Part shown: one piece after another, positions 1 to 64,000 of the stretch | How the letters are laid out: every line of letters starts with the position of its first letter | Numbering within the stretch: position 1 is the first letter of the stretch | From: Microbacterium laevaniformans | Lineage (GTDB): Bacteria; Actinomycetota; Actinomycetes; Actinomycetales; Microbacteriaceae | Reading direction: 5' to 3' | Length of the DNA stretch: 64,000 bases | Assembly (NCBI RefSeq): GCF_016907555.1 | Contig: NZ_JAFBCE010000001.1 | Span: forward strand, 496,001-560,000 | Notes under the pieces: model-generated | Seen by the model: the letters and a program-made list of their open reading frames with translations, nothing else | Told to the model about the DNA's origin: nothing | The model's database searches: none | Made by a program: the position numbers and the translations under genes

Positions 1-801
1 CAGGATGCCGAGACCGGCAAGCCCTGTCGGGTGGAACTGGAAGAACTCGATGTCCTCCAGCGGCAGGCCCTTGCGCCACACGATGCCGACGCCGTCGCCG
101 GTGAGGGTGTGGGCGTTCGAGGTGGTCTTGTAGATCTTGCCGAAGCCGCCGGTGGCGAAGATGACGGCCTTGGAGTGGAAGACGTGGAGGTCGCCGGTGG
201 CCAGCTCGTAGGCCACGACGCCCGCGACCTGGGTGTTGCCGTCGGCATCCTTCACCGTGATGAGATCGAGCGCGTAATACTCGTTGAAGAAGTTGATCCC
301 CAGCTTCACGCAGTTCTGGAACAGCGTCTGAAGGATCATGTGACCGGTGCGGTCGGCCGCGTAGCATGCACGGCGCACGGGGGTCTTGCCGTGGTCGGCG
401 GTGTGGCCGCCGAAGCGGCGCTGGTCGATCTTGCCCTCGGGGGTGCGGTTGAAGGGCAGACCCATGTTCTCGAGGTCGATGACGGCGTCGATGGCCTCGC
501 GGGCGAGGATCTCCGCGGCATCCTGGTCGACGAGGTAGTCGCCGCCCTTGACGGTGTCGAAGGTGTGCCACTCCCAGGAGTCCTCTTCGACGTTGGCGAG
601 CGCCGCCGCCATGCCGCCCTGCGCCGCACCGGTGTGCGACCGGGTCGGGTAGAGCTTGGTGATCACGGCGGTGCGGGCGCCCGGACCCGCCTCGATCGCG
701 GCGCGCATGCCGGCGCCGCCGGCGCCCACGATGACGATGTCGAACTCGTGGTAGTAGACGCCGTCCTTGAGTACGGCCTCGGGATGCTGCTGGGTAGTCA
801 C
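1..801 (-). CDS. sdhA: Succinate dehydrogenase flavoprotein subunit, 3' part beyond window
   Basis: This is the N-terminal 267 codons of the FAD-carrying catalytic subunit of succinate dehydrogenase (complex II), which oxidises succinate to fumarate on the inner face of the membrane. The dinucleotide-binding motif [14 protein letters not shown] lies near residues 22-35. The [11 protein letters not shown] segment that follows carries the histidine expected to bind FAD covalently. The last visible residues include FHPTG of the active-site region. The start is GTG at 801. The gene follows sdhD after a 51-nt gap, so it belongs to an sdhCDA operon. The rest of the gene, and any sdhB, lie left of position 1. 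Confidence 0.95.
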
Positions 802-852
802 GTCAGGAATGCCTTGTCTTCTGCGTCGTCGTGAGCGTCGTGGTGCGCGCGC

Positions 853-1323
853 TCAGCGCGCGGCGCACATCTGGATGAGCCAGTCCGTCGTCGAGTTCTC
901 CACGCCCAGGCACGGGTCGAAGGTGAAGACGACGAGGGTGCCGAGCACAATCAGGAAGCCCGCGGCGATCCACAGCGCCCACACCAGCACCTTGCGGGTG
1001 GTCGCGCCGACGACGTAGTCGTTGACGATCGTGCGCATGCCGTTCGCGCCGTGGATGAGGGCGAGCCAGAGCATCAGCACGTCCCAGACCTGCCAGAACG
1101 GGCTCGCGAACTTGCCGGCGACGAAGGCGAAGTCGATGCCGTGGATGCCCTCGCCGAGCATCAGGTTCACGAAGAGGTGCCCGAAGATCAGCACGACCAA
1201 CAGCACGCCGGAGGCGCGCATGTAGATCCAGCCGATCTTCTCGAGGTTGGCCCCCTTCTTGCGCACCTGCGGGGAGCGCGGTGCGGGGATGGTCTGATCG
1301 TTGCTCGGGGTGAGGGTGGACAT
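853..1323 (-). CDS. sdhD: Succinate dehydrogenase hydrophobic membrane anchor subunit
   Basis: A 156-residue membrane protein with three predicted transmembrane helices (about residues 37-56, 78-98 and 120-142). It is one of the two small anchor subunits of complex II, which bind haem and quinone and hold SdhA/SdhB to the membrane. A histidine in the first helix (LIFGHLFVNL) fits a haem ligand. The start ATG overlaps the sdhC stop by one base (TGATG), so translation is probably coupled. The family is identified from size, helix pattern and position between sdhC and sdhA; sequence conservation of anchors is low. Confidence 0.9.
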   Translation of the reverse strand: MSTLTPSNDQTIPAPRSPQVRKKGANLEKIGWIYMRASGVLLVVLIFGHLFVNLMLGEGIHGIDFAFVAGKFASPFWQVWDVLMLWLALIHGANGMRTIVNDYVVGATTRKVLVWALWIAAGFLIVLGTLVVFTFDPCLGVENSTTDWLIQMCAAR

Positions 1324-1757
1324 CAGTGACCGCCTCCGATGTTCGACAGCACGATGGGGACGTGGCGCGCGGCGAATCCGCCCACGGTCACGACCCACAG
1401 GCCCAGCACGCCCCACCACAGCTGGCGCTGGTGGCGGGTCGCCCACGGCCACAGGTCGACCGCGATGATGCGCAGGCCGTTGAAGGCGTGGTAGACGATC
1501 GCCGCGACGAGGGCGACCTCGCCGAAGCCCATGATCGGGTTCTTGTACGTGCCGATGACCGCGTCGTACGCCTCGGGGGAGAGGCGGATCAGCGCCGTGT
1601 CGAGCACGTGCACGAGCAGGAAGAAGAAGATGGCGACGCCGGTGATGCGGTGCAGCACCCACGACCACATGCCCTCGTTGCCGCGGTAGAGCGTTCCGCG
1701 CGGCGTCTTGGACGTGGTCTGAGCTACCGACGGTGTGACGCGTGCTGGTGCAGACAC
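1323..1757 (-). CDS. sdhC: Succinate dehydrogenase cytochrome b556 subunit
   Basis: A 144-residue anchor subunit of complex II. It carries the SdhC signature SWVLHRITGVAIFFFLLVH (residues 32-50), with histidines suited to haem b binding, followed by two more helices. The start is GTG at 1757, preceded by GGGAGG eight bases upstream, so this gene has a proper leader and ribosome-binding site. It is the first gene of the sdhCDA operon and is coupled to sdhD by a one-base overlap. The upstream region shared with the divergent manC gene holds a perfect 18-bp palindrome that may be its operator. Confidence 0.93.
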   Translation of the reverse strand: MSAPARVTPSVAQTTSKTPRGTLYRGNEGMWSWVLHRITGVAIFFFLLVHVLDTALIRLSPEAYDAVIGTYKNPIMGFGEVALVAAIVYHAFNGLRIIAVDLWPWATRHQRQLWWGVLGLWVVTVGGFAARHVPIVLSNIGGGH

Positions 1758-1913
1758 GGTCGTCCTCCCTTGGTGTGAACGGACACCTCGGCACGGCGGG
1801 GGCTGACATCGGCCCCGGGGTTCACAACGGCACTGGACCCTCGGCGTCGCACACGGGCGCAGTCTTATCCTAAGTCGGCGTTCGAGAGCAGGGCGACGAA
1901 GGCGAGCCTAAGT

Positions 1914-1931
1914 TCTCTCGATATCGAGAGA
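1914..1931. promoter_or_regulatory. Perfect 18-bp palindrome between sdhC and manC (operator candidate)
   Basis: TCTCTCGATATCGAGAGA is an uninterrupted palindrome in the 238-bp divergent intergenic region. It lies 157 bases upstream of sdhC and 65 bases upstream of manC. Two CCTAAGT copies (1869-1875 and 1907-1913) lie on the sdh side. The size and symmetry fit a dimeric repressor site, probably controlling sdh. Which regulator binds is not known from this window. Confidence 0.55.
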
Positions 1932-1983
1932 TCCGGAGCGAAACGGCCTTCTTCACGAAATCGGTCCGTCACGTGCGGCCCGG

Positions 1984-1989
1984 TACCCT
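1984..1989 (+). promoter_or_regulatory. -10 box TACCCT of manC (leaderless)
   Basis: TACCCT ends six bases before the ATG at 1996 and there is no Shine-Dalgarno sequence. Transcription should therefore start at or next to the start codon. Confidence 0.6.
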
Positions 1990-1995
1990 GGCGGA

Positions 1996-3111
1996 ATGGC
2001 CGATCCGATCGACGACTTCTACGCCGTGATTCCCGCCGGCGGTGTCGGCAGCCGCCTCTGGCCGCTGTCGCGCGCCGACGCCCCCAAGTTCCTCCACGAC
2101 CTGACCGGATCCGGACACTCCCTCCTGCGCGACACCTGGGACCGTCTCGCGCCCTTGTCGGGCGCCGACCGCATCGCCGTCGTCACGGGGCGCGCTCACC
2201 GTGCCGCGGTGGAGGAGCAGCTTCCCGGCATCCCTGACCGCAACGTGTTCCTCGAGTCCGAGCCGCGCGACTCGGCCGCCGCGATCGGCCTGGCGGCCGC
2301 GATCCTGCACCGACGCGAGCCGGACGTCATCATCGGATCGTTCGCGGCCGACCACGTGATCCGCGGCACGCGGGTGTTCGAGTTCGCCGTCCGTGATGCG
2401 GTGGAGGTCGCGCGCGAGGGCTATATCTGCACCGTCGGAATCTCGCCGTCCGAGCCTGCCGTCGGGTTCGGCTACATCAAGCGCGGCGGCGAGCTCATCG
2501 TCGACGGCGCGCGCGACGCGTCGCTCGTCGAGCGCTTCGTCGAGAAACCCGACCTCGAGACGGCGAAGCAGTACCTCGCCGATCGCGACTACCTCTGGAA
2601 CGCGGGCATGTTCATCTCGCGCGCCGATGTGCTCCTGGCTGAGATCGAGGCGAACAACCCCGAGCTGCACGCGGGGCTTCTCGAGCTCGCCGAGGCGTGG
2701 GACGACCGCGATCGCCGTGGTCCCGCGGTCGACCGTATCTGGCCCAAGCTGCCGAAGATCGCGATCGACTACGTCGTTGCCGAACCCGCCGCCGAGAAGG
2801 GGCGCCTGGCCGTCGTGCCGGGTCACTTCGACTGGGACGACGTGGGTGACTTCGCCAGCCTCGCCAAGTTGAACAGCGGAGGGCGCAAGAACGATCTCGC
2901 GATCCTGGGCGAGAACGCGCGCATCCTCTCCGATGCCGCGAGCGGCATCGTCGTCAGCCACACCAACCGGGTGATCAGCCTGATCGGGGTCAAGGACATC
3001 GTCGTCGTGGACACCGCCGACGCGCTCCTGGTGACCACGAGCGAGCACGCCCAGCGCGTGAAGGGCGTCGTCGACGCGCTGAAGCTCACCGGCCGCGGCG
3101 ACGTGCTCTGA
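1996..3111 (+). CDS. manC: Mannose-1-phosphate guanylyltransferase
   Basis: A 371-residue nucleotidyltransferase that makes GDP-mannose from mannose-1-phosphate and GTP, feeding mannosylated lipids and glycans. The N-terminal signature PAGGVGSRLWPLSR (residues 13-26) is the GTP-binding loop of GDP-mannose pyrophosphorylases. FVEKPD (181-186) holds the catalytic lysine region and GFGYIKRG (157-164) the sugar site. The protein ends after the transferase and short C-terminal part and lacks the fused phosphomannose isomerase domain of long type II enzymes. It stands alone, divergent from sdhC, and a -10 box six bases before the ATG fixes the start. Confidence 0.92.
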   Translation: MADPIDDFYAVIPAGGVGSRLWPLSRADAPKFLHDLTGSGHSLLRDTWDRLAPLSGADRIAVVTGRAHRAAVEEQLPGIPDRNVFLESEPRDSAAAIGLAAAILHRREPDVIIGSFAADHVIRGTRVFEFAVRDAVEVAREGYICTVGISPSEPAVGFGYIKRGGELIVDGARDASLVERFVEKPDLETAKQYLADRDYLWNAGMFISRADVLLAEIEANNPELHAGLLELAEAWDDRDRRGPAVDRIWPKLPKIAIDYVVAEPAAEKGRLAVVPGHFDWDDVGDFASLAKLNSGGRKNDLAILGENARILSDAASGIVVSHTNRVISLIGVKDIVVVDTADALLVTTSEHAQRVKGVVDALKLTGRGDVL

Positions 3112-3273
3112 TCACGAGCCATCGGGCAGGATGCCGCGTTCGTGTCGGCTTGATTGCGTCTTTGTAACCTTTCGCCCGCACCCGGGTGTGCAGCGTGCAA
3201 ATCCCACGTCACAGTAGGTAACTTCGATCCGTGCGCCCGCGAAATCCGCGGGTCTATCAATGTGGAGGCTGCA

Positions 3274-4398
3274 TTGACCATCTCGACCACCAAGAAGCTC
3301 GCCGGCATCACAGCTGCCGCGGGGCTCATCATCGCCCTCGCCGGTTGCGGCTCGGCCCCGACCCCCGCAGGATCCGGCTCGGCCGCCGCCGGCGGCACCG
3401 TCGTGGACGGCTTCAAGCCCTGCCTCGTCTCGGACAACGGCGGCTTCAACGACAAGTCGTTCAACGAGTCGGCCAAAAACGGGATGGACAAGGCTGCCGC
3501 AGAGCTGGGCGTGAAGCCCCTCGAGGTGGAGTCGAAGTCCGACAACGACTACAAGCCGAACATGGACGCCCTGCTCTCGGGCGGCTGCACGTTCATCGTG
3601 TCGGTCGGCTTCAAGCTCTCCGCGGCGACGATCGACGCGGCCAAGGCCAACCCGAACGTCAACTTCGCCATCATCGACGACTCCGCCGACGGCAACCAGG
3701 ACGGCAAGACGGACGAGCCGAACATCAAGCCTCTCCTCTTCGACACGGCTCAGGCCGCGTACCTCGGCGGCTACGCCGCCGCTGCGTGGTCGCAGGCGTC
3801 GGGCGTGAACAAGGTCGGCACCTTCGGCGGCATGCAGATCCCGCCGGTGACCATCTTCATGGACGGCTTCGTCGAGGGCGTCAAGAAGTACGACGCCGAC
3901 AAGGGCGCGAACGTCCAGTCGTTCGGCTGGGACGCGGCTTCGCAGAAGGGCTCGTTCACGGGTGACTTCAAGGCCAACGACACGGCCAAGCAGACCGCGC
4001 AGGGCATCCTCGACCAGGGCGTCGACGTGATCCTGCCCGTCGGCGGTCCGATCTACCTGTCGGCCAGTGCCGCCATCAAGGACAGCGGCAAGAACACCGT
4101 CATGCTCGGTGTCGACTCCGACCTCGCCGTGGCCGACCCCTCGGTCGCCGACCAGATCCTCGTCTCCGTCATGAAGCGCATCGACACCGCGGTGTACACC
4201 GCCGTGACGCAGGCCGCTCAGGGCAAGTTCGACGGCACGCCGTACGTCGGCACGCTGGAGAACGACGGCGTCGGCCTCTCGTCGTTCCACGACTACGAGA
4301 GCAAGCTGCCGGCCGGTCTGCAGGACGAGCTGAGGGCGCTGCAGGCGAAGATCGTCAGCGGCGAGATCAAGGTCACCTCGCCCAGCTCGCCCAAGTAA
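3274..4398 (+). CDS. BMP-family nucleoside-binding lipoprotein
   Basis: The 374-residue substrate-binding lipoprotein of the ABC importer encoded just downstream. The signal peptide ends in a lipobox (LIIALAGC, Cys25 with this start), so the mature protein is lipid-anchored outside the membrane. The body matches the Bmp/PnrA family: SDNGGFNDKSFNESAKNG near the N-terminus, then FVSVGF-like and GTFGG motifs around a purine-nucleoside pocket. A longer open frame runs upstream to 3154, but GGAGG at 3264-3268 places the start at TTG 3274. A strong terminator follows the gene, and the ABC genes restart from their own promoter, so binding protein and transporter levels can differ. Confidence 0.92.
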   Translation: MTISTTKKLAGITAAAGLIIALAGCGSAPTPAGSGSAAAGGTVVDGFKPCLVSDNGGFNDKSFNESAKNGMDKAAAELGVKPLEVESKSDNDYKPNMDALLSGGCTFIVSVGFKLSAATIDAAKANPNVNFAIIDDSADGNQDGKTDEPNIKPLLFDTAQAAYLGGYAAAAWSQASGVNKVGTFGGMQIPPVTIFMDGFVEGVKKYDADKGANVQSFGWDAASQKGSFTGDFKANDTAKQTAQGILDQGVDVILPVGGPIYLSASAAIKDSGKNTVMLGVDSDLAVADPSVADQILVSVMKRIDTAVYTAVTQAAQGKFDGTPYVGTLENDGVGLSSFHDYESKLPAGLQDELRALQAKIVSGEIKVTSPSSPK

Positions 4399-4409
4399 TC
4401 CACGAGCAC

Positions 4410-4456
4410 GAGAGCGGGGCGTTTCGCCGGGCGGCGAAGCGCCCCGCTCTCTTCTC
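4410..4456 (+). terminator. Rho-independent-type hairpin after the BMP lipoprotein gene
   Basis: GAGAGCGGGGC (4410-4420) pairs with GCCCCGCTCTC (4441-4451), extended inside by CGTTTCGCC/GGCGAAGCG and followed by TTCTC. It lies between the binding-protein gene and the ABC ATPase gene. Confidence 0.75.
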
Positions 4457-4474
4457 GTGCCCGGCCTCTCTGGA

Positions 4475-4480
4475 TAGGGT
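4475..4480 (+). promoter_or_regulatory. -10 box TAGGGT of the nucleoside ABC operon
   Basis: TAGGGT lies seven bases before the ATG at 4488 without a Shine-Dalgarno sequence, directly after the terminator of the preceding gene. Confidence 0.6.
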
Positions 4481-4487
4481 CACACGT

Positions 4488-6002
4488 ATGAAGCTTGAGT
4501 TGCGTGGCATCACGAAGCGGTTCGGATCGCTCGTCGCCAACGACCACATCGACATCGTCGTCGAGCCGGGGCAGATCCATGCCCTGCTGGGTGAGAACGG
4601 TGCCGGAAAGTCCACCCTGATGAACGTCCTCTACGGCCTCTACCGGGCCGATGAAGGTCAGATCCTGCTCGACGACGTCGTCCAGGATTTCCGCGGCCCC
4701 GGAGACGCGATGGCCGCCGGTATCGGCATGGTGCACCAGCACTTCATGCTCATCCCGGTCTTCACGGTGGCCGAGAACGTCATGCTCGGCCACGAGCAGA
4801 CCGGCGCCCTGGGCTCGCTCGACCTCGCCGCCGCTCGCGCACATGTGCGCGCGGTCGCGGCGCGTTTCGGGTTCGATGTCGACCCCGACGCCCTCGTCGG
4901 CGATCTTCCCGTCGGTGTGCAGCAGCGGGTGGAGATCATCAAGGCGCTCTCGCGCGACGCCAAAGTCCTGGTCTTCGACGAGCCCACCGCGGTGCTCACC
5001 CCGCAAGAGACCGACGAGCTGATGTCCATCATGAAGCAGCTGCGCGACGAGGGCACGGCGATCGTGTTCATCACGCACAAGCTGCGCGAGGTGCGCGCGG
5101 TCGCCGATCGCATCACCGTCATCCGTCTCGGAAAGGTGGTCGGCGAGGCCGAGCCCACCGCATCCAACACCGAGCTCGCCTCGATGATGGTCGGTCGCCC
5201 GGTCGAGCTGACCGTGCACAAGAACCCCCCGCACATCGGCACGGGCGGCCTCGAGGTCAGGAACCTTCGCGTCATCGGCGCCGACGGCGTCGTCCTCGTC
5301 GACGACATCAGCTTCGACGTGCGTCCCGGCGAGGTTCTCGCCGTCGCCGGTGTGCAGGGCAACGGCCAGACCGAGCTCGCGGAGGCGATCATGGGTCTGA
5401 GCTCGCACACGACCGGATCGATCAGACTCGACGGCGCCGAACTCCTCGGCCGCAGCGTCAACCAGGTGCTCGCCAGCGGTGTCGGCTTCGTCCCCGAGGA
5501 CCGCGGTGAGGACGGCCTCGTCGGAGCGTTCTCGGTCGCGGAAAACCTCATCCTCGACCGGTCCGACGACCCCGGTTTCTCCCGCTGGGGGACCATTCGG
5601 CGCGGCATCCTCGACGACTTCGCCAAGGAGCGGATCACCGAGTTCGACATCCGCACGCAAGGCCCCGGCCAGGCGGCGGGTTCGCTCTCCGGCGGCAACC
5701 AGCAGAAGGTCGTCATCGCGCGCGAGCTCAGTCGCAGCCTCAAGCTCTTCCTCGCCTCCCAGCCGACGCGCGGTGTGGACGTGGGCTCGATCGAGTTCAT
5801 CCACAAGCGCATCGTCGAAACGCGCGACGCGGGCATTCCCGTCGTGGTCGTCTCCACCGAGCTCGATGAGGTCGTCGCGCTCGCCGACCGCATCCTCGTG
5901 ATGTACCGCGGGCGCATCGTGGGCATCGTGCCGGCGGATACGCCGCGTGATGTCCTCGGCCTGATGATGGCCGGCGAGAACCCGACGGAGGATGCCGCGT
6001 GA
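4488..6002 (+). CDS. ABC transporter ATP-binding protein, nucleoside import (two ATPase domains)
   Basis: The 504-residue energising subunit of a purine/pyrimidine nucleoside importer (NupO/YufO type). It has two fused ABC domains. The first has Walker A GENGAGKST (35-43), Q-loop GMVHQHFML and Walker B VLVFDEPTAVL, but the signature LPVGVQQRVEI replaces LSGGQ. The second has a degenerate Walker A (GVQGNGQTEL), a proper LSGGNQQKV signature and SQPTRGVDVG at Walker B. This asymmetry is usual for sugar and nucleoside importers of this class. The gene overlaps the first permease gene by four bases (GTGA). Confidence 0.93.
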   Translation: MKLELRGITKRFGSLVANDHIDIVVEPGQIHALLGENGAGKSTLMNVLYGLYRADEGQILLDDVVQDFRGPGDAMAAGIGMVHQHFMLIPVFTVAENVMLGHEQTGALGSLDLAAARAHVRAVAARFGFDVDPDALVGDLPVGVQQRVEIIKALSRDAKVLVFDEPTAVLTPQETDELMSIMKQLRDEGTAIVFITHKLREVRAVADRITVIRLGKVVGEAEPTASNTELASMMVGRPVELTVHKNPPHIGTGGLEVRNLRVIGADGVVLVDDISFDVRPGEVLAVAGVQGNGQTELAEAIMGLSSHTTGSIRLDGAELLGRSVNQVLASGVGFVPEDRGEDGLVGAFSVAENLILDRSDDPGFSRWGTIRRGILDDFAKERITEFDIRTQGPGQAAGSLSGGNQQKVVIARELSRSLKLFLASQPTRGVDVGSIEFIHKRIVETRDAGIPVVVVSTELDEVVALADRILVMYRGRIVGIVPADTPRDVLGLMMAGENPTEDAA

Positions 6003-7309
6003 GCACCACGACCGACCCCGCACCCCTGGCACCCGGCGCGGCGGTACCCCCTCCGCCGACGGCGAACCGTGTCATGACCGAGATCCTGCGCGGCAATGTC
6101 GTGACCACGATCCTGGCCGTCGTGCTGGCACTGATCGTCGGCGGTGTGCTCATCGCCGTGACCAACCCGGAGGTGCAGGCGGCATCCGGATACTTCTTCG
6201 CGCGCCCCGGTGACACGCTCTCGGCCGCCTGGACCGCCGTCGCCGGTGCCTACGCCGCGCTGTTCACCGGCTCGGTCATCAACCCGAACGCACCCGACTT
6301 CCTGAGCGCGATCCGCCCGCTCGCGAACACCCTCGGCTTTGCGACACCGCTCATCGCGGCGGCTCTGGGCATCGCCGTCGCCTTCCGGGTGGGACTGTTC
6401 AACATCGGTGCCCGCGGTCAGATGCTCATCGCGTGCGCCGCCGCGGCGCTGGTGACCTTCCAGCTGGATCTGCCCGCGATCATCCAGGTGCCGCTGACGC
6501 TCGTGGTCGGCATCATCGGCGGCGCGCTGTGGGGCGGACTCGTGGGTCTGCTCAAAGCGCGCACCGGCGCGCACGAGGTGATCCTCACGATCATGCTCAA
6601 CTACATCGCCTTCTACCTGGTGTCGTGGATGGTGCGTGTTCCCGAGCTGCTCCAGAAGCCCGATAACATCCAGCCGATCAGCCGGCCCACGCCGGAGAGC
6701 GCGCGCTTCCCGCTCCTGTTCGGCGAACAGTTCAACCAGCTCAACTGGGGCTTCGTGATCGTCATCGTCGCGACGCTGTTCGTGTGGTGGCTCGTTGAGC
6801 GCTCCAGCCTCGGCTTCCGCATGCGCGCCGTCGGCGAGAACCCGCACGCGGCCCGCGCCGCGGGCATCAGCGTTCCCCGCGTCTACATCTATGCGATGCT
6901 GTTCGCCGGCGGCCTGGCCGGTATCGCGGGCATGTGCCAGATCCAGGGCACGGTCACGAGCGGCTTCGACGGCGGTATCGACGCCGGTATCGGCTTCAAC
7001 GCCATCACCGTCGCCCTCCTCGGACGCAGCCGTGCGTGGGGCACGTTCTGGGCCGGCATCCTGTTCGGCGCGCTCAAGGCGGGCTCGTTCCCGATGCAGG
7101 CGCTGCAGCAGATCCCGGTCGACATCGTTCTCGTCGTCCAGTCGCTGATCGTGCTGTTCATCGCCGCACCGCCTCTGATCCGCACGATCTTCTTCCTTCC
7201 CAAGACCGACGCCGAGCGCTCACCGCGTTCGCGTGCCCGCCTCGCGCGGCGCCGCGCCCGCGGCAACGGATCGGATGCCGGCAACGACCAGAAGGCGGTG
7301 GCAGCATGA
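5999..7309 (+). CDS. ABC transporter permease, nucleoside import (NupP type)
   Basis: A 436-residue integral membrane protein of the BPD_transp_2 type, with about eight to ten hydrophobic segments starting near residue 32. The conserved cytoplasmic-loop motif RAVGENPHAARAAGI contacts the ATPase. A 90-residue loop between the first and second helices and a basic C-terminal tail are visible. The start is GTG at 5999, overlapping the ATPase stop. Its own stop overlaps the next permease gene (ATGA at 7306-7309). The two permeases probably form a heterodimeric channel. Confidence 0.92.
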   Translation: MSTTTDPAPLAPGAAVPPPPTANRVMTEILRGNVVTTILAVVLALIVGGVLIAVTNPEVQAASGYFFARPGDTLSAAWTAVAGAYAALFTGSVINPNAPDFLSAIRPLANTLGFATPLIAAALGIAVAFRVGLFNIGARGQMLIACAAAALVTFQLDLPAIIQVPLTLVVGIIGGALWGGLVGLLKARTGAHEVILTIMLNYIAFYLVSWMVRVPELLQKPDNIQPISRPTPESARFPLLFGEQFNQLNWGFVIVIVATLFVWWLVERSSLGFRMRAVGENPHAARAAGISVPRVYIYAMLFAGGLAGIAGMCQIQGTVTSGFDGGIDAGIGFNAITVALLGRSRAWGTFWAGILFGALKAGSFPMQALQQIPVDIVLVVQSLIVLFIAAPPLIRTIFFLPKTDAERSPRSRARLARRRARGNGSDAGNDQKAVAA

Positions 7310-8589
7310 CCGCGCCGGTGATCGCTCCCGAGATCGGAGAGCCGACCGTCGTCAAGGTGCGCGCGATGAAGGTGCCGGTCACCCTCCTGGTGCTCGCCGG
7401 ACTCCTGGGCATCCTGTTCCTTCTCGCTCCCCGCGACGGCGTCACCACGTATCGACTCGCCGAAGCCGGGGCGGCGATCGCTCTGGGCGACGTGAGCGTT
7501 CCGGCGCTGCCCGTCGTGTGGGCGTCGTGGGCGATCGCGACGGCGCTCGCCGTCGTCTCCTTCGTCGCCGCCCGCCGGTATCGTCCGGTCGGGCTCTGGC
7601 TGCCGATCGTCTACGCTGTGCTCGCCATGGTCGCGTTCCTGACGTGGGCCGGTGCCGGCGCGTCCGGCGCCATCACTCTGGTCGGGCTGCTCGGCGGCTC
7701 GATCTCGCTCGCGGTGCCGTTGGTCTTCGGCGCCCTCGGCGGTGTCATCGGTGAACGGGTCGGCGTGGTCAACGTCGCGATCGAAGGGCAGTTCCTGCTC
7801 GGCGCGTTCACGGCGACCGTCCTTTCCAGCATCACGCAGAACCCGTTCGTCGGGCTCGTCGGTGCGATGCTCGGCGGTGTCGTCGTCGCCTTCGCCCTGG
7901 CCGCGTTCTCGATCAAGTACATCGTCGACCAGGTGATCGTCGGCGTTGTGCTGAACGTCTTCGTGTCAGGCCTCACCGGCTTCCTCTACGGCGTCATGCT
8001 CGCCCCCAACACGCAGACGCTGAACAGCCCGGCGCGGTTCGACCTCATCAAGATCCCGATCCTCGGCGACATCCCCGTCATCGGTCCGGCCCTGTTCAAC
8101 CAGACCTTCCTCGTCTACTTCATGATCGTCGTCGTCATCGTCGTGACGTGGGGGCTCTACCGCACGCGCTGGGGCCTGCGTCTGCGGGCGGTCGGCGAGC
8201 ACCCGCAGGCGGCGGACACCGTCGGCATCAAGGTCAATCCGACGCGGTTCTGGAACGTGCTGCTGGCCGGCGCGATCGCCGGCATGGGTGGCGCGTACTT
8301 CACCCTCGTCTCAGTACCGCAGTTCACGAAGGACATGACGGCGGGGCTCGGCTATATCGCCCTCGCCGCGGTGATCTTCGGACGCTGGGATCCGGTGCGG
8401 GCGACGCTCGCCGCGCTGCTGTTCGGATTCGCCACCAACCTGCAGAACCTGCTGACCGTGCTGAAGACGCCGATCCCGAGCGAGTTCATGCTCATGCTGC
8501 CGTACGTCGTCACGATTCTCGCGGTCGTCGGCTTCGCCGGCCAGATTCGCGGGCCCGCGGCATCCGGCAAGCCCTATATCAAGGAGTGA
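7306..8589 (+). CDS. ABC transporter permease, nucleoside import (NupQ type)
   Basis: The 427-residue second permease of the importer. About ten hydrophobic segments are visible. The region after residue 150 contains LGGVIGERVGVVNVAIEGQF, typical of this family, and RAVGEHPQAADTVGI is the ATPase-contact motif. The frame is open upstream to 6934, but that part lies inside the first permease gene. The ATG at 7306, overlapping the preceding stop by four bases, is the supported start. Cytidine deaminase follows after an eight-base gap. Confidence 0.92.
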   Translation: MTAPVIAPEIGEPTVVKVRAMKVPVTLLVLAGLLGILFLLAPRDGVTTYRLAEAGAAIALGDVSVPALPVVWASWAIATALAVVSFVAARRYRPVGLWLPIVYAVLAMVAFLTWAGAGASGAITLVGLLGGSISLAVPLVFGALGGVIGERVGVVNVAIEGQFLLGAFTATVLSSITQNPFVGLVGAMLGGVVVAFALAAFSIKYIVDQVIVGVVLNVFVSGLTGFLYGVMLAPNTQTLNSPARFDLIKIPILGDIPVIGPALFNQTFLVYFMIVVVIVVTWGLYRTRWGLRLRAVGEHPQAADTVGIKVNPTRFWNVLLAGAIAGMGGAYFTLVSVPQFTKDMTAGLGYIALAAVIFGRWDPVRATLAALLFGFATNLQNLLTVLKTPIPSEFMLMLPYVVTILAVVGFAGQIRGPAASGKPYIKE

Positions 8590-8597
8590 CCTCTTTC

Positions 8598-8999
8598 ATG
8601 ACCGACATCGACTGGGACGAGCTGCGCGCCGTCGCCACCGAGGCCATGCAGCGCGCCTACGCGCCCTACTCCCGCTATCAGGTCGGAGCCGCGGCGCTGG
8701 TCAGCGATGGACGCATCGTGTCGGGCTGCAACGTCGAGAACGCCTCCTACGGCGTCGGGCTCTGCGCCGAATGCGCCCTCGTGGGCGATCTGCACATGTC
8801 CGGAGGCGGGCAGCTCGTCGCTTTCGTGTGCGTCAATAAGGAGGGGGAGACGATCATGCCGTGCGGGCGCTGCCGTCAGCTGCTCAACGAGTTCGCCCTT
8901 CCGGGAATGCTGCTGGAGACCGTCTCCGGCATCCGCACGATCGATGAGGTGCTGCCGGATGCCTTCGGCCCGCGCGACCTCGAGGAGGTGTCGCGATGA
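8598..8999 (+). CDS. cdd: Cytidine deaminase
   Basis: A 133-residue tetrameric-type cytidine deaminase that converts cytidine and deoxycytidine to uridine and deoxyuridine. The zinc site is complete: CAE motif with Cys56 and catalytic Glu58, then PCGRC with Cys89 and Cys92. CNVENAS (44-50) binds the nucleoside. AAGGAG at 8581-8586 precedes the ATG at 8598. The gene sits directly after the importer permeases and overlaps deoA by four bases, so imported pyrimidine nucleosides are deaminated and then cleaved. Confidence 0.95.
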   Translation: MTDIDWDELRAVATEAMQRAYAPYSRYQVGAAALVSDGRIVSGCNVENASYGVGLCAECALVGDLHMSGGGQLVAFVCVNKEGETIMPCGRCRQLLNEFALPGMLLETVSGIRTIDEVLPDAFGPRDLEEVSR

Positions 9000-10312
9000 G
9001 CGCGGCGCAGAGCGCGGCGGATGCCGCGGTCGAACCGTTCGACGCGGTCGACGTCATCCGTACCAAGCGTGACCGCGGTGCGGTGCCCGAGGACGCCCTG
9101 CGCTGGATGATCGACGCGTACACGCGCGAGTACGTCGCCGACTCGCAGATGGCGGCCTTCGCGATGGCCGTGCTCCTCAACGGCATGAACCGCGATGAGA
9201 TCCGCGTCATGACCGATGCGATGATCGCCTCGGGCGAGCGCATGAGCTTCGCCGGTCTCGGCAAGCGCACCGTCGACAAGCACTCCACCGGCGGCGTCGG
9301 TGACAAGATCACGCTGCCGCTCGCGCCGCTCGTCGCGGCGTTCGGTGTCGCGGTGCCGCAGCTGTCCGGTCGCGGCCTGGGGCACACCGGCGGCACACTC
9401 GACAAGCTCGAGTCGATCCCGGGGTGGCGCGCCGCGCTCTCCAACGACGAGATGTTCGCGCAGCTGCGCGACGTCGGCGCCGTCATCTGCGCGGCCGGCT
9501 CGGGCCTCGCTCCGGCGGACAAGCGTCTGTACGCCCTGCGCGATGTGACCGGGACCGTCGAGGCCATCCCGCTGATCGCCTCGAGCATCATGTCGAAGAA
9601 GATCGCCGAGGGCACCGACGCGCTCGTGCTCGACGTGAAGTTCGGTTCCGGCGCGTTCATGCGCGACGTCGAGAGGGCACGTGAGCTGGCGCGCACGATG
9701 GTCGCCCTCGGCACCGACTCGGGCGTGGCCACGACGGCGCTGCTGACCGACATGAACACGCCGCTCGGTCTCACCATCGGCAATGCCAACGAGGTGCGCG
9801 AGTCGGTCGAGGTGCTCGCCGGCGGCGGCCCTGCCGACATCGTCGAGCTCACCGTGGCTCTGGCGCGCGAGATGCTCGCCCTGGCCGGACAGCCCGACGC
9901 CGACGTCGAGACCGCGCTGCGCGACGGACGCGCCATGGACGCGTGGCGGGAGATGATCCGTGCGCAGGACGGCGATCCCGACGCGGCGCTGCCCACCCCC
10001 CGCGAGACGCACACCGTGGTCGCCGCTCGCGACGGCGTGCTGACGCGGATGGAGGCGCTTCCGTTCGGCATCGCCGCATGGCGTCTGGGCGCGGGACGCG
10101 CGCGCGCCCAGGACCCCGTCATCCACGCCGCCGGCATCGACCTGCATGTCAAGCCCGGCGCATCCATCGTCGCCGGACAGCCGTTGTTCACCCTTCTGGC
10201 GGATGATGACAAGCGCTTCGAGCGCGCCCTCGAGGCCCTCGAGGGTGCCTGGGAGATCGGAACGGATGCCCCGGCATCCACTCCGCTCGTCCTCGAGCGC
10301 ATCACCGCCTGA
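8996..10312 (+). CDS. deoA: Thymidine (pyrimidine-nucleoside) phosphorylase
   Basis: A 438-residue phosphorylase that splits thymidine or deoxyuridine with phosphate into base and deoxyribose-1-phosphate. It has the N-terminal helical domain, the phosphate-binding KHSTGGVGDKITL motif, the GRGLGHTGGTLDKLESIPG signature and the C-terminal domain. Length is normal for the family. The ATG overlaps the cdd stop (ATGA at 8996-8999). The gene is the second salvage enzyme of the nucleoside cluster. Confidence 0.95.
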   Translation: MSAAQSAADAAVEPFDAVDVIRTKRDRGAVPEDALRWMIDAYTREYVADSQMAAFAMAVLLNGMNRDEIRVMTDAMIASGERMSFAGLGKRTVDKHSTGGVGDKITLPLAPLVAAFGVAVPQLSGRGLGHTGGTLDKLESIPGWRAALSNDEMFAQLRDVGAVICAAGSGLAPADKRLYALRDVTGTVEAIPLIASSIMSKKIAEGTDALVLDVKFGSGAFMRDVERARELARTMVALGTDSGVATTALLTDMNTPLGLTIGNANEVRESVEVLAGGGPADIVELTVALAREMLALAGQPDADVETALRDGRAMDAWREMIRAQDGDPDAALPTPRETHTVVAARDGVLTRMEALPFGIAAWRLGAGRARAQDPVIHAAGIDLHVKPGASIVAGQPLFTLLADDDKRFERALEALEGAWEIGTDAPASTPLVLERITA

Positions 10313-10352
10313 CCCTTCGCTCCACCCGCACCGCCCACCAGAAGGAAGCCCC

Positions 10353-11468
10353 ATGGCCACCGACCCCTACGCCGACCCGAAGCTCGAGGGCGTCTCCATC
10401 CGCTCGCTTCCCAAGGTCTCGCTGCACGATCACCTCGACGGCGCGCTGCGGCCGCAGACGATCATCGAGCTCGCCGATGAGATCGGCCTCGACGTTCCGT
10501 CGACGGATGCCGAGGAGCTCGCCGACTGGTTCGAGGACCAGAGCGATTCGGGTTCACTCGTCGAGTACCTGAAGACGTTCGATCTGACGACCGCCGTGAT
10601 GCAGAGCGCCGACGGCCTGCGCCGCGTCGCGAAGGAGTTCGTTGAGGACCTCGCCGCCGACGGCGTGATCTACGGGGAGGTGCGCTGGGCCCCCGAGCAG
10701 CACCTGGGCGGAGGGCTCTCCCTCGAAGAAGCCGTCGAGGCCGTGCAGGAGGGCATCGAGGAGGGCGAGGACGCCGTCGATCGCTCGGGTCGCGACATCC
10801 GGGTCGGCCAGCTCATCACGGCGATGCGTCATGCTGACCGCTCGCTGGAGATCGCCCGGCTCGCGGTCGCGTTCCGCGGCCGCGGCGCGGTCGGCTTCGA
10901 CATCGCGGGGGCGGAGGACGGCTTCCCGCCGTCGCGTCATCGCGCCGCGTTCGATTATCTCGCCTCCGAGTTCTTCCCGGTGACGGTGCACGCGGGGGAG
11001 GCGGCGGGACTCGACTCGATCCGCTCCGCGATCCTCGACGGCCGCGCCCTGCGCCTCGGCCACGGTGTGCGCATCGCGGAGGACCTCGAGGTCGTGCAGC
11101 AGCAGGGCGACGAGGTGCTGGTGACCTTCGGCGACCTGGCGCGCTGGGTGCGCGATCGCGAGATCCCGCTCGAGCTGTCGCCCTCCTCGAACCTCCAGAC
11201 CGGGGCGATCGCCGCGTGGGGCAAGAACCTCGAGGATCATCCATTCGACCTGCTGTATCAGCTCGGCTTCGCCGTGACGGTCAACGTCGACAACCGCACG
11301 ATGAGCCGCACCTCGCTCACACGCGAGCTCGCGCTGCTGGCCGAGACCTTCGACTACCGTCTCGAAGACCTGGAGGCTTTCCAGCTGAACGCGGCCGCGG
11401 GCGCCTTCTTGTCGGTAGAGGAGCGCGAAGAGCTCATCGAGCTCATCGGTGAGGGCTTCGACGCCTGA
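10353..11468 (+). CDS. add: Adenosine deaminase
   Basis: A 371-residue metal-dependent deaminase converting adenosine and deoxyadenosine to inosine and deoxyinosine. Zinc-binding and catalytic motifs are in order: HDHLDGALRP (H-x-H), VTVHAGEAAG, LRLGHGVRI and SPSSNLQTGA; VNVDNRTMS supplies the acidic residue near the end. The start is ATG 10353 with AAGGAAG ahead of it. It closes the nucleoside uptake and salvage cluster, and a long palindrome follows at 11519. Confidence 0.95.
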   Translation: MATDPYADPKLEGVSIRSLPKVSLHDHLDGALRPQTIIELADEIGLDVPSTDAEELADWFEDQSDSGSLVEYLKTFDLTTAVMQSADGLRRVAKEFVEDLAADGVIYGEVRWAPEQHLGGGLSLEEAVEAVQEGIEEGEDAVDRSGRDIRVGQLITAMRHADRSLEIARLAVAFRGRGAVGFDIAGAEDGFPPSRHRAAFDYLASEFFPVTVHAGEAAGLDSIRSAILDGRALRLGHGVRIAEDLEVVQQQGDEVLVTFGDLARWVRDREIPLELSPSSNLQTGAIAAWGKNLEDHPFDLLYQLGFAVTVNVDNRTMSRTSLTRELALLAETFDYRLEDLEAFQLNAAAGAFLSVEEREELIELIGEGFDA

Positions 11469-11518
11469 CCAGCACCCCACGGCAGACCCGTCACGTGCGC
11501 GCCTCGAGTACGGCGACC

Positions 11519-11604
11519 GTTCACAACTCCGGAGCTTCCGAGCATTTCCGGCCCGGTGGGCCACAGATCGGGCCGTCCGCTCACAGTTCTCCGGAGTTGT
11601 GAAC
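11519..11604. repeat. 86-bp palindromic element, copy A (3' side of the nuclease gene)
   Basis: GTTCACAACTCCGGAG (11519-11534) is repeated in inverted form at 11589-11604, with 54 bases between. The inner part holds a second stem (CGGCCC...GGGCCG) and the word GGCCACAG. The right arm lies inside the coding sequence of the nuclease gene and encodes its last residues (VHNSG). It sits between convergent genes, so it may also end transcription. The same arms recur at 12575-12660. Confidence 0.85.
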
Positions 11605-12477
11605 TCGCACGGTGCGCGGCGTGGTGCGAGGGCCGCGGGCTACCGCCCGCCGGAGAACCTCGATCACCCATTCCGGACGGAAGAGGATGTCCTCGGCGAG
11701 CAGCCGTAGGGTCGTGAAGCCGAGTCCGACCGCGGCGGCATCCCTGCGGCGGTCTCGTTTGTGGTCCTCCCACGTCCCGTGGTGCGAGAGACTGTCGCAC
11801 TCGATGACAAGCCAACCGTCGACGAGGAGATCCACTCGGCCGACGCCGTCGATTCGCACCTGCAGTTCCACGTGGCATCCCAGACTGCGCAGCATGAGGC
11901 GGACGAGGGTCTCGGTACCCGCCTCCGCACGTTGGTCGAGAAGCGGCCGCAGGGATCGGTAGCGCCCGGGAAGGTGCGCGAAGACATCAGCGAGACCGTC
12001 TTCATCCACTGCCCCGAGATGCCACGCGCTGTCGAGAGTCGCGATTGCATCCCGAGGCCGCTGGCAGCGCACCGCTGCACAGAGTGCTTCGCGGACAGGT
12101 ACGAGCACATCATCGGCGGGGCTGGAGGTGGGACGCCAATGTCGCACGATCTCCGTCGACGCCCCCGGTCGCGGCGTGCGGGAGGCGTCCGGAGCGAGCT
12201 GGATGTGCAACCCCGCACGCTCCCTTACGAACACGCCGAGAAGTCGCAACAGTGAGACGCAGTCCAGGCGCCCGCCCCACTGCACCGCCGCGCACACCTG
12301 CGGATCGGTGTCCCGGGGCAGATAGTGATCGCGCCGCAGGCGCAGGAGCCGTCCGTCGCGCACCGCATCGGTGATCTGTCGGCCGGTGGCTCCCGCGGCG
12401 AGCAGGTGAACACGCCGCAGAACAGCGGTCGGGACGTCGCTGGGCAGAACGAGGCGGTCGGCAGGAGATCGGATCAT
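11581..12477 (-). CDS. AbiEi-like winged-helix plus DUF559 (Vsr-fold) nuclease-like protein
   Basis: A 298-residue protein of unknown role. The N-terminal 70 residues look like the AbiEi-type winged helix (TGRQITDAVRDGRLLRLRRD). The last 100 residues match the DUF559 endonuclease-like fold: VDLLVDG, then VIECDS followed by HH, then DRRRDAAAVGLGFTTLRLL. These carry the D...ExD-type acidic residues of the very-short-patch-repair fold. The ATG at 12477 lies seven bases after a -10-like CAGAGT and there is no clear Shine-Dalgarno. The gene sits between two copies of one palindrome; the left copy encodes the C-terminal tail. A role as a solitary nuclease or a toxin-antitoxin relative is inference. 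Confidence 0.7.
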   Translation of the reverse strand: MIRSPADRLVLPSDVPTAVLRRVHLLAAGATGRQITDAVRDGRLLRLRRDHYLPRDTDPQVCAAVQWGGRLDCVSLLRLLGVFVRERAGLHIQLAPDASRTPRPGASTEIVRHWRPTSSPADDVLVPVREALCAAVRCQRPRDAIATLDSAWHLGAVDEDGLADVFAHLPGRYRSLRPLLDQRAEAGTETLVRLMLRSLGCHVELQVRIDGVGRVDLLVDGWLVIECDSLSHHGTWEDHKRDRRRDAAAVGLGFTTLRLLAEDILFRPEWVIEVLRRAVARGPRTTPRTVRVHNSGEL

Positions 12478-12572
12478 GTCCAGAACTCTGACCGCGACGC
12501 CCGTCGGGCAGGGCTTTGTGTGCCGCGTCGGTGGACGACCGGGTTCAACGGGGCGCGGGGGAGGAGTCGTCG

Positions 12573-12662
12573 CCGTTCACAACTCCGGAGATGCGCTCGC
12601 GACCGTCGGCCACAGCCCCGGCTGGGTGCGATGTACCGAGGGATCTCCGGAGTTGTGAACGG
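12573..12662. repeat. 90-bp palindromic element, copy B (5' side of the nuclease gene)
   Basis: The arms CCGTTCACAACTCCGGAGAT (12573-12592) and their exact complement (12643-12662) are 20 bases each, with 50 bases between. The inner 16 bases of each arm are identical to copy A, and the spacing between those 16-mers is also identical (86 bp overall). The loop again contains GGCCACAG, but most of it differs from copy A. It lies between the end of mtlD and the start of the nuclease gene. Confidence 0.85.
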
Positions 12663-12731
12663 TGGAAGGGGCCCCGGGTTCCGCGGCCGGAAGCCAGCGC
12701 GGTCCGCCGTCCCCGGGGTCGCGGGAGCGGG

Positions 12732-13880
12732 TCAGAGCTCGGACTGACGCTGTCCGACGACGGCTTCGACCGCGGCGAACAGCGGGTGGGACGGCTCGAG
12801 TCCGGTGACCGCGGCGGTGAAGGTCGCGGCATCCTCCTCGCGGAGGCGGCGCTGCATCTCGACCGACTGCTCGTCGTCGGGCTCGTCGAACTCGAGGGCG
12901 GCGCCGATCGCGTCCACGAGTGCGCCGGTCGACAGTCCGCGCTCGGCGGCGGCCGCGGCGGGCCCGATGAAGCGCTCGTGGCGTGACAGCTTGCGCAGCG
13001 GCTGGCGCCCGACGCGGCCCACGGTGTCGGGAAGGGCCGGGTTGGCGAAGCGGCGCAGGATCGTCGCCCGGTACTCGGCGAGCTCGGCGGCATCCCATCC
13101 GTGCACCGCGACCAGCAGTGCGGAGGTCTCTTCGAGCGCGGCGGCCACGCGGGAGGCGATGGACGGATCCGCGAGCGCGTCGGAGATCTTCTCGACGCCG
13201 GCGCGGGCACCGAAATAGGCGGTCGCGGCGTGACCGGTGTTCACCGTGAAGAGCTTGCGCTCGATATAGGGGGCGAGGTCGTCGACGAAGTGGGCGCCGG
13301 GGATGTGGGGCGGGGCGTCGGCGAAGGGGGGCCGTTCGATGGCCCATTCGAAGAAGGGTTCCACGGTGACGTCGATCCCCGCGCCTTCCGGCTGCGCCGG
13401 CACGATCCGGTCGACGGCGGTGTTGGCGAACACCGCCCGGTTGCTGATCGCATCCCAGGTGTCTCCGGCCTGCGCACGGATCTCGTCGCGGAGGGTGTCG
13501 GTCGCCCCGATCGCGTTCTCGCACGCCATGACCTGCAGCGCCGGCCGCGACGGGTCGCGCAGCGCCAGGCCGGCGAGGATGTGAGGTGCCACGAAGCGCA
13601 GGATCGTCGGGCCGACCGCGGTGGTCACCACGTCGGCGGTGGCGATCTCGTCGATCAGCGCCTGCGGATCGGTGGCGCTGTTGATCGCGCGGAAGCCCGT
13701 CACGACCGTGTCGGTGCCGCCATCGCCGACCTCGTGGACGGTGTACTCCGAAGCCGCGTTGATCGCGTCGACCAAGGATGCCGCGACATCCGAGAACACC
13801 AGCTCGTAGCCGCCTTCGTGCAGCAGCAGCCCGACGAAGCCGCGACCGATGTTGCCGGCGCCGAAGTGGACGGCCTTCAT
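12732..13880 (-). CDS. mtlD: Mannitol-1-phosphate 5-dehydrogenase
   Basis: A 382-residue NAD-dependent dehydrogenase that oxidises mannitol-1-phosphate, the product of the mannitol PTS, to fructose-6-phosphate. The N-terminal Rossmann motif is [13 protein letters not shown] (residues 5-17). MACENAIG and the [16 protein letters not shown] region (catalytic lysine and substrate site) follow. It is the last gene of the PTS operon; its ATG overlaps the mtlF stop by one base (TGATG). Confidence 0.95.
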
Positions 13881-14317
13881 CAGCCGTTCACCGTCGACAG
13901 CAGTGCGAAGAGCTCCTCTGCGGTGGTCGCCGCCTTCAGACGTGCGACCTCCTCGTCCTCGGAGAACAGCAGAGCGATCTGCGACAGGATGTCGAGGTGC
14001 TCGTCGCCCTTGCCCGCGATGCCGACGACGAAGCTCACCTTCTCGCCGTCCCAGTCGACGCCGCCGTCGTAGCGGACGAAGGAGAGTGCCGAGTCGAGAA
14101 TCGCGTCTTTGGTCTCGTTGGTGCCGTGGGGGATCGCGAGCTCGTTGCCCATGTAGGTCGACACCGTCTGCTCGCGCTGCAGCATCGCGTCGAAGTACGC
14201 GGACGTGACCGCACCCGCGGCTTCGAGGATGTCGGCGGCCTCCCGCATCGCCTCCTGCTTGCTCACCGTCCCCGGGTGGATGCGGACCTGGTCGATCTTC
14301 AGTACGTCGCGTGACAT
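13880..14317 (-). CDS. mtlF: Mannitol PTS EIIA component
   Basis: A 145-residue cytoplasmic phosphocarrier that passes phosphate from HPr to the EIIB domain of MtlA. The active histidine is in [12 protein letters not shown], as in all fructose/mannitol-type EIIA domains. It is encoded separately from EIICB, as in many Gram-positive bacteria. GAGGA precedes the ATG. Two GC-rich hairpins in the 127-bp gap after mtlA may lower its expression relative to the transporter. Confidence 0.93.
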
Positions 14318-14342
14318 GTCATCCTCGTCTCTGTTCGGAGCT

Positions 14343-14369
14343 CGTCCCGGTCATGTTACGTCCGGGACG
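14343..14369 (-). other. Short hairpin between mtlA and mtlF
   Basis: CGTCCCGG (14343-14350) pairs with CCGGGACG (14362-14369) across 11 bases. It lies in the mRNA just upstream of mtlF and could be a processing or attenuation structure. Confidence 0.4.
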
Positions 14370-14386
14370 TCTGCGTCGGGCCGCGG

Positions 14387-14423
14387 CCGCGGGGACGGGG
14401 CATCGCGCCTCCCGTCCCCGCGG
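14387..14423 (-). terminator. 13-bp GC hairpin after mtlA (partial terminator or stabiliser)
   Basis: CCGCGGGGACGGG (14387-14399) pairs perfectly with CCCGTCCCCGCGG (14411-14423). It lies 22 bases after the mtlA stop on the transcribed strand. No T-run follows, so it may be a 3'-end stabiliser rather than a full terminator. Confidence 0.45.
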
Positions 14424-14444
14424 CGTTCGCGGTGGGGCTGGTCG

Positions 14445-16124
14445 TCAGCCCCGATCCTTGTGCTGGCGGACCACCAGATCCACGACCTCGTCGTACTTCG
14501 GCGAGTTCATGAAGTTGTCCACCGAAACGTGCGTGGCGTTCGGTGTGCGCCCGCGCGCGCGGTCGGTGAGCTGCTGCTGGGTGATCACGAGGTCCTCGCT
14601 GCCGTCGAGGTTCGCGATCGCCTTGTTGGTGACCGAGACGTCGTCGACGCCGGCCTTCTTGATCTTGTTGCGCAGCACGCTCGCGCCCATCGCGGACGAG
14701 CCCATACCGGCGTCGCACGCGAACACGATGTTCGTCACGCGTCCGACGGGCGCCAGCGTTCCCGTCGCGACGGCATCGGCGGCGCTGTCGGCCGACAGCG
14801 ACGACTGGTCGCCCTCGAGGCCGGCATTCGCGGCGGCGCCGGCACGCAGGCCGGCGAGGGCCTCGGAGCTCTTGCCCTTGTTCGCCTCGGTCTGGGCGAT
14901 CGCCGCTTCGAACGAGGCGCTGGACTCCGCTTCCGCCGCCAGATCGCGCTTACGAGAGGCCCGCAGGATGACCGCGGTGATCAGGAACGTGACGGCCGCG
15001 GCGAGGATGACCGACAGGTAGACGACGAACAGGTTGCCGACGCCCGGGCCGATGGCGGCGGCCGTCACGGCGATGATGCTGCCGGGTGCCGCCGGGAAGG
15101 CGAGGCCGCCGCCCAGCAGCATGTTGGTCGTGACACCGGTCGCGCCGCCCGCGATGAGGGCGAGGATCGTCATCGGCTTGCTCAGCGCGTACGGGAAGTA
15201 GATCTCGTGGATGCCGCCGAAGAACTGGATGATGATCGCGCCCGGAGCGGAGGCGCGCGCGGCGCCCACGCCGAAGAAGGTGAACGCCAGCAGGAGACCC
15301 ACACCGGGACCGGGGTTGGCCTCGATGAGGAAGAGGATCGACTTGCCGGCCTCGGTCGCCTGCTGGATGCCGAGAGGCGTGAACACGCCGTGGTTGATGG
15401 CGTTGTTGAGGAACAGCACCTTCGCCGGCTCGACGATGATCGACAGCAGCGGCAGCAGGTTGACGCTCACGAGCCAGCCGACGATGCCGCCGAGGAACGT
15501 CGAGATGCCGAGCATGATCGGACCGAAGGCGAAGAAGCCGACGATCGCGAGGATCATTCCGAGGATGCCGGCGGAGAAGTTGTTCACCAGCATCTCGAAG
15601 CCGGGCTTGATCTTGCCGTCCCAGAGCTTGTCCATCTGCTTCGTGATCCACGCGGCCAGCGGACCCATGATCATGGCTCCGAGGAACATCGGGATGTCGG
15701 TGCCGACGATGACACCCATCGTCGCGATGGTTGCGACGACGCCGCCTCGGGCGTCGTAGACCATGCGACCGCCGGTGTTGGCGATCAGCAGCGGGAGCAG
15801 ATACGTGACCATCGGTCCGACGAGGCCAACATAGGCAGCGAAGTTGCCCGCGTCGCCGCTCGCGAGCGCCGTCATCGCGCCGTTCCACCCGATAGTGGCT
15901 GCGTTTCCGCCGCCGCCGATGATCTCGGCGACGGGCGACCAGTGCCATCCGAAGGGGCTTTCCGCGCCGAAGAAGCCCTTCGTGATGAAGAGCATGGTGA
16001 TGAAGCCCCATGCGATGAAGGCCGCGATGTTCGGCATGATCATGCCGGAGAGGAAGGTGCCGAACCTCTGCACGCCGACGCGTGCGCGGTTCACCCCCGT
16101 CGATGTCGTGGACGCCGTTGTCAT
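14445..16124 (-). CDS. mtlA: Mannitol PTS EIICB permease
   Basis: A 559-residue permease that imports and phosphorylates mannitol. The EIIC domain (about residues 15-340) has multiple membrane helices and family motifs such as FLSGMIMPNIAAFIAWG and NNAINHGVFTPLG, with the substrate-site region GGIHEIYFPY. A poorly conserved linker (about 385-465) leads to the EIIB domain, whose phosphorylated cysteine is in FACDAGMGSSAMG. There is no EIIA domain; mtlF supplies it. The gene follows ptsI after 32 bases. Confidence 0.95.
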   Translation of the reverse strand: MTTASTTSTGVNRARVGVQRFGTFLSGMIMPNIAAFIAWGFITMLFITKGFFGAESPFGWHWSPVAEIIGGGGNAATIGWNGAMTALASGDAGNFAAYVGLVGPMVTYLLPLLIANTGGRMVYDARGGVVATIATMGVIVGTDIPMFLGAMIMGPLAAWITKQMDKLWDGKIKPGFEMLVNNFSAGILGMILAIVGFFAFGPIMLGISTFLGGIVGWLVSVNLLPLLSIIVEPAKVLFLNNAINHGVFTPLGIQQATEAGKSILFLIEANPGPGVGLLLAFTFFGVGAARASAPGAIIIQFFGGIHEIYFPYALSKPMTILALIAGGATGVTTNMLLGGGLAFPAAPGSIIAVTAAAIGPGVGNLFVVYLSVILAAAVTFLITAVILRASRKRDLAAEAESSASFEAAIAQTEANKGKSSEALAGLRAGAAANAGLEGDQSSLSADSAADAVATGTLAPVGRVTNIVFACDAGMGSSAMGASVLRNKIKKAGVDDVSVTNKAIANLDGSEDLVITQQQLTDRARGRTPNATHVSVDNFMNSPKYDEVVDLVVRQHKDRG

Positions 16125-16156
16125 TGTCTTCCGTTCCTTTCGAATGCGCCGCGCCG

Positions 16157-17821
16157 TCAGCCGGCGAGGTTCTCAGCGGCGGCCTGAGCCGCCGATCGTG
16201 CGGATGCCGCGTCATCGGCGGCGAGGGCTGCCGCGGCGATGCGCTCGGCATCCTCGCGGGTGTACTGCAGAAGCGAGGCGCGCACGTCCGCGAGGGCGGT
16301 GGGGGCCATCGACAGCGTCGTGGCGCCGAGCCCGACGAGCACGACCGCCAGCAGCGGGTCGGCGGCGGCCTCGCCGCAGATGCCGACGGGCTTGCCGTTG
16401 GTCTTGCCGCCGTCGGCGGTCATCTTGATCAGCTCGAGGACCGCGGGGTGCCACGGGTCCTGGTACGACGCCACCGAGCCGAGCAGGCGGTCGGCGGCGA
16501 GCGTGTACTGCGTGAGGTCGTTCGTGCCGATGGAGGCGAAGTCCGCGATCTGCAGGATGCGCTTCGCCTGGATCGCCGACGAGGGAACCTCGACCATGAC
16601 ACCGGCCGTCTTGATGCCGTACTCCTTCGCGAGCGCCACGAAGTAGTCGGCCTCCTCGACGGTGGCGACCATCGGCGCCATGACCCACAGGTCGGCCTCG
16701 GTCGCGGCATCCGCGTTGGCGAGCGCGGTGAGCTGCTCGCGCAGGATGTCCTCGCTGGCGCGGAGGGCACGCAGGCCTCGGAGGCCCAGCGCGGGGTTGT
16801 CCTCGTGCGCGTCGTTGAGGAAGGCGAGCGGCTTGTCGGCGCCGGCGTCAAGGGCGCGGACGACGACCTTTTTGCCGGGGAACGCCTTCAGCAGCTCGGT
16901 GTACGACGCGGTCTGCTCGTCGACGGTCGGAGCCTGGGTGGCGGAGAGGAAGAGGAACTCGGTGCGGAACAGGCCGACGCCCTCGGCGCCGAGCTCGACC
17001 GCCTCGGCGGCGCCGCCCGGCTTGCCGAGGTTGGCCAGCAGCGGAACGGGCGAGCCGTCCTTCAAGGCACCCGGCGTGAGCGGAGCGGATGCCGCGGCAG
17101 CGCGGGCATCGGCGCGATTCTGCGCCTGCGCCAGCTCGTCCTCGGTGGGATCGACGGTGACGACGCCCTTCGCGGCGTCCACGATCACGGTCTGCCCGTC
17201 GACGAGGTCCTTGGCGCCAGCGGCGCCCACGACGGCGACGATCGACTTCTCGCGCGCGAGGATCGCGGTGTGCGAGGTCGGTCCGCCGTCGGTGGTGACC
17301 AGGGCGAGCACCTGGTCGAGGTCGAGCAGCGCGGTGTCGGCGGGCGCCAGGTCCTTGGCCACGAGCACGAAGGGGTGACCCGGGTCGGGAACGCCCGGGG
17401 CGGGCAGGCCGCGCAGGCGCGCGATGACGCGCTGGGCGACGTCGTCGAGGTCGGCGGCGCGCTCACCGAGATAGCCGCCCATGGCGGCCAGGGTGTCGCG
17501 GAAGCTCGCGAACGCCTCGTGGACGGCGTACTCACCGGTCTTGCCGGCGTTCACCCGCGTGGAGACCTCGGTGTCGAGCGTGGGGTCCTCGGCCATCATC
17601 GCCTGCGCCTCGAGCACATCGCGGGCAAGGCCCCCGGCCTTCGAGCCCCGCTCCTCCAATTCGCGGGCGACGGCGGCGACCGCCTCGCGGACACGGGCGA
17701 GCTCCTCGTCGGGGGTGAGGGTGCTGGGGACGTCCGAGGGGGCGGGCAGGGGATCGGCCATGCGGGCGACGGGGCCCTGTGCGACGCCCAGCCCGATACC
17801 CACTCCACGCAGTTCACTCAT
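16157..17821 (-). CDS. ptsI: PTS phosphoenolpyruvate-protein phosphotransferase (enzyme I)
   Basis: The 554-residue general PTS enzyme that takes phosphate from phosphoenolpyruvate and passes it to HPr. The phosphorylated His184 is in GGPTSHTAI. The PEP-binding domain carries GLFRTEFLF, RALDAGADKPL and the active cysteine in GICGEAAADP. Length is slightly below the usual 570, with a short N-terminal HPr-binding part. A purine-rich AAAGAGAG precedes the ATG. It lies between ptsH and mtlA, so the general PTS proteins are made together with the mannitol permease. Confidence 0.95.
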   Translation of the reverse strand: MSELRGVGIGLGVAQGPVARMADPLPAPSDVPSTLTPDEELARVREAVAAVARELEERGSKAGGLARDVLEAQAMMAEDPTLDTEVSTRVNAGKTGEYAVHEAFASFRDTLAAMGGYLGERAADLDDVAQRVIARLRGLPAPGVPDPGHPFVLVAKDLAPADTALLDLDQVLALVTTDGGPTSHTAILAREKSIVAVVGAAGAKDLVDGQTVIVDAAKGVVTVDPTEDELAQAQNRADARAAAASAPLTPGALKDGSPVPLLANLGKPGGAAEAVELGAEGVGLFRTEFLFLSATQAPTVDEQTASYTELLKAFPGKKVVVRALDAGADKPLAFLNDAHEDNPALGLRGLRALRASEDILREQLTALANADAATEADLWVMAPMVATVEEADYFVALAKEYGIKTAGVMVEVPSSAIQAKRILQIADFASIGTNDLTQYTLAADRLLGSVASYQDPWHPAVLELIKMTADGGKTNGKPVGICGEAAADPLLAVVLVGLGATTLSMAPTALADVRASLLQYTREDAERIAAAALAADDAASARSAAQAAAENLAG

Positions 17822-17841
17822 CTTCGGGTCTCTCTTTCGGT

Positions 17842-18117
17842 TCAGTTGTCGTCGTGGTCGGTCGTGAGCAGCTCGGCGAGCACGTCGAGCACGGCGTTCG
17901 CGTTCTCGCCCTCCGCGGTGAGGGTGACGTAGTCGCCCTTCTCCGCGCCGAGGGAGATGACGCCCAGGATGCTGGCGGCGTTGACCGGCGCACCCGCGCC
18001 TTTGGAGATCGTGACCTCCAGACCGGAGTCCTTCACGCCCTGGGCGAAGAGCTTCGCGGGCCGGGCGTGCAATCCGTTGGACGATCCGATGCGGATCGTG
18101 CGGGACACAGAGCTCAT
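17842..18117 (-). CDS. ptsH: PTS phosphocarrier protein HPr
   Basis: A 91-residue phosphocarrier. The active His17 is in GLHARPAKLF and is phosphorylated by enzyme I. The regulatory-site region reads NAASILGVISLGA, retaining a serine at the position that HPr kinase targets in Firmicutes. The ATG overlaps the stop of the upstream EIIB gene by four bases (ATGA at 18114-18117). ptsI follows after 20 bases. Confidence 0.95.
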   Translation of the reverse strand: MSSVSRTIRIGSSNGLHARPAKLFAQGVKDSGLEVTISKGAGAPVNAASILGVISLGAEKGDYVTLTAEGENANAVLDVLAELLTTDHDDN

Positions 18118-18458
18118 GCGGGGTTCCTCTCCGTCGAAGCGGGCATGTCGGGGTCGGTGGTCAGCGTCTCGTCGATCAGCGCGAGGGTGCGCGTGCCATG
18201 GAGATCGCTGAAGATGTCGGTCGGGAGGAGGATCACGCGCACGAGACGCGGCGCCGCTTCGCGACGGATGCGGTCCAGGCTGCCCTGCAGGTGGGGTCCC
18301 ACGAGCACGACGTCTGCGGCGTCGATGTCGATCGGGAGCGACTGTTCGGTGCCGGCGACGGCACTGAGCTCACGCCCGGCCGCCTGCGCTGCGTGACGAA
18401 CACGCTGCGCGACGAAAGTGCTCGACGCACCCGCGCCGCACACAACGAGGATCCTCAT
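18114..18458 (-). CDS. Orphan PTS EIIB-like protein (lactose/cellobiose or ascorbate fold)
   Basis: A 114-residue single-domain protein, first gene of the PTS operon. It starts MRILVVCGAGASSTFVAQRV: a P-loop with Cys7 in the place of the phosphorylated cysteine of EIIB proteins. DVVLVGPHLQ matches the second part of the fold. GGAGG upstream supports ATG 18458. MtlA already contains its own EIIB domain and no matching EIIC or EIIA is encoded here. The protein may serve a permease elsewhere, or act as a phosphorylation-dependent signal to the divergent regulator. The fold is clear; the partner is unknown. Confidence 0.8.
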   Translation of the reverse strand: MRILVVCGAGASSTFVAQRVRHAAQAAGRELSAVAGTEQSLPIDIDAADVVLVGPHLQGSLDRIRREAAPRLVRVILLPTDIFSDLHGTRTLALIDETLTTDPDMPASTERNPA

Positions 18459-18515
18459 CGATCCGCCTCCTTCTCGGCCATTCTTGTGAAAGGCCTGGGA
18501 GGCGACAACCACACC

Positions 18516-18537
18516 TGTTTCCGCGGGGGCGGAAACA
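18516..18537. promoter_or_regulatory. Operator-like inverted repeat between the PTS operon and its regulator
   Basis: TGTTTCCGC and GCGGAAACA are exact inverse copies separated by GGGG. The site lies 58 bases upstream of the EIIB gene and 31 bases before the regulator start, so it could control both directions. Binding by the PRD regulator is inference. Confidence 0.5.
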
Positions 18538-18567
18538 CCCCGCGATCGGCGTGGTTGACTGGAGGGT

Positions 18568-20493
18568 GTGAGCAGAGCGCGACAGGACCGTGTCATCGCA
18601 CTGCTCGCGCGGGAAGGGGACTGGCTGACCGCCGCCGAGCTCGCCGACATCGTCGGCGTGACACCTCGCAGCATCCGCAGCTACGTCACCGCGCTGAACG
18701 CGCGGGTGCCCGACGGCGTCGTCGTCGAGTCGGGCCCCCTCGGCTATCGTGCGGGCGCGGATGCGCCCGCTGCGCTGCGAGCCGGAGTGGATGCCGCGAC
18801 TCCGCGGGAGCGCGTGCACCGGCTCGTGCGCCGGCTGCTGTCGGGACGGGAAGGCATCGACGTCTTCGAGACCGCCGAGGACTTCCACGTCAGTCCGGCG
18901 ACCCTCGAAGCAGACCTGGGCCGGGTCCGTGCGCTGCTGGGCGACACGGAGCTCACGCTGGAGCGCAGCGGGTCGCGCGCGCGACTGAAAGGCACGGAGA
19001 TGGCGCAGCGGCGCCTGCTGAGCCGGCTCGCGCACGACGAGACCGACGACGGCGCGTTCGACCTCGATGCCCTCCGGCGCAGCCTCGGCGCGGGATCGAT
19101 CGGTGAAGCGGTCTTCGGCCCGTTCAAAGCCGATCTCGTTTCGGGTCTGCGTGAGCTCGGCTACTTCGTCAACGAGTTCGGCATCGGCGACGTGATGATG
19201 CACGTCGCCATCACCGCCGACCGCGTCGCGCACGACCGTGCGCTGGAGACGGCCGCGCTCGATGAGACGACGCCCGCTCAGGAGCAGGTCGGGGCTCTGC
19301 TCGACACGCTGTGCGAGCGGCATCTGGGGGTGCGCCTGGGCGCGGGAGACCGTCGACACCTCGCCGCCCTCGTCCTCGGCCGCGTCGTGGCGCCCGGTCC
19401 CGGTGAGGCGGCGTCGGTCACACGAGCGGGCCTGCAGCCCGAGGTCGAGGCGGCCGTGCGCGACGTCGTGCACCGTGCGGCATCCGAGTTCCTCGTCGAC
19501 ATCGAGCACCAGGACTTCGTATTGCGCCTCGCCCTCCACGTGCAGAACCTGCGGCTGCGCGCACAGCAGCAGGCGTGGTCGCGCAACCCCCTCACCCGGT
19601 CGCTGAAGGCCACCTACCCGATGATCTTCGAGGTCGCGGTCTTTATCGCGGACGGCCTGCGGGGGCTTCTCGGCATCCCGCTCCTGGACGACGAGATCGC
19701 CTACATCGCGATGCACGTCGGCGGCCAGCTGGAACGGAGCCGTCACGCCGGCACGGTGTTGACCGCGACGATCGTGTGCCCCGGGTACTACGAACTGCAT
19801 GAACTGCTGCGATCGAGCGTGGACCGCTCGCTCGGACAGGCGGTCGACGTCGTCGGCGTCGACACACGGGCCGACCCCGACTGGCGGGCGATCGAGACCG
19901 ATCTGATCCTCACGACGATCGACCCGCCCTTCACCGGTGACGGCATCGTGCGCATCCAGCCCTTCCTCACGGAGAGCGACATCGAGCGGGTGCAGGCGGC
20001 GGCCGGACGCGTGCGCCGTGCGCGCCGCTTGGCGCGACTGCGCGATGAGCTCGGCCGCTACTTCTCCGCCGACGCCTTCATCGGGCGCGTTGCCGCGGAT
20101 GCCGACGAGGAGAGCGTCATCCGCGACCTCGGAGCCCGACTCGTCGCGCTGGGCGTCATCGATGAGGGGTACGTCCAGCGCACGCTCGAGCGCGAACGGC
20201 TGTCATCGACCGCCTTCACCGACGCGCTCGCGGTGCCCCACGCGATCGGGATGACCGCGGCGCGCACGGCGATCGCCGTGGGCATCGCCGACCCGTCCAT
20301 GGCCTGGGGCGAAGGGCGCGTGCAGGTGATCGCGATGGTGGCCTTCTCCGAGAGCGATCGCGAAGCGTTCCAGACGGTGTTCGAGCAGCTGGTCGAAGTG
20401 TTCAGCGAACGCGACAGCGTGCAGCGGATCGTCCGCCGCGGCACGTCTTTCGGACCCTTCCTCGACGAACTCGTGGCCGTCGTCGACGGCTGA
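18568..20493 (+). CDS. mtlR: PRD-domain PTS transcriptional regulator, MtlR type
   Basis: A 641-residue activator or antiterminator of the BglG/MtlR family. In order: an HTH_11 domain (about 5-60, LTAAELADIVGVTPRSIRSYV), a second Mga-like helix-turn-helix (about 80-150), two PRD domains with conserved histidines (about 175-390), an EIIB-like segment with a cysteine (IVCPGYYELHELLRSSVDRS) and a C-terminal EIIA-like domain with the phosphorylatable histidine in ALAVPHAIG. PTS proteins probably phosphorylate these sites so that mannitol availability sets activity. It diverges from the PTS operon. GTG 18568 follows TTGACT by seven bases. Confidence 0.88.
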   Translation: MSRARQDRVIALLAREGDWLTAAELADIVGVTPRSIRSYVTALNARVPDGVVVESGPLGYRAGADAPAALRAGVDAATPRERVHRLVRRLLSGREGIDVFETAEDFHVSPATLEADLGRVRALLGDTELTLERSGSRARLKGTEMAQRRLLSRLAHDETDDGAFDLDALRRSLGAGSIGEAVFGPFKADLVSGLRELGYFVNEFGIGDVMMHVAITADRVAHDRALETAALDETTPAQEQVGALLDTLCERHLGVRLGAGDRRHLAALVLGRVVAPGPGEAASVTRAGLQPEVEAAVRDVVHRAASEFLVDIEHQDFVLRLALHVQNLRLRAQQQAWSRNPLTRSLKATYPMIFEVAVFIADGLRGLLGIPLLDDEIAYIAMHVGGQLERSRHAGTVLTATIVCPGYYELHELLRSSVDRSLGQAVDVVGVDTRADPDWRAIETDLILTTIDPPFTGDGIVRIQPFLTESDIERVQAAAGRVRRARRLARLRDELGRYFSADAFIGRVAADADEESVIRDLGARLVALGVIDEGYVQRTLERERLSSTAFTDALAVPHAIGMTAARTAIAVGIADPSMAWGEGRVQVIAMVAFSESDREAFQTVFEQLVEVFSERDSVQRIVRRGTSFGPFLDELVAVVDG

Positions 20494-20526
20494 GGCAACC
20501 GGAGCCACGCCGCACACGGTATCCGC

Positions 20527-21093
20527 TCAGCGCAGCCGGGCCCGCAGGCCCTGCTTCACCGTCGGCCACTCGTGCGGGAGGATCGAGTACACGACGGTGT
20601 CGCGCAGCGTGCCGTCGGGGCCGACCCGATGGTTGCGGAGCACGCCGTCCTGCTTTGCGCCGAGGCGCTCGATCGCTGCCCGCGACTGACGGTTGTGCCA
20701 GTGCGTGCAGAACTGCACGGCGATCACGTGGCACTGCTCGAACGCGTGCTCCAGCAGCAGGAGCTTGGCGGCCGTGTTCACACCGGTGCGCTGCACCGTC
20801 GGCGACAACCACGTGTAGCCGATCTCCACCCGCGGACTGTCCAGGTCGATGGTGCAGAACGTCGTCATCCCCACGGCCACGCCGCCGACCACGACGGCGA
20901 ACGGGTTCATGCGCCCGGCGTCGCGTTCGGCGAGCCGGTGGATGATGTCTGCGCTCGCGTCTGACGGAACGGAGGTGTACCAGGCGTACTGCAGCCCCTC
21001 GCGGGCACGTTGCAGCTCGCCCGCGTGGTCCGCCCGCAGCGGCTCCAGCCGCACATGCTCGTTCTCGAGGACGACGGAATCGGTCAGCAGCAC
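20527..21093 (-). CDS. GNAT acetyltransferase, RimJ/RimL type
   Basis: A 188-residue GNAT-fold protein with the layout of RimJ/RimL N-acetyltransferases. VRLEPLRADHAGEL opens the fold. VEIGYTWLSPTVQRTGVNTAAKLLLLEHAFE is the acetyl-CoA-binding strand and helix. THWHNRQSRAAIERLGAKQDG is the typical C-terminal motif. The substrate cannot be told from sequence. It is convergent with mtlR. TAGGGT six bases before GTG 21093 indicates a leaderless mRNA. Confidence 0.88.
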   Translation of the reverse strand: MLLTDSVVLENEHVRLEPLRADHAGELQRAREGLQYAWYTSVPSDASADIIHRLAERDAGRMNPFAVVVGGVAVGMTTFCTIDLDSPRVEIGYTWLSPTVQRTGVNTAAKLLLLEHAFEQCHVIAVQFCTHWHNRQSRAAIERLGAKQDGVLRNHRVGPDGTLRDTVVYSILPHEWPTVKQGLRARLR

Positions 21094-21099
21094 GCCCCC

Positions 21100-21105
21100 A
21101 CCCTA
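21100..21105 (-). promoter_or_regulatory. -10 box TAGGGT of the acetyltransferase gene
   Basis: TAGGGT on the minus strand ends six bases before the GTG at 21093; no Shine-Dalgarno is present. Confidence 0.6.
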
Positions 21106-21126
21106 TCCGCGTGCTCTTTCCCCTTC

Positions 21127-21212
21127 CCCGAGCCGCCATCATGCGACCGAGCCGCCACGATTCGCCGCGCAACGTCGTGGCGGCTCGGTCGAAACGTGGC
21201 GACTCGGCGGGG
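21127..21212. repeat. Nested palindrome with a perfect 17-bp stem
   Basis: CGACCGAGCCGCCACGA (21144-21160) pairs exactly with 21175-21191 around a 14-base loop. Outside it, CCCCGAGCCGCCA and TGGCGACTCGGCGGGG form an imperfect second copy of nearly the same arms. The element lies between the end of the phosphohexomutase gene and the start of the acetyltransferase gene, both on the minus strand. Confidence 0.8.
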
Positions 21213-21228
21213 TGAGAGGCGAGGCGGG

Positions 21229-22911
21229 TCAGAGGAGGAGGGTGCGGGTGGCGGCATCCAGGGCGGCGAGCCGTTCCTGCGCGTCTGCGGCCGAGGTGCC
21301 GCGCACGTCCAGGTACGCCTTGAGCTTGGGCTCGGTGCCGCTCGGGCGCACGATCAGACGCGACCCGTCCTCCAGCCACAGCCGCAGGACGTCGCTGGGC
21401 GGCACGCCGCCGGCGCCGGTGAGAAGGTCGTCGATGCCGGTCACCGCGACCGCGCCCACCCGAGCGGGCGGAGCCTGGCGAAGCGCCGACATGATGCGCC
21501 CGATCACCGACAGGTCCTCGACGCGCAGCGAGACCTGGCCCGACGCGAAGAAGCCGAACGTCTCCTGGAAGCTGCGCAGCAGATCGGTGAGGCTCTCACC
21601 GCGCTCACGTGCCTCGGCGATCATGCCGAGAATCGCCACGGCGGCGGAGATGCCGTCCTTGTCGCGCACCGTCTCCGGGTTGACCAGGTACCCGAGCGCC
21701 TCCTCGAAGCCGTACAGGATGCCGGGTGCGCGCGAGATCCACTTGAAGCCCGTCAGCGTCGCGTGGAAGTCGAGACCGTAGTGCTCGGCGACGGTCTGCA
21801 GGCCCGGAGAGGACACCAACGAGCAGGCCAGCGACCCCGTCTCACCGCGTTCGCCGGCGCGGGCCGCGGCGCGCCAGCCCAGCAGCAGCCCGATCTCGTT
21901 GCCGGTCAGGCGCCGCCAGCCGCCGGGGGCTTTCTCATCGGGGAGGGCCACGGCCAGTCGATCGGCGTCCGGGTCGTTGGCGATCACGAAGTCGGCACCG
22001 ACGGCGCGCGCCGTCTCGAACGCGAGATCCATCGCCCCCGGCTCCTCCGGATTGGGGAAGGCCACGGTCGGGAAGCGCCCGTCGGGCGCGATCTGCGCCT
22101 CCACGACACGGGGTCGGGGATAGCCGGCGACGTCGAGGATCGCGTGCAGGGTCTCTGAGCCCACGCCGTGCATGGCTGTGTACACCCAGTTCATGCCGGC
22201 GGCGCCCGCGGTGGCGGGGGCGACGGCCGCGGTGGCGGCGACGTAGGCGGTGATGACGGACTCGTCCGCGACCTCGTACGCGGCGCGAGCCAGGTCGGGG
22301 ACCGCCGAGGTCGCCGCGATCCGGTCGATGTGCGCCGCGATCTCGGCGTCGGCGGGGGAGACGATCTGTGAGCCGTGGTCGGCGCCGCCGAGGTACACCT
22401 TGTAGCCGTTGTCGTCCGGCGGGTTGTGCGACGCCGTCACCATGACGCCGGCGGCGGCGTCGAGATGGCGCACCGCGAAGGCCAGCACCGGGGTGGGAAG
22501 CATCCGCGGAAGCAGCACCGCGCGCAGGCCCGCGCCGGCGAACAGCTCCGCCGAGTCCCGGGCGAACACGTCCGAGTTGCGGCGGCCGTCGTAGCCGATG
22601 ACCACGAGCGGCGTCGTTCCCGGCGCCGCCTTTTCACGCAGGTAGGCGGCGAAGCCCGCCGCGGCCTGAGAAACCAGCACCCGGTTCATGCGGTTGCTGC
22701 CTGCTCCGAGGCGTCCGCGCAGACCCGCGGTGCCGAACTGCAGGCGGGTGCCGAAACGGTCGGCGAGCTCGGCGGATGCCGCCTCATCGCCATCCGCTGC
22801 GGCATCCACGATGGCGGTCAGCTCCGCGCGTGTCAGCTCATCGGGGTCCTGCGCGAGCCAGGCGCGCGCCGCGTCGAGCACGGTCGTCCCCGCGGCATCC
22901 GCGCCGCTCAC
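21229..22911 (-). CDS. Phospho-sugar mutase (phosphoglucomutase/phosphomannomutase/phosphopentomutase family)
   Basis: A 560-residue alpha-D-phosphohexomutase. The four functional motifs are present: phosphoserine loop GVMVTASHNPPDDNGYKVY, metal site VIANDPDADRLAV, sugar loop GFEEALGYLV and phosphate-binding RPSGTEPKLKAYL. The GTAGLRG motif near residue 49 starts domain 1. GTG 22911 overlaps the stop of the purine nucleoside phosphorylase gene by four bases (GTGA). That pairing suggests the enzyme interconverts ribose-1- and ribose-5-phosphate released by nucleoside cleavage, although glucose-1-phosphate is also possible. Confidence 0.9.
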   Translation of the reverse strand: MSGADAAGTTVLDAARAWLAQDPDELTRAELTAIVDAAADGDEAASAELADRFGTRLQFGTAGLRGRLGAGSNRMNRVLVSQAAAGFAAYLREKAAPGTTPLVVIGYDGRRNSDVFARDSAELFAGAGLRAVLLPRMLPTPVLAFAVRHLDAAAGVMVTASHNPPDDNGYKVYLGGADHGSQIVSPADAEIAAHIDRIAATSAVPDLARAAYEVADESVITAYVAATAAVAPATAGAAGMNWVYTAMHGVGSETLHAILDVAGYPRPRVVEAQIAPDGRFPTVAFPNPEEPGAMDLAFETARAVGADFVIANDPDADRLAVALPDEKAPGGWRRLTGNEIGLLLGWRAAARAGERGETGSLACSLVSSPGLQTVAEHYGLDFHATLTGFKWISRAPGILYGFEEALGYLVNPETVRDKDGISAAVAILGMIAEARERGESLTDLLRSFQETFGFFASGQVSLRVEDLSVIGRIMSALRQAPPARVGAVAVTGIDDLLTGAGGVPPSDVLRLWLEDGSRLIVRPSGTEPKLKAYLDVRGTSAADAQERLAALDAATRTLLL

Positions 22912-23741
22912 AGCTGCCCGATCACGCGAGCCAGCAGCGCGGAGATCACGGGCTCGGCGGCCTGGCCGGCCTCGATCACCTCGGCGTGGCTGAGCGGGGT
23001 CTTCTGGATGCCGGCGGCGAGGTTGGTGATGAGGGAGAAGCCGAGCACCTCCATGCCGGCCTGACGGGCGGCGATCGCCTCCAGCGCCGTCGACATTCCG
23101 ACGATGTGGCCGCCGATCGCCTTGGCCATCTGCACCTCCGCCGGCGTCTCGTAGTGGGGACCGCGGAACTGGCAGTACACCCCTTCGTCGAGCGTCGGAT
23201 CGACCGTGCGGGCGAGCTCTCGCAGACGCGAGGAGTACAGGTCGGTGAGGTCGATGAACGTCGCGCCCTCCAAGGGCGAATCGGCGGTCAGGTTGATGTG
23301 GTCGCTGATGAGCACCGGGGTGCCCGGCGTCCACGTCTCTTTGATGCCGCCGGCGCCGTTGGTGAGCACCATCGTCGCGGCACCCGTGGCGGCGGCCGTG
23401 CGAACGCTGTGCACGACCCGGCGCACGCCGTGGCCCTCGTAGTAGTGCGTGCGCGCGCCGATCACGAGCACCCGCTTGCCCGTGGGGGTCAGGATGCTGC
23501 GGATCGATCCGACGTGGCCGGCCAGCGCCGGCGCGCTGAAGCCGGTGACCTCGATCGCGGGAATCGTCGCCGTCGTCTCGCCGACGAGGTCGGCGGCCTT
23601 GCCCCAGCCGCTGCCGAGCGTGAGCGCGATGTCGTGCCGCTCGACGCCGGTCAGGCGTGCGATATCGGCGGCGGCCTGCGCGGCCACCTCGAACGGGTCG
23701 GCGGAGGGGTCGTCGAGCGGGTTGGTGTTCATGTCGGACAT
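22908..23741 (-). CDS. Purine-nucleoside phosphorylase (trimeric type)
   Basis: A 277-residue phosphorylase that splits purine nucleosides with phosphate into base and pentose-1-phosphate. Motifs of the trimeric PNP/MTAP family: LTLGSGWG (phosphate-binding serine), GARTHYYEGHG, LTNGAGGI, GPHYETPAEV and GMSTALEAIAAR. LITNLAAG holds the purine-binding asparagine. It is translationally coupled to the phospho-sugar mutase. The -10 TAGAGT six bases before ATG 23741 selects this start over the in-frame ATG three codons later. Confidence 0.94.
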   Translation of the reverse strand: MSDMNTNPLDDPSADPFEVAAQAAADIARLTGVERHDIALTLGSGWGKAADLVGETTATIPAIEVTGFSAPALAGHVGSIRSILTPTGKRVLVIGARTHYYEGHGVRRVVHSVRTAAATGAATMVLTNGAGGIKETWTPGTPVLISDHINLTADSPLEGATFIDLTDLYSSRLRELARTVDPTLDEGVYCQFRGPHYETPAEVQMAKAIGGHIVGMSTALEAIAARQAGMEVLGFSLITNLAAGIQKTPLSHAEVIEAGQAAEPVISALLARVIGQL

Positions 23742-23747
23742 GTTCCC

Positions 23748-23753
23748 ACTCTA
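23748..23753 (-). promoter_or_regulatory. -10 box TAGAGT of the purine-nucleoside phosphorylase operon
   Basis: TAGAGT on the minus strand ends six bases before the ATG at 23741. Confidence 0.6.
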
Positions 23754-23847
23754 GGAACCGCGGCCTCGGCGGGCCACTCGCGCGCGGGTGATCTCGTGCC
23801 CTCGGCGCGGGGCGCAGGCGGTGGTGGGGGCCTGAGAGAATGGAGCA

Positions 23848-25299
23848 ATGTCCTCGAGCTTCGTGAACACCCAGTCGGTCGCCGTCCTCGGGGGCGGCCC
23901 CGGAGGCTACGAAGCGGCGCTCGCGGCTGCGCAGCTCGGCGCCGACGTCACTCTCGTGGAGCGCGCGGGGGTCGGTGGGGCGGCCGTCATCACCGACGTC
24001 GTCCCTTCGAAGAGCCTCATCGCGACGGCAGATGCCGCGGTCGCCATCTCGGAGGCCTCCGACCTCGGCGTGCAGTTCTTCGCGAAGGGCGAGAGCGGCG
24101 TCGCGCTCAAGCCCGAGGTTGCGATCAACCTCGCCGCCGTCAACAAGCGCCTGCTCTCGCTCGCTCGCCAGCAGTCCGATGACATGCGCGCGCAGCTGGT
24201 CGATGCCGGCGTGCGCATCATCTCCGGGCACGGGCGCCTGGACGGACACCACGCGATCGTCGTCGCCACCGGTCCCGGCGGCACCGATTTCGATCGCGTC
24301 GAGGCCGACACCCTGGTCGTCGCCGTCGGAGCGTCACCACGAGAGCTTCCCACCGCCCGCCCGGATGGCGAGCGGATCCTCACGTGGACGCAGCTGTACG
24401 ACATGAAGGCGCTTCCCGAGCACCTCATCGTCGTCGGCTCCGGCGTCACCGGCGCCGAGTTCGCCTCCGCCTACATGAACCTCGGGGCGAAGGTGACGCT
24501 CATCTCCAGCCGCGACCAGGTGCTCCCGGGCGAGGATGCCGACGCCGCCGCCGTCCTCGAGAAGGTCTTCACCCGCGGTGGAATGACGGTGCTGTCGAAA
24601 TCACGGGCCGAGGGGGTCGAGCGCACCGCTGAGGGCGTCGTCGTCTCGCTCTCGGACGGGCGCACGGTCGAAGGCAGCCACTGCCTGCTCGCCGTCGGCT
24701 CGATTCCGAACACCGCCGGCATCGGCCTCGAGGATGCCGGGGTGCAGTTGACCGCGTCCGGCCACATCCGCGTCAATCGCGTCGCCCGCACGTCGGTGCC
24801 GAACATCTACGCGGCCGGCGACTGCACGACCTTCGTTCCGCTGGCCTCGGTGGCCTCCATGCAGGGTCGCACCGCGATCTTCCACGCGCTCGGCGACACC
24901 GTCATACCGCTGGAGCGTCGCCGCATCACCGCGAACATCTTCACGGCGCCCGAGATCGCCACCGTCGGCCGTCAGGAGAAGGACCTGGAGACGGGCGCCA
25001 TCAACGGCTATGTCTACAAGCTGCCCCTCGCGGCGAACGCCCGCGCGAAGATGATGGGCATCACCGACGGCTTCGTCAAGATCGTCGCGCGCGAGGGCAG
25101 CGGCACCGTCATCGGCGGCGTCATCGTCGCCCCGCGTGCCTCCGAGCTCATCTACCCGATCGCCATCGCCGTCGAGCGTCGACTGACCGTCGATCAGGTC
25201 TCGCGCGTGTTCGCCGTCTTCCCCTCGCTGAGCGCGTCGATCACCGACGCGACCCGGGCGATGCACCTCGTCAACCGCGACGACGACTTCTTCGGCTGA
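23848..25299 (+). CDS. lpdA: NAD(P)H-quinone-reductase-type flavoprotein (LpdA-like, no redox disulfide)
   Basis: A 483-residue member of the dihydrolipoamide dehydrogenase/mercuric reductase superfamily. The FAD motif is VLGGGPGGYEAALAA (13-27), the NAD motif VVGSGVTGAEFASAY and the second FAD motif NIYAAGDCT. Where true lipoamide dehydrogenases have GTCLNVGCIPSK, this protein reads GGAAVITDVVPSK, so both redox cysteines are missing. It closely resembles mycobacterial LpdA (Rv3303c), which works as a quinone reductase rather than in keto-acid dehydrogenase complexes. The gene stands alone. GAGAAT six bases before the ATG suggests leaderless translation. Confidence 0.88.
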   Translation: MSSSFVNTQSVAVLGGGPGGYEAALAAAQLGADVTLVERAGVGGAAVITDVVPSKSLIATADAAVAISEASDLGVQFFAKGESGVALKPEVAINLAAVNKRLLSLARQQSDDMRAQLVDAGVRIISGHGRLDGHHAIVVATGPGGTDFDRVEADTLVVAVGASPRELPTARPDGERILTWTQLYDMKALPEHLIVVGSGVTGAEFASAYMNLGAKVTLISSRDQVLPGEDADAAAVLEKVFTRGGMTVLSKSRAEGVERTAEGVVVSLSDGRTVEGSHCLLAVGSIPNTAGIGLEDAGVQLTASGHIRVNRVARTSVPNIYAAGDCTTFVPLASVASMQGRTAIFHALGDTVIPLERRRITANIFTAPEIATVGRQEKDLETGAINGYVYKLPLAANARAKMMGITDGFVKIVAREGSGTVIGGVIVAPRASELIYPIAIAVERRLTVDQVSRVFAVFPSLSASITDATRAMHLVNRDDDFFG

Positions 25300-25335
25300 G
25301 CGCTCTCGCCGCCGGCTCGCGCGTTCGCGCGCCTC

Positions 25336-25785
25336 TTACCGCTGCAGCTGCGCGGTCCAGACGCCCTCGCCGTCCGAGGAGGTGGCAGAGACGGTGAACG
25401 AGGTGAGCTTCTGCATCGCGGTGGGAATGGCGATGGGGGTGCGCAGCGCGCCGTTCTGACAGACGATGTCCTGCTGTGTCCCCACGGTCGAGCTTCCCGC
25501 GACGTAGATGAGCGCGAACTCGGCGCGCGCGGCGCCGATGCAGCGCAGCTCCACGGCGCGAAACGCCGTCGCGGGGGAGAACTCGAGAGTGACGCCGCGC
25601 GCGGCGGAGGCTGTGATCGGGGCGCTCGCGGCCGTGTTCGGGGTCGTGCCCACGATCGCGGTCGACCATGCGGTCCACGCCGCGCGGTCGGCATCCGACG
25701 GGCCGGTGCTGCATCCGGCCAGGGTGAGAGCCAGGAGGCAGGCCGCGCCCGTCGCCAGGATCGGACGTGAGCGGGCCGGACGCAT
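25336..25785 (-). CDS. Small secreted lipoprotein of unknown function
   Basis: A 149-residue protein with a lipoprotein signal peptide: positive start MRPARSRP, hydrophobic core, then the lipobox LTLAGC with Cys25. The mature part (about 125 residues) has two further cysteines (RCIGA and IVCQNG) that could form a disulfide, and looks like a small beta-rich domain. I do not recognise the family. The ATG lies two bases after the stop of the biotin carboxylase gene, so the two are probably cotranscribed. Confidence 0.75.
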   Translation of the reverse strand: MRPARSRPILATGAACLLALTLAGCSTGPSDADRAAWTAWSTAIVGTTPNTAASAPITASAARGVTLEFSPATAFRAVELRCIGAARAEFALIYVAGSSTVGTQQDIVCQNGALRTPIAIPTAMQKLTSFTVSATSSDGEGVWTAQLQR

Positions 25786-25787
25786 GA

Positions 25788-27584
25788 TCAGGAGATCGTG
25801 AGCAGCTGGTGGCCGGCCGACACCGTGGTGCCGGGGTCGGCGTTGATCGCGCCGACGACACCGTCCTTGTGCGCGGGAATGGGCTGTTCCATCTTCATGG
25901 CCTCCAGGACGACGACCAGGTCGCCCTTGACCACCGACTGGCCTTCCTCGACGGCGACCTTGACGACCGTGGCCTGCATCGGCGACGTGACCGCGTCGCC
26001 GGACGCACCGGCGACCGAGGAGGGCGCGTGCGAGCGACGCGAAGGCGGCGCCGCCACCGGGCGACCGATCTTGGCCGGGGCCAATGCGATGCGGTCGGGC
26101 AGGCTCACCTCGAGCCGCTTTCCCGCCACCTCGACGACCACGGTGTGGCGCGGCTCGGCATCGGCCGGAGCTTCGGCTTCGCCGTCCCACGGCGCGATGT
26201 CGTTGACGAACTCGGTCTCGATCCAGCGTGTGAACACGCCGAAGTGACCGTCCTCGGCCGTGAACGCCGGGTCGCGCACGACCTTGCGGTGGAAGGGCAG
26301 CACGGTGGGCATCCCGGCGACCTCGAACTCGTCGAGGGCGCGGCGGGAGCGCTCCAGGGCCTCTTCGCGGGTGCGCCCGGTGACGATGAGCTTGCCCAGC
26401 AGCGAGTCGAACGCGCCGGAGACGCTGTCGCCGGCGGTGACGCCGGAGTCCAGACGGATGCCGGGGCCGCCGAACGTCTTGAACTGGTGGATGCGTCCGG
26501 GCTGGGGGAGGAAGCCGCGGCCCGGGTCTTCCCCGTTGATGCGGAACTCGATCGAGTGGCCGAGCGGCTCGGGGTCGTCGTAGTCGAGGGTGCCGCCCTC
26601 GGCGAGGCGGAACTGCTCGCGGACGAGGTCGATGCCCGTGACCTCCTCGGAGACGGGGTGCTCGACCTGGAGGCGCGTGTTCACCTCGAGGAAGGAGATC
26701 GTGCCGTCCGCGCCGATGAGGAACTCGCAGGTGCCCGCGCCGACGTAGCCGACCTCGCGGAGGATCGCCTTCGACGACGCGTACAGCGTCTCCTTCTGCG
26801 CGTCGGTCAGGAAGGGGGCCGGTGCCTCCTCGACGAGCTTCTGATGGCGCCGCTGCAGCGAGCAGTCGCGCGTGGAGACGACGACGACGTTGCCCTCGGC
26901 ATCCGCGAGGCACTGCGTCTCGACGTGGCGCGGCTTGTCGAGGTACTTCTCCACGAAGCACTCGCCGCGGCCGAAGGCCGCGACCGCCTCACGGGTGGCC
27001 GACTCGAACATCTCGGCGACTTCGCCGAGTTCGCGGGCGACCTTGAGACCGCGGCCGCCGCCGCCGTAGGCGGCCTTGATCGCGATGGGAAGGCCCACCT
27101 GCTCGGCGAAGGCGACGACCTCATCGGCCCCGGCGACTGGCCCCGGGGTGCCCGGGGCCAGGGGAGCGCCCACCTTCTCGGCGACGTGGCGGGCCGTGAC
27201 CTTGTCGCCCAGAGCCTCGATCGCCTCGGGCGACGGGCCGATCCAGATCATGCCGGCGGCGGTGACGGCGCGAGCGAACTCCGCATTCTCCGCGAGAAAG
27301 CCGTAACCGGGGTGCACCGCGTCGGCGCCGGAGCGGCGGGCGACCGAGAGGATCTTCTCGATCGACAGGTAGGTGTCGGCGCTCGTGGCGCCCTCGAGCG
27401 CGTACGCCTCGTCGGCGAGCTTGGCGTGCATGGCGTCGCGGTCCTGGTCGGCGTAGACCGCCACCGACGCCTTCCCCGAGTCGCGAGCGGCGCGGATCAC
27501 TCGGACCGCGATCTCTCCGCGGTTCGCGACGAGCACTTTTGTGATCTGCGGGCGCGCGGGCGTCAGGTCCAGTGAGCGTGGCAT
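25788..27584 (-). CDS. accA3: Acyl-CoA carboxylase alpha subunit (biotin carboxylase plus BCCP)
   Basis: A 598-residue biotin carboxylase fused to a biotin carboxyl carrier domain; it carboxylates its own biotin with bicarbonate and ATP. The N-terminal domain begins [18 protein letters not shown]; the glycine-rich ATP loop is [27 protein letters not shown] is the catalytic block. The last 75 residues form the BCCP domain with the biotinylated lysine in [10 protein letters not shown]. AccD/AccE at 33.3-34.9 kb are the likely partners and BirA at 35 kb the likely biotinylating enzyme. The frame is open to 27602, but TAGGCT seven bases before ATG 27584 favours this start. Confidence 0.93.
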
Positions 27585-27591
27585 GGATGCC

Positions 27592-27597
27592 AGCCTA
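27592..27597 (-). promoter_or_regulatory. -10 box TAGGCT of the biotin carboxylase gene
   Basis: TAGGCT on the minus strand ends seven bases before the ATG at 27584. It supports that start over an upstream GTG at 27602. Confidence 0.6.
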
Positions 27598-27662
27598 CCC
27601 ACGCAAGAGCGTGCTCCTTTGGATCACCCGCACAAGATCGTCGGCGATTCGTGTGCGAGAGC

Positions 27663-28352
27663 CTACGAAGTCGCGTCCTCCTTCTGCGCGCCGTCGCGGT
27701 GGGAGGGGGACGACGTCCACAGATCGGTCCAGACGACGCCGAGCGCCTTGCACAGGCGGCGCACGGTCGACAGCGACATCCCCACCACCGTGGAGGGATC
27801 GCCGTCCACGCGCTCGATGAACGGTCCGCCCAGGCTGTCCACCGTGAATGCTCCGGCCACCTGCAACGGTTCGCCGGTGGCGACATACGCGGCGATCTCG
27901 GCATCCGAGATATCGGAGACGAAGGTGACGGCGGCGGCGGCCACGGCGTACTCCTCGCGCGCCGGCTGCCCGGGGCGAACGCGGATGACGCTGTGGCCCG
28001 AGTGCAGCACGCCCGTCTTGCCTCGCATCTGCTCCCACCGCGCCACGGCGACCTCGGGCCGCAGCGGCTTGCCGAGCACCTGACCGTCGATCTCGAACAT
28101 GGAGTCGCCGCCGACGACGACTCCGTCGAAGTCGGGCAGTTCGCGCACGAGGGAGACCGTGACGTCGGCCGCTTTGCGTCGTGCGAGCAGCAGAACATGC
28201 TCGTCAGGAGGCAGGACACGCGCCTCCCGCGCCTGGATGTCGTCGATGACCGCCTCCTCATCGACCTCAGGCGCACGCAGCAGCGGCTCGATGCCGGCCT
28301 GGCGCATGAGCATGAGTCGGGCGGGCGAGGTGGAGGCGAGGCACACGCGCAT
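27663..28352 (-). CDS. maf: Maf-family nucleotide pyrophosphatase
   Basis: A 229-residue Maf/YhdE-type protein that hydrolyses non-canonical or selected nucleoside triphosphates to monophosphates. LASTSPARLMLMRQAGI opens the family fold; VVGGDSMFEIDGQVLGKP has the catalytic aspartate and substrate loop; GGPFIERVDGDPSTVVGMSL is the C-terminal signature. The frame is open 40 codons further upstream into the divergent methyltransferase gene, but TACGCT seven bases before ATG 28352 selects this start. Confidence 0.92.
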   Translation of the reverse strand: MRVCLASTSPARLMLMRQAGIEPLLRAPEVDEEAVIDDIQAREARVLPPDEHVLLLARRKAADVTVSLVRELPDFDGVVVGGDSMFEIDGQVLGKPLRPEVAVARWEQMRGKTGVLHSGHSVIRVRPGQPAREEYAVAAAAVTFVSDISDAEIAAYVATGEPLQVAGAFTVDSLGGPFIERVDGDPSTVVGMSLSTVRRLCKALGVVWTDLWTSSPSHRDGAQKEDATS

Positions 28353-28359
28353 GCCGTCC

Positions 28360-28365
28360 AGCGTA
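28360..28365 (-). promoter_or_regulatory. -10 box TACGCT of maf
   Basis: TACGCT on the minus strand ends seven bases before the ATG at 28352. Confidence 0.55.
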
Positions 28366-28410
28366 CGGTCCGTCGCGTGCGGGGTCGGGGATCCGTGACA
28401 GCATCGGAGG

Positions 28411-29757
28411 ATGCAGCCCGGAGACCTCCTCGACCTCGACATCACCGACGTGGCCCACGGGGGCGTTTTCATCGCCCGTCATGAGGGGCGGGTCGTGTTC
28501 GTCTCCGATGCGGTTCCCGGCGAACGCGTCCGCGTGCGCCTGACCGAGACCGCCAAGTCATCCTTCTGGCGCGGCGCCGTCGTCGACGTCCTCGACGCAT
28601 CGCCGCACCGACGCCCGCACGTCTGGGCGGCCGCCGACGTGGAGGTCGACCCCGACCTGCGCCCCGGCGGCGCCGATTTCGGGCACATCGCCCTGCCGCA
28701 CCAGCGGGAGCTGAAGACGCGCGTGCTTCTGGACGCCCTCGAGAGGTTCGGCGGCCTCGAGCAGCCGTCGGCGACGATGAGCGGCGCGCGCCCGGTGCTC
28801 TCGGAGCGCGGCGAGGTCCTCGCGGAGGAGTCCGCGGACGCGACCCGGTGGCGCACCCGCGTCAGCCTGCACGTCGACGACGCCGGCCGTGTCGGCCCCT
28901 TCGCCGCGCGCACGCACCGGGTCATCGAGGTGGACGATCTGCCCTTGGCGACCGCGGAGATCGCCCGCGTCGCGCGCAGCCTGTCGGCGCCGGCGGGTCG
29001 GGTCGACCTCGTGCAGCCCGCCGACGGTCGGGTGCGGGTGGTGGCCCGGCCCGGCGCGCTCCGCGACGGACGCTCCGGCTCGCCCCGCCGCGGAGCCGGT
29101 CCGCGCCGGGGAGCGCAGCGGGCCGTGGCCGAGGATGCCGCCGCGCGCAAGACTGTCGTCGAAGAGGTGGACGGCCGTCCCTTCCGACTCGACGCCGGCG
29201 GATTCTGGCAGGTGCATCGGCTCGCCGCGCACACGCTGTCGTCGGCCGTCGCCGACGTGGTGCGCGATGCCGGCGGCGTCGACCCGGAAGCGCAGCACCT
29301 CGACCTCTACGGCGGCGTCGGCCTGTTCGCCGCGACACTGGCCGGCCTCGGCGGCCCCGCGACGCGCATCACGACCGTCGAATCCGACCCCGCGGCGACC
29401 GAGCATGCGGGGGAGAACCTCGCCGACTGGATCGGCGCCCGGGCCGAGACTGCGCGCACCGAGCGCTTCCTCGCCCGGCTGCAGGCGCAGGCGGGCGCCG
29501 CCGAGCGCGCGCGGCTGGGTCGCGGCGTGACGCTGCTCGATCCCCCGCGGGCCGGCGCCGGCAGGGACGTCGTCGACGCCGTCGCGGCGCTGGCGCCGGC
29601 ATCCGTCGTCTACGTCGCGTGCGATCCCTTCGCACTCTCCCGCGACCTCGGATGGTTCCGCGAGCGCGGCTACGACGTGCGGCGGATCGCGGCGTTCGAT
29701 CTGTTCCCGCACTCGCATCACGTGGAGGCCGTCGCTCTCCTGCAGCGCGAGCCATGA
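28411..29757 (+). CDS. TRAM-domain class I RNA 5-methyluridine methyltransferase family protein
   Basis: A 448-residue member of the TrmA/RlmCD family, which puts a methyl group on C5 of uridine in rRNA or tRNA. Residues 1-60 form a TRAM RNA-binding domain (LDITDVAHGGVFIARHEGRVVFV). The S-adenosylmethionine motif is HLDLYGGVGLFAATL; LLDPPRAGAGRD and YVACDPFALSRDL hold the catalytic motifs, with the nucleophilic cysteine in VACDP. That is the only cysteine, so the iron-sulfur cluster of RlmD-type enzymes is absent. CAGCAT six bases before the ATG and an adjacent GGAGG are both seen. The exact target base cannot be told. Confidence 0.88.
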   Translation: MQPGDLLDLDITDVAHGGVFIARHEGRVVFVSDAVPGERVRVRLTETAKSSFWRGAVVDVLDASPHRRPHVWAAADVEVDPDLRPGGADFGHIALPHQRELKTRVLLDALERFGGLEQPSATMSGARPVLSERGEVLAEESADATRWRTRVSLHVDDAGRVGPFAARTHRVIEVDDLPLATAEIARVARSLSAPAGRVDLVQPADGRVRVVARPGALRDGRSGSPRRGAGPRRGAQRAVAEDAAARKTVVEEVDGRPFRLDAGGFWQVHRLAAHTLSSAVADVVRDAGGVDPEAQHLDLYGGVGLFAATLAGLGGPATRITTVESDPAATEHAGENLADWIGARAETARTERFLARLQAQAGAAERARLGRGVTLLDPPRAGAGRDVVDAVAALAPASVVYVACDPFALSRDLGWFRERGYDVRRIAAFDLFPHSHHVEAVALLQREP

Positions 29758-29815
29758 CCGCCGCCCGGCGCGGACGTCACTCGTTCGTCGGATGTGGGCG
29801 AGCAGCGGCCGTGGT

Positions 29816-29821
29816 TAGGCT
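29816..29821 (+). promoter_or_regulatory. -10 box TAGGCT of the two-component set
   Basis: TAGGCT ends six bases before the ATG at 29828, with no Shine-Dalgarno. It is the only promoter-like signal ahead of the three overlapping genes. Confidence 0.6.
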
Positions 29822-29827
29822 GACCCC

Positions 29828-30496
29828 ATGACCCGCGTCGCTCTCATCGATGACCACGAGTCCGTGCGCCTCGGGCTCGAGGCGGCGTGCGCGCGTGCCG
29901 TGACCAAGGAGGTCGTCTTCTCCGGCAGCAGCGTGCGGGCCTACCTCGAGTGGCGCCGGCGGTCGGGCTCGGCTCCCGTCGACATCGTCGTCCTCGACCT
30001 CACGCTCGGCGACGGCACCACCGTCACCGAGAACGTGACCAGCATCATCGCCGACGGCTCACCCGTGCTCATCCACAGCGTCGCCGACCGGCCGGCGGCG
30101 GTGCGCGAGGCGCTGGCCGCCGGGGCCGCCGGCGTCATCAGCAAGGCATCCCGCATCGACGACGTCATCGCCGCCATCCGCACCGTGGCCCGCGGCGAGG
30201 CGCTCGACAACGTCGAATGGGCCAGCGCCGTCGACGGCGACCGCGCCTTCGCCGACGCGCAGCTGTCCAATCGGGAGCGCGACGTGCTGCGGCTGTACGC
30301 CGCCGGCCTGCCCTTGAAGGCCGTCGCCGACCGCCTCGGCATCGCGTACTCCACGGCGAAGGAGAACATCACGCGGGTGCGCACCAAGTACGTCGAGGTC
30401 GGCCGTCCCGCCCCCACCAAGGTCGATCTGCTCCGCCGTGCGATGGAGGACGGCCTGATGGCCGGCCATGCCGGAACGGCGGCCGGTGGCGACTGA
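29828..30496 (+). CDS. NarL/LuxR-family response regulator
   Basis: A 222-residue DNA-binding response regulator. The receiver has acidic residues DDH (8-10), the phosphorylated Asp57 in VVLDLTL and the conserved lysine in GVISKAS. The C-terminal LuxR helix-turn-helix (about 148-190) reads LSNRERDVLRLYAAGLPLKAVADRLGI. Its stop overlaps the kinase gene by 29 bases. Target genes are not visible, but the set is isolated enough to regulate itself. Confidence 0.92.
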   Translation: MTRVALIDDHESVRLGLEAACARAVTKEVVFSGSSVRAYLEWRRRSGSAPVDIVVLDLTLGDGTTVTENVTSIIADGSPVLIHSVADRPAAVREALAAGAAGVISKASRIDDVIAAIRTVARGEALDNVEWASAVDGDRAFADAQLSNRERDVLRLYAAGLPLKAVADRLGIAYSTAKENITRVRTKYVEVGRPAPTKVDLLRRAMEDGLMAGHAGTAAGGD

Positions 30497-31724
30497 GCCC
30501 CTGCCGATCGCCGTCGACCCGGCGGTCCGGCGTCCGCTGGGAGACATCGCGGCGGGAGCGGAGCGGTTCACGCAGGCGCGTGTGGAGCGGATCATCCGCA
30601 CCGTCGTCGCCCTCGGGTGCGCCGTGCTGGGCACGCAGGCGTTCCTCAATGCGCTCGGCTCGCACCAGGAGGCGCCCGCCGCGCACCTGCCGCTGCTGCT
30701 GGTGGTGTTCATTCCGCTGGGGGTGATGATCGCGGCATCCGTCGCGGGGGTCGGGGTGCGCACCGCGGCGGGCGTCTTCGCCGTCGTCTTCCCGATCGCC
30801 CTGCTCTGCTGGCCCCTCGTCACCCACGGGCGGGTGGATGCCGCGGAGGGCTCGCCCTGGATCTGGTATCTGCTGAACGTCGGCACCACGGCGGCCGTGC
30901 TGGCCTTCGGTCTTCCCCTGCAGATCGCGTGGGCGGCGGTCATCCCGATCCTGTACGCGATCGCCCGGCTGACCCAACTCGATGGCGCCCCCGCGGACGT
31001 CGTCGATGTCGTGCGCGATGCGGTCTTCGCCGCGATCCTCGCGGCGGTGGTGATCACCCTCGGGCGTCTGCTGCGGGGTGTGGCGGTGGGCATCGATCAG
31101 GCGCGCAGCGAGGCCGTCGCCTCCTACGCCGTCGCCGCCGCCCACAATGCCGCCGAGACCGAGCGGGTCGCCGTCGCCGCGCTCATGCACGACAGCGTGC
31201 TGGCGGCGCTCATCGCTGCGGAGCGGGCACACACGGAGCGCGAGGAGGCGCTGGCGACGGCGATGGCGCGCGAGGCCCTGATGCGCCTGGCCAACACCGA
31301 TCAGGATTCCGGGGAGGGGCCCGACGAGCCGGTCGCTGTGACGGCGATTGCGGCCGCCCTTCGCCGGGTGGTGGCCGATCTCGATGCGGACGCGCCCGTC
31401 GCCGCCGACATCGCCGCGGCCGCTCCGCTCGTTCCGGGGCGCGTCGCGCGAGCCGTCGTGCTGGCCGCCACGCAGGCCGTCTCCAACGCCATCGTCCATG
31501 CGCACGGAGAAGGTCTGCGCGTGGCTCTGCGAGCCGACGGGCAGCGCCTGCGCGTGCAGGTGACCGATCGCGGTCCCGGCTTCGATCCGGCGAGCATCCC
31601 CGATGATCGCCTGGGAATTCGTGGGTCCATCGTGGCGCGCATGGCGGCCGTCGGCGGCCGCGCGCGCGTGCGCACGGCGGCGGACGGGACTCACGTCGTC
31701 CTGGACTGGGAGTTCTCGCGATGA
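30468..31724 (+). CDS. Membrane sensor histidine kinase, HisKA_3-like
   Basis: A 418-residue sensor with about six membrane helices (45-205) and a short extracellular part. The phosphoacceptor histidine is in VAALMHDSVLAAL, the HisKA_3 pattern used with NarL-type regulators. The ATPase domain has an N box (ATQAVSNAIVHAH), a G1 box (DRGPGFDP) and LGIRGSIVARMAAVGG. ATG 30468 gives a 29-base overlap with the regulator gene; GTG 30486 would shorten it to 11, and neither has a clear ribosome site. It overlaps the next gene by four bases. Confidence 0.85.
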   Translation: MPERRPVATEPLPIAVDPAVRRPLGDIAAGAERFTQARVERIIRTVVALGCAVLGTQAFLNALGSHQEAPAAHLPLLLVVFIPLGVMIAASVAGVGVRTAAGVFAVVFPIALLCWPLVTHGRVDAAEGSPWIWYLLNVGTTAAVLAFGLPLQIAWAAVIPILYAIARLTQLDGAPADVVDVVRDAVFAAILAAVVITLGRLLRGVAVGIDQARSEAVASYAVAAAHNAAETERVAVAALMHDSVLAALIAAERAHTEREEALATAMAREALMRLANTDQDSGEGPDEPVAVTAIAAALRRVVADLDADAPVAADIAAAAPLVPGRVARAVVLAATQAVSNAIVHAHGEGLRVALRADGQRLRVQVTDRGPGFDPASIPDDRLGIRGSIVARMAAVGGRARVRTAADGTHVVLDWEFSR

Positions 31725-32758
31725 ACTTCCGTGTGCACGCCACCCTGTCGGCGTTGGCGATCGCCTTCACGACGTATCTCGCGATCGGCGGTCTCGTCTG
31801 GACGGTAGCGCCGCAGATGCCGCTCGTTCTGGTGTGCGCGGTGGCGCTGTATCTGGCGACGACGTGGATCTGCGTGTTCTGGAATTCGGGTGCTCTGCCC
31901 ACGCGGCGCGATCCCATCACCGGCGACCTCGGGCGCAGCTCGGTCCTGCCCGCCTGGGCTGCGGTGCTCGCGCTCGCCGCCGCGGTGCTGGTGCCCAACG
32001 CGACGTGGCTCGCCGTCCAGCCCGACGCGCGTGGCGCGGATGTCGGGACCTGGAGCCTGGGTGCGGTCGGTGCGCTCCTGACGATCGTGATGGTGCGCCG
32101 CCGCCCGTGGATCGCGTGGAGCGGGGTCGTCGTCCTCGCGGCCGAAGCGGCGTTCTGGATCGGTCCGGCCGCAGCCCTGGCGCTCGGCGTGGTCGGCGCG
32201 GTGCTGTGGGTGGGGGTCGCGCAGCTGCTGACGTGGCTCGTCGATCGCGCTGCCCGCGATACCGCGGAGCTCACCGCTCTGCAGCGGGCGGCCTCGGAAT
32301 GGCTCGCGACTCAAGAGGGAATGCGGCGCGAACGTCGCGCGCAGGTGCAGCGTGCCCTCGCGCTGGCCGGGCCGGTGCTCACGCGCACGATCGAGGCTGC
32401 GGGGCGTCTGAGCGAGGACGAACGTCGCGCGGCGCGCATCGCCGAAGAAGCGTTGCGCGACGAGCTGCGCGGCTCTGCCCTGCTCGACGCGGAGGTGCGA
32501 GCGGCGCTCGCAGCGGCGCGGGAACGGGGGACGACGGTGTCGGTGCTCGACGAAGGAGGCCTCGACGGCCTGTCGCCGGCGGAGCGAGCGGCGGTGCGCG
32601 CCCGCCTCGCCGAGGTGCTCGCGAAGGCCGATTCCGACCGGGTGTACGTGCGGGCGGCCACCCACGATGACGTCGCGGTCACCGTCGTCGGCCGATCGGC
32701 CGCCGAAGACGGCGACGACGAGGTCGATCTGTGGAGCGAGATCCCTCGTCGCCCGTGA
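31721..32758 (+). CDS. Kinase-like membrane protein without catalytic residues
   Basis: A 345-residue protein of unknown function, translationally coupled to the kinase (ATGA at 31721-31724). Residues 1-175 contain five or six membrane helices, a layout like the kinase next door. The C-terminal half is predicted helical (about 180-260) and then a small alpha/beta part, but there is no HD phosphoacceptor motif and no N or G box. It may be a catalytically dead kinase relative that senses a signal or tunes the kinase by heterodimerisation. That role is inference from context. Confidence 0.7.
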   Translation: MNFRVHATLSALAIAFTTYLAIGGLVWTVAPQMPLVLVCAVALYLATTWICVFWNSGALPTRRDPITGDLGRSSVLPAWAAVLALAAAVLVPNATWLAVQPDARGADVGTWSLGAVGALLTIVMVRRRPWIAWSGVVVLAAEAAFWIGPAAALALGVVGAVLWVGVAQLLTWLVDRAARDTAELTALQRAASEWLATQEGMRRERRAQVQRALALAGPVLTRTIEAAGRLSEDERRAARIAEEALRDELRGSALLDAEVRAALAAARERGTTVSVLDEGGLDGLSPAERAAVRARLAEVLAKADSDRVYVRAATHDDVAVTVVGRSAAEDGDDEVDLWSEIPRRP

Positions 32759-32820
32759 GGGCCTGGCGCGGCGGTGCGTGCCGGCAACGTGCGAGAGAAG
32801 AAGGCGCCGAAAGAAGAGGA

Positions 32821-32853
32821 GGCGAGGGGCGGCGAAGCCGCCCGCCCCTCGCC
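32821..32853 (-). terminator. Strong terminator hairpin at the end of the accD-accE transcript
   Basis: GGCGAGGGGC (32821-32830) pairs with GCCCCTCGCC (32844-32853). Read on the minus strand the stem is followed by TCCTCTTCTTT, a pyrimidine-rich tail, so it best fits termination of the leftward acc transcript. It may also act on the rightward signalling genes. Confidence 0.65.
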
Positions 32854-33007
32854 ATGCGAGTGGTTACCCGAAAACCGACTCGCGAAGGGTCGTTCCGCTC
32901 ATGAAGCGGGCCGACCGAACGCAGAAGCGTTCCAGCGATATCGATTCTTCCCGGTGGAGAAAGCTGTGTCTGTAGGTATTTTGGGGGACAAGCGATCGGA
33001 GGCGGGT
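32854..33007. other. Structured non-coding stretch between convergent genes
   Basis: Three further hairpins follow the terminator within 80 bases: 32856-32883 (GCGAGT-GGTT with AACC-G-ACTCGC), 32888-32916 (GGTCG/CGACC enclosing CCGCT/AGCGG) and 32917-32932 (GAACGC-agaa-GCGTTC). An AT-rich TAGGTATTTT follows at 32973-32982. Two tiny coupled frames exist on the plus strand (32854-32904, 16 codons; 32901-32975, 24 codons), but their third-position G/C is low for this genome. I do not recognise a known RNA family. Confidence 0.4.
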
Positions 33008-33262
33008 TCAGCCTGCGAACCGTCCCCAGGCCACGTCGCGCCGCAGGGGCGCACGCAGGCCGCGCGCCGAGACCTCCCACGCCGAACGCAGCGGACCGTC
33101 CTCGACGACGGCGTCCGCAGCCTCGCGCTCGTAGGCCTCGGTCACCACGGCGATCACGGCGGCGAGCTCCTCCGCGGTGGGGTTTCCGCGACGGATGTCG
33201 ATGTGCACGGCATCCGCACCGGCCATATCCGCGTCCGACGCGGGCGTCGCGGGCGTGCTCAT
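33008..33262 (-). CDS. accE: Acyl-CoA carboxylase epsilon subunit
   Basis: An 84-residue small subunit specific to actinobacterial acyl-CoA carboxylases, which stabilises the alpha-beta complex. The family signature is [20 protein letters not shown] and the C-terminal motif is [10 protein letters not shown]...WGRF. The N-terminal 20 residues are alanine-rich and variable. Its ATG overlaps the accD stop by four bases, so the two are translated together. Confidence 0.9.
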
Positions 33263-34884
33263 AGCGGGATGTTACCGTGCTTCTTCGGGGGCAGGCTGGC
33301 CCGCTTCCCGCGCAGCGACCGCAGCGCCTTCGCGACGGCCACGCGGGTCTGCGCGGGCTCGATGATTCCGTCCAGCTCGCCGCGCTCGGCCGCCAGGAAG
33401 GGCGACGCGACGTTGTAGGTGTACTCGTTCGCGAGGCGCTGACGAACGGCGGCCACGTCTTCGCCGGCCTCCTCCGCCTTGCGGATCTCGCCGCGGTAGA
33501 GGATGTTGACGGCACCCTGTCCTCCCATCACGGCGATCTCCGCCGTCGGCCAGGCGAGGTTGACGTCGGCGCCCAGCTGCTTGGAGCCCATGACGATGTA
33601 GGCGCCGCCGTATGCCTTGCGCAGGATCACGGTGACCAACGGCACGGTCGCCTCGGCGTAGGCGTACAGCAGCTTCGCACCGCGGCGGATCACGCCGGTC
33701 CACTCCTGGTCGGTGCCGGGAAGGTAGCCGGGCACGTCGACGAGGGTCAGGATCGGGATGGAGAACGCGTCGCAGAAGCGCACGAAGCGGCTCGCCTTCT
33801 CGCCCGCCTCGATGTTGAGCGTGCCGGCCATCTGCGACGGCTGGTTCGCGATGATGCCGACGGTGCGCCCCTCGACGCGGCCCAGGCCGATGACGATGTT
33901 CGGTGCGAACAGCGGCTGGACCTCGAGGAAGTCGCCGCCGTCGACGATGTGCGAGATGACCTGGTGGATGTCGTACGGCTGGTTGGGGGAGTCGGGCACG
34001 ACCGTGTTGAGGGTGCGATCGGCGTCGGTGGTCTCCCACTCGAAGCCGTTCTCGTACACCGGGATCTCCGCCATGTTGTTGTCGGGCAGGTAGCCCACCA
34101 TCGAGCGGACGTAGTCGATCGCATCGTCCTCGTCCTCGGCCAGGTAGTGCGCGACCCCGGAGCGGGTGTTGTGCGTGTAGGCGCCGCCGAGCTCCTCCAT
34201 GCCGACGTCCTCGCCGGTGACGGTCTTGATGACGTCGGGGCCGGTGACGAACATCTGGCTGGTCTTGTCGACCATGACCACGAAGTCGGTGAGGGCGGGG
34301 GAGTACACGGCGCCGCCGGCGGCCGGTCCCATGATGATCGAGATCTGCGGGATCACACCCGACGCAGCGGTGTTGAGGCGGAAGATCTCGCCGTACTTGC
34401 CGAGGGCGACCACACCCTCCTGGATGCGGGCGCCGCCGGAGTCGAGAATGCCGATGATCGGCATGCCGCCGCGCAGGGCGTACTCCATGATCTTGATGAT
34501 CTTGTCGCCCGCGACCTCGCCCAGCGACCCGCCGAAGGTGGTGAAGTCCTGCGCGTAGACGGCGACGGTGCGACCGTGAATGGTCCCCACGCCCGTGACG
34601 ACCGAGTCGCCGTAGGGGCGCGACCGGTCCATCCCGAACGCGGTCGTGCGGTGGCGCACGTATTCGTCGAACTCCACGAACGTCCCGGGGTCCACGAGCA
34701 GCTCGATGCGCTCGCGGGCGGTCATCTTGCCCTTCGCGTGCTGCTTATCCTGAGCGCGGACCTCCGCGTCGACCACTGCCTCCTGGTAGCGGGCACGCAG
34801 GTCGGCGATCTTGCCGGCGGTGGTGGACAGGTCGGGCTGCGCGGACGTCACTGGCTGCACGGAAGGCTCTGACTGCTGAGGCAC
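33259..34884 (-). CDS. accD: Acyl-CoA carboxylase beta subunit (carboxyltransferase)
   Basis: The 541-residue carboxyltransferase of acetyl-/propionyl-CoA carboxylase (AccD/PccB type); it moves CO2 from carboxybiotin to acyl-CoA to give malonyl- or methylmalonyl-CoA. [19 protein letters not shown] opens the domain. [29 protein letters not shown] and [16 protein letters not shown] form the acyl-CoA oxyanion site; [12 protein letters not shown] and [13 protein letters not shown] form the biotin half. GTG 34893 is possible, but it overlaps the -10 box TAGGGT at 34897-34892, and GTG 34884, seven bases downstream of that box, is the better start. Confidence 0.9.
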
Positions 34885-34891
34885 GCCTTCC

Positions 34892-34897
34892 ACCCTA
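34892..34897 (-). promoter_or_regulatory. -10 box TAGGGT of accD-accE
   Basis: TAGGGT on the minus strand ends seven bases before GTG 34884. The alternative start GTG 34893 would lie inside the box, which argues for the shorter protein. Confidence 0.55.
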
Positions 34898-34999
34898 GCG
34901 ACCGGGTCGGTGACTCTGTTGGGGGACGCTCACAACGGGACGGCGATTCGGTTGTGGGATGCCGCGCCATGCGCACGGCCGCCTGACGCGGCCCGCGCG

Positions 35000-35005
35000 T
35001 AGGGT
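35000..35005 (+). promoter_or_regulatory. -10 box TAGGGT of birA
   Basis: TAGGGT ends six bases before the ATG at 35012; no Shine-Dalgarno. Confidence 0.6.
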
Positions 35006-35011
35006 GGCGCT

Positions 35012-35791
35012 ATGTCGATTCCCACCGAGGGCTATCCCCTGACCGCCGCCGTCTCACCGCGGGTGCACGTCATCGAGAGCGTCGATTCGACGAACGCGAA
35101 GCTCATCCGCGATGCGGAGGACGATCCGGACGGTCATCCGCACCTGTCGCTGCTGGTGACCCGCGACCAACGAGCCGGACGGGGGCGCCTCGATCGCACC
35201 TGGGTGACCCCGCCGGGCTCAGCGCTCGCGGTCTCGATCGTGCTCCGGGTCGGTGCGGTGGCCGTGCACGATCGCGGCTGGATCCCGCTCGTCGCCGGTG
35301 CGGCCATGGTGGACGCGGTCGCGGCACAGCTGCCCGAACACACCGTGACGCTGAAGTGGCCGAACGACGTGCTGGTGGACGGCCGCAAGATCTGCGGCAT
35401 CCTCGCGGAGGTCCTCCCGACCGATCCGCACACGGTGATCCTGGGCGCCGGCGTCAACACCGCGATGGCGGAGGTCGACCTGCCCGTGCCCACGGCGACG
35501 TCGTTCGCCGCCTTCGGCATCGAGGCCGACGAGGATCGCCTGCTCGCCGCGTACGTCGGAAGACTGCGCGACCTCATCGCGCAGCTCGCGGTCGGCGGCG
35601 GCGAGGCCGTCGCCGCGGACGTGGCAGAGCGATGCGCGACGCTCGGCAGCCGCGTGAGCGTCTCGTTGCCGGACGAGACCGTGCTGGTCGGCACCGCCCG
35701 ACGGCTCGACGCCGACGGTCGTCTCGTCGTCGCCACCGGCGACGGTGTGGAGAGCATCGTGGGTGCCGGTGACGTCGTGCACGTGCGCTGA
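35012..35791 (+). CDS. birA: Biotin--[acetyl-CoA-carboxylase] ligase
   Basis: A 259-residue biotin protein ligase that attaches biotin, via biotinyl-AMP, to the lysine of carrier domains such as that of the alpha subunit at 25.8-27.6 kb. ESVDSTNAKL starts the catalytic domain; TRDQRAGRGRLDRTW is the adenylate-binding loop; LKWPNDVLVDGRKICGILAE is the biotin pocket with its catalytic lysine. The C-terminal SH3-like domain is present. There is no N-terminal helix-turn-helix, so this form is an enzyme only. It diverges from accD. Confidence 0.94.
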   Translation: MSIPTEGYPLTAAVSPRVHVIESVDSTNAKLIRDAEDDPDGHPHLSLLVTRDQRAGRGRLDRTWVTPPGSALAVSIVLRVGAVAVHDRGWIPLVAGAAMVDAVAAQLPEHTVTLKWPNDVLVDGRKICGILAEVLPTDPHTVILGAGVNTAMAEVDLPVPTATSFAAFGIEADEDRLLAAYVGRLRDLIAQLAVGGGEAVAADVAERCATLGSRVSVSLPDETVLVGTARRLDADGRLVVATGDGVESIVGAGDVVHVR

Positions 35792-35860
35792 TCGATCGCG
35801 CCGCGCCGCCCGTCAGCCCCGCAACGGCCCGGTCATGCGCGGATTCGCGTCAACGCCGGG

Positions 35861-35866
35861 CACAAT
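35861..35866 (+). promoter_or_regulatory. Possible -10 box CACAAT of the PH-domain gene
   Basis: CACAAT ends six bases before GTG 35873. The first base departs from TANNNT, so the call rests mainly on the spacing shared with other genes here. Confidence 0.4.
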
Positions 35867-35872
35867 GATCTC

Positions 35873-36451
35873 GTGACCTCGCCGACCGCCTACCCCGGGC
35901 GTCCCGCAGCGCCCGCACCCGGCGCGCCGGCACCGGAGCGTCGTGTCGCGTGCGTGCGTGCGCACGCGCGGCGGCTGTTCTGGTCGGCACTGGTGCTGAT
36001 CGCCGTGTCCGGCGCCACCGGATACTTCACCGGCAATCTTCCCGAGCCGCTGCAGGACTGGATGCTGTGGGTGGCTGCGGGGATCGTCGTCGTGTTGCTC
36101 GTCGTGATTCCCTACGTCCGGTGGTGGACGCACACGTACACCGTCACGACGCGCCGCGTCGTCGAGCAGTCTGGGATCTTCGGCCGCCGACGTCACGAGG
36201 TGCTGCACGCTCGCGGCTACACCATCGCGGAGCGACGCGGACCGGTGCAGCGCCTGTGGGGGGCCGGCACGCTGGTGCTGTCCAACGGTGTCGACGAGCC
36301 GCTGCGCATGGTGAACGTCCCTGCCGTCCGTCTGCTGCACGAAGCCCTGTCCGATCAGGTGGAGGTCAGCCAGATCCTCGCGCATCGCGACGGGCACTGG
36401 GATGGGGCCACGGCGCCGCTCATCGGCGACCCACCGCCCCTACCACGCTGA
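35873..36451 (+). CDS. Bacterial PH-domain membrane protein
   Basis: A 192-residue protein with a proline/alanine-rich N-terminus, two membrane helices (about 36-53 and 63-82) and one bacterial PH-like domain. The latter is recognised from YTVTTRRVVEQSGIFGRRRHEVL and RGPVQRLWGAGTLVLSNG. Such proteins often lie near purK/purE and birA in actinobacteria; their function is unknown. The C-terminus is cytoplasmic by prediction. Confidence 0.8.
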   Translation: MTSPTAYPGRPAAPAPGAPAPERRVACVRAHARRLFWSALVLIAVSGATGYFTGNLPEPLQDWMLWVAAGIVVVLLVVIPYVRWWTHTYTVTTRRVVEQSGIFGRRRHEVLHARGYTIAERRGPVQRLWGAGTLVLSNGVDEPLRMVNVPAVRLLHEALSDQVEVSQILAHRDGHWDGATAPLIGDPPPLPR

Positions 36452-36545
36452 CCTCGACGCCCCGTGTCGCTCGTCGAGGGAGGCCGGCTGTGTGCGACGG
36501 TGCGCGGTGCGAGCTGAGAAGATGGATGCGACGAAAGGGAGCACC

Positions 36546-37661
36546 ATGGCACTCACCCTCGGCATCGTGGGCGGTGGACAGCTCGCCCGGATGATGATCG
36601 CGCCGGCGGTCGAGCTCGGCGTCCAGGTGCGCGTCCTCGCCGAAGATGAGGGGATGTCGGCGCAGCTCGCTGCCACCGCCACCGGCGACTACCGCGACCT
36701 CGACACGGTGCGCGCATTCGCCCGCGACGTCGACGTCGTCACGTTCGATCACGAGCACGTCCCGCAGGACGTGCTGCGGGCGCTGGTAGCCGACGGCATC
36801 CCCGTGCACCCCGGTCCCGACGCGCTCCAGTTCGCGCAGGACAAGCTCGCGATGCGAGCGCGCCTGGCCGAGCTCGGTATGCCGCAGCCGGAATGGGCGG
36901 CCGTCACCGACGCGGCGGGGCTGCAAGGCTTCCTCGACGCCAACGGCGGGCGCGTGGTCGTCAAGACGCCGCGAGGCGGTTACGACGGCAAGGGGGTGCG
37001 GGTCGTCAGCGACCCTGCCGAGGTCGCCGACTGGTTCGACGGCGGTGCGCTGCTGGCCGAGGAGCTGGTCGACTTCTCGCGCGAACTGGCCCAGCAGGTC
37101 GCGCGGAGTCCTTCCGGTGAGCTGCGTGCGTATCCCGTCGTCGAGACGGTGCAGCGTGACGGCGTGTGCGCCGAGGTGGTTGCGCCGGCCCCGCGCGGCG
37201 GTGCGCGTCTGACCGAGGTCGCGGCGTCGATCGGTACAGGCATCGCCCAAGGGCTGGGCGTGACCGGAATGTTGGCGGTCGAGCTGTTCGAGACGACGGA
37301 CGAGCGTCTGCTGGTCAACGAGCTCGCCATGCGACCGCACAACAGCGGGCATTGGAGTCAGGACGGTGCCGTCACCGGGCAGTTCGAGCAGCACGTACGC
37401 GCGGTGCTCGACCTCCCGCTGGGCGACCCCGCTCCGCGTCAGCCGTGGGCGGTCATGGTGAACATCCTCGGTGGTCCCGCGACCGATTCGCTGGAGAGCC
37501 GCTTTCCGGCCGCGCTCGCCGCGCACCCCGCGGTGAAGGTGCACACGTACGGCAAGGCGCCGCGGCCCGGACGCAAGGTGGGCCACGTCAACGCCTTCGG
37601 CGACGAGGTGGATGCCGTCGTCTACGAGGCCCGCGCCGCAGCCGCGTTCTTCGCCGACTGA
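36546..37661 (+). CDS. purK: N5-carboxyaminoimidazole ribonucleotide synthase
   Basis: A 371-residue ATP-grasp enzyme of purine biosynthesis that carboxylates AIR to N5-CAIR with ATP and bicarbonate. GIVGGGQLARMMIAPA (6-21) is the N-terminal signature; VVKTPRGGYDGKGV is the ATP-grasp loop; NELAMRPHNSGHWSQDG is the catalytic block. AAAGGGAG before the ATG at 36546 sets the start, although the frame is open upstream. purE follows after a gap that holds a palindrome. Confidence 0.94.
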   Translation: MALTLGIVGGGQLARMMIAPAVELGVQVRVLAEDEGMSAQLAATATGDYRDLDTVRAFARDVDVVTFDHEHVPQDVLRALVADGIPVHPGPDALQFAQDKLAMRARLAELGMPQPEWAAVTDAAGLQGFLDANGGRVVVKTPRGGYDGKGVRVVSDPAEVADWFDGGALLAEELVDFSRELAQQVARSPSGELRAYPVVETVQRDGVCAEVVAPAPRGGARLTEVAASIGTGIAQGLGVTGMLAVELFETTDERLLVNELAMRPHNSGHWSQDGAVTGQFEQHVRAVLDLPLGDPAPRQPWAVMVNILGGPATDSLESRFPAALAAHPAVKVHTYGKAPRPGRKVGHVNAFGDEVDAVVYEARAAAAFFAD

Positions 37662-37687
37662 CCGCCTCGCCCGCCGCCGTCGTTCCG

Positions 37688-37763
37688 AACTGCAAGGGCT
37701 GGCGGGTGACACGCCGGTGTGGTGGTGGATGCCGCGGCGAGTCGCTCGCGCCACCTTGCAGTT
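37688..37763. repeat. 76-bp palindromic element between purK and purE
   Basis: AACTGCAAGG (37688-37697) is repeated in inverted form at 37754-37763. Inside, GGCG and CGCC extend the pairing, and GCGGCGAGTCG occurs directly twice (around 37734 and 37763). The 225-bp gap between purK and purE otherwise holds only the purE promoter. Confidence 0.65.
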
Positions 37764-37874
37764 GCGGCGAGTCGTTCCTCCCGGTCGTTGAGCGAGGTGC
37801 GAAGCACCGAGCGGGAACGCCGTGCACGGAGGGCGGGATGCGTGGCGTTGCGGGGTTCTTCCAGCGTGCCGTCC

Positions 37875-37880
37875 TAGCCT
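37875..37880 (+). promoter_or_regulatory. -10 box TAGCCT of purE
   Basis: TAGCCT ends six bases before GTG 37887. It shows that purE has its own leaderless promoter despite following purK. Confidence 0.6.
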
Positions 37881-37886
37881 GGTCGG

Positions 37887-38402
37887 GTGACCCGCGCTCT
37901 GCATTCCTCGGCATCCCCTCTCGTCGGCGTCGTCATGGGATCGGACTCCGACTGGCGCGTCATGAGCGACGCCTCGCAGATCCTCAGCGAGTTCACGATC
38001 GAGCACGAGGTGGAGGTCGTCTCCGCGCATCGCACGCCCGACAAGCTGCTGCGCTACGGCCGTGAGGCGCGGGAGCGCGGTCTGCGGGTGATCATCGCCG
38101 GGGCCGGCGGCGCGGCCCACCTTCCGGGCATGCTCGCGTCGGTCACGGCGCTGCCGGTCATCGGTGTTCCCGTGCAGCTGGCGACCCTCGACGGTCTCGA
38201 CTCGCTGCTGAGTATCGTGCAGATGCCGGCGGGGATTCCCGTGGCGACCGTGTCGATCAACGGCGCCAAGAACGCCGGTCTGCTGGCGGCGCGGATCCTC
38301 GGTGCGTCCGACGCACGGATCGCCGACCGTGTCGAGCAGTACGCGCGCACGCTGGAGGCGCAGGTCGAGGAGAAGAACCTGCGCTTGAAGGAGTCTCTGT
38401 GA
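37887..38402 (+). CDS. purE: N5-carboxyaminoimidazole ribonucleotide mutase
   Basis: A 171-residue class I PurE that converts N5-CAIR from PurK into CAIR. Signature residues: [12 protein letters not shown] (phosphate loop), [10 protein letters not shown] (catalytic histidine), [12 protein letters not shown] and the C-terminal [15 protein letters not shown]. Start GTG is placed by the -10 box. Its stop overlaps the next gene by four bases (GTGA), coupling it to an LCP cell-wall gene. Confidence 0.95.
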
Positions 38403-39862
38403 GCACGGCTGCCCCACCGCGCTCACCGCGGCCCGCGGCGGAGCCGGTGATCGTCGGCGAGCAGCCGATGCGTCGACCCGACACGCGGTCGCCGCGCGTG
38501 ATGACCCGCCGCGCCTGGTGGCTGCTGGCCCTGAACTTCCTGGTTCCCGGCTCGGCGCAGGTCCTGGCAGGAAGCCGGCGTCTCGGCCGGGTGGGGCTGA
38601 CGGCGACGCTGATCATGTGGGTGGGCGTGGTCGTCGCGGCCGTCGCGGCCCTGGTGTGGCCGACGCTGCTGTTCACGCTCGGCACGAACGCCGCCGCACT
38701 GCTGGCCGTGCAGCTAGTGCTCCTGGCCTACGCCGTGCTGTGGGTCGTGCTGACGATCGACACCCTCCGTCTGATCCGCCTCGTGAACCTGCGGCCGGGC
38801 GCGCGTCCGCTCGCGGCGACCCTGGCCATCGTCGGTCTCATCGTCGGCAGCGGCGGCGCGGTCTACGCGGCCCAGCAGCTGCTGGCGCCCGCGCGCGAGG
38901 CGATCGCGTCGATCTTCACGAACAACGCGCCGCCCGTTCCGCCGTCCAACGGCTACTACAACTTCCTCCTGCTCGGAGCCGACAGCGGACTGGGCCGGGA
39001 CTCCATGCGGTTCGACAGCATCTCCGTGGTGTCGGTGAATGCCGAGACCGGCGCGGTGCACATCACCGGCATCCCGCGCGACCTGGCGTACGCGCCGTTC
39101 GCCGACGGACCCATGCATGACCGTTATCCGGACGGCTTCGAGGGGCATCCCTCAGAGACCTGCGGGTGGGGCCCGGGCATCAACCAGCTCATGAACGCCG
39201 TCGAGATCTGCCAGCCCGATGACGGCAAGGACATCTACCCGGATGCCGCGGCGAACAGTTCCACGCCGGCCGTCGAGGCGACGAAGGATGCCGCGGAGGG
39301 CATTCTCGGCATCCAGATCCCGTACTACGTCTTCGTCGACATGAAGGGCTTCGCCGACATCGTCGACGCGCTCGGCGGTGTCGACATCACCGTCCAGGAG
39401 CGGCTGCCCGAGGGGGGCGGGCCGACTTACGAGGGGGAGCCCGCTGAGGACTGGGCGATCGGGTGGATCGAGGCGGGTCCGCAGCACATGGACGGCGACA
39501 CCGCCCAGTGGTACGCACGGTCGCGCTACACGACGAGCGACTGGGACCGGATGCGTCGCCAGCGCGAGCTGCAGCAGGCGATTCTCGCGCAGGCGAATCC
39601 GGCGAACGTGCTGAGCCGCTTCCAGGCCGTCGCCGCGGCGGGTTCGGACCTGGTCAAGACCGATATCCCCGATTCGATGCTCGGGTTCCTCGTGCAGCTG
39701 GGCGTGAAGGCCAAGGAACAGCCGGTGCAGACGCTCGAGCTCACTCCCAAGGGTGCTGGCATCGACACCGACAACCCGACGCCGGACGAGTACGCGCACG
39801 TGCGCGACCTCATCCAGCAGGCGCTCTATCCGCCGTCGCCGACTCCCGCTTCCGAGGGCTGA
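38399..39862 (+). CDS. LytR-CpsA-Psr family cell-wall glycopolymer ligase
   Basis: A 487-residue LCP protein that transfers lipid-linked polysaccharides onto peptidoglycan outside the membrane. A cytoplasmic tail of about 35 residues is followed by four membrane helices (38-157). The extracellular LCP domain runs from about 183 to 460, with [27 protein letters not shown] and the arginine-rich [25 protein letters not shown] that bind polyprenyl phosphate and metal. Four helices rather than one is the long actinobacterial form. A glycosyltransferase gene follows three bases later. Confidence 0.92.
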
Positions 39863-39865
39863 GCC

Positions 39866-40987
39866 GTGGCCGCGACGCTGCGCCTCGTGCTCGACCAGAT
39901 CGTCGCGCCCACGGATGCCGATCTGGGCATAGCCTCGCGCGAGCTCGCCCGGGCTCTCATCACGGCCGCGCCCTCGGGCTGCGACGTGGCGGCGATCATC
40001 CCGACCGTCGCCGATGCCGCAGCGGCGCTCGAGAGCGCCGTGCCGGGGCTGGTGGATGCCACACGTGCCCCCCTTGCTCGCCGCGAGCTCGCCGCGTCGT
40101 GGCAGCTGGGTATCGCCCCCGGCATCGGGGGCGGGATGATCCACTCGCCGACCTGTCTCGCCCCCCTCGTCAAGCACGACCGCCTGCATGGTCACGACCA
40201 GACCGTCGTGACCATGTGGGATCTCGCGGCCTGGGAGCGGCCGGGGGAGATGGCCCGGACGGCCGTCACGTGGCACCGCGCGATGCTCAAGCGCGCCGTC
40301 AAGCACGCCGACGCCGTGGTCGTCCCGACTCACGCGATGGCCGAGCGGCTCGGCGAGATCGCGCCCTTAGGCGACCGCATCCGCGTCATCGCGGGGGCGG
40401 CCCCTGCGAGGTTCGCGGTCCCTACCGACGAGGTCGGCCGGAGGCGTGCGCTCGGCATCCCCGACGGGTACGTGGTGGTGGCGGGATCATCGGCGGCGTC
40501 CGCTCGCGTGTCCGACGCGCTGGCCGCCATCGCTGCGGCGGGCGCGGACCTGCCGGTCGTCATCATGGATGCGCCGGACGGCGACGAGCCGGCCCTGGTC
40601 GACGTGGCCTCGGCATCCGGGCTGGCGGAGGCTCGCGTGCACGTGCGCGGCAGCCTCGAGGATGCCGATCGGGCTGCGGTGCTGGGGGGTGCGGTCGCCC
40701 TGATCGCGCCGAGTGAGCTCACCGCCTTCCCGTGGCGGGTGCTGGAGGCGCTCGCCGTGGGCGTGCCGGTGATCGCGGCCGACTCGCCCACCCATCGCGA
40801 GGTCGTCTGGGACGGCGGCATGCTCGCCTCGGCATCCGAGGAGGGTGCGCTCGCCGCCGCTCTGGCGGACCTGCTGGCGTCGGGCGCGACCGTCGAGCGC
40901 CAGGCCGTTCTGGCGGCGGATCGCGGACGGGCCTTCTCGTGGCTCGGTGCCGCCGAACGCATCTGGCAGCTTCACGCCGACCTGTGA
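39866..40987 (+). CDS. GT4-type glycosyltransferase
   Basis: A 373-residue GT-B fold glycosyltransferase. The C-terminal half carries the family-4 motif PSELTAFPWRVLEALAVGVPVIAADSPTHREV with the E-x7-E pattern. The N-terminal half includes VTMWDLAAWERPGEM and VVVPTHAMAERL. The acceptor and donor are unknown. It starts GTG 39866 right after the LCP gene, so it probably acts on the same glycopolymer. It is convergent with the reductase gene, with a five-base gap. Confidence 0.85.
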   Translation: MAATLRLVLDQIVAPTDADLGIASRELARALITAAPSGCDVAAIIPTVADAAAALESAVPGLVDATRAPLARRELAASWQLGIAPGIGGGMIHSPTCLAPLVKHDRLHGHDQTVVTMWDLAAWERPGEMARTAVTWHRAMLKRAVKHADAVVVPTHAMAERLGEIAPLGDRIRVIAGAAPARFAVPTDEVGRRRALGIPDGYVVVAGSSAASARVSDALAAIAAAGADLPVVIMDAPDGDEPALVDVASASGLAEARVHVRGSLEDADRAAVLGGAVALIAPSELTAFPWRVLEALAVGVPVIAADSPTHREVVWDGGMLASASEEGALAAALADLLASGATVERQAVLAADRGRAFSWLGAAERIWQLHADL

Positions 40988-40992
40988 GGGTG

Positions 40993-41928
40993 CTACAGGT
41001 CGAGCGTGATCCGGTTCCCGAGAGCCCGGGAGACGCAGATCATCATGCACGAGCCGTCCTTGCGCTGCCGTGATGTGAGGATGGAGTCACGATGTTCCAC
41101 GGAGCCGTCGATGACGACCGTTTCGCAGGAGCCGCACGTCCCTTCCAGACAATCGCCGTCGACACTAATCCCTTCGAAATCGGCGGCAACGAGAATCGAC
41201 TCGTCTTCGGGCACGTCGAATTCCACACCACTTCGGGCTGCGACGACGGTGAAGGCGCGATTCGGGAGAAAGGCCTGGGGCTTCGGGCTGAAGCGCTCGA
41301 TGTGGAGCAGCTCGCTGTCCCCGAGAATCGACTCGAGCCCCTCGAGGAGACGTTCGGGACCACACGAGTAGACATTCGTCGATGGCGGGAGCGCCGCGAC
41401 GTGGCTTTCGAGTTCGATACGCCCGCCCTCATCGGCGAGATGAAGAACGACGCGATCGCCGTAAAGCTCGATCAGTTCATCGACGTAGGCCAGATGAGAC
41501 CGTGACCGACCTAGGTAATGCAGTTCCCATTCAGCGCCGAGTTCTTCTGCGTGCTCCATCATCGACAACAGCGGCGTGACACCGATCCCGCCGCCGATGA
41601 AGTCGAATCGGGTACCGTCTTCGAAGGAGAAATGATTGCGCGGCTCTCCCACAGAGAGAACCATGTCCTCGGCGGCACGTTCGCCGAGGTACTGCGACCC
41701 GCCGCGACCCTCGGGTTCGATGAGCACTGCAATTCGCCACGCGCGGGGATCCGTCCTTCCGCGCAGGAGCGAGTACTGACGAATCATCCCGTTCGGCAAG
41801 TGGATATCCGCGTGGGCGCCAGGCTCCCAGGAAGGGAGCGGTTCCCTCTCGCCCACGAGTTCCAGTTCGACAACATCGTCAGCTACTCGCCGCTTGGACG
41901 CGACTCGTGCAGAGATGGTTCTGCTCAT
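40993..41928 (-). CDS. PDR-type flavin/[2Fe-2S] reductase, candidate E3 for 3,6-dideoxysugar synthesis
   Basis: A 311-residue oxidoreductase with the phthalate-dioxygenase-reductase domain order: flavin domain (RQYSLL), NAD domain (GGGIGVTPLLSM; YSCGPERLLEG) and a C-terminal plant-type ferredoxin with CLEGTCGSC and a fourth cysteine 26 residues later. Its ATG overlaps the rfbG stop by four bases, in the operon rfbH-rfbG-reductase. In known 3,6-dideoxyhexose clusters this position is taken by the E3 reductase (AscD/DdhD), whose ferredoxin domain is N-terminal. This protein most likely supplies electrons to RfbH (E1) with a different domain order. The electron-transfer chemistry is clear; the partner is inference. 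Confidence 0.75.
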   Translation of the reverse strand: MSRTISARVASKRRVADDVVELELVGEREPLPSWEPGAHADIHLPNGMIRQYSLLRGRTDPRAWRIAVLIEPEGRGGSQYLGERAAEDMVLSVGEPRNHFSFEDGTRFDFIGGGIGVTPLLSMMEHAEELGAEWELHYLGRSRSHLAYVDELIELYGDRVVLHLADEGGRIELESHVAALPPSTNVYSCGPERLLEGLESILGDSELLHIERFSPKPQAFLPNRAFTVVAARSGVEFDVPEDESILVAADFEGISVDGDCLEGTCGSCETVVIDGSVEHRDSILTSRQRKDGSCMMICVSRALGNRITLDL

Positions 41929-42962
41929 GCCCCGCGTGCCTCGATTTCACGAGAGAGGAATGCTCTCACCTGGTCGGTCGTCACGCTGCGGGCGTCCAAT
42001 CCGCGGTCGACCGATTTCGCCCACTCCACGGTCCACTCCAGGCTCTCCGGATAGGCGAGCAGGTCGGACCACCCGAGCTCATTGACGGCTTTGCTTGCAT
42101 CCAGGGCCAGGAGGCCGGCCTCGTACGGGTGTTCCGCGTCGGAGCGATCGTTCCACGCGGCCGATGCTGACCATTGAGAGGCCATCGTGTCCGCGATCTC
42201 GCGGACCGTGATGAAACTCCGCTCGTCGGGTCCGATGTTCCAGGCATCGGACGGTGCTCCGTCGTGGAGCGAGCGTAGAACATACACGTAGCCGTTCAGA
42301 CAGTCGAGGACGTGTTGCCACGGCCGCACCGCATCCGGGTACCGGATATCTACGGCAGTTCCGCGACGGAACCCCTCGATCAGGTCGACGAACAATCGGT
42401 CGGCAGACACGTCTCCGCCACCGATCACGTTGCCTGCTCGGACAATGCCGATGGGCGCTCCGGGGAAGCTCTTCGCCCAGGACTGAGTGAGGAGGTCCGC
42501 CATAGCCTTCGAGGAACTGTAAGGATCGTCGCCGCCGAGAGCTTCATCCTCGCGGTAGCCCGCCACGCGGTTGACGTTGCGGTACACCTTGTCGGTAGTG
42601 GCGACGACCACAGCTCTCACCGACGCGACGGACGCGGACGCCTCGAGCACGTTGTAGGTGCCCATTACGTTAGTTTCGTACGTGAATCGTGGCTCGCGGT
42701 ACGACCGTCTCACGAGCGGCTGGGCAGCGAGGTGAACCACGGCGTCCGGAGCGGCAGAGGCGATCGCGTCCGCCGTCCGCGCCGCGTCACGAATGTCGAC
42801 GCGATGGTCCTGCTGGACGAGCTCCTTCAGTGCAGCGATTTCGTAAAGCGCACCTGGTTCGGGGTCCAGAGACAAGCCGGAGACCGTGTGCCCCAGTTCG
42901 TGGAGGAGCACCGTGAGCCACGCGCCTTTGAAGCCCGTGTGCCCGGTGATCAACACGTGCAT
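41925..42962 (-). CDS. rfbG: CDP-glucose 4,6-dehydratase
   Basis: A 345-residue SDR enzyme that turns CDP-glucose into CDP-4-keto-6-deoxyglucose. The NAD motif is ITGHTGFKGAWL (5-16), a form typical of RfbG rather than RmlB. TTDKVYRN and DPYSSSKAMAD provide the catalytic threonine/lysine and tyrosine-lysine pair; RAGNVIGGGDVSADRLFVDL and RPWQHVLD bind the nucleotide. The ATG overlaps the rfbH stop by one base. Confidence 0.93.
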   Translation of the reverse strand: MHVLITGHTGFKGAWLTVLLHELGHTVSGLSLDPEPGALYEIAALKELVQQDHRVDIRDAARTADAIASAAPDAVVHLAAQPLVRRSYREPRFTYETNVMGTYNVLEASASVASVRAVVVATTDKVYRNVNRVAGYREDEALGGDDPYSSSKAMADLLTQSWAKSFPGAPIGIVRAGNVIGGGDVSADRLFVDLIEGFRRGTAVDIRYPDAVRPWQHVLDCLNGYVYVLRSLHDGAPSDAWNIGPDERSFITVREIADTMASQWSASAAWNDRSDAEHPYEAGLLALDASKAVNELGWSDLLAYPESLEWTVEWAKSVDRGLDARSVTTDQVRAFLSREIEARGA

Positions 42963-44269
42963 CAGCGTGCGGCCGCTTCCATGAACTCTGCGATCGACTC
43001 GGCGACGAAGTCGAGCATTTCGGGGGTCAGGCCGGGGTAGGTGCCCACCCAGAACGCCCGGTTCATCACGATGTCCGTGTTCGTGAGGTCGCCGACCACG
43101 CGGAAATCGACATCGCGGTAGGCCGGCTGTCGGATGAGGTTTCCGGCGAAAATGAGGCGCGTCGCGATCTTTCGGGAATCGAGGAATCGCAGCAGCGCGG
43201 TGCGGTCGACCGGGTGCTCCGGATCCAACGTGATGGGGAAGCCGAACCAGGACGGGTCGGAGTTCTCGGTCGCTCGCGGAAGGATGAGGCCCTGAACGCC
43301 CTGGAGCTTCTCGGTGAGATAGCGGAAGTTCTCCTTACGCTTCTCGACGAAGTAGTCGACTTTCGCCAACTGTGACACGCCCAGTGCAGCCTGCATGTCT
43401 GTGGACTTCAGGTTGTAGCCGATGTGGCTGTAGATGTACTTGTGGTCGTATCCGTAAGGCAGATCACCGAGCTGCCACTCGAATCGCTTCTCACAGGTGT
43501 TGTCTTTCCCTGTCTCGCAGTAGCAGTCGCGTCCCCAGTCGCGGAAGGACTCTGCTTGCTTGCGCACCAAAGCGGACTTGACGAACACGGCCCCGCCTTC
43601 GCCTGTGGTGATGTGGTGAGCCGGGTAGAAGGACACGGTGGCAGTGTCGCCGAAGCTGCCAGTACGCTGCCCGTTGTAGGTCGAACCCAAGGCGTCGCAC
43701 GAGTCCTCCACGAGCCAGAGTCCGTGCTCCTTACAGAGCGCCCGCACGACGTCGAGATCGAACGGGTTTCCCAGGGTGTGCGCCATCATGATCGCCCGCG
43801 TCTTCGGACTGATGGCCTCGCGCAGGCGGTCGGCGATAGCGTCGTATGTTCCGAGTTCGACGTCAACCACGACCGGACGCAGACCGTTCTGGATGATGGG
43901 ATTGACCGTGGTGGGGAAACCGGCAGCTACGGTGAGCACCTCATCGCCGGCCTTCAACGCTCGTCGCCCAAGCTTAGGGCTGGTCAGCGCGCTGAGCGCG
44001 ACGAGGTTGGCGCTTGACCCGGAGTTCACGAACAGCGCGCTCTTCGCGCCCACGTAGTTCGCCAGCTTCTCCTCGAACTCGTGGTGGAAGCGTCCAGATG
44101 TAAGCCAACCGTCGAGTGACGCATCAACGAGGCTCGCAAAGTCCTCAGGATCGAGCACCTTGCCGGACACGGGGACCGCTGACTCGCCCCGCACGAACGG
44201 CTGCGTCTTGACTTTTTCGGCGGCGAACTCACGGACGAGCGAGAGAATATCTTCACGTGACGCGGACAA
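42962..44269 (-). CDS. rfbH: CDP-4-keto-6-deoxyglucose 3-dehydrase (E1), PMP and [2Fe-2S] dependent
   Basis: A 435-residue enzyme that removes the C3 hydroxyl of CDP-4-keto-6-deoxyglucose. It has the DegT aminotransferase fold, but the usual PLP lysine is a histidine: [14 protein letters not shown], with His219 in the lysine position. Cysteines for the iron-sulfur cluster are present at 191 (EDSCDAL), 249 and 251 (RDCYC) and 259. Both traits mark the E1 dehydrase family (AscC/DdhC/RfbH). TTG 44269 is preceded by TAGGAG, and a TAGGAT -10 lies at 44308-44303. Confidence 0.95.
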
Positions 44270-44302
44270 GCAGAACTCCTAGAAGGTAGCCGGAAGACTC
44301 TC

Positions 44303-44308
44303 ATCCTA
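44303..44308 (-). promoter_or_regulatory. -10 box TAGGAT for rfbH-rfbG-reductase
   Basis: TAGGAT on the minus strand lies 33 bases before the TTG start of rfbH and leaves a leader with a TAGGAG ribosome site. Confidence 0.5.
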
Positions 44309-44335
44309 CCGCCACGCCTCTTGCCAGCCTGATTG

Positions 44336-44341
44336 TAGGCT
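44336..44341 (+). promoter_or_regulatory. -10 box TAGGCT for rfbF
   Basis: TAGGCT lies 28 bases before the rfbF ATG; a GAAAGG ribosome site precedes the start. With the rfbH box it makes a compact divergent promoter pair. Confidence 0.5.
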
Positions 44342-44369
44342 CGGTGTCAGCAACACGAAAGGCGGCACC

Positions 44370-45146
44370 ATGAAAGCCATCCTGCTCGCGGGCGGCCTCG
44401 GCACCCGAATGCGCGAGGAGACGGAGTTCCGGCCCAAACCCATGGTCGAGATCGGCGGTAGGCCGGTGCTCTGGCACATCATGAAGATTCTCGCCTCGCA
44501 GGGAATCACTGACTTCGTCGTCGCGGCGGGCTACAAGGCAGAGCACATCAAGAACTACTTCTTGAACTACCTGCCCGAGAACCTCGACTTCACTGTCTCG
44601 CTCGGGAAGAAGGACAGCATCGTCTATCACGGGCAGCAGCAGGAGCAGGACGACTGGACGGTCAGCGTCGTCGACACAGGTTTGGCCACGATGACGGGGG
44701 GACGCATCTTGCGGCTCCAAGATTTCATCGGTGACGAGACTTTCTTCTGCACCTACGGAGACGGGATCGCCAGCGTCGACATCCGCGGCCTGCTGCAGTT
44801 CCACGAAAGCCATGGGCTCAGCGCAACGATGACGGTCACGCGTCCCTATAGCCGCTTCGGAGTGGTGGACATCGACGAATCAGGCATCATCGGGACCTTC
44901 CGCGAGAAGCCTCAGATGGAGGACTGGGTCAACATCGGCTACTTCGTCCTCGCGCCCGATGTGTTCGAACTCATCGACGGGGACGACTGTGTGTTCGAAC
45001 AGCGGCCGCTCCACGCTCTCGCGGAAAGCAAGCGCATCGCGGCTTTCCGTCACGACGGATTCTGGCAGCCGATGGACACTGTGCGCGAGGCTCAGCAACT
45101 CAACGAGATCTGGGCGTCGGGTCAGGCGCCATGGAAGATTTGGTAA
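44370..45146 (+). CDS. rfbF: Glucose-1-phosphate cytidylyltransferase
   Basis: A 258-residue nucleotidyltransferase that makes CDP-glucose from CTP and glucose-1-phosphate, the first step of CDP-3,6-dideoxyhexose synthesis. The N-terminus AILLAGGLGTRMREETEFRPKPMVEIGGRPVLWHIMK-like block is diagnostic for RfbF; FCTYGDGIASVD holds the metal-binding aspartate. Length equals the family norm. It diverges from rfbH, and its 3' end overlaps the convergent gtrA-like gene by 47 bases. Confidence 0.95.
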   Translation: MKAILLAGGLGTRMREETEFRPKPMVEIGGRPVLWHIMKILASQGITDFVVAAGYKAEHIKNYFLNYLPENLDFTVSLGKKDSIVYHGQQQEQDDWTVSVVDTGLATMTGGRILRLQDFIGDETFFCTYGDGIASVDIRGLLQFHESHGLSATMTVTRPYSRFGVVDIDESGIIGTFREKPQMEDWVNIGYFVLAPDVFELIDGDDCVFEQRPLHALAESKRIAAFRHDGFWQPMDTVREAQQLNEIWASGQAPWKIW

Positions 45147-45564
45147 CCCGAGGTCGGAACGAGAAGTACTTGTGCGCGAAGTAGGAACCTATTGCGATCA
45201 CGACCGTTGAGCACGCCTGAGCGAGGTAGACGTTGACAGCGAACAGTTGCACGAGCACCGGCAGCAGCAGGATGTTCACGCACAGCGGCACGATGTACAC
45301 GGTCTGGAAGCGCGCGAACTGTCCGACGACACCGCCGGAAGCGCGGAACACATACTTTCGGTAGAGGACGAACGCGATCAGCGAAGAGAGCAGGTGCGCG
45401 ATGAGGAGACTGCCGATGTAGGTGACGTAGCGTCCTAGGAGATACTGAACACCGGCGAAGAGAACATAGCCGACGACGGTGTTCGTCAGACCCGTGATCA
45501 GGAAGCGTCCGAGTTCCCGGACTCGCTCGCTGCGTGCGGACATCGTCTTGGACGGCACGGTCAC
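45100..45564 (-). CDS. GtrA-family membrane protein (polyprenyl-phosphate sugar flippase type)
   Basis: A 154-residue protein with four membrane helices and the GtrA/DPMS signature FLITGLTNTVVGYVLFAGVQYLL and LIAFVLYRKYVFR. GtrA proteins are thought to move polyprenyl-phosphate-linked sugars to the outer face of the membrane. GTG 45564 overlaps the transketolase C-subunit stop by four bases, placing it in that operon. A GtrB-like synthase is encoded at 48.2 kb. The tail overlaps the end of rfbF on the other strand. Confidence 0.85.
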   Translation of the reverse strand: MTVPSKTMSARSERVRELGRFLITGLTNTVVGYVLFAGVQYLLGRYVTYIGSLLIAHLLSSLIAFVLYRKYVFRASGGVVGQFARFQTVYIVPLCVNILLLPVLVQLFAVNVYLAQACSTVVIAIGSYFAHKYFSFRPRVTKSSMAPDPTPRSR

Positions 45565-46442
45565 GGAACGAGCCCGCCGACGAGGCGGAGATGATCTTCT
45601 TTGCCCACGGCTTCTGCGACCACAGGATCCAACGCTTTGATGCGGACGCTGACCGCTCGGTCCTCGGCGGACAAGCTTTCGAGTATCCACGATCCGAAGC
45701 CTCCGTCCAGGAGATGGTCCTCCACGGTCACGATTCGCGAGAACGGCGCGAGTGCGTCCAGCGCACGTCCCCGGAACGCTGCGCCCCATACGGGCATGGA
45801 GTAGAGGCCGTAACCCTCATACGCGGGAAGGTCGAGCCACTCGCGTGCCAGAGCCAGAACGGCGCCCGTCGTGATGATGGCCCGATCGGTGTCGACGGGA
45901 CCAGCGACATGCAGCAGCGCCCCGGCCTCGACGGCGACGGGACCGGTATGGACGGCAGGCGTCGCGGGACTCCCGATGCGCAGGTATGCCGGTACGGCCT
46001 TACGCTGAATCTCGGCGAACACGGCGTCCATTTCGTGGGGGTCGCCGGGTGCGTAGATGGTCATCTCTGGCATCGCACGGATCAGTGCGTAGTCCTGAAT
46101 GGCGTGGTGTGAGTATCCGAGGGAGCCGTAAACCAGACCTCCGCCGACAGCCACCACGGTGACGGGCAGGCGATGGTGTGCGATGTCGTTGCGGATCTGC
46201 TCGGCCGCGCGGAAGGTCGGGAAGTTCGCGATCGAGTAGACGAACGGCCGGAAGCTCTCGGACGCCATTCCTGCCGCCATCGTCATCATCGACTGTTCGG
46301 CGATTCCGGCATTGATGAACTGGGCGGGGAGCGTGCTGGCAAACTCGTCTACGACCCCATATCCAAGGTCGCCCACGATGAGTGTGACACGCCGATCGTG
46401 CTCGGCCCACCCGCGGAGGAGGTTAACGAACTGGTTACGCAC
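45561..46442 (-). CDS. Transketolase-like protein, C-terminal subunit
   Basis: A 293-residue protein with the pyrimidine-binding and C-terminal domains of transketolase (DXS/E1-beta like). LIVGDLGYGVVDEF and FINAGIAEQSMMTMAAGMA contain the glutamate that activates thiamine diphosphate. GSLGYSHHAIQDYALIRAMPEMTIYAPGD is the substrate-side loop with histidines. VTVEDHLLDGGFGSW lies in the last domain. It pairs with the N-terminal subunit just upstream; the genes overlap by eight bases. GTG 46442 is used, but GTG 46451, four bases after GGAG, is also possible. Location points to sugar-nucleotide modification rather than the pentose phosphate pathway. Confidence 0.88.
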   Translation of the reverse strand: MRNQFVNLLRGWAEHDRRVTLIVGDLGYGVVDEFASTLPAQFINAGIAEQSMMTMAAGMASESFRPFVYSIANFPTFRAAEQIRNDIAHHRLPVTVVAVGGGLVYGSLGYSHHAIQDYALIRAMPEMTIYAPGDPHEMDAVFAEIQRKAVPAYLRIGSPATPAVHTGPVAVEAGALLHVAGPVDTDRAIITTGAVLALAREWLDLPAYEGYGLYSMPVWGAAFRGRALDALAPFSRIVTVEDHLLDGGFGSWILESLSAEDRAVSVRIKALDPVVAEAVGKEDHLRLVGGLVP

Positions 46443-47265
46443 GCCCGCCACCGATCTCCGCGAGCGCCTGATCGAGCTCCTGCGGGTTGGGGCTCTTGTA
46501 GTGCCAAGCGACGCTGTTCTCCATGTACGACACACCCTTCCCCTTGATGGTCCGCGCGATAACCACGCGGGGGCCGCGGTCGAATCGTTGCGCGTCGGCG
46601 GCTGGGCGAAGCGCTTCACGGAGGAACTCGAGGTCGTGGCCGTCCCCCTCGACAACGTCGGCGCCGAAGGCGCGGAGCTTGTCTGGCAGTGGCTCCAGTC
46701 CGAGCGTCTCACCCACCGTGGTGAGGCTTTGGAGGTTGTTCGCGTCGATGACTGCGGTCAAGTTGGAGAGTCGGGCGTGGGCGGCGAACAGGAGAGACTC
46801 CCAGTTGCTGCCCTCATCCATCTCGCCGTCCCCGAGAAGGACGAACGTGTGCCAAGGCTGGGCGCTGAGTCGCGCCGCGTTTGCCTTGCCGACGCCGAAA
46901 GGGAGGCCGTGGCCGAGCGAGCCTGTCGAGAACTCGACTCCCGGAACCCGATGGCTGATGTGGGCCAACAGTCGCGATCCTGGCTGCGCGTACTCGTCCA
47001 GCTCTTCTTCGGCGATGAAGCCGCGCGCCGCGAGGGCAGCATAGATGATGGAGCACGCGTGTCCCTTGCTCAGAATCACGCGGTCCCGCTCCGGCAAGCC
47101 GGGATCACGGGGGTCGACATGGGCAATTTCGGCGTACAGCACCGCAACGATATCCGCGAGGGAAAGTGCCGATCCTACGTGCGACGAGCCGGATCGCGAC
47201 ACCATCCGTACCGTCAGCTCTCGTATCCGCTGAGCAAAGGCAGCAGCATCCCAATCAGTCTTCAT
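46435..47265 (-). CDS. Transketolase-like protein, N-terminal subunit
   Basis: A 276-residue thiamine-diphosphate-binding subunit. SGSSHVGSALSLADIVAVLY and RDRVILSKGHACSIIYAALA are the transketolase N-terminal motifs; GSLGHGLPFGVGKA and GDGEMDEGSNWESLLFAAH...DANN form the GDG-N diphosphate/metal site. Together with the C-subunit it makes a complete enzyme that transfers a two-carbon ketol unit. Its ATG overlaps the SDR gene stop by four bases. A split transketolase inside a 3,6-dideoxysugar cluster suggests attachment of a glycolaldehyde-type branch. Confidence 0.9.
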   Translation of the reverse strand: MKTDWDAAAFAQRIRELTVRMVSRSGSSHVGSALSLADIVAVLYAEIAHVDPRDPGLPERDRVILSKGHACSIIYAALAARGFIAEEELDEYAQPGSRLLAHISHRVPGVEFSTGSLGHGLPFGVGKANAARLSAQPWHTFVLLGDGEMDEGSNWESLLFAAHARLSNLTAVIDANNLQSLTTVGETLGLEPLPDKLRAFGADVVEGDGHDLEFLREALRPAADAQRFDRGPRVVIARTIKGKGVSYMENSVAWHYKSPNPQELDQALAEIGGGRA

Positions 47266-48173
47266 GTCTCTTTCCGCAAGTGCTCGATCGTTCGGGCCAG
47301 CCCCTCGTAGAGCGGTACCTGAGGGCGCCAGTTAGTGGCCGAAGTCAGCCTGGAGATATCGGCCTGGAGGTGCATGACCTGGTCCGGACGGAAGGGGACG
47401 GCGCCAAAACGCAGATCGGACCTCGATCCGGAGATCTCCCTCATCTGTTCGACGATCTGCCTGATGGTGGAGACCGTTCCCGAACCGAGGTTTACGTATC
47501 CGACGCCGCCGGAGACGGTGGCCATCGCGGCGAAGGCCGCCGCGATGTCGTCGACGTAGATGTAGTCCCAGAGTTGTGTACCGGGAGTCATTTCGGCTGC
47601 TTCGTTGCGCAGAAGCAAGCGTCCGACCGCCTGGATCATCCAGTGGGGCGCGTCACCGGGGCCGTATGCCGAGAAGATCCGCACCCAGGTGAATGCCGTC
47701 GCGGATTCCAGCAGTGCAGCCCGGGTAGCGAGACCGGCGGCCGCCTTCGCAACGCCATATCGGGTGGTCGGGAGGAGCGGAGTGTTCTCATCGATGATGC
47801 CATCGGTAGGTCCGTACTCCGCTTGTGAGCCCACACCTATGTAGTGACCGACGCCGGCTTCCGCCGCGGCGTGGGCCCATCCATCCGCCAGCGTCACGTT
47901 ATCGAACTGCGACGGGTCGTTCCGTGCGTGGTTGGCCACGCCACTCCATGCCACATTGATCACGATGTCCGTTCCGAACTCGCGCAGGGACCGAGTGACC
48001 GTGTCGCGATCGAATGTCTCATCGATCGTGATGGAATGGAGGTCGAGCCCCGCCAAGCGCGCTGTGGAAGACGCGGGACGCTTGGCGTAGGCCACAGCGT
48101 GGCCGTCGGTGACAAGTCGCCGCACGACTGCCGAACCGATGAACCCACCCGCTCCGACGACCACACAACGCAC
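47262..48173 (-). CDS. SDR sugar-nucleotide reductase/epimerase, candidate last step of branched sugar
   Basis: A 303-residue extended SDR protein. VVVGAGGFIGSAVVRRL (residues 4-20) binds NAD(P). The catalytic YGVAK tyrosine-lysine motif is in TTRYGVAKAAAG. VRIFSAYGPGDAPHWM and DYIYVDDIAAAF follow family order. It is distant from RmlD and RfbG but similar in layout to CDP-abequose/paratose synthases and YerF-type reductases. GTG 48173 follows TAGACT by six bases. It is the first gene of the operon SDR-tktN-tktC-gtrA. The likely role is reduction of a keto group on the CDP-sugar; substrate is inferred. Confidence 0.75.
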   Translation of the reverse strand: MRCVVVGAGGFIGSAVVRRLVTDGHAVAYAKRPASSTARLAGLDLHSITIDETFDRDTVTRSLREFGTDIVINVAWSGVANHARNDPSQFDNVTLADGWAHAAAEAGVGHYIGVGSQAEYGPTDGIIDENTPLLPTTRYGVAKAAAGLATRAALLESATAFTWVRIFSAYGPGDAPHWMIQAVGRLLLRNEAAEMTPGTQLWDYIYVDDIAAAFAAMATVSGGVGYVNLGSGTVSTIRQIVEQMREISGSRSDLRFGAVPFRPDQVMHLQADISRLTSATNWRPQVPLYEGLARTIEHLRKET

Positions 48174-48179
48174 AGAGAC

Positions 48180-48185
48180 AGTCTA
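48180..48185 (-). promoter_or_regulatory. -10 box TAGACT of the SDR-transketolase-gtrA operon
   Basis: TAGACT on the minus strand ends six bases before GTG 48173, in a 43-bp divergent gap. Confidence 0.6.
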
Positions 48186-48216
48186 GAGCGTTCATGAAGA
48201 TGTAAAGCAGAAGGTC

Positions 48217-49161
48217 ATGTCCCGACAGAAGATCAGCATCATTACTCCGTGCTTCAACGAGGAAGCGAACATCGAGCAGTGTGTCGCCCGGGTGCGCTCG
48301 GTGATGGAGACGGAGCTGGGAGAGTTCGACTACGAACACATCATCAGCGACAATGCGAGCACAGACGGTTCACGAGAGATCCTCCGCGCCGTGGCTCGGC
48401 AGGATCCGCGGGTCAAGGTGGCGATTAACTCGAAGAACGTCGGTCCATTCCGCAACATGGCAGTGGGGTTGCGAGCAGCGACCGGCGACCTCGTCGTGCC
48501 GATGATCCCGGCCGACTTGCAGGATCCGCCGGAGGTCATCCCGGAGCTCGTCGCGGCATTGGGCCCGGATCGCGATGTCGTTTACGGCGTTCGGAAGAAC
48601 CGCCGGGAGAGCTTCGTCATGCGCGCGGCGCGTGACAGTTACTATCGCCTGGTACGTGCGGCGGGAGGCGCCGCCTCACCGCCGCCTCACGCGGGGGAGT
48701 TCCTGATCGCTCGGAGATCGGTCATCGACAGTGTGATCCCCGCGCTGGGTTCGTATCCCTACATTCGAGGTCTTGTCGCTCAGGCGACGGAGCGCTATGG
48801 CACCGTCGAGTACGAGTGGGGCCAGCGTGAGCACGGGAAGTCGCGAAACTCCATCCCTGACTTGATCGATCAAGCTCTCAACGGACTCGTCTCCACGGCG
48901 CGCGCGCCGATCCGTGTGGCGCTGTTCCTGGGAGTCTTCATTGCCGCTGCAGGCATGCTTTACGGGTTGGTGAGTCTTCTTCTTTTCGCGTTCGGTCTCG
49001 TGCACGCTGACCCCGGTATACCGACCCTCATCGTCGCAGTGACGTTCTTCGGTGGGTTGCAGATGCTCTTCCTCGGTCTGATCGGCGAGTACGTGGTCAG
49101 CATCCAGGCTGAGGTGCGCCCGAGCCCACAGGCGGTCCAGGTGGAGAAGCTGAACCTCTAG
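48217..49161 (+). CDS. GT2 glycosyltransferase, DPM1/GtrB type with two membrane helices
   Basis: A 314-residue protein that probably loads a sugar onto polyprenyl phosphate. SIITPCFNEEANIEQCV starts the GT-A fold, SDNASTDGSREIL is the nucleotide loop and MIPADLQDPPEVIPELV holds the DXD-like metal site of DPM1/GtrB enzymes. YEWGQREHGKSRNS is the acceptor motif. Two C-terminal membrane helices lie at about 228-258 and 266-292. It diverges from the SDR/transketolase operon, whose last gene is the matching GtrA-like flippase. Confidence 0.9.
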   Translation: MSRQKISIITPCFNEEANIEQCVARVRSVMETELGEFDYEHIISDNASTDGSREILRAVARQDPRVKVAINSKNVGPFRNMAVGLRAATGDLVVPMIPADLQDPPEVIPELVAALGPDRDVVYGVRKNRRESFVMRAARDSYYRLVRAAGGAASPPPHAGEFLIARRSVIDSVIPALGSYPYIRGLVAQATERYGTVEYEWGQREHGKSRNSIPDLIDQALNGLVSTARAPIRVALFLGVFIAAAGMLYGLVSLLLFAFGLVHADPGIPTLIVAVTFFGGLQMLFLGLIGEYVVSIQAEVRPSPQAVQVEKLNL

Positions 49162-49188
49162 CACGTGTAGTTGGATTCGCAGTCAACC

Positions 49189-49234
49189 TCACCCCCGGGG
49201 CACGGCAGGTCGTTGGCGTGTCGCCCGGGGGTGA
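49189..49234 (+). terminator. GC-rich hairpin after the GtrB-like gene
   Basis: TCACCCCCGGG (49189-49199) pairs with CCCGGGGGTGA (49224-49234). It lies between convergent genes and can act in both directions. No T-run is present. Confidence 0.5.
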
Positions 49235-49296
49235 ACTCGTCGCGTCATGACGCTCGGGAGGATGATCCCTTTGCCGGGAGGCGGTACGGTCACGCG

Positions 49297-50991
49297 CTAT
49301 CGAGGTGAGGTCTGTGACGGCAGGTTCGTTCCGGGGAATCGCTGCTGGAGCAGCGGAAGCACACGTTGCACGTCATCGTTGCGGATGAAGATGCCCTGGC
49401 TCACAGCGGGAGCATTGACCGATACCGGAGTGTAATTCTCCTTCAGATATGCCTGGAGCAACGGGATATGGTCGGCCACGACGTGACCCCACACCAGATT
49501 CTCCTCATCGCTGAAGAAGAGCACGGGAGGATCGCTCTTGACCCTGTTCGTCATCTCTTCATCGAACATGTCGCCGAACCACGGGGTCACGCCTGAGATT
49601 CCGCCAGCGGGCAGTCGCCGCGTCAGTACAAAGTCGTAGACGTTGTTGATGTTCAACTCTCCGTAGGCCTCTCCCGGGGGCACGAGAGCCTCGATCAGAG
49701 CGGTCCGGTCGGGGTTGGGGAACACCACGCGCGTGAGCAGCTGATCGCGGTTTTCGTATGTTGTTCGAGCGAACGGATAGGAACCGACGGACGCGATCGC
49801 CGCAACAACGAGGCTGGCGACCATCACGCGTGCGCCCTTTGGTCGAGCCTCGGCCGTGCTCCGCTGCGAAGCCCAGGCGATCACCAACCAGACCATCAAG
49901 CCGGCCGTTCCCACGAAGAAGGCCCAGAGTGGTTGGGAGTGGAATCCCGACCACCCTCTCGTCGCAGTGAGACTGCCCATCCAGAAGATGCACACACCCA
50001 GGACGGGACGAACGAAGCACACAAACACGCACGTGAGAAGGAAGACGACGAGGAAGGCGAACTGATAGACAAGCTCGCGCGAGAACGTCTCGGTGAGCCC
50101 ACGGGCCGTGAATGTCTGCGTCGCTATCGCCGTCAACCCGCCAAAGAAAGGTTCGAGCGGATTCGCCCCGAAGCCGTCGGCAAGATACTGAGGGTAGTAC
50201 GTGCGGTTGAGTACATACGCCTGGCGATACGCGTCGTGGAGGGCGCCTGTGAGTGCGATCGAGACGACGAGCAGCAGGAAGGGAACGACGGTGACAAGCG
50301 CGCGTAATCCGACGAAGCGGAACCATGCACGCGCGCCCGTCAGTCGGTGTCGGTCGTTCAGGACACTCAGCAACGCCGCGCAGACGATCACCGCCGCTGA
50401 GTAGTACACAGAGACGAAGGCGACGGAGAAGCTCAGCGCGGCCGCGGTCGCGATCATCGCCCAGCGTCGCAGACTGCTGTCACGACGCAGACCCATCGTG
50501 ATCACTTCGAAGAGGAGGTAGAGACCGAACAGCGCCTGGTAGTTGTCCGAGAGCACGGTGTAGGAGAGTTCGGGATTCGCGTCGTGCATCATCGGGACGA
50601 GAACGACCACGACGAGCATCGGAATGCGTCCGAACACGCGGACGTTCCGCGCATAGAGCAGAGCCAGCAGCAACGCGAAGATTGCGTAGACGAAGAACCT
50701 CTGCGTGGTGAAGCTTGTGAATCCTACGGCGTAGCCCACGCCTGAAAGCCAGTACGCCATGGGCATGTGCTGGCTGAAGAAGTCGGTGTAGACGGCGCCG
50801 CCCTGCGCCACCACGTTTCCGCCGATCATGTTGTCCATCTCGTCCAGGAAGGTCGGCCGGGATAGATAGGTCAGGTGGATGGCAAGCGTGACCGCAAACA
50901 CCGCGACTGATTCCAAAGCGATCAACCACGCGCGAGACCGAGCAGCGCGCGGTCGATAACGGTGGACGGCATGAGCCAGAGCAGATGTCAT
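49297..50991 (-). CDS. Polytopic membrane protein, GT-C-like glycosyltransferase
   Basis: A 564-residue protein with roughly ten to twelve membrane helices and a soluble C-terminal domain (about 415-564). The first extracellular loop reads RPTFLDEMDNMIGGNVVAQGG, with the acidic pair expected at the active site of GT-C enzymes that use polyprenyl-phosphate sugars. I cannot assign a named family. The ATG lies ten bases after the LGFP gene stop with an AGGA ribosome site, so it is the third gene of lipoprotein-LGFP-GT-C. It could transfer the sugar flipped by the GtrA-like protein. Confidence 0.7.
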   Translation of the reverse strand: MTSALAHAVHRYRPRAARSRAWLIALESVAVFAVTLAIHLTYLSRPTFLDEMDNMIGGNVVAQGGAVYTDFFSQHMPMAYWLSGVGYAVGFTSFTTQRFFVYAIFALLLALLYARNVRVFGRIPMLVVVVLVPMMHDANPELSYTVLSDNYQALFGLYLLFEVITMGLRRDSSLRRWAMIATAAALSFSVAFVSVYYSAAVIVCAALLSVLNDRHRLTGARAWFRFVGLRALVTVVPFLLLVVSIALTGALHDAYRQAYVLNRTYYPQYLADGFGANPLEPFFGGLTAIATQTFTARGLTETFSRELVYQFAFLVVFLLTCVFVCFVRPVLGVCIFWMGSLTATRGWSGFHSQPLWAFFVGTAGLMVWLVIAWASQRSTAEARPKGARVMVASLVVAAIASVGSYPFARTTYENRDQLLTRVVFPNPDRTALIEALVPPGEAYGELNINNVYDFVLTRRLPAGGISGVTPWFGDMFDEEMTNRVKSDPPVLFFSDEENLVWGHVVADHIPLLQAYLKENYTPVSVNAPAVSQGIFIRNDDVQRVLPLLQQRFPGTNLPSQTSPR

Positions 50992-51001
50992 GTCGTTCCT
51001 G

Positions 51002-53452
51002 TCAGTTGAGGGCGAGCGTCACGTCGCCATTCTTCGCAACCGTGACGGTTCCACCCTGGAAGTCCTGTGTGTATCCGCCGTCAGGCGTCGATTTGCTGTC
51101 GGATGTCGGGTACCCGAGCCGTCCCACTTCGTATCCTTGCGCCACCCAGGCGGTCTGGATCTGAGGGCGCATCACATGCGTCCCCGTCGAAGGAGAGGAG
51201 AGAATGACACCTCCCTCGAACGCTTGCCAGCATCCGTCGTCTCGACCACCGCACACCGTAGGCGTGGTGGGGTAGCCCATCCAGCCGTCCTCGTATCCTT
51301 GCCCGACCCAGGCATCGTGGAACGCCGGACGAACAGCATTCGCCCCGGCCCTCGGCGAGTACATCACAACGCCGGACTGGAAGCTCTGCCAGCAGCCGCC
51401 GTCCTTTCCGCCGCAGACGGAAGGACCGGTCGGATAACCCATCCACCCATTCTCGTACCCTTGAGCGACCCAGCCGGATTGGACCTCGGAGCGCATTTCC
51501 TGTGCTCCGGTGGCGGGCGAATAGATGACCACGCCATGCGTGAACGCCTGCCAACATCCTCCGTCACGCGATCCGCAGACGACGGGTGTTCCGGCTGTGC
51601 CTAGCCAGTTGTTGGCGGCGGAACGGGTCGCAATCGCCCCTTGCGCAACGTGGGCGGGATCAGAGCCGTTCGCGGTGAACGTCGCCGTACCCGCGCCATC
51701 GACCGTGATCGTCCCCCCCTGGAACTTCTGCGTGAAACCACTGCCTGCCGCTGACGCGTCGCTCGTGGGATAGCCCAACCATCCCTGCTCGTAGCCCTGG
51801 CTGACCCACGCTCGATGTATCGCCGGTCGCAACGCATGAGTTCCCGCCGCGGGGGAGTACATGATCACACCGTTGTCGAAGGCGCGCCAGCACCCCCCGT
51901 CCTTGCTCCCGCAGACGGCGGGGGTGGCTGGCGCGCCGAGCCAGGAAAGAGACCGCATCGCATTGGCGATCTGCGCCGCCCCGGTGTTTGCGGCGGTGCC
52001 CGAGTATGTGGCGGTCCCATTCTGGTCCACCGCGATGGCGCCGCCCTGGAAGGTCTGTGTGTAGCCACCATTCGACGTGGCCTCGGAACCCGCGGTGGGA
52101 TAGCCCAGCCACCCGTTCTCATACCCCTCCGAGACCCACGCCTGGTGGATCACCGAGCGCATAGGCTGCGCTCCGGTTGCGGGGGAGTAGAGGATCAGAC
52201 CGCTTTCGAAGAGCTGCCAACAACCTCCGTCCCGCGATACGCAGTTGGTGGGCGTGGTGGGGAAACCCATCCACCCGTTCTCATAGCCCTGGGAAACCCA
52301 CGCATCGTGGATAACGGCACGCATGGGCTGCGTTCCGGTTGCCGGTGAATACATGATCACACCGCCCTGGAAGAGCTGCCAGCAGCCTCCGTTCTTGATG
52401 CCGCAGACGGTAGGTGTTGCGGGATAGCCCATCCACCCGTTCTCGTACCCTTGGCTCACCCATGCGTCGTGCACGCGTGCCTGCATCTCTTGCGCGCCCG
52501 TGGCCGGCGAGTAGACGATCAGCCCGTTGGCGAACAGCTGCCAACAGCCGCCGTCCTTGATTCCGCAGACGATGCTCGTCGCTGCCGTACCGAGCCAACT
52601 GGATGCGCCGCCGAGCGAGTTGTACTTCGCGGTGACGGTCTGTTCGCCGATCGAGCCCAGCGGCGATCCGAACCAGTCGCTGTAATCACGCCAGAAGTTG
52701 CGATTGCCGTAGGTCGAGCAGTCGTCTCCTGAGCCGTAAAGATTGCCGAGAGACGCAGCGTTCGGTGTGTAGGGGGTGTAGATGTATAGCGCGCGCGTTG
52801 CGTCGTTCTCGATGTACACGCGGGCTGTTCCGCAGGACGTGTCCGGTGAGCGGAGGATGTTGTTCCAGCCGATCTGATACCCGAACCACTCAGGGCGTTG
52901 CTGATAGATGCGCAGCTGGCGCGCTCCGAAGTAGACCTGACGATAAAAGCCACTGAACGCATTGTCGCAGGGCGCTGTGTCGGGGCATCCCTGCCCAAGA
53001 GCTGCTCGGTAGCTCCAATCATCGGGCGAGCGGTCGGTGATCAGTCCCTGCTCTTTCTGCAGCATGACGATCAGCACCTTGGGGCTGATCCCGCACGCCC
53101 GCGCGGCGGCCACGATGATCTGCGCAGCAGTCATCGTTCCCGCAGGGATACCGCTGCAGTAGGAATCCGCGGCGATCGGGGTGACATTCGTGGAATAGTC
53201 CTTGAGGCACGGCTGTCCGTTGGAACCTGAACACCTCGGAACCTTGCCGTTCAGAAAGTCCTGGACCTGATCGGCGTTCATGGACTGAGCATCGAAGAAG
53301 TTGTGATCGGAAATGATCAGACCCGCGCGGAAGTCGCTCGCATTGGCCGCCTGCGCGGGGGGCGCTTCCTGCGCCGCCACCACCGCCAGCACCGCCGCGA
53401 CCGCGGCGAGAGCGCACACTACGCGGGTGATGATTCGACGTGATTTGCTCAC
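51002..53452 (-). CDS. Secreted LGFP-repeat cell-wall protein
   Basis: An 816-residue exported protein. A signal peptide with a hydrophobic core (about 10-28) ends in PPAQAANA. A 230-residue N-terminal domain with several cysteines follows (LIISDHNFFDAQSMNADQVQ; MLQKEQGLI). About 540 residues then consist of ten LGFP repeats. Seven have the form VCG-x5-GCWQ-F...GWMGYPT with a cysteine pair; three carry GGYTQ or GFTQ-x-FQGG instead. LGFP modules bind the cell wall or its glycans in other actinobacteria. GTG 53452 overlaps the lipoprotein stop by four bases; an in-frame upstream extension to 53524 is rejected. Confidence 0.88.
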   Translation of the reverse strand: MSKSRRIITRVVCALAAVAAVLAVVAAQEAPPAQAANASDFRAGLIISDHNFFDAQSMNADQVQDFLNGKVPRCSGSNGQPCLKDYSTNVTPIAADSYCSGIPAGTMTAAQIIVAAARACGISPKVLIVMLQKEQGLITDRSPDDWSYRAALGQGCPDTAPCDNAFSGFYRQVYFGARQLRIYQQRPEWFGYQIGWNNILRSPDTSCGTARVYIENDATRALYIYTPYTPNAASLGNLYGSGDDCSTYGNRNFWRDYSDWFGSPLGSIGEQTVTAKYNSLGGASSWLGTAATSIVCGIKDGGCWQLFANGLIVYSPATGAQEMQARVHDAWVSQGYENGWMGYPATPTVCGIKNGGCWQLFQGGVIMYSPATGTQPMRAVIHDAWVSQGYENGWMGFPTTPTNCVSRDGGCWQLFESGLILYSPATGAQPMRSVIHQAWVSEGYENGWLGYPTAGSEATSNGGYTQTFQGGAIAVDQNGTATYSGTAANTGAAQIANAMRSLSWLGAPATPAVCGSKDGGCWRAFDNGVIMYSPAAGTHALRPAIHRAWVSQGYEQGWLGYPTSDASAAGSGFTQKFQGGTITVDGAGTATFTANGSDPAHVAQGAIATRSAANNWLGTAGTPVVCGSRDGGCWQAFTHGVVIYSPATGAQEMRSEVQSGWVAQGYENGWMGYPTGPSVCGGKDGGCWQSFQSGVVMYSPRAGANAVRPAFHDAWVGQGYEDGWMGYPTTPTVCGGRDDGCWQAFEGGVILSSPSTGTHVMRPQIQTAWVAQGYEVGRLGYPTSDSKSTPDGGYTQDFQGGTVTVAKNGDVTLALN

Positions 53453-53940
53453 GGAACGACGACCTCCACCGGGTCCGACACGGCTGTGAGATTTGACGAT
53501 GAGTAGCGAAGAACAAGTTTCCACGTACCGGGAGGCGTCGCGACACTCGCGACTCCACAGTTAACGGCGGATGAGCTTGCGACCGCGACTACGCTCGTCG
53601 TGCGGACGTCGTCGCCATTGCTCACTGTGAGCGTGCACGTTCCCTCAGCCGCGTCGGTACCGGGGAGGAGCCCGGAGGCGTAGACCTGAGCGTCACGGGT
53701 ACCGTATGTCACAATCACCAATGCTGATGCGGGAGTGGCTGATGGTTCCCGGGGAGAGTCTGACGTGGCGTTCGATGGGGGAGCCGCGGGAGTAGTCGAT
53801 CTTGGTGAGACCGAGCCCATCGACGAGGTCTGAGAGGGAGCCAGGCTGTTCGGCGGCGCGGCGATGGGCGCGCAGCCGACGAAGGCAACCGCGAGACACA
53901 GAAGGGCTGCTGCGCCGAGACTGCCAGAAAGATGACTCAC
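53449..53940 (-). CDS. Small lipoprotein of unknown function
   Basis: A 163-residue exported protein with a lipobox (LAVAFVGC, Cys23). A serine/threonine/proline-rich linker runs from about 25 to 70. A compact C-terminal domain of about 90 residues contains two cysteines (EGTCTLTV and AVNCGVA) that could form a disulfide and looks like an immunoglobulin-type beta fold. It is coupled to the LGFP gene by GTGA. TACAGT six bases before GTG 53940 gives the operon a leaderless promoter. Confidence 0.78.
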   Translation of the reverse strand: MSHLSGSLGAAALLCLAVAFVGCAPIAAPPNSLAPSQTSSMGSVSPRSTTPAAPPSNATSDSPREPSATPASALVIVTYGTRDAQVYASGLLPGTDAAEGTCTLTVSNGDDVRTTSVVAVASSSAVNCGVASVATPPGTWKLVLRYSSSNLTAVSDPVEVVVP

Positions 53941-53946
53941 ACCTCA

Positions 53947-53952
53947 ACTGTA
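53947..53952 (-). promoter_or_regulatory. -10 box TACAGT of the lipoprotein-LGFP-GT-C operon
   Basis: TACAGT on the minus strand ends six bases before GTG 53940. Confidence 0.6.
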
Positions 53953-54004
53953 ATCAGGTCCGCTCCCGCCGCCTTCACCGCCACGCAGCGCGCCTCGTGA
54001 CCCT

Positions 54005-55405
54005 TCAACCAGAGAAGTACTGCCCGAGCCGGCCCGCCGGCGTGAAGCCGGTGGCGTGGATCTTGTCCAGGTCGAGCACGCTGTTGCGCGGGCGCGGCGC
54101 CACCGGGCTCGTTGCGGAGGCGAAGTACTCCTCCGTCGAGACGTCGGTAACGCGCGCCGGATCGTGCCCGGTCAGTTCGAACACGTGGCGGGCGATGTCG
54201 GCCCAGGATTGTGGGTCTCCTGCGCTGGTGAGGTTGTAGGTCCCGTAGGGCGCCTGGGTGTCGATGAGGTGGTGGATGCCTGCAGCGATGTCGGTGGTGA
54301 AGGTGAGTCGACCGGTCTGGTCGTTGACGACTTTCGGGTTGATGTCGCGTTCGGCTAGCGACGCCATGGTGCGGACGAAGTTGTTGCCGTCGCCGATGAC
54401 CCAGCTGGTGCGGATGATGTAGTGCCGCGGGACGGTGGTGATGATCTGGTCGCCGGCGGCTTTGGTTTGTCCGTAGACGCCGAGCGGGCAGAGGGGGTCG
54501 TCTTCGCGGTATGGGCGTTCGGACGTGCCGTCGAAGACGTAGTCGCTGGACACGTGCACGAGCGTGAGAGCGTGGGTGGTGGCGATGCGTGCCAGCGCCG
54601 TGAGGCCGGTGACGTTCGCGGCCCACGCGTCCCGCCTGCCGTCCGCGGCTTCGGCGAGGTCGACCTTGGTGTATGCGGCGGCGTTGATGATCGTACCGTA
54701 GTCACGCCAGCGACGCGCGCTCTCGAGGCCGGGGTCGGTGATGTCGAGGGTGGTGCGGTCGGCGTACTCGATATGGGGTGCGTCGCCGTACTCGCCGCGG
54801 AGGGCTTTACCGAGCTGCCCGTTCGACCCGATGATGAGGGTCTTCTTCGGCGGGATCGGCGTCACGTCTGCGAGGCGGGGGTGGTTCTTGTCCTTCTCGC
54901 TGATCTCCACCTCCGAGAGGGGGATGGGCCAGTCGATGCCCGCGGTCTCATCAGCGAGGTTCAGGAAGGAGTAGGCCGCGGTCGGTGACCAGTGGTCGTT
55001 GACGAGGTACGTGTACGCGGTGTCGGGTTCGAGGGTTTGGTAGGAGTTGCCGACGCCGCGGGGAACGAAGATCGCTTTCGACGGGTCCAGCTCAGTCGTG
55101 TACACGGCACCGAACGTGGAACCCTCACGCAGGTCCACCCAGGCGCCGAAGATCCGCCCGGTCGCGACCGACACCCACTTGTCCCACGGTTCGGCGTGGA
55201 TGCCGCGGGTGGTGCCGACGGCATCGTTGAAGGAGATGTTGTTCTGCACCGGTCCGAAATCGGGCAAGCCCAGTGCGGTCATCTTCTCCCGCTGCCAGTT
55301 CTCCTTGAACCAGCCCCGCGCATCCCCATGCACGGGCAGATTGAACACCACCAGCCCAGGGATCGGGGTTTCGGTGACGGCGAGCTGCTTACCGTACTCC
55401 GTCAC
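54005..55405 (-). CDS. rmlCD: Fused dTDP-4-dehydrorhamnose 3,5-epimerase / dTDP-4-dehydrorhamnose reductase
   Basis: A 466-residue bifunctional protein for the last two steps of dTDP-L-rhamnose synthesis. Residues about 1-185 are the RmlC cupin (DARGWFKENWQ; TRGIHAEPWDKWV; PRGVGNSYQTLEPDTAYTYLV). Residues about 190-466 are the RmlD SDR (LIIGSNGQLGKAL; VHVSSDYVFDGT; YGQTKAAGD). The usual AHGF of RmlC is GNSY here, so the epimerase active site differs from the classic one. GTG 55405 lies four bases after the rmlB stop. The fusion type occurs in several actinobacteria. Confidence 0.88.
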   Translation of the reverse strand: MTEYGKQLAVTETPIPGLVVFNLPVHGDARGWFKENWQREKMTALGLPDFGPVQNNISFNDAVGTTRGIHAEPWDKWVSVATGRIFGAWVDLREGSTFGAVYTTELDPSKAIFVPRGVGNSYQTLEPDTAYTYLVNDHWSPTAAYSFLNLADETAGIDWPIPLSEVEISEKDKNHPRLADVTPIPPKKTLIIGSNGQLGKALRGEYGDAPHIEYADRTTLDITDPGLESARRWRDYGTIINAAAYTKVDLAEAADGRRDAWAANVTGLTALARIATTHALTLVHVSSDYVFDGTSERPYREDDPLCPLGVYGQTKAAGDQIITTVPRHYIIRTSWVIGDGNNFVRTMASLAERDINPKVVNDQTGRLTFTTDIAAGIHHLIDTQAPYGTYNLTSAGDPQSWADIARHVFELTGHDPARVTDVSTEEYFASATSPVAPRPRNSVLDLDKIHATGFTPAGRLGQYFSG

Positions 55406-55409
55406 CGCG

Positions 55410-57357
<1,948 letters not shown>

Positions 57358-57387
57358 CGCCGAGCGTCCTGAGTCACCTCCCGGCCG

Positions 57388-59802
57388 TTAGACCCCTAGA
57401 CGGAATCGGGCACGCTTCACGAAACCGAGCACACCTTCTCGACGCAGGTACAGGAGGGAGAGCCTGCCGTACTTGCCCAATCCGTGATGGCGGCTGCGGA
57501 TCGCTTCCGCTGCGGGGTCGGGCATGCGCAGGACCCGCCCGTGCGTCGACACGATACGGTCCGGCGCCGAGCGAGGCGCGGCGCAAAATGCCGTCAGCGG
57601 GGCCAGGGCGCGGCTCCACGCAAAGTCCTGACGCACATCGGCGATCTTCTCCGTCGCCTCCGCCCGGAACTCGACATCGTACAGAACCTTGATGATGCCC
57701 GCTGCGAGAGCGTCGACGTCTCGCTCGGGGACGGTCACTCCGAGGGGCGATCCCTGGATGAGATCAGCGAACCCGTCGCCCGCCGTCGTCACCATGGGCA
57801 AACCCGCCCACAGATAGTCGAGGATGCGGGTACGGAACGAGAAAGCGGTCTCGATGTGCTCGTAGTGCGTACTGACGCCGGCATCGGCGTCCAGCAGGTA
57901 ATTGTGGCGATCGTCGAAGGCCACCCATTCGCGGTTGAAGAAGACGACGCGATCCGTTAGACCCAGCGAGTCGGCCAGCTCGAACGTGCGCGCCTGGGCC
58001 TTCATCATCGGCACGCCCGGGTTCGGATGAGCGACGCCGAGGAAGAACAGACGCGCATTCGGGTGTGTCTTCGTCACCTTCGCCATCGCACGCAGCAGAG
58101 TATCGGTGTCGAACCAGTCGTAGATCCCTCCACCCCACAGCAGCACCTTGTCGTCGGGACCGATTCCGGGGATAGCGCCCTTGATGGCATGTCGCTCCTG
58201 GGCGGGGACCACAGGGTCGAGCCCGAACGGCGCCACATCGATCAACTCACGCAACGCGTTGTCCGCCTCGTAAGTCATCGCGTTGACGCGACCGACCGCG
58301 GCCAACTGTCCTAACCAGAAGTCTCGTTGCTTGTCGGAGGCGCACAGCAGGTAGTCAGCTCTACCGATCTGGCCGTTCAGAACATCGGCAGCGTTGATCA
58401 CGTGCGAGTTCCAGTCCTCGAACCGTGCTTGACGGGCCTGCTCGAGTTGCTCGAGGTGCAGCGGATCATAGATGTCTGCGACGAGAATCTTCTCGGTCTG
58501 AGCGAGGCATCTGTATTGATGAAGGACGTAGCCTTGAATGACGATGACGTCGGCCCATTCCTCATGTTCCTGCATCGCGTGATCGTCGCCCGCGTAGACG
58601 ACTTCGAATCTCGTGGACGCACGGCCTGGCTTCGTCGACGTCACCAGACGCACGTCGTTGCGGTAGGCCAACTGTTCGCTCATGTTCCAGGCGCGAATTG
58701 CGGGCCCCGCCATCTTGGGGCCGATCAGGTCGCTGGTGACGACGAGTACGCGAATGCGGCCCTGCGCCGTCACGATCCGTAGCGAGTTTGCAAGCGCGTC
58801 GGCCACAGGGTGGATCGATGGATCGGCGTCCAGTGACCGCGAGGTGTCGCCGAACAGTGAGAAAAGTGCCTCATCGCGCACCAGCCGGCGCTCCTGTATG
58901 CGCGTTCGACTCGGCGTAAGCTCGTCGATCGATCTTACGAAGGCATCGGCCCCGAGGATGGGGGAGAGCGTCTGCGCCGGAACCTCATGGCTGAGCGCGG
59001 ATGGCGAGTCGTCTTCGACCACTGCGATGCCGGATGCGGCGACGGTACGCCGGACGGCTAGACCGAGGGCGCCGGCCAGGAACTTGCCGAGGTTGTGCTC
59101 TTCCAGATTCTTGAAGAGAGCGATCAGCGCGTTACGTTCCAGAATCTCACGGCGCGTTGCATGGGCGGCCGCGCCGCCGGTCACCTCGGCCGCTGACAGG
59201 GGAGCGAACCTCACCCGGTGTCCATAGAGGTTCATTCGCCAGCCGAGGTCGACGTCGTCGTACGCGGACGCGAGTCGCGCGTCGAAGCCACCGACTTCCT
59301 TGAACGCGGCAGCCCGCACGAACATTGCAGCCCGTGTCGCAAACAGTACGTCCCGTGAACGGCCCTGATCGCTGCCCGTCGCGCTGTTGTATCCCATTCC
59401 GAACCACGTCAGCCCCCCACCGGAGAAGTCGATCACGTGGTCGTCGGAACGAAGAGTCTTGCTCGCGACCGCCCCGATCTGCAGACCACCGTGGAACACT
59501 TGGAGGGCGGCGCTGATCCAATCGCGGAGGGGCAGCACCCCCGCCTCGACGAACGCGACGTAGAGGCCTTTTGCTTTCGTAGCCCCGACGTTCGACGGGT
59601 GGGATGTGGCATCCTTCGAAGACAGGACGGTGGTGGCCCCGGGGAATGCCGTGGTGGTCTCCGTCTCCGACACGACGATGATCTCCCGAAGTTCTTCGGG
59701 CCAGTCGGTCGCCGCAACCGCCGCGATCGTCGCTTGTGTTGCGTTGTCGTCATTTCGATGGCGGACGATCACAGACACAAAATCAGTGCGGCGCAACGGC
59801 AT
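57388..59802 (-). CDS. Two-domain glycosyltransferase (GT2 N-terminal, GT4-like C-terminal)
   Basis: An 804-residue protein. Residues 1-220 form a GT2 fold: FVSVIVRHRNDD, an acidic loop AFVEAGVLPLRDWI, and GGFDARLASAYDDVDLGWRMNLYG with the ED/DDVD-type motif. From about residue 345 a GT-B fold begins (RIRVLVVTSDLIGPKMAGPAIRAWNMSEQL) and continues through VLLWGGGIYDWFDTDTLLRAMA and YEHIETAFSFRTRILDYLWAGLPMV. It probably adds two sugars to the rhamnose-rich polymer exported by the adjacent Wzm/Wzt. AAGGAG lies six bases before ATG 59802. Confidence 0.85.
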   Translation of the reverse strand: MPLRRTDFVSVIVRHRNDDNATQATIAAVAATDWPEELREIIVVSETETTTAFPGATTVLSSKDATSHPSNVGATKAKGLYVAFVEAGVLPLRDWISAALQVFHGGLQIGAVASKTLRSDDHVIDFSGGGLTWFGMGYNSATGSDQGRSRDVLFATRAAMFVRAAAFKEVGGFDARLASAYDDVDLGWRMNLYGHRVRFAPLSAAEVTGGAAAHATRREILERNALIALFKNLEEHNLGKFLAGALGLAVRRTVAASGIAVVEDDSPSALSHEVPAQTLSPILGADAFVRSIDELTPSRTRIQERRLVRDEALFSLFGDTSRSLDADPSIHPVADALANSLRIVTAQGRIRVLVVTSDLIGPKMAGPAIRAWNMSEQLAYRNDVRLVTSTKPGRASTRFEVVYAGDDHAMQEHEEWADVIVIQGYVLHQYRCLAQTEKILVADIYDPLHLEQLEQARQARFEDWNSHVINAADVLNGQIGRADYLLCASDKQRDFWLGQLAAVGRVNAMTYEADNALRELIDVAPFGLDPVVPAQERHAIKGAIPGIGPDDKVLLWGGGIYDWFDTDTLLRAMAKVTKTHPNARLFFLGVAHPNPGVPMMKAQARTFELADSLGLTDRVVFFNREWVAFDDRHNYLLDADAGVSTHYEHIETAFSFRTRILDYLWAGLPMVTTAGDGFADLIQGSPLGVTVPERDVDALAAGIIKVLYDVEFRAEATEKIADVRQDFAWSRALAPLTAFCAAPRSAPDRIVSTHGRVLRMPDPAAEAIRSRHHGLGKYGRLSLLYLRREGVLGFVKRARFRLGV

Positions 59803-59923
59803 GGAGGACTCCTTCTAGAACCCCGCAACACTATCAGCGCCGCCGATCTCGCCGATGGGTGGCACCTCCGAAGTCGCAGACGTCTGTCGCCGTCGCTCTG
59901 GGGTATCCGTCAGGCCCGACCGT

Positions 59924-59929
59924 TAGGCT
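59924..59929 (+). promoter_or_regulatory. -10 box TAGGCT of wzm-wzt
   Basis: TAGGCT ends seven bases before the ATG at 59937. Confidence 0.55.
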
Positions 59930-59936
59930 GTCAGGG

Positions 59937-60851
59937 ATGTCTGGATTCCACGCTGAGGCGACCCAACGGATGCTTCGGCTCGCCACCGAACCGCTGGCCC
60001 CTACGAGCGGGGTACCGCAGGGACGTTCGCGTGTCTGGTGGCCGATACGCAGCATCCTCGGCCAACGCGAGCTGCTGGGCCTTCTGATTCGCCGTGACCT
60101 CAAAGCCCGCTACAAGGACTCCGCGCTCGGATTCTTCTGGTCACTTGCGCGTCCGCTTCTTCAGCTGGCCATCTACTTCGTCGTCATGGGGCATTTTCTT
60201 CAGGCGGCTAAGGGGATCCCTGACTTCGCCGTCTATGTTTTCGCGGGCCTCACTGCCATGGGCTTCTTCACCGAGACGGTCGGCGGAGGCACCGGTTCGA
60301 TTTTGTCGAATGCGGGGCTCGTCAAGAAAGTGCACTTGCCTCGCGAGGTCTTTCCGCTTGCGAGCGTCGGCGGCGGACTCTTCAATTTCGGCGTGCAGTT
60401 TCTCGTGCTGATCCTGGCGACCATCATCGCCGGACGCCCGCCACTGCACTTCGATTTCTTCTACCTGGTGCCGGCGCTGTTGCTGCTCATCGTCTATGCG
60501 ACCGCTGCGGCCCTGCTGTTCAGCGCCATAAACGTCTACCTGCGGGACATGCAGTACCTCGTCGAGGTCGGCACCATGCTGCTGTTCTGGGCCAGTCCAG
60601 TGGTCTACTCGTGGCAGATGGTGAGTTCGATCATCACGTCGCCCCTTCTCTTGGACGTTTACACCAACAATCCGCTGACGCTCGCGGTGCTCGGCTTTCA
60701 GAAGGCCTTCTGGATGGCGGCGCCCGAGTCGAGTTTCCCCGCGGATCTGCTTCTTCGGATCTTGGTCGCCCTCGCGGTCGGTGTGGTCTGCCTCTTCGCC
60801 AGTCACCGAGTCTTCCTGCGGCTGCAGGGCAACTTCGCGCAGGAGCTGTGA
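59937..60851 (+). CDS. wzm: Polysaccharide ABC exporter permease
   Basis: A 304-residue ABC-2 permease. A cytoplasmic N-terminal region of about 55 residues contains LLIRRDLKARYKDSALGFFWSLARPLLQLAIY, the entry helix pattern of Wzm/RfbA/TagG proteins. Six membrane helices follow. A longer open frame starts at 59736, but the -10 box supports ATG 59937. Its stop overlaps the ATPase start by one base (TGATG). It exports a lipid-linked polysaccharide across the cell membrane. Confidence 0.92.
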   Translation: MSGFHAEATQRMLRLATEPLAPTSGVPQGRSRVWWPIRSILGQRELLGLLIRRDLKARYKDSALGFFWSLARPLLQLAIYFVVMGHFLQAAKGIPDFAVYVFAGLTAMGFFTETVGGGTGSILSNAGLVKKVHLPREVFPLASVGGGLFNFGVQFLVLILATIIAGRPPLHFDFFYLVPALLLLIVYATAAALLFSAINVYLRDMQYLVEVGTMLLFWASPVVYSWQMVSSIITSPLLLDVYTNNPLTLAVLGFQKAFWMAAPESSFPADLLLRILVALAVGVVCLFASHRVFLRLQGNFAQEL

Positions 60852-62056
60852 TGGATACCACCAGACCCCCGCAAGCGCCGGAAGTCGTGCGCGTCGAGGA
60901 TGTGTCGAAGAGGTTCGTCGTTCGCAGGGACTCGTCGATCAAGGAACGCATCGTCACGCTGGGGCGCGCGGGTCGCCATCACAAGAAGGACTTCTGGGCT
61001 CTGCGTGATGTCTCCACGACGATCCGTGCTGGAGAGACGGTGGGTCTCATCGGCCACAATGGATCGGGCAAGAGCACTCTGCTCAAGATGATCGGCGGGA
61101 TCATCGAGCCGACATCCGGCGTTGTTGTCAAGCGTGGTCGGCTCGCCGCCCTTCTCGAACTCGGCGCCGGATTCCACCCCGATCTCACGGGACGCGAGAA
61201 TGTCTATCTCAATGCGGCGGTTCTCGGGCTTTCGAGGGACGAGACGGAGGCGAGATTCGATGAGATCGTGGCCTTCGCGGCAATCGACGACTTCATCGAT
61301 ACCCAGGTGAAGTTCTACTCATCAGGAATGTACGTACGGCTCGCCTTCGCGGTCGCGATCCACACGGATCCCGATATCCTTCTCGTCGATGAAGTGCTTG
61401 CCGTCGGTGACGAGGCTTTCCAACGCAAGTGCATGGACCGCATCGCGGAATTCCAGCGCCAAGGTCGCACGATCATCATCGTCAGCCACGCGCTCGGACA
61501 GATCACCGAGCTCTGCACGAGAGTGATCTTGCTCGACAAGGGCGAGGTCGTGCACGACGGTGACCCGGAGAGGGCAGTAGCCCACTTCCGGGAGCTCCTC
61601 GAAGAGAATCGTGTCGCCGAGTCCGCGAGGGCTATCGACGACGGTCAACGCCGCACCGGGGCGATCGTCCGGTGCACGGCCTCGGCTGTGGGGCGTGCAC
61701 CCGGAGCGGCTCTGCACCCCGGCGACGATCTCGAGATACGGCTCGAGATCGAGGCGGAGAACCTGGAGTCGTGGATCGCGGCGGTGCAGATCGATGACCT
61801 CACAGGCGTCAAGGTCTTCGAGACCGCCACGGATCGACTCAATACTCCGCCGCAGCCAGTTCGAGGCAGTCGAGCGGTGGTGTTCACGATCCAGAATGCG
61901 TCGTTCGGCGGTGGTCGCTACTTCGTCAACACGCTGCTGCGGGACACGACCGGACACAATCTGCACAGCACGATGCAAGCGACCTCCTTCGAGGTCACCC
62001 CCGACCCCCGTTCTAGCGGATATCTGAGCCTTGATGTCGGTGCCGTCATCACCTGA
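60851..62056 (+). CDS. wzt: Polysaccharide ABC exporter ATPase with C-terminal sugar-binding domain
   Basis: A 401-residue ATPase of the Wzt/TagH type. Walker A is GHNGSGKST (68-76), the signature YSSGMYVRLAFA and Walker B ILLVDEVLAVGD. Residues 1-50 contain the FWALRDVSTTI lead-in typical of this group. The C-terminal 135 residues (about 265-401) form a Wzt_C-like beta domain that recognises the polymer end before export. The next gene overlaps it by 23 bases. Confidence 0.92.
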   Translation: MDTTRPPQAPEVVRVEDVSKRFVVRRDSSIKERIVTLGRAGRHHKKDFWALRDVSTTIRAGETVGLIGHNGSGKSTLLKMIGGIIEPTSGVVVKRGRLAALLELGAGFHPDLTGRENVYLNAAVLGLSRDETEARFDEIVAFAAIDDFIDTQVKFYSSGMYVRLAFAVAIHTDPDILLVDEVLAVGDEAFQRKCMDRIAEFQRQGRTIIIVSHALGQITELCTRVILLDKGEVVHDGDPERAVAHFRELLEENRVAESARAIDDGQRRTGAIVRCTASAVGRAPGAALHPGDDLEIRLEIEAENLESWIAAVQIDDLTGVKVFETATDRLNTPPQPVRGSRAVVFTIQNASFGGGRYFVNTLLRDTTGHNLHSTMQATSFEVTPDPRSSGYLSLDVGAVIT

Positions 62057-63746
62057 GCTGCACCCAGGCGGCCGAGACCGGCGCCCGCGAGTCGAGGCCC
62101 CGTCGGTCCGACGGCTCGCTGTCTATCGTCTACGGCCGCAAACAGTCGTCGTTGACGGGTACCTCGTCCATGCCATGCGGTGTCTCCGGAACTCCGTCGA
62201 TTCGCTGATCGTGCTCGCGCCATCAGGTCTTCAGAGTGCGCTGCGGGCAGCCATCGGTGTCGATCTGGATGTGACCATTCTCGCCGGTGAAGAGATCGCT
62301 TCGCCTCAGGGCCTCTGTCGCGCGGTGGAAGGCGAGGAGGCACGCTGGGGCCCGGTCGACGAAGTCATCGTCACCGACGACAGCTGGTTCGGGCCCGCGG
62401 CTCCACTTGCTCCAGTTTTCGAACGGATGACCGCACAGCGACATTCGACGTGGACGATGATGGGCTCTTCGGCTTATTCGACCATGTGGATCGGCATCGA
62501 GCGCGTCTTCTTCGCGGAGTGGGCCCGATGCGGCGGGGAGCTCGGTGCCGCGCTCGAGCGGATCGCATCGGAAGCGCAGACGGCCGGTGCCGTGGCTTTC
62601 CCGCAACCCGTCGACGAGGCCGTCGCTCACGGGGGTGCACCCCTCGTGCCGATCGCGCTGTTCATCGACCCGCCGGGGACGCTGGATCTGCCTCATGTCG
62701 TGCGGACGATCGAGAACGCGGGGCTCCGCGCCGGGACGGTGGCCCAACACCTCGCGCGACACATCGATCCGCGCACCTTGAATGCTCGACTTGCGCTCAT
62801 GAGTGTGCTTCCCGTAGGCGGGACCTCTGAGTACCCGACCGATCGGACCATGGATGTGCGGGTGGTCGTTCATGTGGAGCCGGGCCACGCAGTGGAAGGG
62901 ATCATTCCTGCTCTCCGACTTCTCGCGCCCCTGTCTCGTCTCGTTGCCACGGTTGCCGACGAGGACGTCCGTCGGGTGCAGCGTGCTTTCGAGTCACACG
63001 CGCTCACCGTCGAGATCCGGCCGGTCGATCCGCGAGAGGGACAGATGGGTGCGCTTCTGCGCGGCTGCAGCGAGTTGCTCCGTGCGGACAGCCTCGACGA
63101 TCTCCTGGTTGCGATCCGGGTCGGTACGGTGCGCGGTTCTGTTCCGCGCGTGAAGCAGTATCGAATACGGCACAGCCAGACCGCTGTCTTCGCCGACGCC
63201 GTGCATCTCAACGCCGTGCTGGATCTGTTCCACGGGGATCCGCACCTCGGTTTCGTCCTACCTCCTGTCATCGCGATCGGTGGCGAGGACCTCGGATCGG
63301 GATGGCGTGGACGTGTGGAGCGCGCGGCTGCGCTGCGTCGCTCGCTCGGCGTCGAGGTACCACTCGGCGACTCACCCCTCGAACCCCCGGCGGGGATCTG
63401 GATCGCACGGGTGGCAGCGCTGGGGACGCTCCGGCGGTATCCCCTGACTGCTGCCGATCATCGCCGCGACACGGTCGAAGGCGGCGTTTTGGAAGCCCTC
63501 ATCGCTCATGTCGTCGGCGCCAACGGTTTTTCCAGCAGAACGGTCATCGATCCGCGGGGAGCCGCAATCAGTCATGCGGATCTGGAGTACACCCTCGATC
63601 AGCTTGCGGCAGCGATCAGAGGCACTCCCACGCAACAGATCCAGCTTCTCACGCGGATGGGGGATCTCGGGGATGGGTCAGTGAAAGCGACGCTTCGTGC
63701 GGCATGGCGCCGTGCTCGAGCCAATCGTAGAGCGAATCGCGCATGA
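62034..63746 (+). CDS. Rhamnan-synthesis-F-like protein (RgpF family), putative glycosyltransferase
   Basis: A 570-residue cytoplasmic protein. The first 200 residues have the layout of the RgpF family: an N-terminal VVDGYLVHAMRCL block, then EVIVTDDSWFGPAAPL near residue 110 and SSAYSTMWIGIERVFF. The RgpF family acts in rhamnose-polymer assembly. The C-terminal 300 residues also contain repeated alpha/beta elements but no motif I can name. ATG 62034 is used; TTG 62031 and GTG 62040 are nearby. It is coupled to wzt and to the next RgpF-like gene. Confidence 0.7.
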   Translation: MSVPSSPELHPGGRDRRPRVEAPSVRRLAVYRLRPQTVVVDGYLVHAMRCLRNSVDSLIVLAPSGLQSALRAAIGVDLDVTILAGEEIASPQGLCRAVEGEEARWGPVDEVIVTDDSWFGPAAPLAPVFERMTAQRHSTWTMMGSSAYSTMWIGIERVFFAEWARCGGELGAALERIASEAQTAGAVAFPQPVDEAVAHGGAPLVPIALFIDPPGTLDLPHVVRTIENAGLRAGTVAQHLARHIDPRTLNARLALMSVLPVGGTSEYPTDRTMDVRVVVHVEPGHAVEGIIPALRLLAPLSRLVATVADEDVRRVQRAFESHALTVEIRPVDPREGQMGALLRGCSELLRADSLDDLLVAIRVGTVRGSVPRVKQYRIRHSQTAVFADAVHLNAVLDLFHGDPHLGFVLPPVIAIGGEDLGSGWRGRVERAAALRRSLGVEVPLGDSPLEPPAGIWIARVAALGTLRRYPLTAADHRRDTVEGGVLEALIAHVVGANGFSSRTVIDPRGAAISHADLEYTLDQLAAAIRGTPTQQIQLLTRMGDLGDGSVKATLRAAWRRARANRRANRA

Positions 63747-64000
63747 AGCGCACGGCCCGCACAGCCTGCCCGTTGCCTGCTGACCCCCGGCGGCTGGTCA
63801 TCTTCTCGTTCTTCGACGCGGGCGGTGTGGTGGACGACTACGTCCGGTTGTCGCTCGAAGCTCTGCGTCCCCACGCTGACGAGATCGTGGTGATCGTCAA
63901 CGGTGCTCTCACGCCGGATGGCCGCGAGACTCTCGAACGATATGCGGAAGACGTCGTCGTGCGACCCAACGAAGGGTTCGATATCGGCGCGCACCGCGAC
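63743..64000 (+). CDS. Rhamnan synthesis F family protein, 5' part
   Basis: The first 86 codons of a gene that runs past the right edge. After a basic N-terminus, LVIFSFFDAGGVVDDYVRLSLEAL and EIVVIVNGALTPDGRETLE are clear RgpF-family motifs, followed by RPNEGFDIGAHRD. This matches rhamnan synthesis F proteins more closely than the gene before it. ATG overlaps the preceding stop by four bases (ATGA at 63743-63746). Confidence 0.85.
   Translation, partial: MKRTARTACPLPADPRRLVIFSFFDAGGVVDDYVRLSLEALRPHADEIVVIVNGALTPDGRETLERYAEDVVVRPNEGFDIGAHRD

Follow-up and report, generated by a model that had tools for sequence, protein, structure and literature searches.

The closest described system is the REPtron, which comprises a RAYT gene with its REPs and the dispersed REPINs (PMC3116915, PMC3733652, PMC8049555). 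Its single-copy, vertically inherited chromosomal enzyme gene has its own palindromes on both sides, dispersed copies lie mostly at gene 3' ends and some in genes, several specific pairs occur per genome, and two conserved ends enclose a variable spacer of fixed length. Inverted repeats are also bound by the AbiEi antitoxin, which occupies two of them cooperatively and bends the DNA (PMC7319586). Two related nucleases are E. coli Vsr, the very short patch repair endonuclease, and the EDxHD homing endonuclease I-Bth0305I, which is reported to act as a dimer on a target just under 60 bp long (PMC3943268), while the family PF18741 has been described as a novel Vsr-type REase (PMC3710099). The genomes of many Actinomycetes each encode several DUF559/PF18741 proteins with an AbiEi-like domain, without a known role.

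The locus studied here lies in the window, i.e., the whole analysed stretch of 64,000 nucleotides, which corresponds to positions 496001-560000 of a complete 3.03-Mb chromosome of Microbacterium laevaniformans. A solitary nuclease gene, with adenosine deaminase and mannitol-1-phosphate-dehydrogenase-like genes as neighbours, is bracketed by two elements, and a further element stands alone:

11519..11604, no strand: 3' bracket element, with 16-bp inverted arms at 11519-11534 and 11589-11604 and a 54-bp interior, overlapping the final codons of the gene.
11581..12477, minus strand: solitary nuclease gene, 298 aa, with an AbiEi-like wHTH domain (about 20-60), a middle region and a Vsr/EDxHD-fold nuclease domain (about 185-285).
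12575..12660, no strand: 5' bracket element, with the same arms, 86 bp long, 97 bp before the start codon.
37687..37764, no strand: solo element, 78 bp, with arm GAACTGCAAGG, between purK-like and purE-like genes.

The sequence-only reading had placed two copies of one long palindrome around the gene, and this is exact: GTTCACAACTCCGGAG and its reverse complement are found at 11519-11534/11589-11604 and at 12575-12590/12645-12660, both elements being 86 bp long. It was also right in treating the left element as coding DNA, which yields the C-terminal VHNSGEL of the nuclease. The loop word GGCCACAG, which it took to be common to both elements, is given no weight, because it is out of register between the two interiors and these are otherwise unrelated. 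The arm of the solo element at 37687-37764 equals that of another homologue, encoded at genome positions 2034458-2035222, and in this solo family a second inverted pair, GACACGCCG/CGGCGTGTC, is nested inside. Four further, closely grouped solos of the GAACTGCAAGG family were seen at L019:1200-1278, 1783-1860, 5813-5890 and 6019-6096, and this genome may contain many members of the family.

Residues E189, D216, D228, H233 and D246 of the nuclease domain are invariant among 40 homologues. Structural comparison yielded Z scores of 12.8 to Vsr and 12.6 to I-Bth0305I, and Foldseek of the predicted structure placed AbiEi at rank 3, with a model built on five sequences and poor in its middle part. 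Among the 40 homologues, 38 match PF18741 (MTES_1575) and 23 match Pfam AbiEi_4 (best 3e-9); the window protein itself scores 36.3 bits against PF18741, just below the curated cut-off of 38.2, and reaches E 0.12 against AbiEi_4 when taken alone. Both an N-terminal domain of the AbiEi type and a Vsr/EDxHD fold with the conserved catalytic residues of PF18741 are present. In comparison with E. coli Vsr, the protein has extra wHTH and middle domains, palindromic elements, and no adjoining Dcm-like partner. It shares the conserved E, D, H, D pattern with I-Bth0305I but, unlike that enzyme, is encoded outside an intron by a gene that leaves its target uninterrupted, with an intact element on each side. 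In comparison with AbiEi and Rv2827c, whose autoregulation involves inverted repeat pairs 3-13 bp apart at the promoter only (PMC7319586), the arms here are 50-65 bp apart and are found at both gene ends and elsewhere; the C-domain is a nuclease, and the gene has no operon partner for an AbiEii (DUF1814) toxin, as a type IV toxin-antitoxin pair of the AbiE kind has.

The link between gene and palindrome is general: in the Actinomycetes, a class of soil bacteria, these genes are usually bracketed by their own version of the palindrome. A scored bracket test was passed by 59 of 65 homologue loci and by none of 250 random windows, a pass being a score of at least 66 (random-window maximum 65) and a word-complexity filter being applied to the controls and absent for the first 65 loci. 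Under a strict identical-10-mer test, with identical code for loci and controls, 47 of 65 loci passed against 10 of 1500 random windows, and some of these ten are themselves DUF559 loci. When flanks were swapped between loci, 323 of 3000 combinations passed, in line with expectation, since arms are common to related genes. The 20 genomes of one homologue set had been chosen for carrying elements, while the genus-wide and class-wide sets had not; among loci chosen regardless of elements, 26 of the 29 best genus matches and 17 of 28 class-wide matches passed. All six homologues tested in the same genome as the window passed, with CGTATTCAGTCT, TCACGAACTCCG and GAACTGCAAGG among the arms. Convincing brackets were absent at a few loci (L268, L309, L313, L317 and L344). 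The 5' element keeps a fairly constant distance of about 100 bp upstream of the start codon.

The arms themselves differ from gene to gene. Orthologues at the add locus in other species carry CGAAACTCCTGA, CAGAACTCCAC, CGCAACTCCTC or GCGCTCCGG, those in other genera and orders have different arms with both flanks agreeing, and a homologue on an Actinomyces oris plasmid is bracketed by CCAAATCGGATACA. The add-DUF559 arrangement is also found in species without a CCGGA-type arm, and only one of the ten PF18741 matches in the window's own genome adjoins CCGGA elements. Arm similarity correlates with similarity of the wHTH domain (r 0.54; partial r 0.42, p 0.001), a covariation inflated by shared descent, as the sequences are related; the partial correlation with the nuclease domain is 0.13. 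The earlier proposal that the nuclease is tied to the palindromes is hence borne out, with a matched pair at nearly every homologue and arms that follow the wHTH domain. A link to the gene had first seemed refuted, because element-rich genomes have no add-locus orthologue; this was resolved by homologues at a second locus, which are bracketed. Side observations concern the gene itself. At L258 (genome G262), the orthologue of the nuclease gene is split over two matching frames and may be frameshifted, with both elements intact. In G107 and G071, solo elements are present and the nuclease gene has no close homologue; these elements are possibly orphans left after gene loss.

The spacing between arms falls into discrete classes, in steps of about 10-12 bp. 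All 89 non-redundant elements have core lengths of 78-81 or 90-92 bp, with none between, over a searched range of 69-99 bp, and bracket elements, in their own register, measure 53, 61-62, 71-73, 83-84 or 93-94. The interiors are unrelated in sequence among loci, yet have A/T peaks every ~10 bp: the interior A/T fraction rises to 0.58 and falls to 0.08 once every 10 bp (permutation p < 0.0005), the flanks of the elements have no such ~10-bp periodicity, and 46 bracket elements that carry other arms repeat the phasing. Interior complementarity (0.346 against 0.337 in the control) gives no pairing beyond control. In orthologous loci selected by their flanks rather than their arms, 3 of 224 arm positions and 40 of 386 interior positions changed between the window's own genome and G262 (p=5e-6), with no interior indels; for the more distant G281, the values are 3 of 64 and 33 of 104, interior indels being nearly absent. 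Arm change is about 8-fold lower than interior change. Read from the sequences, these properties fit a double-stranded site that would be bent by protein bound at both arms, rather than a hairpin.

Elements are not confined to nuclease genes. The 3.03-Mb genome has 15 exact copies of the arm and 10 with one or two mismatches, and since the reversed arm pattern used as control has none there, chance is excluded. Including near matches, the copies form about 12 inverted pairs, nearly all of 85-86 bp and one of 96 bp, so most copies (about ten elements) lie far from the bracketed gene. At least three arms are represented among the solos of this genome: the CCGGA arm, GAACTGCAAGG (five solos, including the one in the window) and CGTATTCAGTCT (one solo). 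Within the genus, 38 of 366 genomes match a degenerate element pattern, and the matching named records are from Microbacterium, Leifsonia and Agromyces; a shorter-core pattern was found in 8 of 85 sampled genera of the family. The inner arm letters are lineage-specific (CCGGA, CTCA, AGGA, CTGC), and the two arms usually agree. The sequence-only reading would have given up its link if the arm proved widespread away from DUF559 genes. This is half the case: solo copies at unrelated loci do exist, as is also true of RAYT/REPIN systems.

Many copies lie at gene 3' ends, and of 52 solos only 4 are at divergent promoters, compared with 24 between convergent genes. Others sit in frame and at conserved positions inside genes, namely those of an ABC-F ATPase, an RsmC-like methyltransferase, an amidohydrolase and an ECF-type ATPase. 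In-gene elements are read in different frames (VHNSG, PQLRR, FTTPE); therefore, it is the DNA and not the peptide that is conserved. In relatives, the linker of the RsmC-like gene holds a variant-arm element of 86 or 98 bp, another repeat, or nothing; in some species (L162, L174, L175) the palindrome CCCTTCGACAAGCTCAGGGACC replaces the element, the linker being a permissive place for two families of repeats. The neighbours of the elements are functionally unrelated genes. A transcription-factor regulon was rejected, as these neighbours have no common function and promoters are avoided. Origin-proximal positioning on the chromosome, hinted at by the window's own genome, was dropped given the inconsistent picture in other genomes.

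The homologues occupy a few conserved loci, i.e., the add locus in at least 28 species, a second locus in 11 and a third in 8. They were found on 2 of 72,556 plasmids and in 1 of 50,697 phages, and the conserved loci together with this near absence from plasmids indicate vertical inheritance, as in a REPtron. A phage or plasmid origin was rejected: viral contigs contain no paired-arm pattern, their 27 single-arm matches look like chance, and a pattern search returned no viral relative of the protein. The suggestion of gene gain or homing through the elements finds no support either, as the gene is an old resident beside add in at least 28 species, many with another arm.

The reading we favour, with a probability of roughly 0.58, is a module of nuclease and cognate palindrome, in which the protein would bind the arms, bend the interior, keep the arms matched by its nuclease activity and occasionally copy elements. 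Binding of the arms has good support from the sequence comparisons and from analogy with AbiEi: the wHTH domains of two protein molecules, or of a dimer, would contact the two inverted arms of a single element and keep the intervening 50-65 bp tightly bent, much as AbiEi bends the DNA at its inverted repeats. The Vsr-type nuclease domain may then act at the bound element or next to it, and its activity may keep the arms matched and occasionally copy elements, giving rise to solo copies; both of these steps are less certain. The 5' element, given its distance of ~100 bp from the start codon, probably serves self-control of the gene.

Three other explanations were weighed. It is possible, though we think it unlikely, that the elements are operators only, used for repression of the gene and local shaping of the chromosome; the nuclease would then act elsewhere, e.g., on invading DNA, without contributing to how the elements arise or are maintained, and the solos would be decoys or sites of other regulation. 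AbiEi, with its cooperative binding and bending at promoter repeats, is a precedent, and the fairly constant 5' position and the chromosomal, vertically inherited gene agree with it. An operator, however, needs no second element at the 3' end, which is nearly universal here, and the solos avoid divergent promoters and lie beside functionally unrelated genes or inside genes. A terminator or RNA hairpin, in which the arms would pair as an RNA stem under selection, accounts for complementary arms and the many copies at 3' ends, but is scarcely credible with loops of 54-66 nt lacking inner complementarity and with spacing quantised by the helical turn and A/T phased at 10 bp, both of them features of the DNA duplex.

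Very improbable too, if less so than the hairpin, is that the elements are REPINs or MITEs, miniature transposons moved by an ordinary transposase, with the nuclease gene as a hot-spot bystander. Dispersed intergenic copies with a preference for convergent genes, and in-frame insertions in the RsmC-like gene, where some sites are occupied and others empty, are what such elements would leave. Yet the Y1 transposase (PF01797) is absent from the window's own genome, in a search whose controls worked, no transposase is among the commonest families of 111 element neighbours, and the interiors are unrelated and without complementarity, whereas IS/MITE families have similar interiors and an autonomous transposase with the same ends; only tandem duplicates share interiors here. 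That nearly every homologue has its own arm largely refutes this reading.

The proposed module agrees with REPtrons in all the genomic properties listed at the outset, including cognate, gene-specific repeats flanking the enzyme gene, and the earlier analogy with REP/RAYT is apt for this arrangement. It is nevertheless not filed as a REPtron because two defining tests failed: the bracketed enzyme combines a wHTH domain with a Vsr/EDxHD fold, in contrast with the HUH Y1 transposase of RAYT, and the spacer has no hairpin with compensatory changes, symmetric interior complementarity being at control level. It is further set apart by its low copy number, the lack of a GTAG tag, and arm spacing that follows the helical turn, with A/T in phase. 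The arm sequence and DUF559 proteins with palindromes were not found in the open-access library that was searched. These results point to an enzyme-and-repeat system unrecognised until now; neither its enzyme nor its site architecture occurs in the repeat systems described in that library. More tentatively, at odds somewhat short of even, the wHTH-Vsr nucleases may represent, class-wide, a second and independently evolved case of the REPtron principle, in which private, double-armed, helically phased sites at both gene ends are bound, maintained and occasionally copied by the nuclease, and arm specificity shifts through change in the wHTH domain. Matched brackets give a predicted DNA target for each protein, readable from sequence, and provide many natural protein-site pairs for the study of specificity change; the module would also be a new case of an enzyme keeping a population of short DNA repeats, with a nuclease that differs from RAYT.

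Traces of copying are found in a few cases. The bracket partners at L032, L270 and L312 have nearly identical interiors, as do some tandem pairs, so duplication of whole elements is possible; most partners have drifted, and since most interiors are unrelated, recent copying is visible only in these few. In empty-site comparisons, the locus of the intergenic element at 2486810 is strongly diverged. Beside the 2758528-type element, L251 (G262:C1:2043300-2044700) has ~250 bp extra in comparison with the window's own genome. Elements of Leifsonia poae (L047:7692-7782 and L064) carry additional arms, which form pairs of 91 bp and 50 bp.
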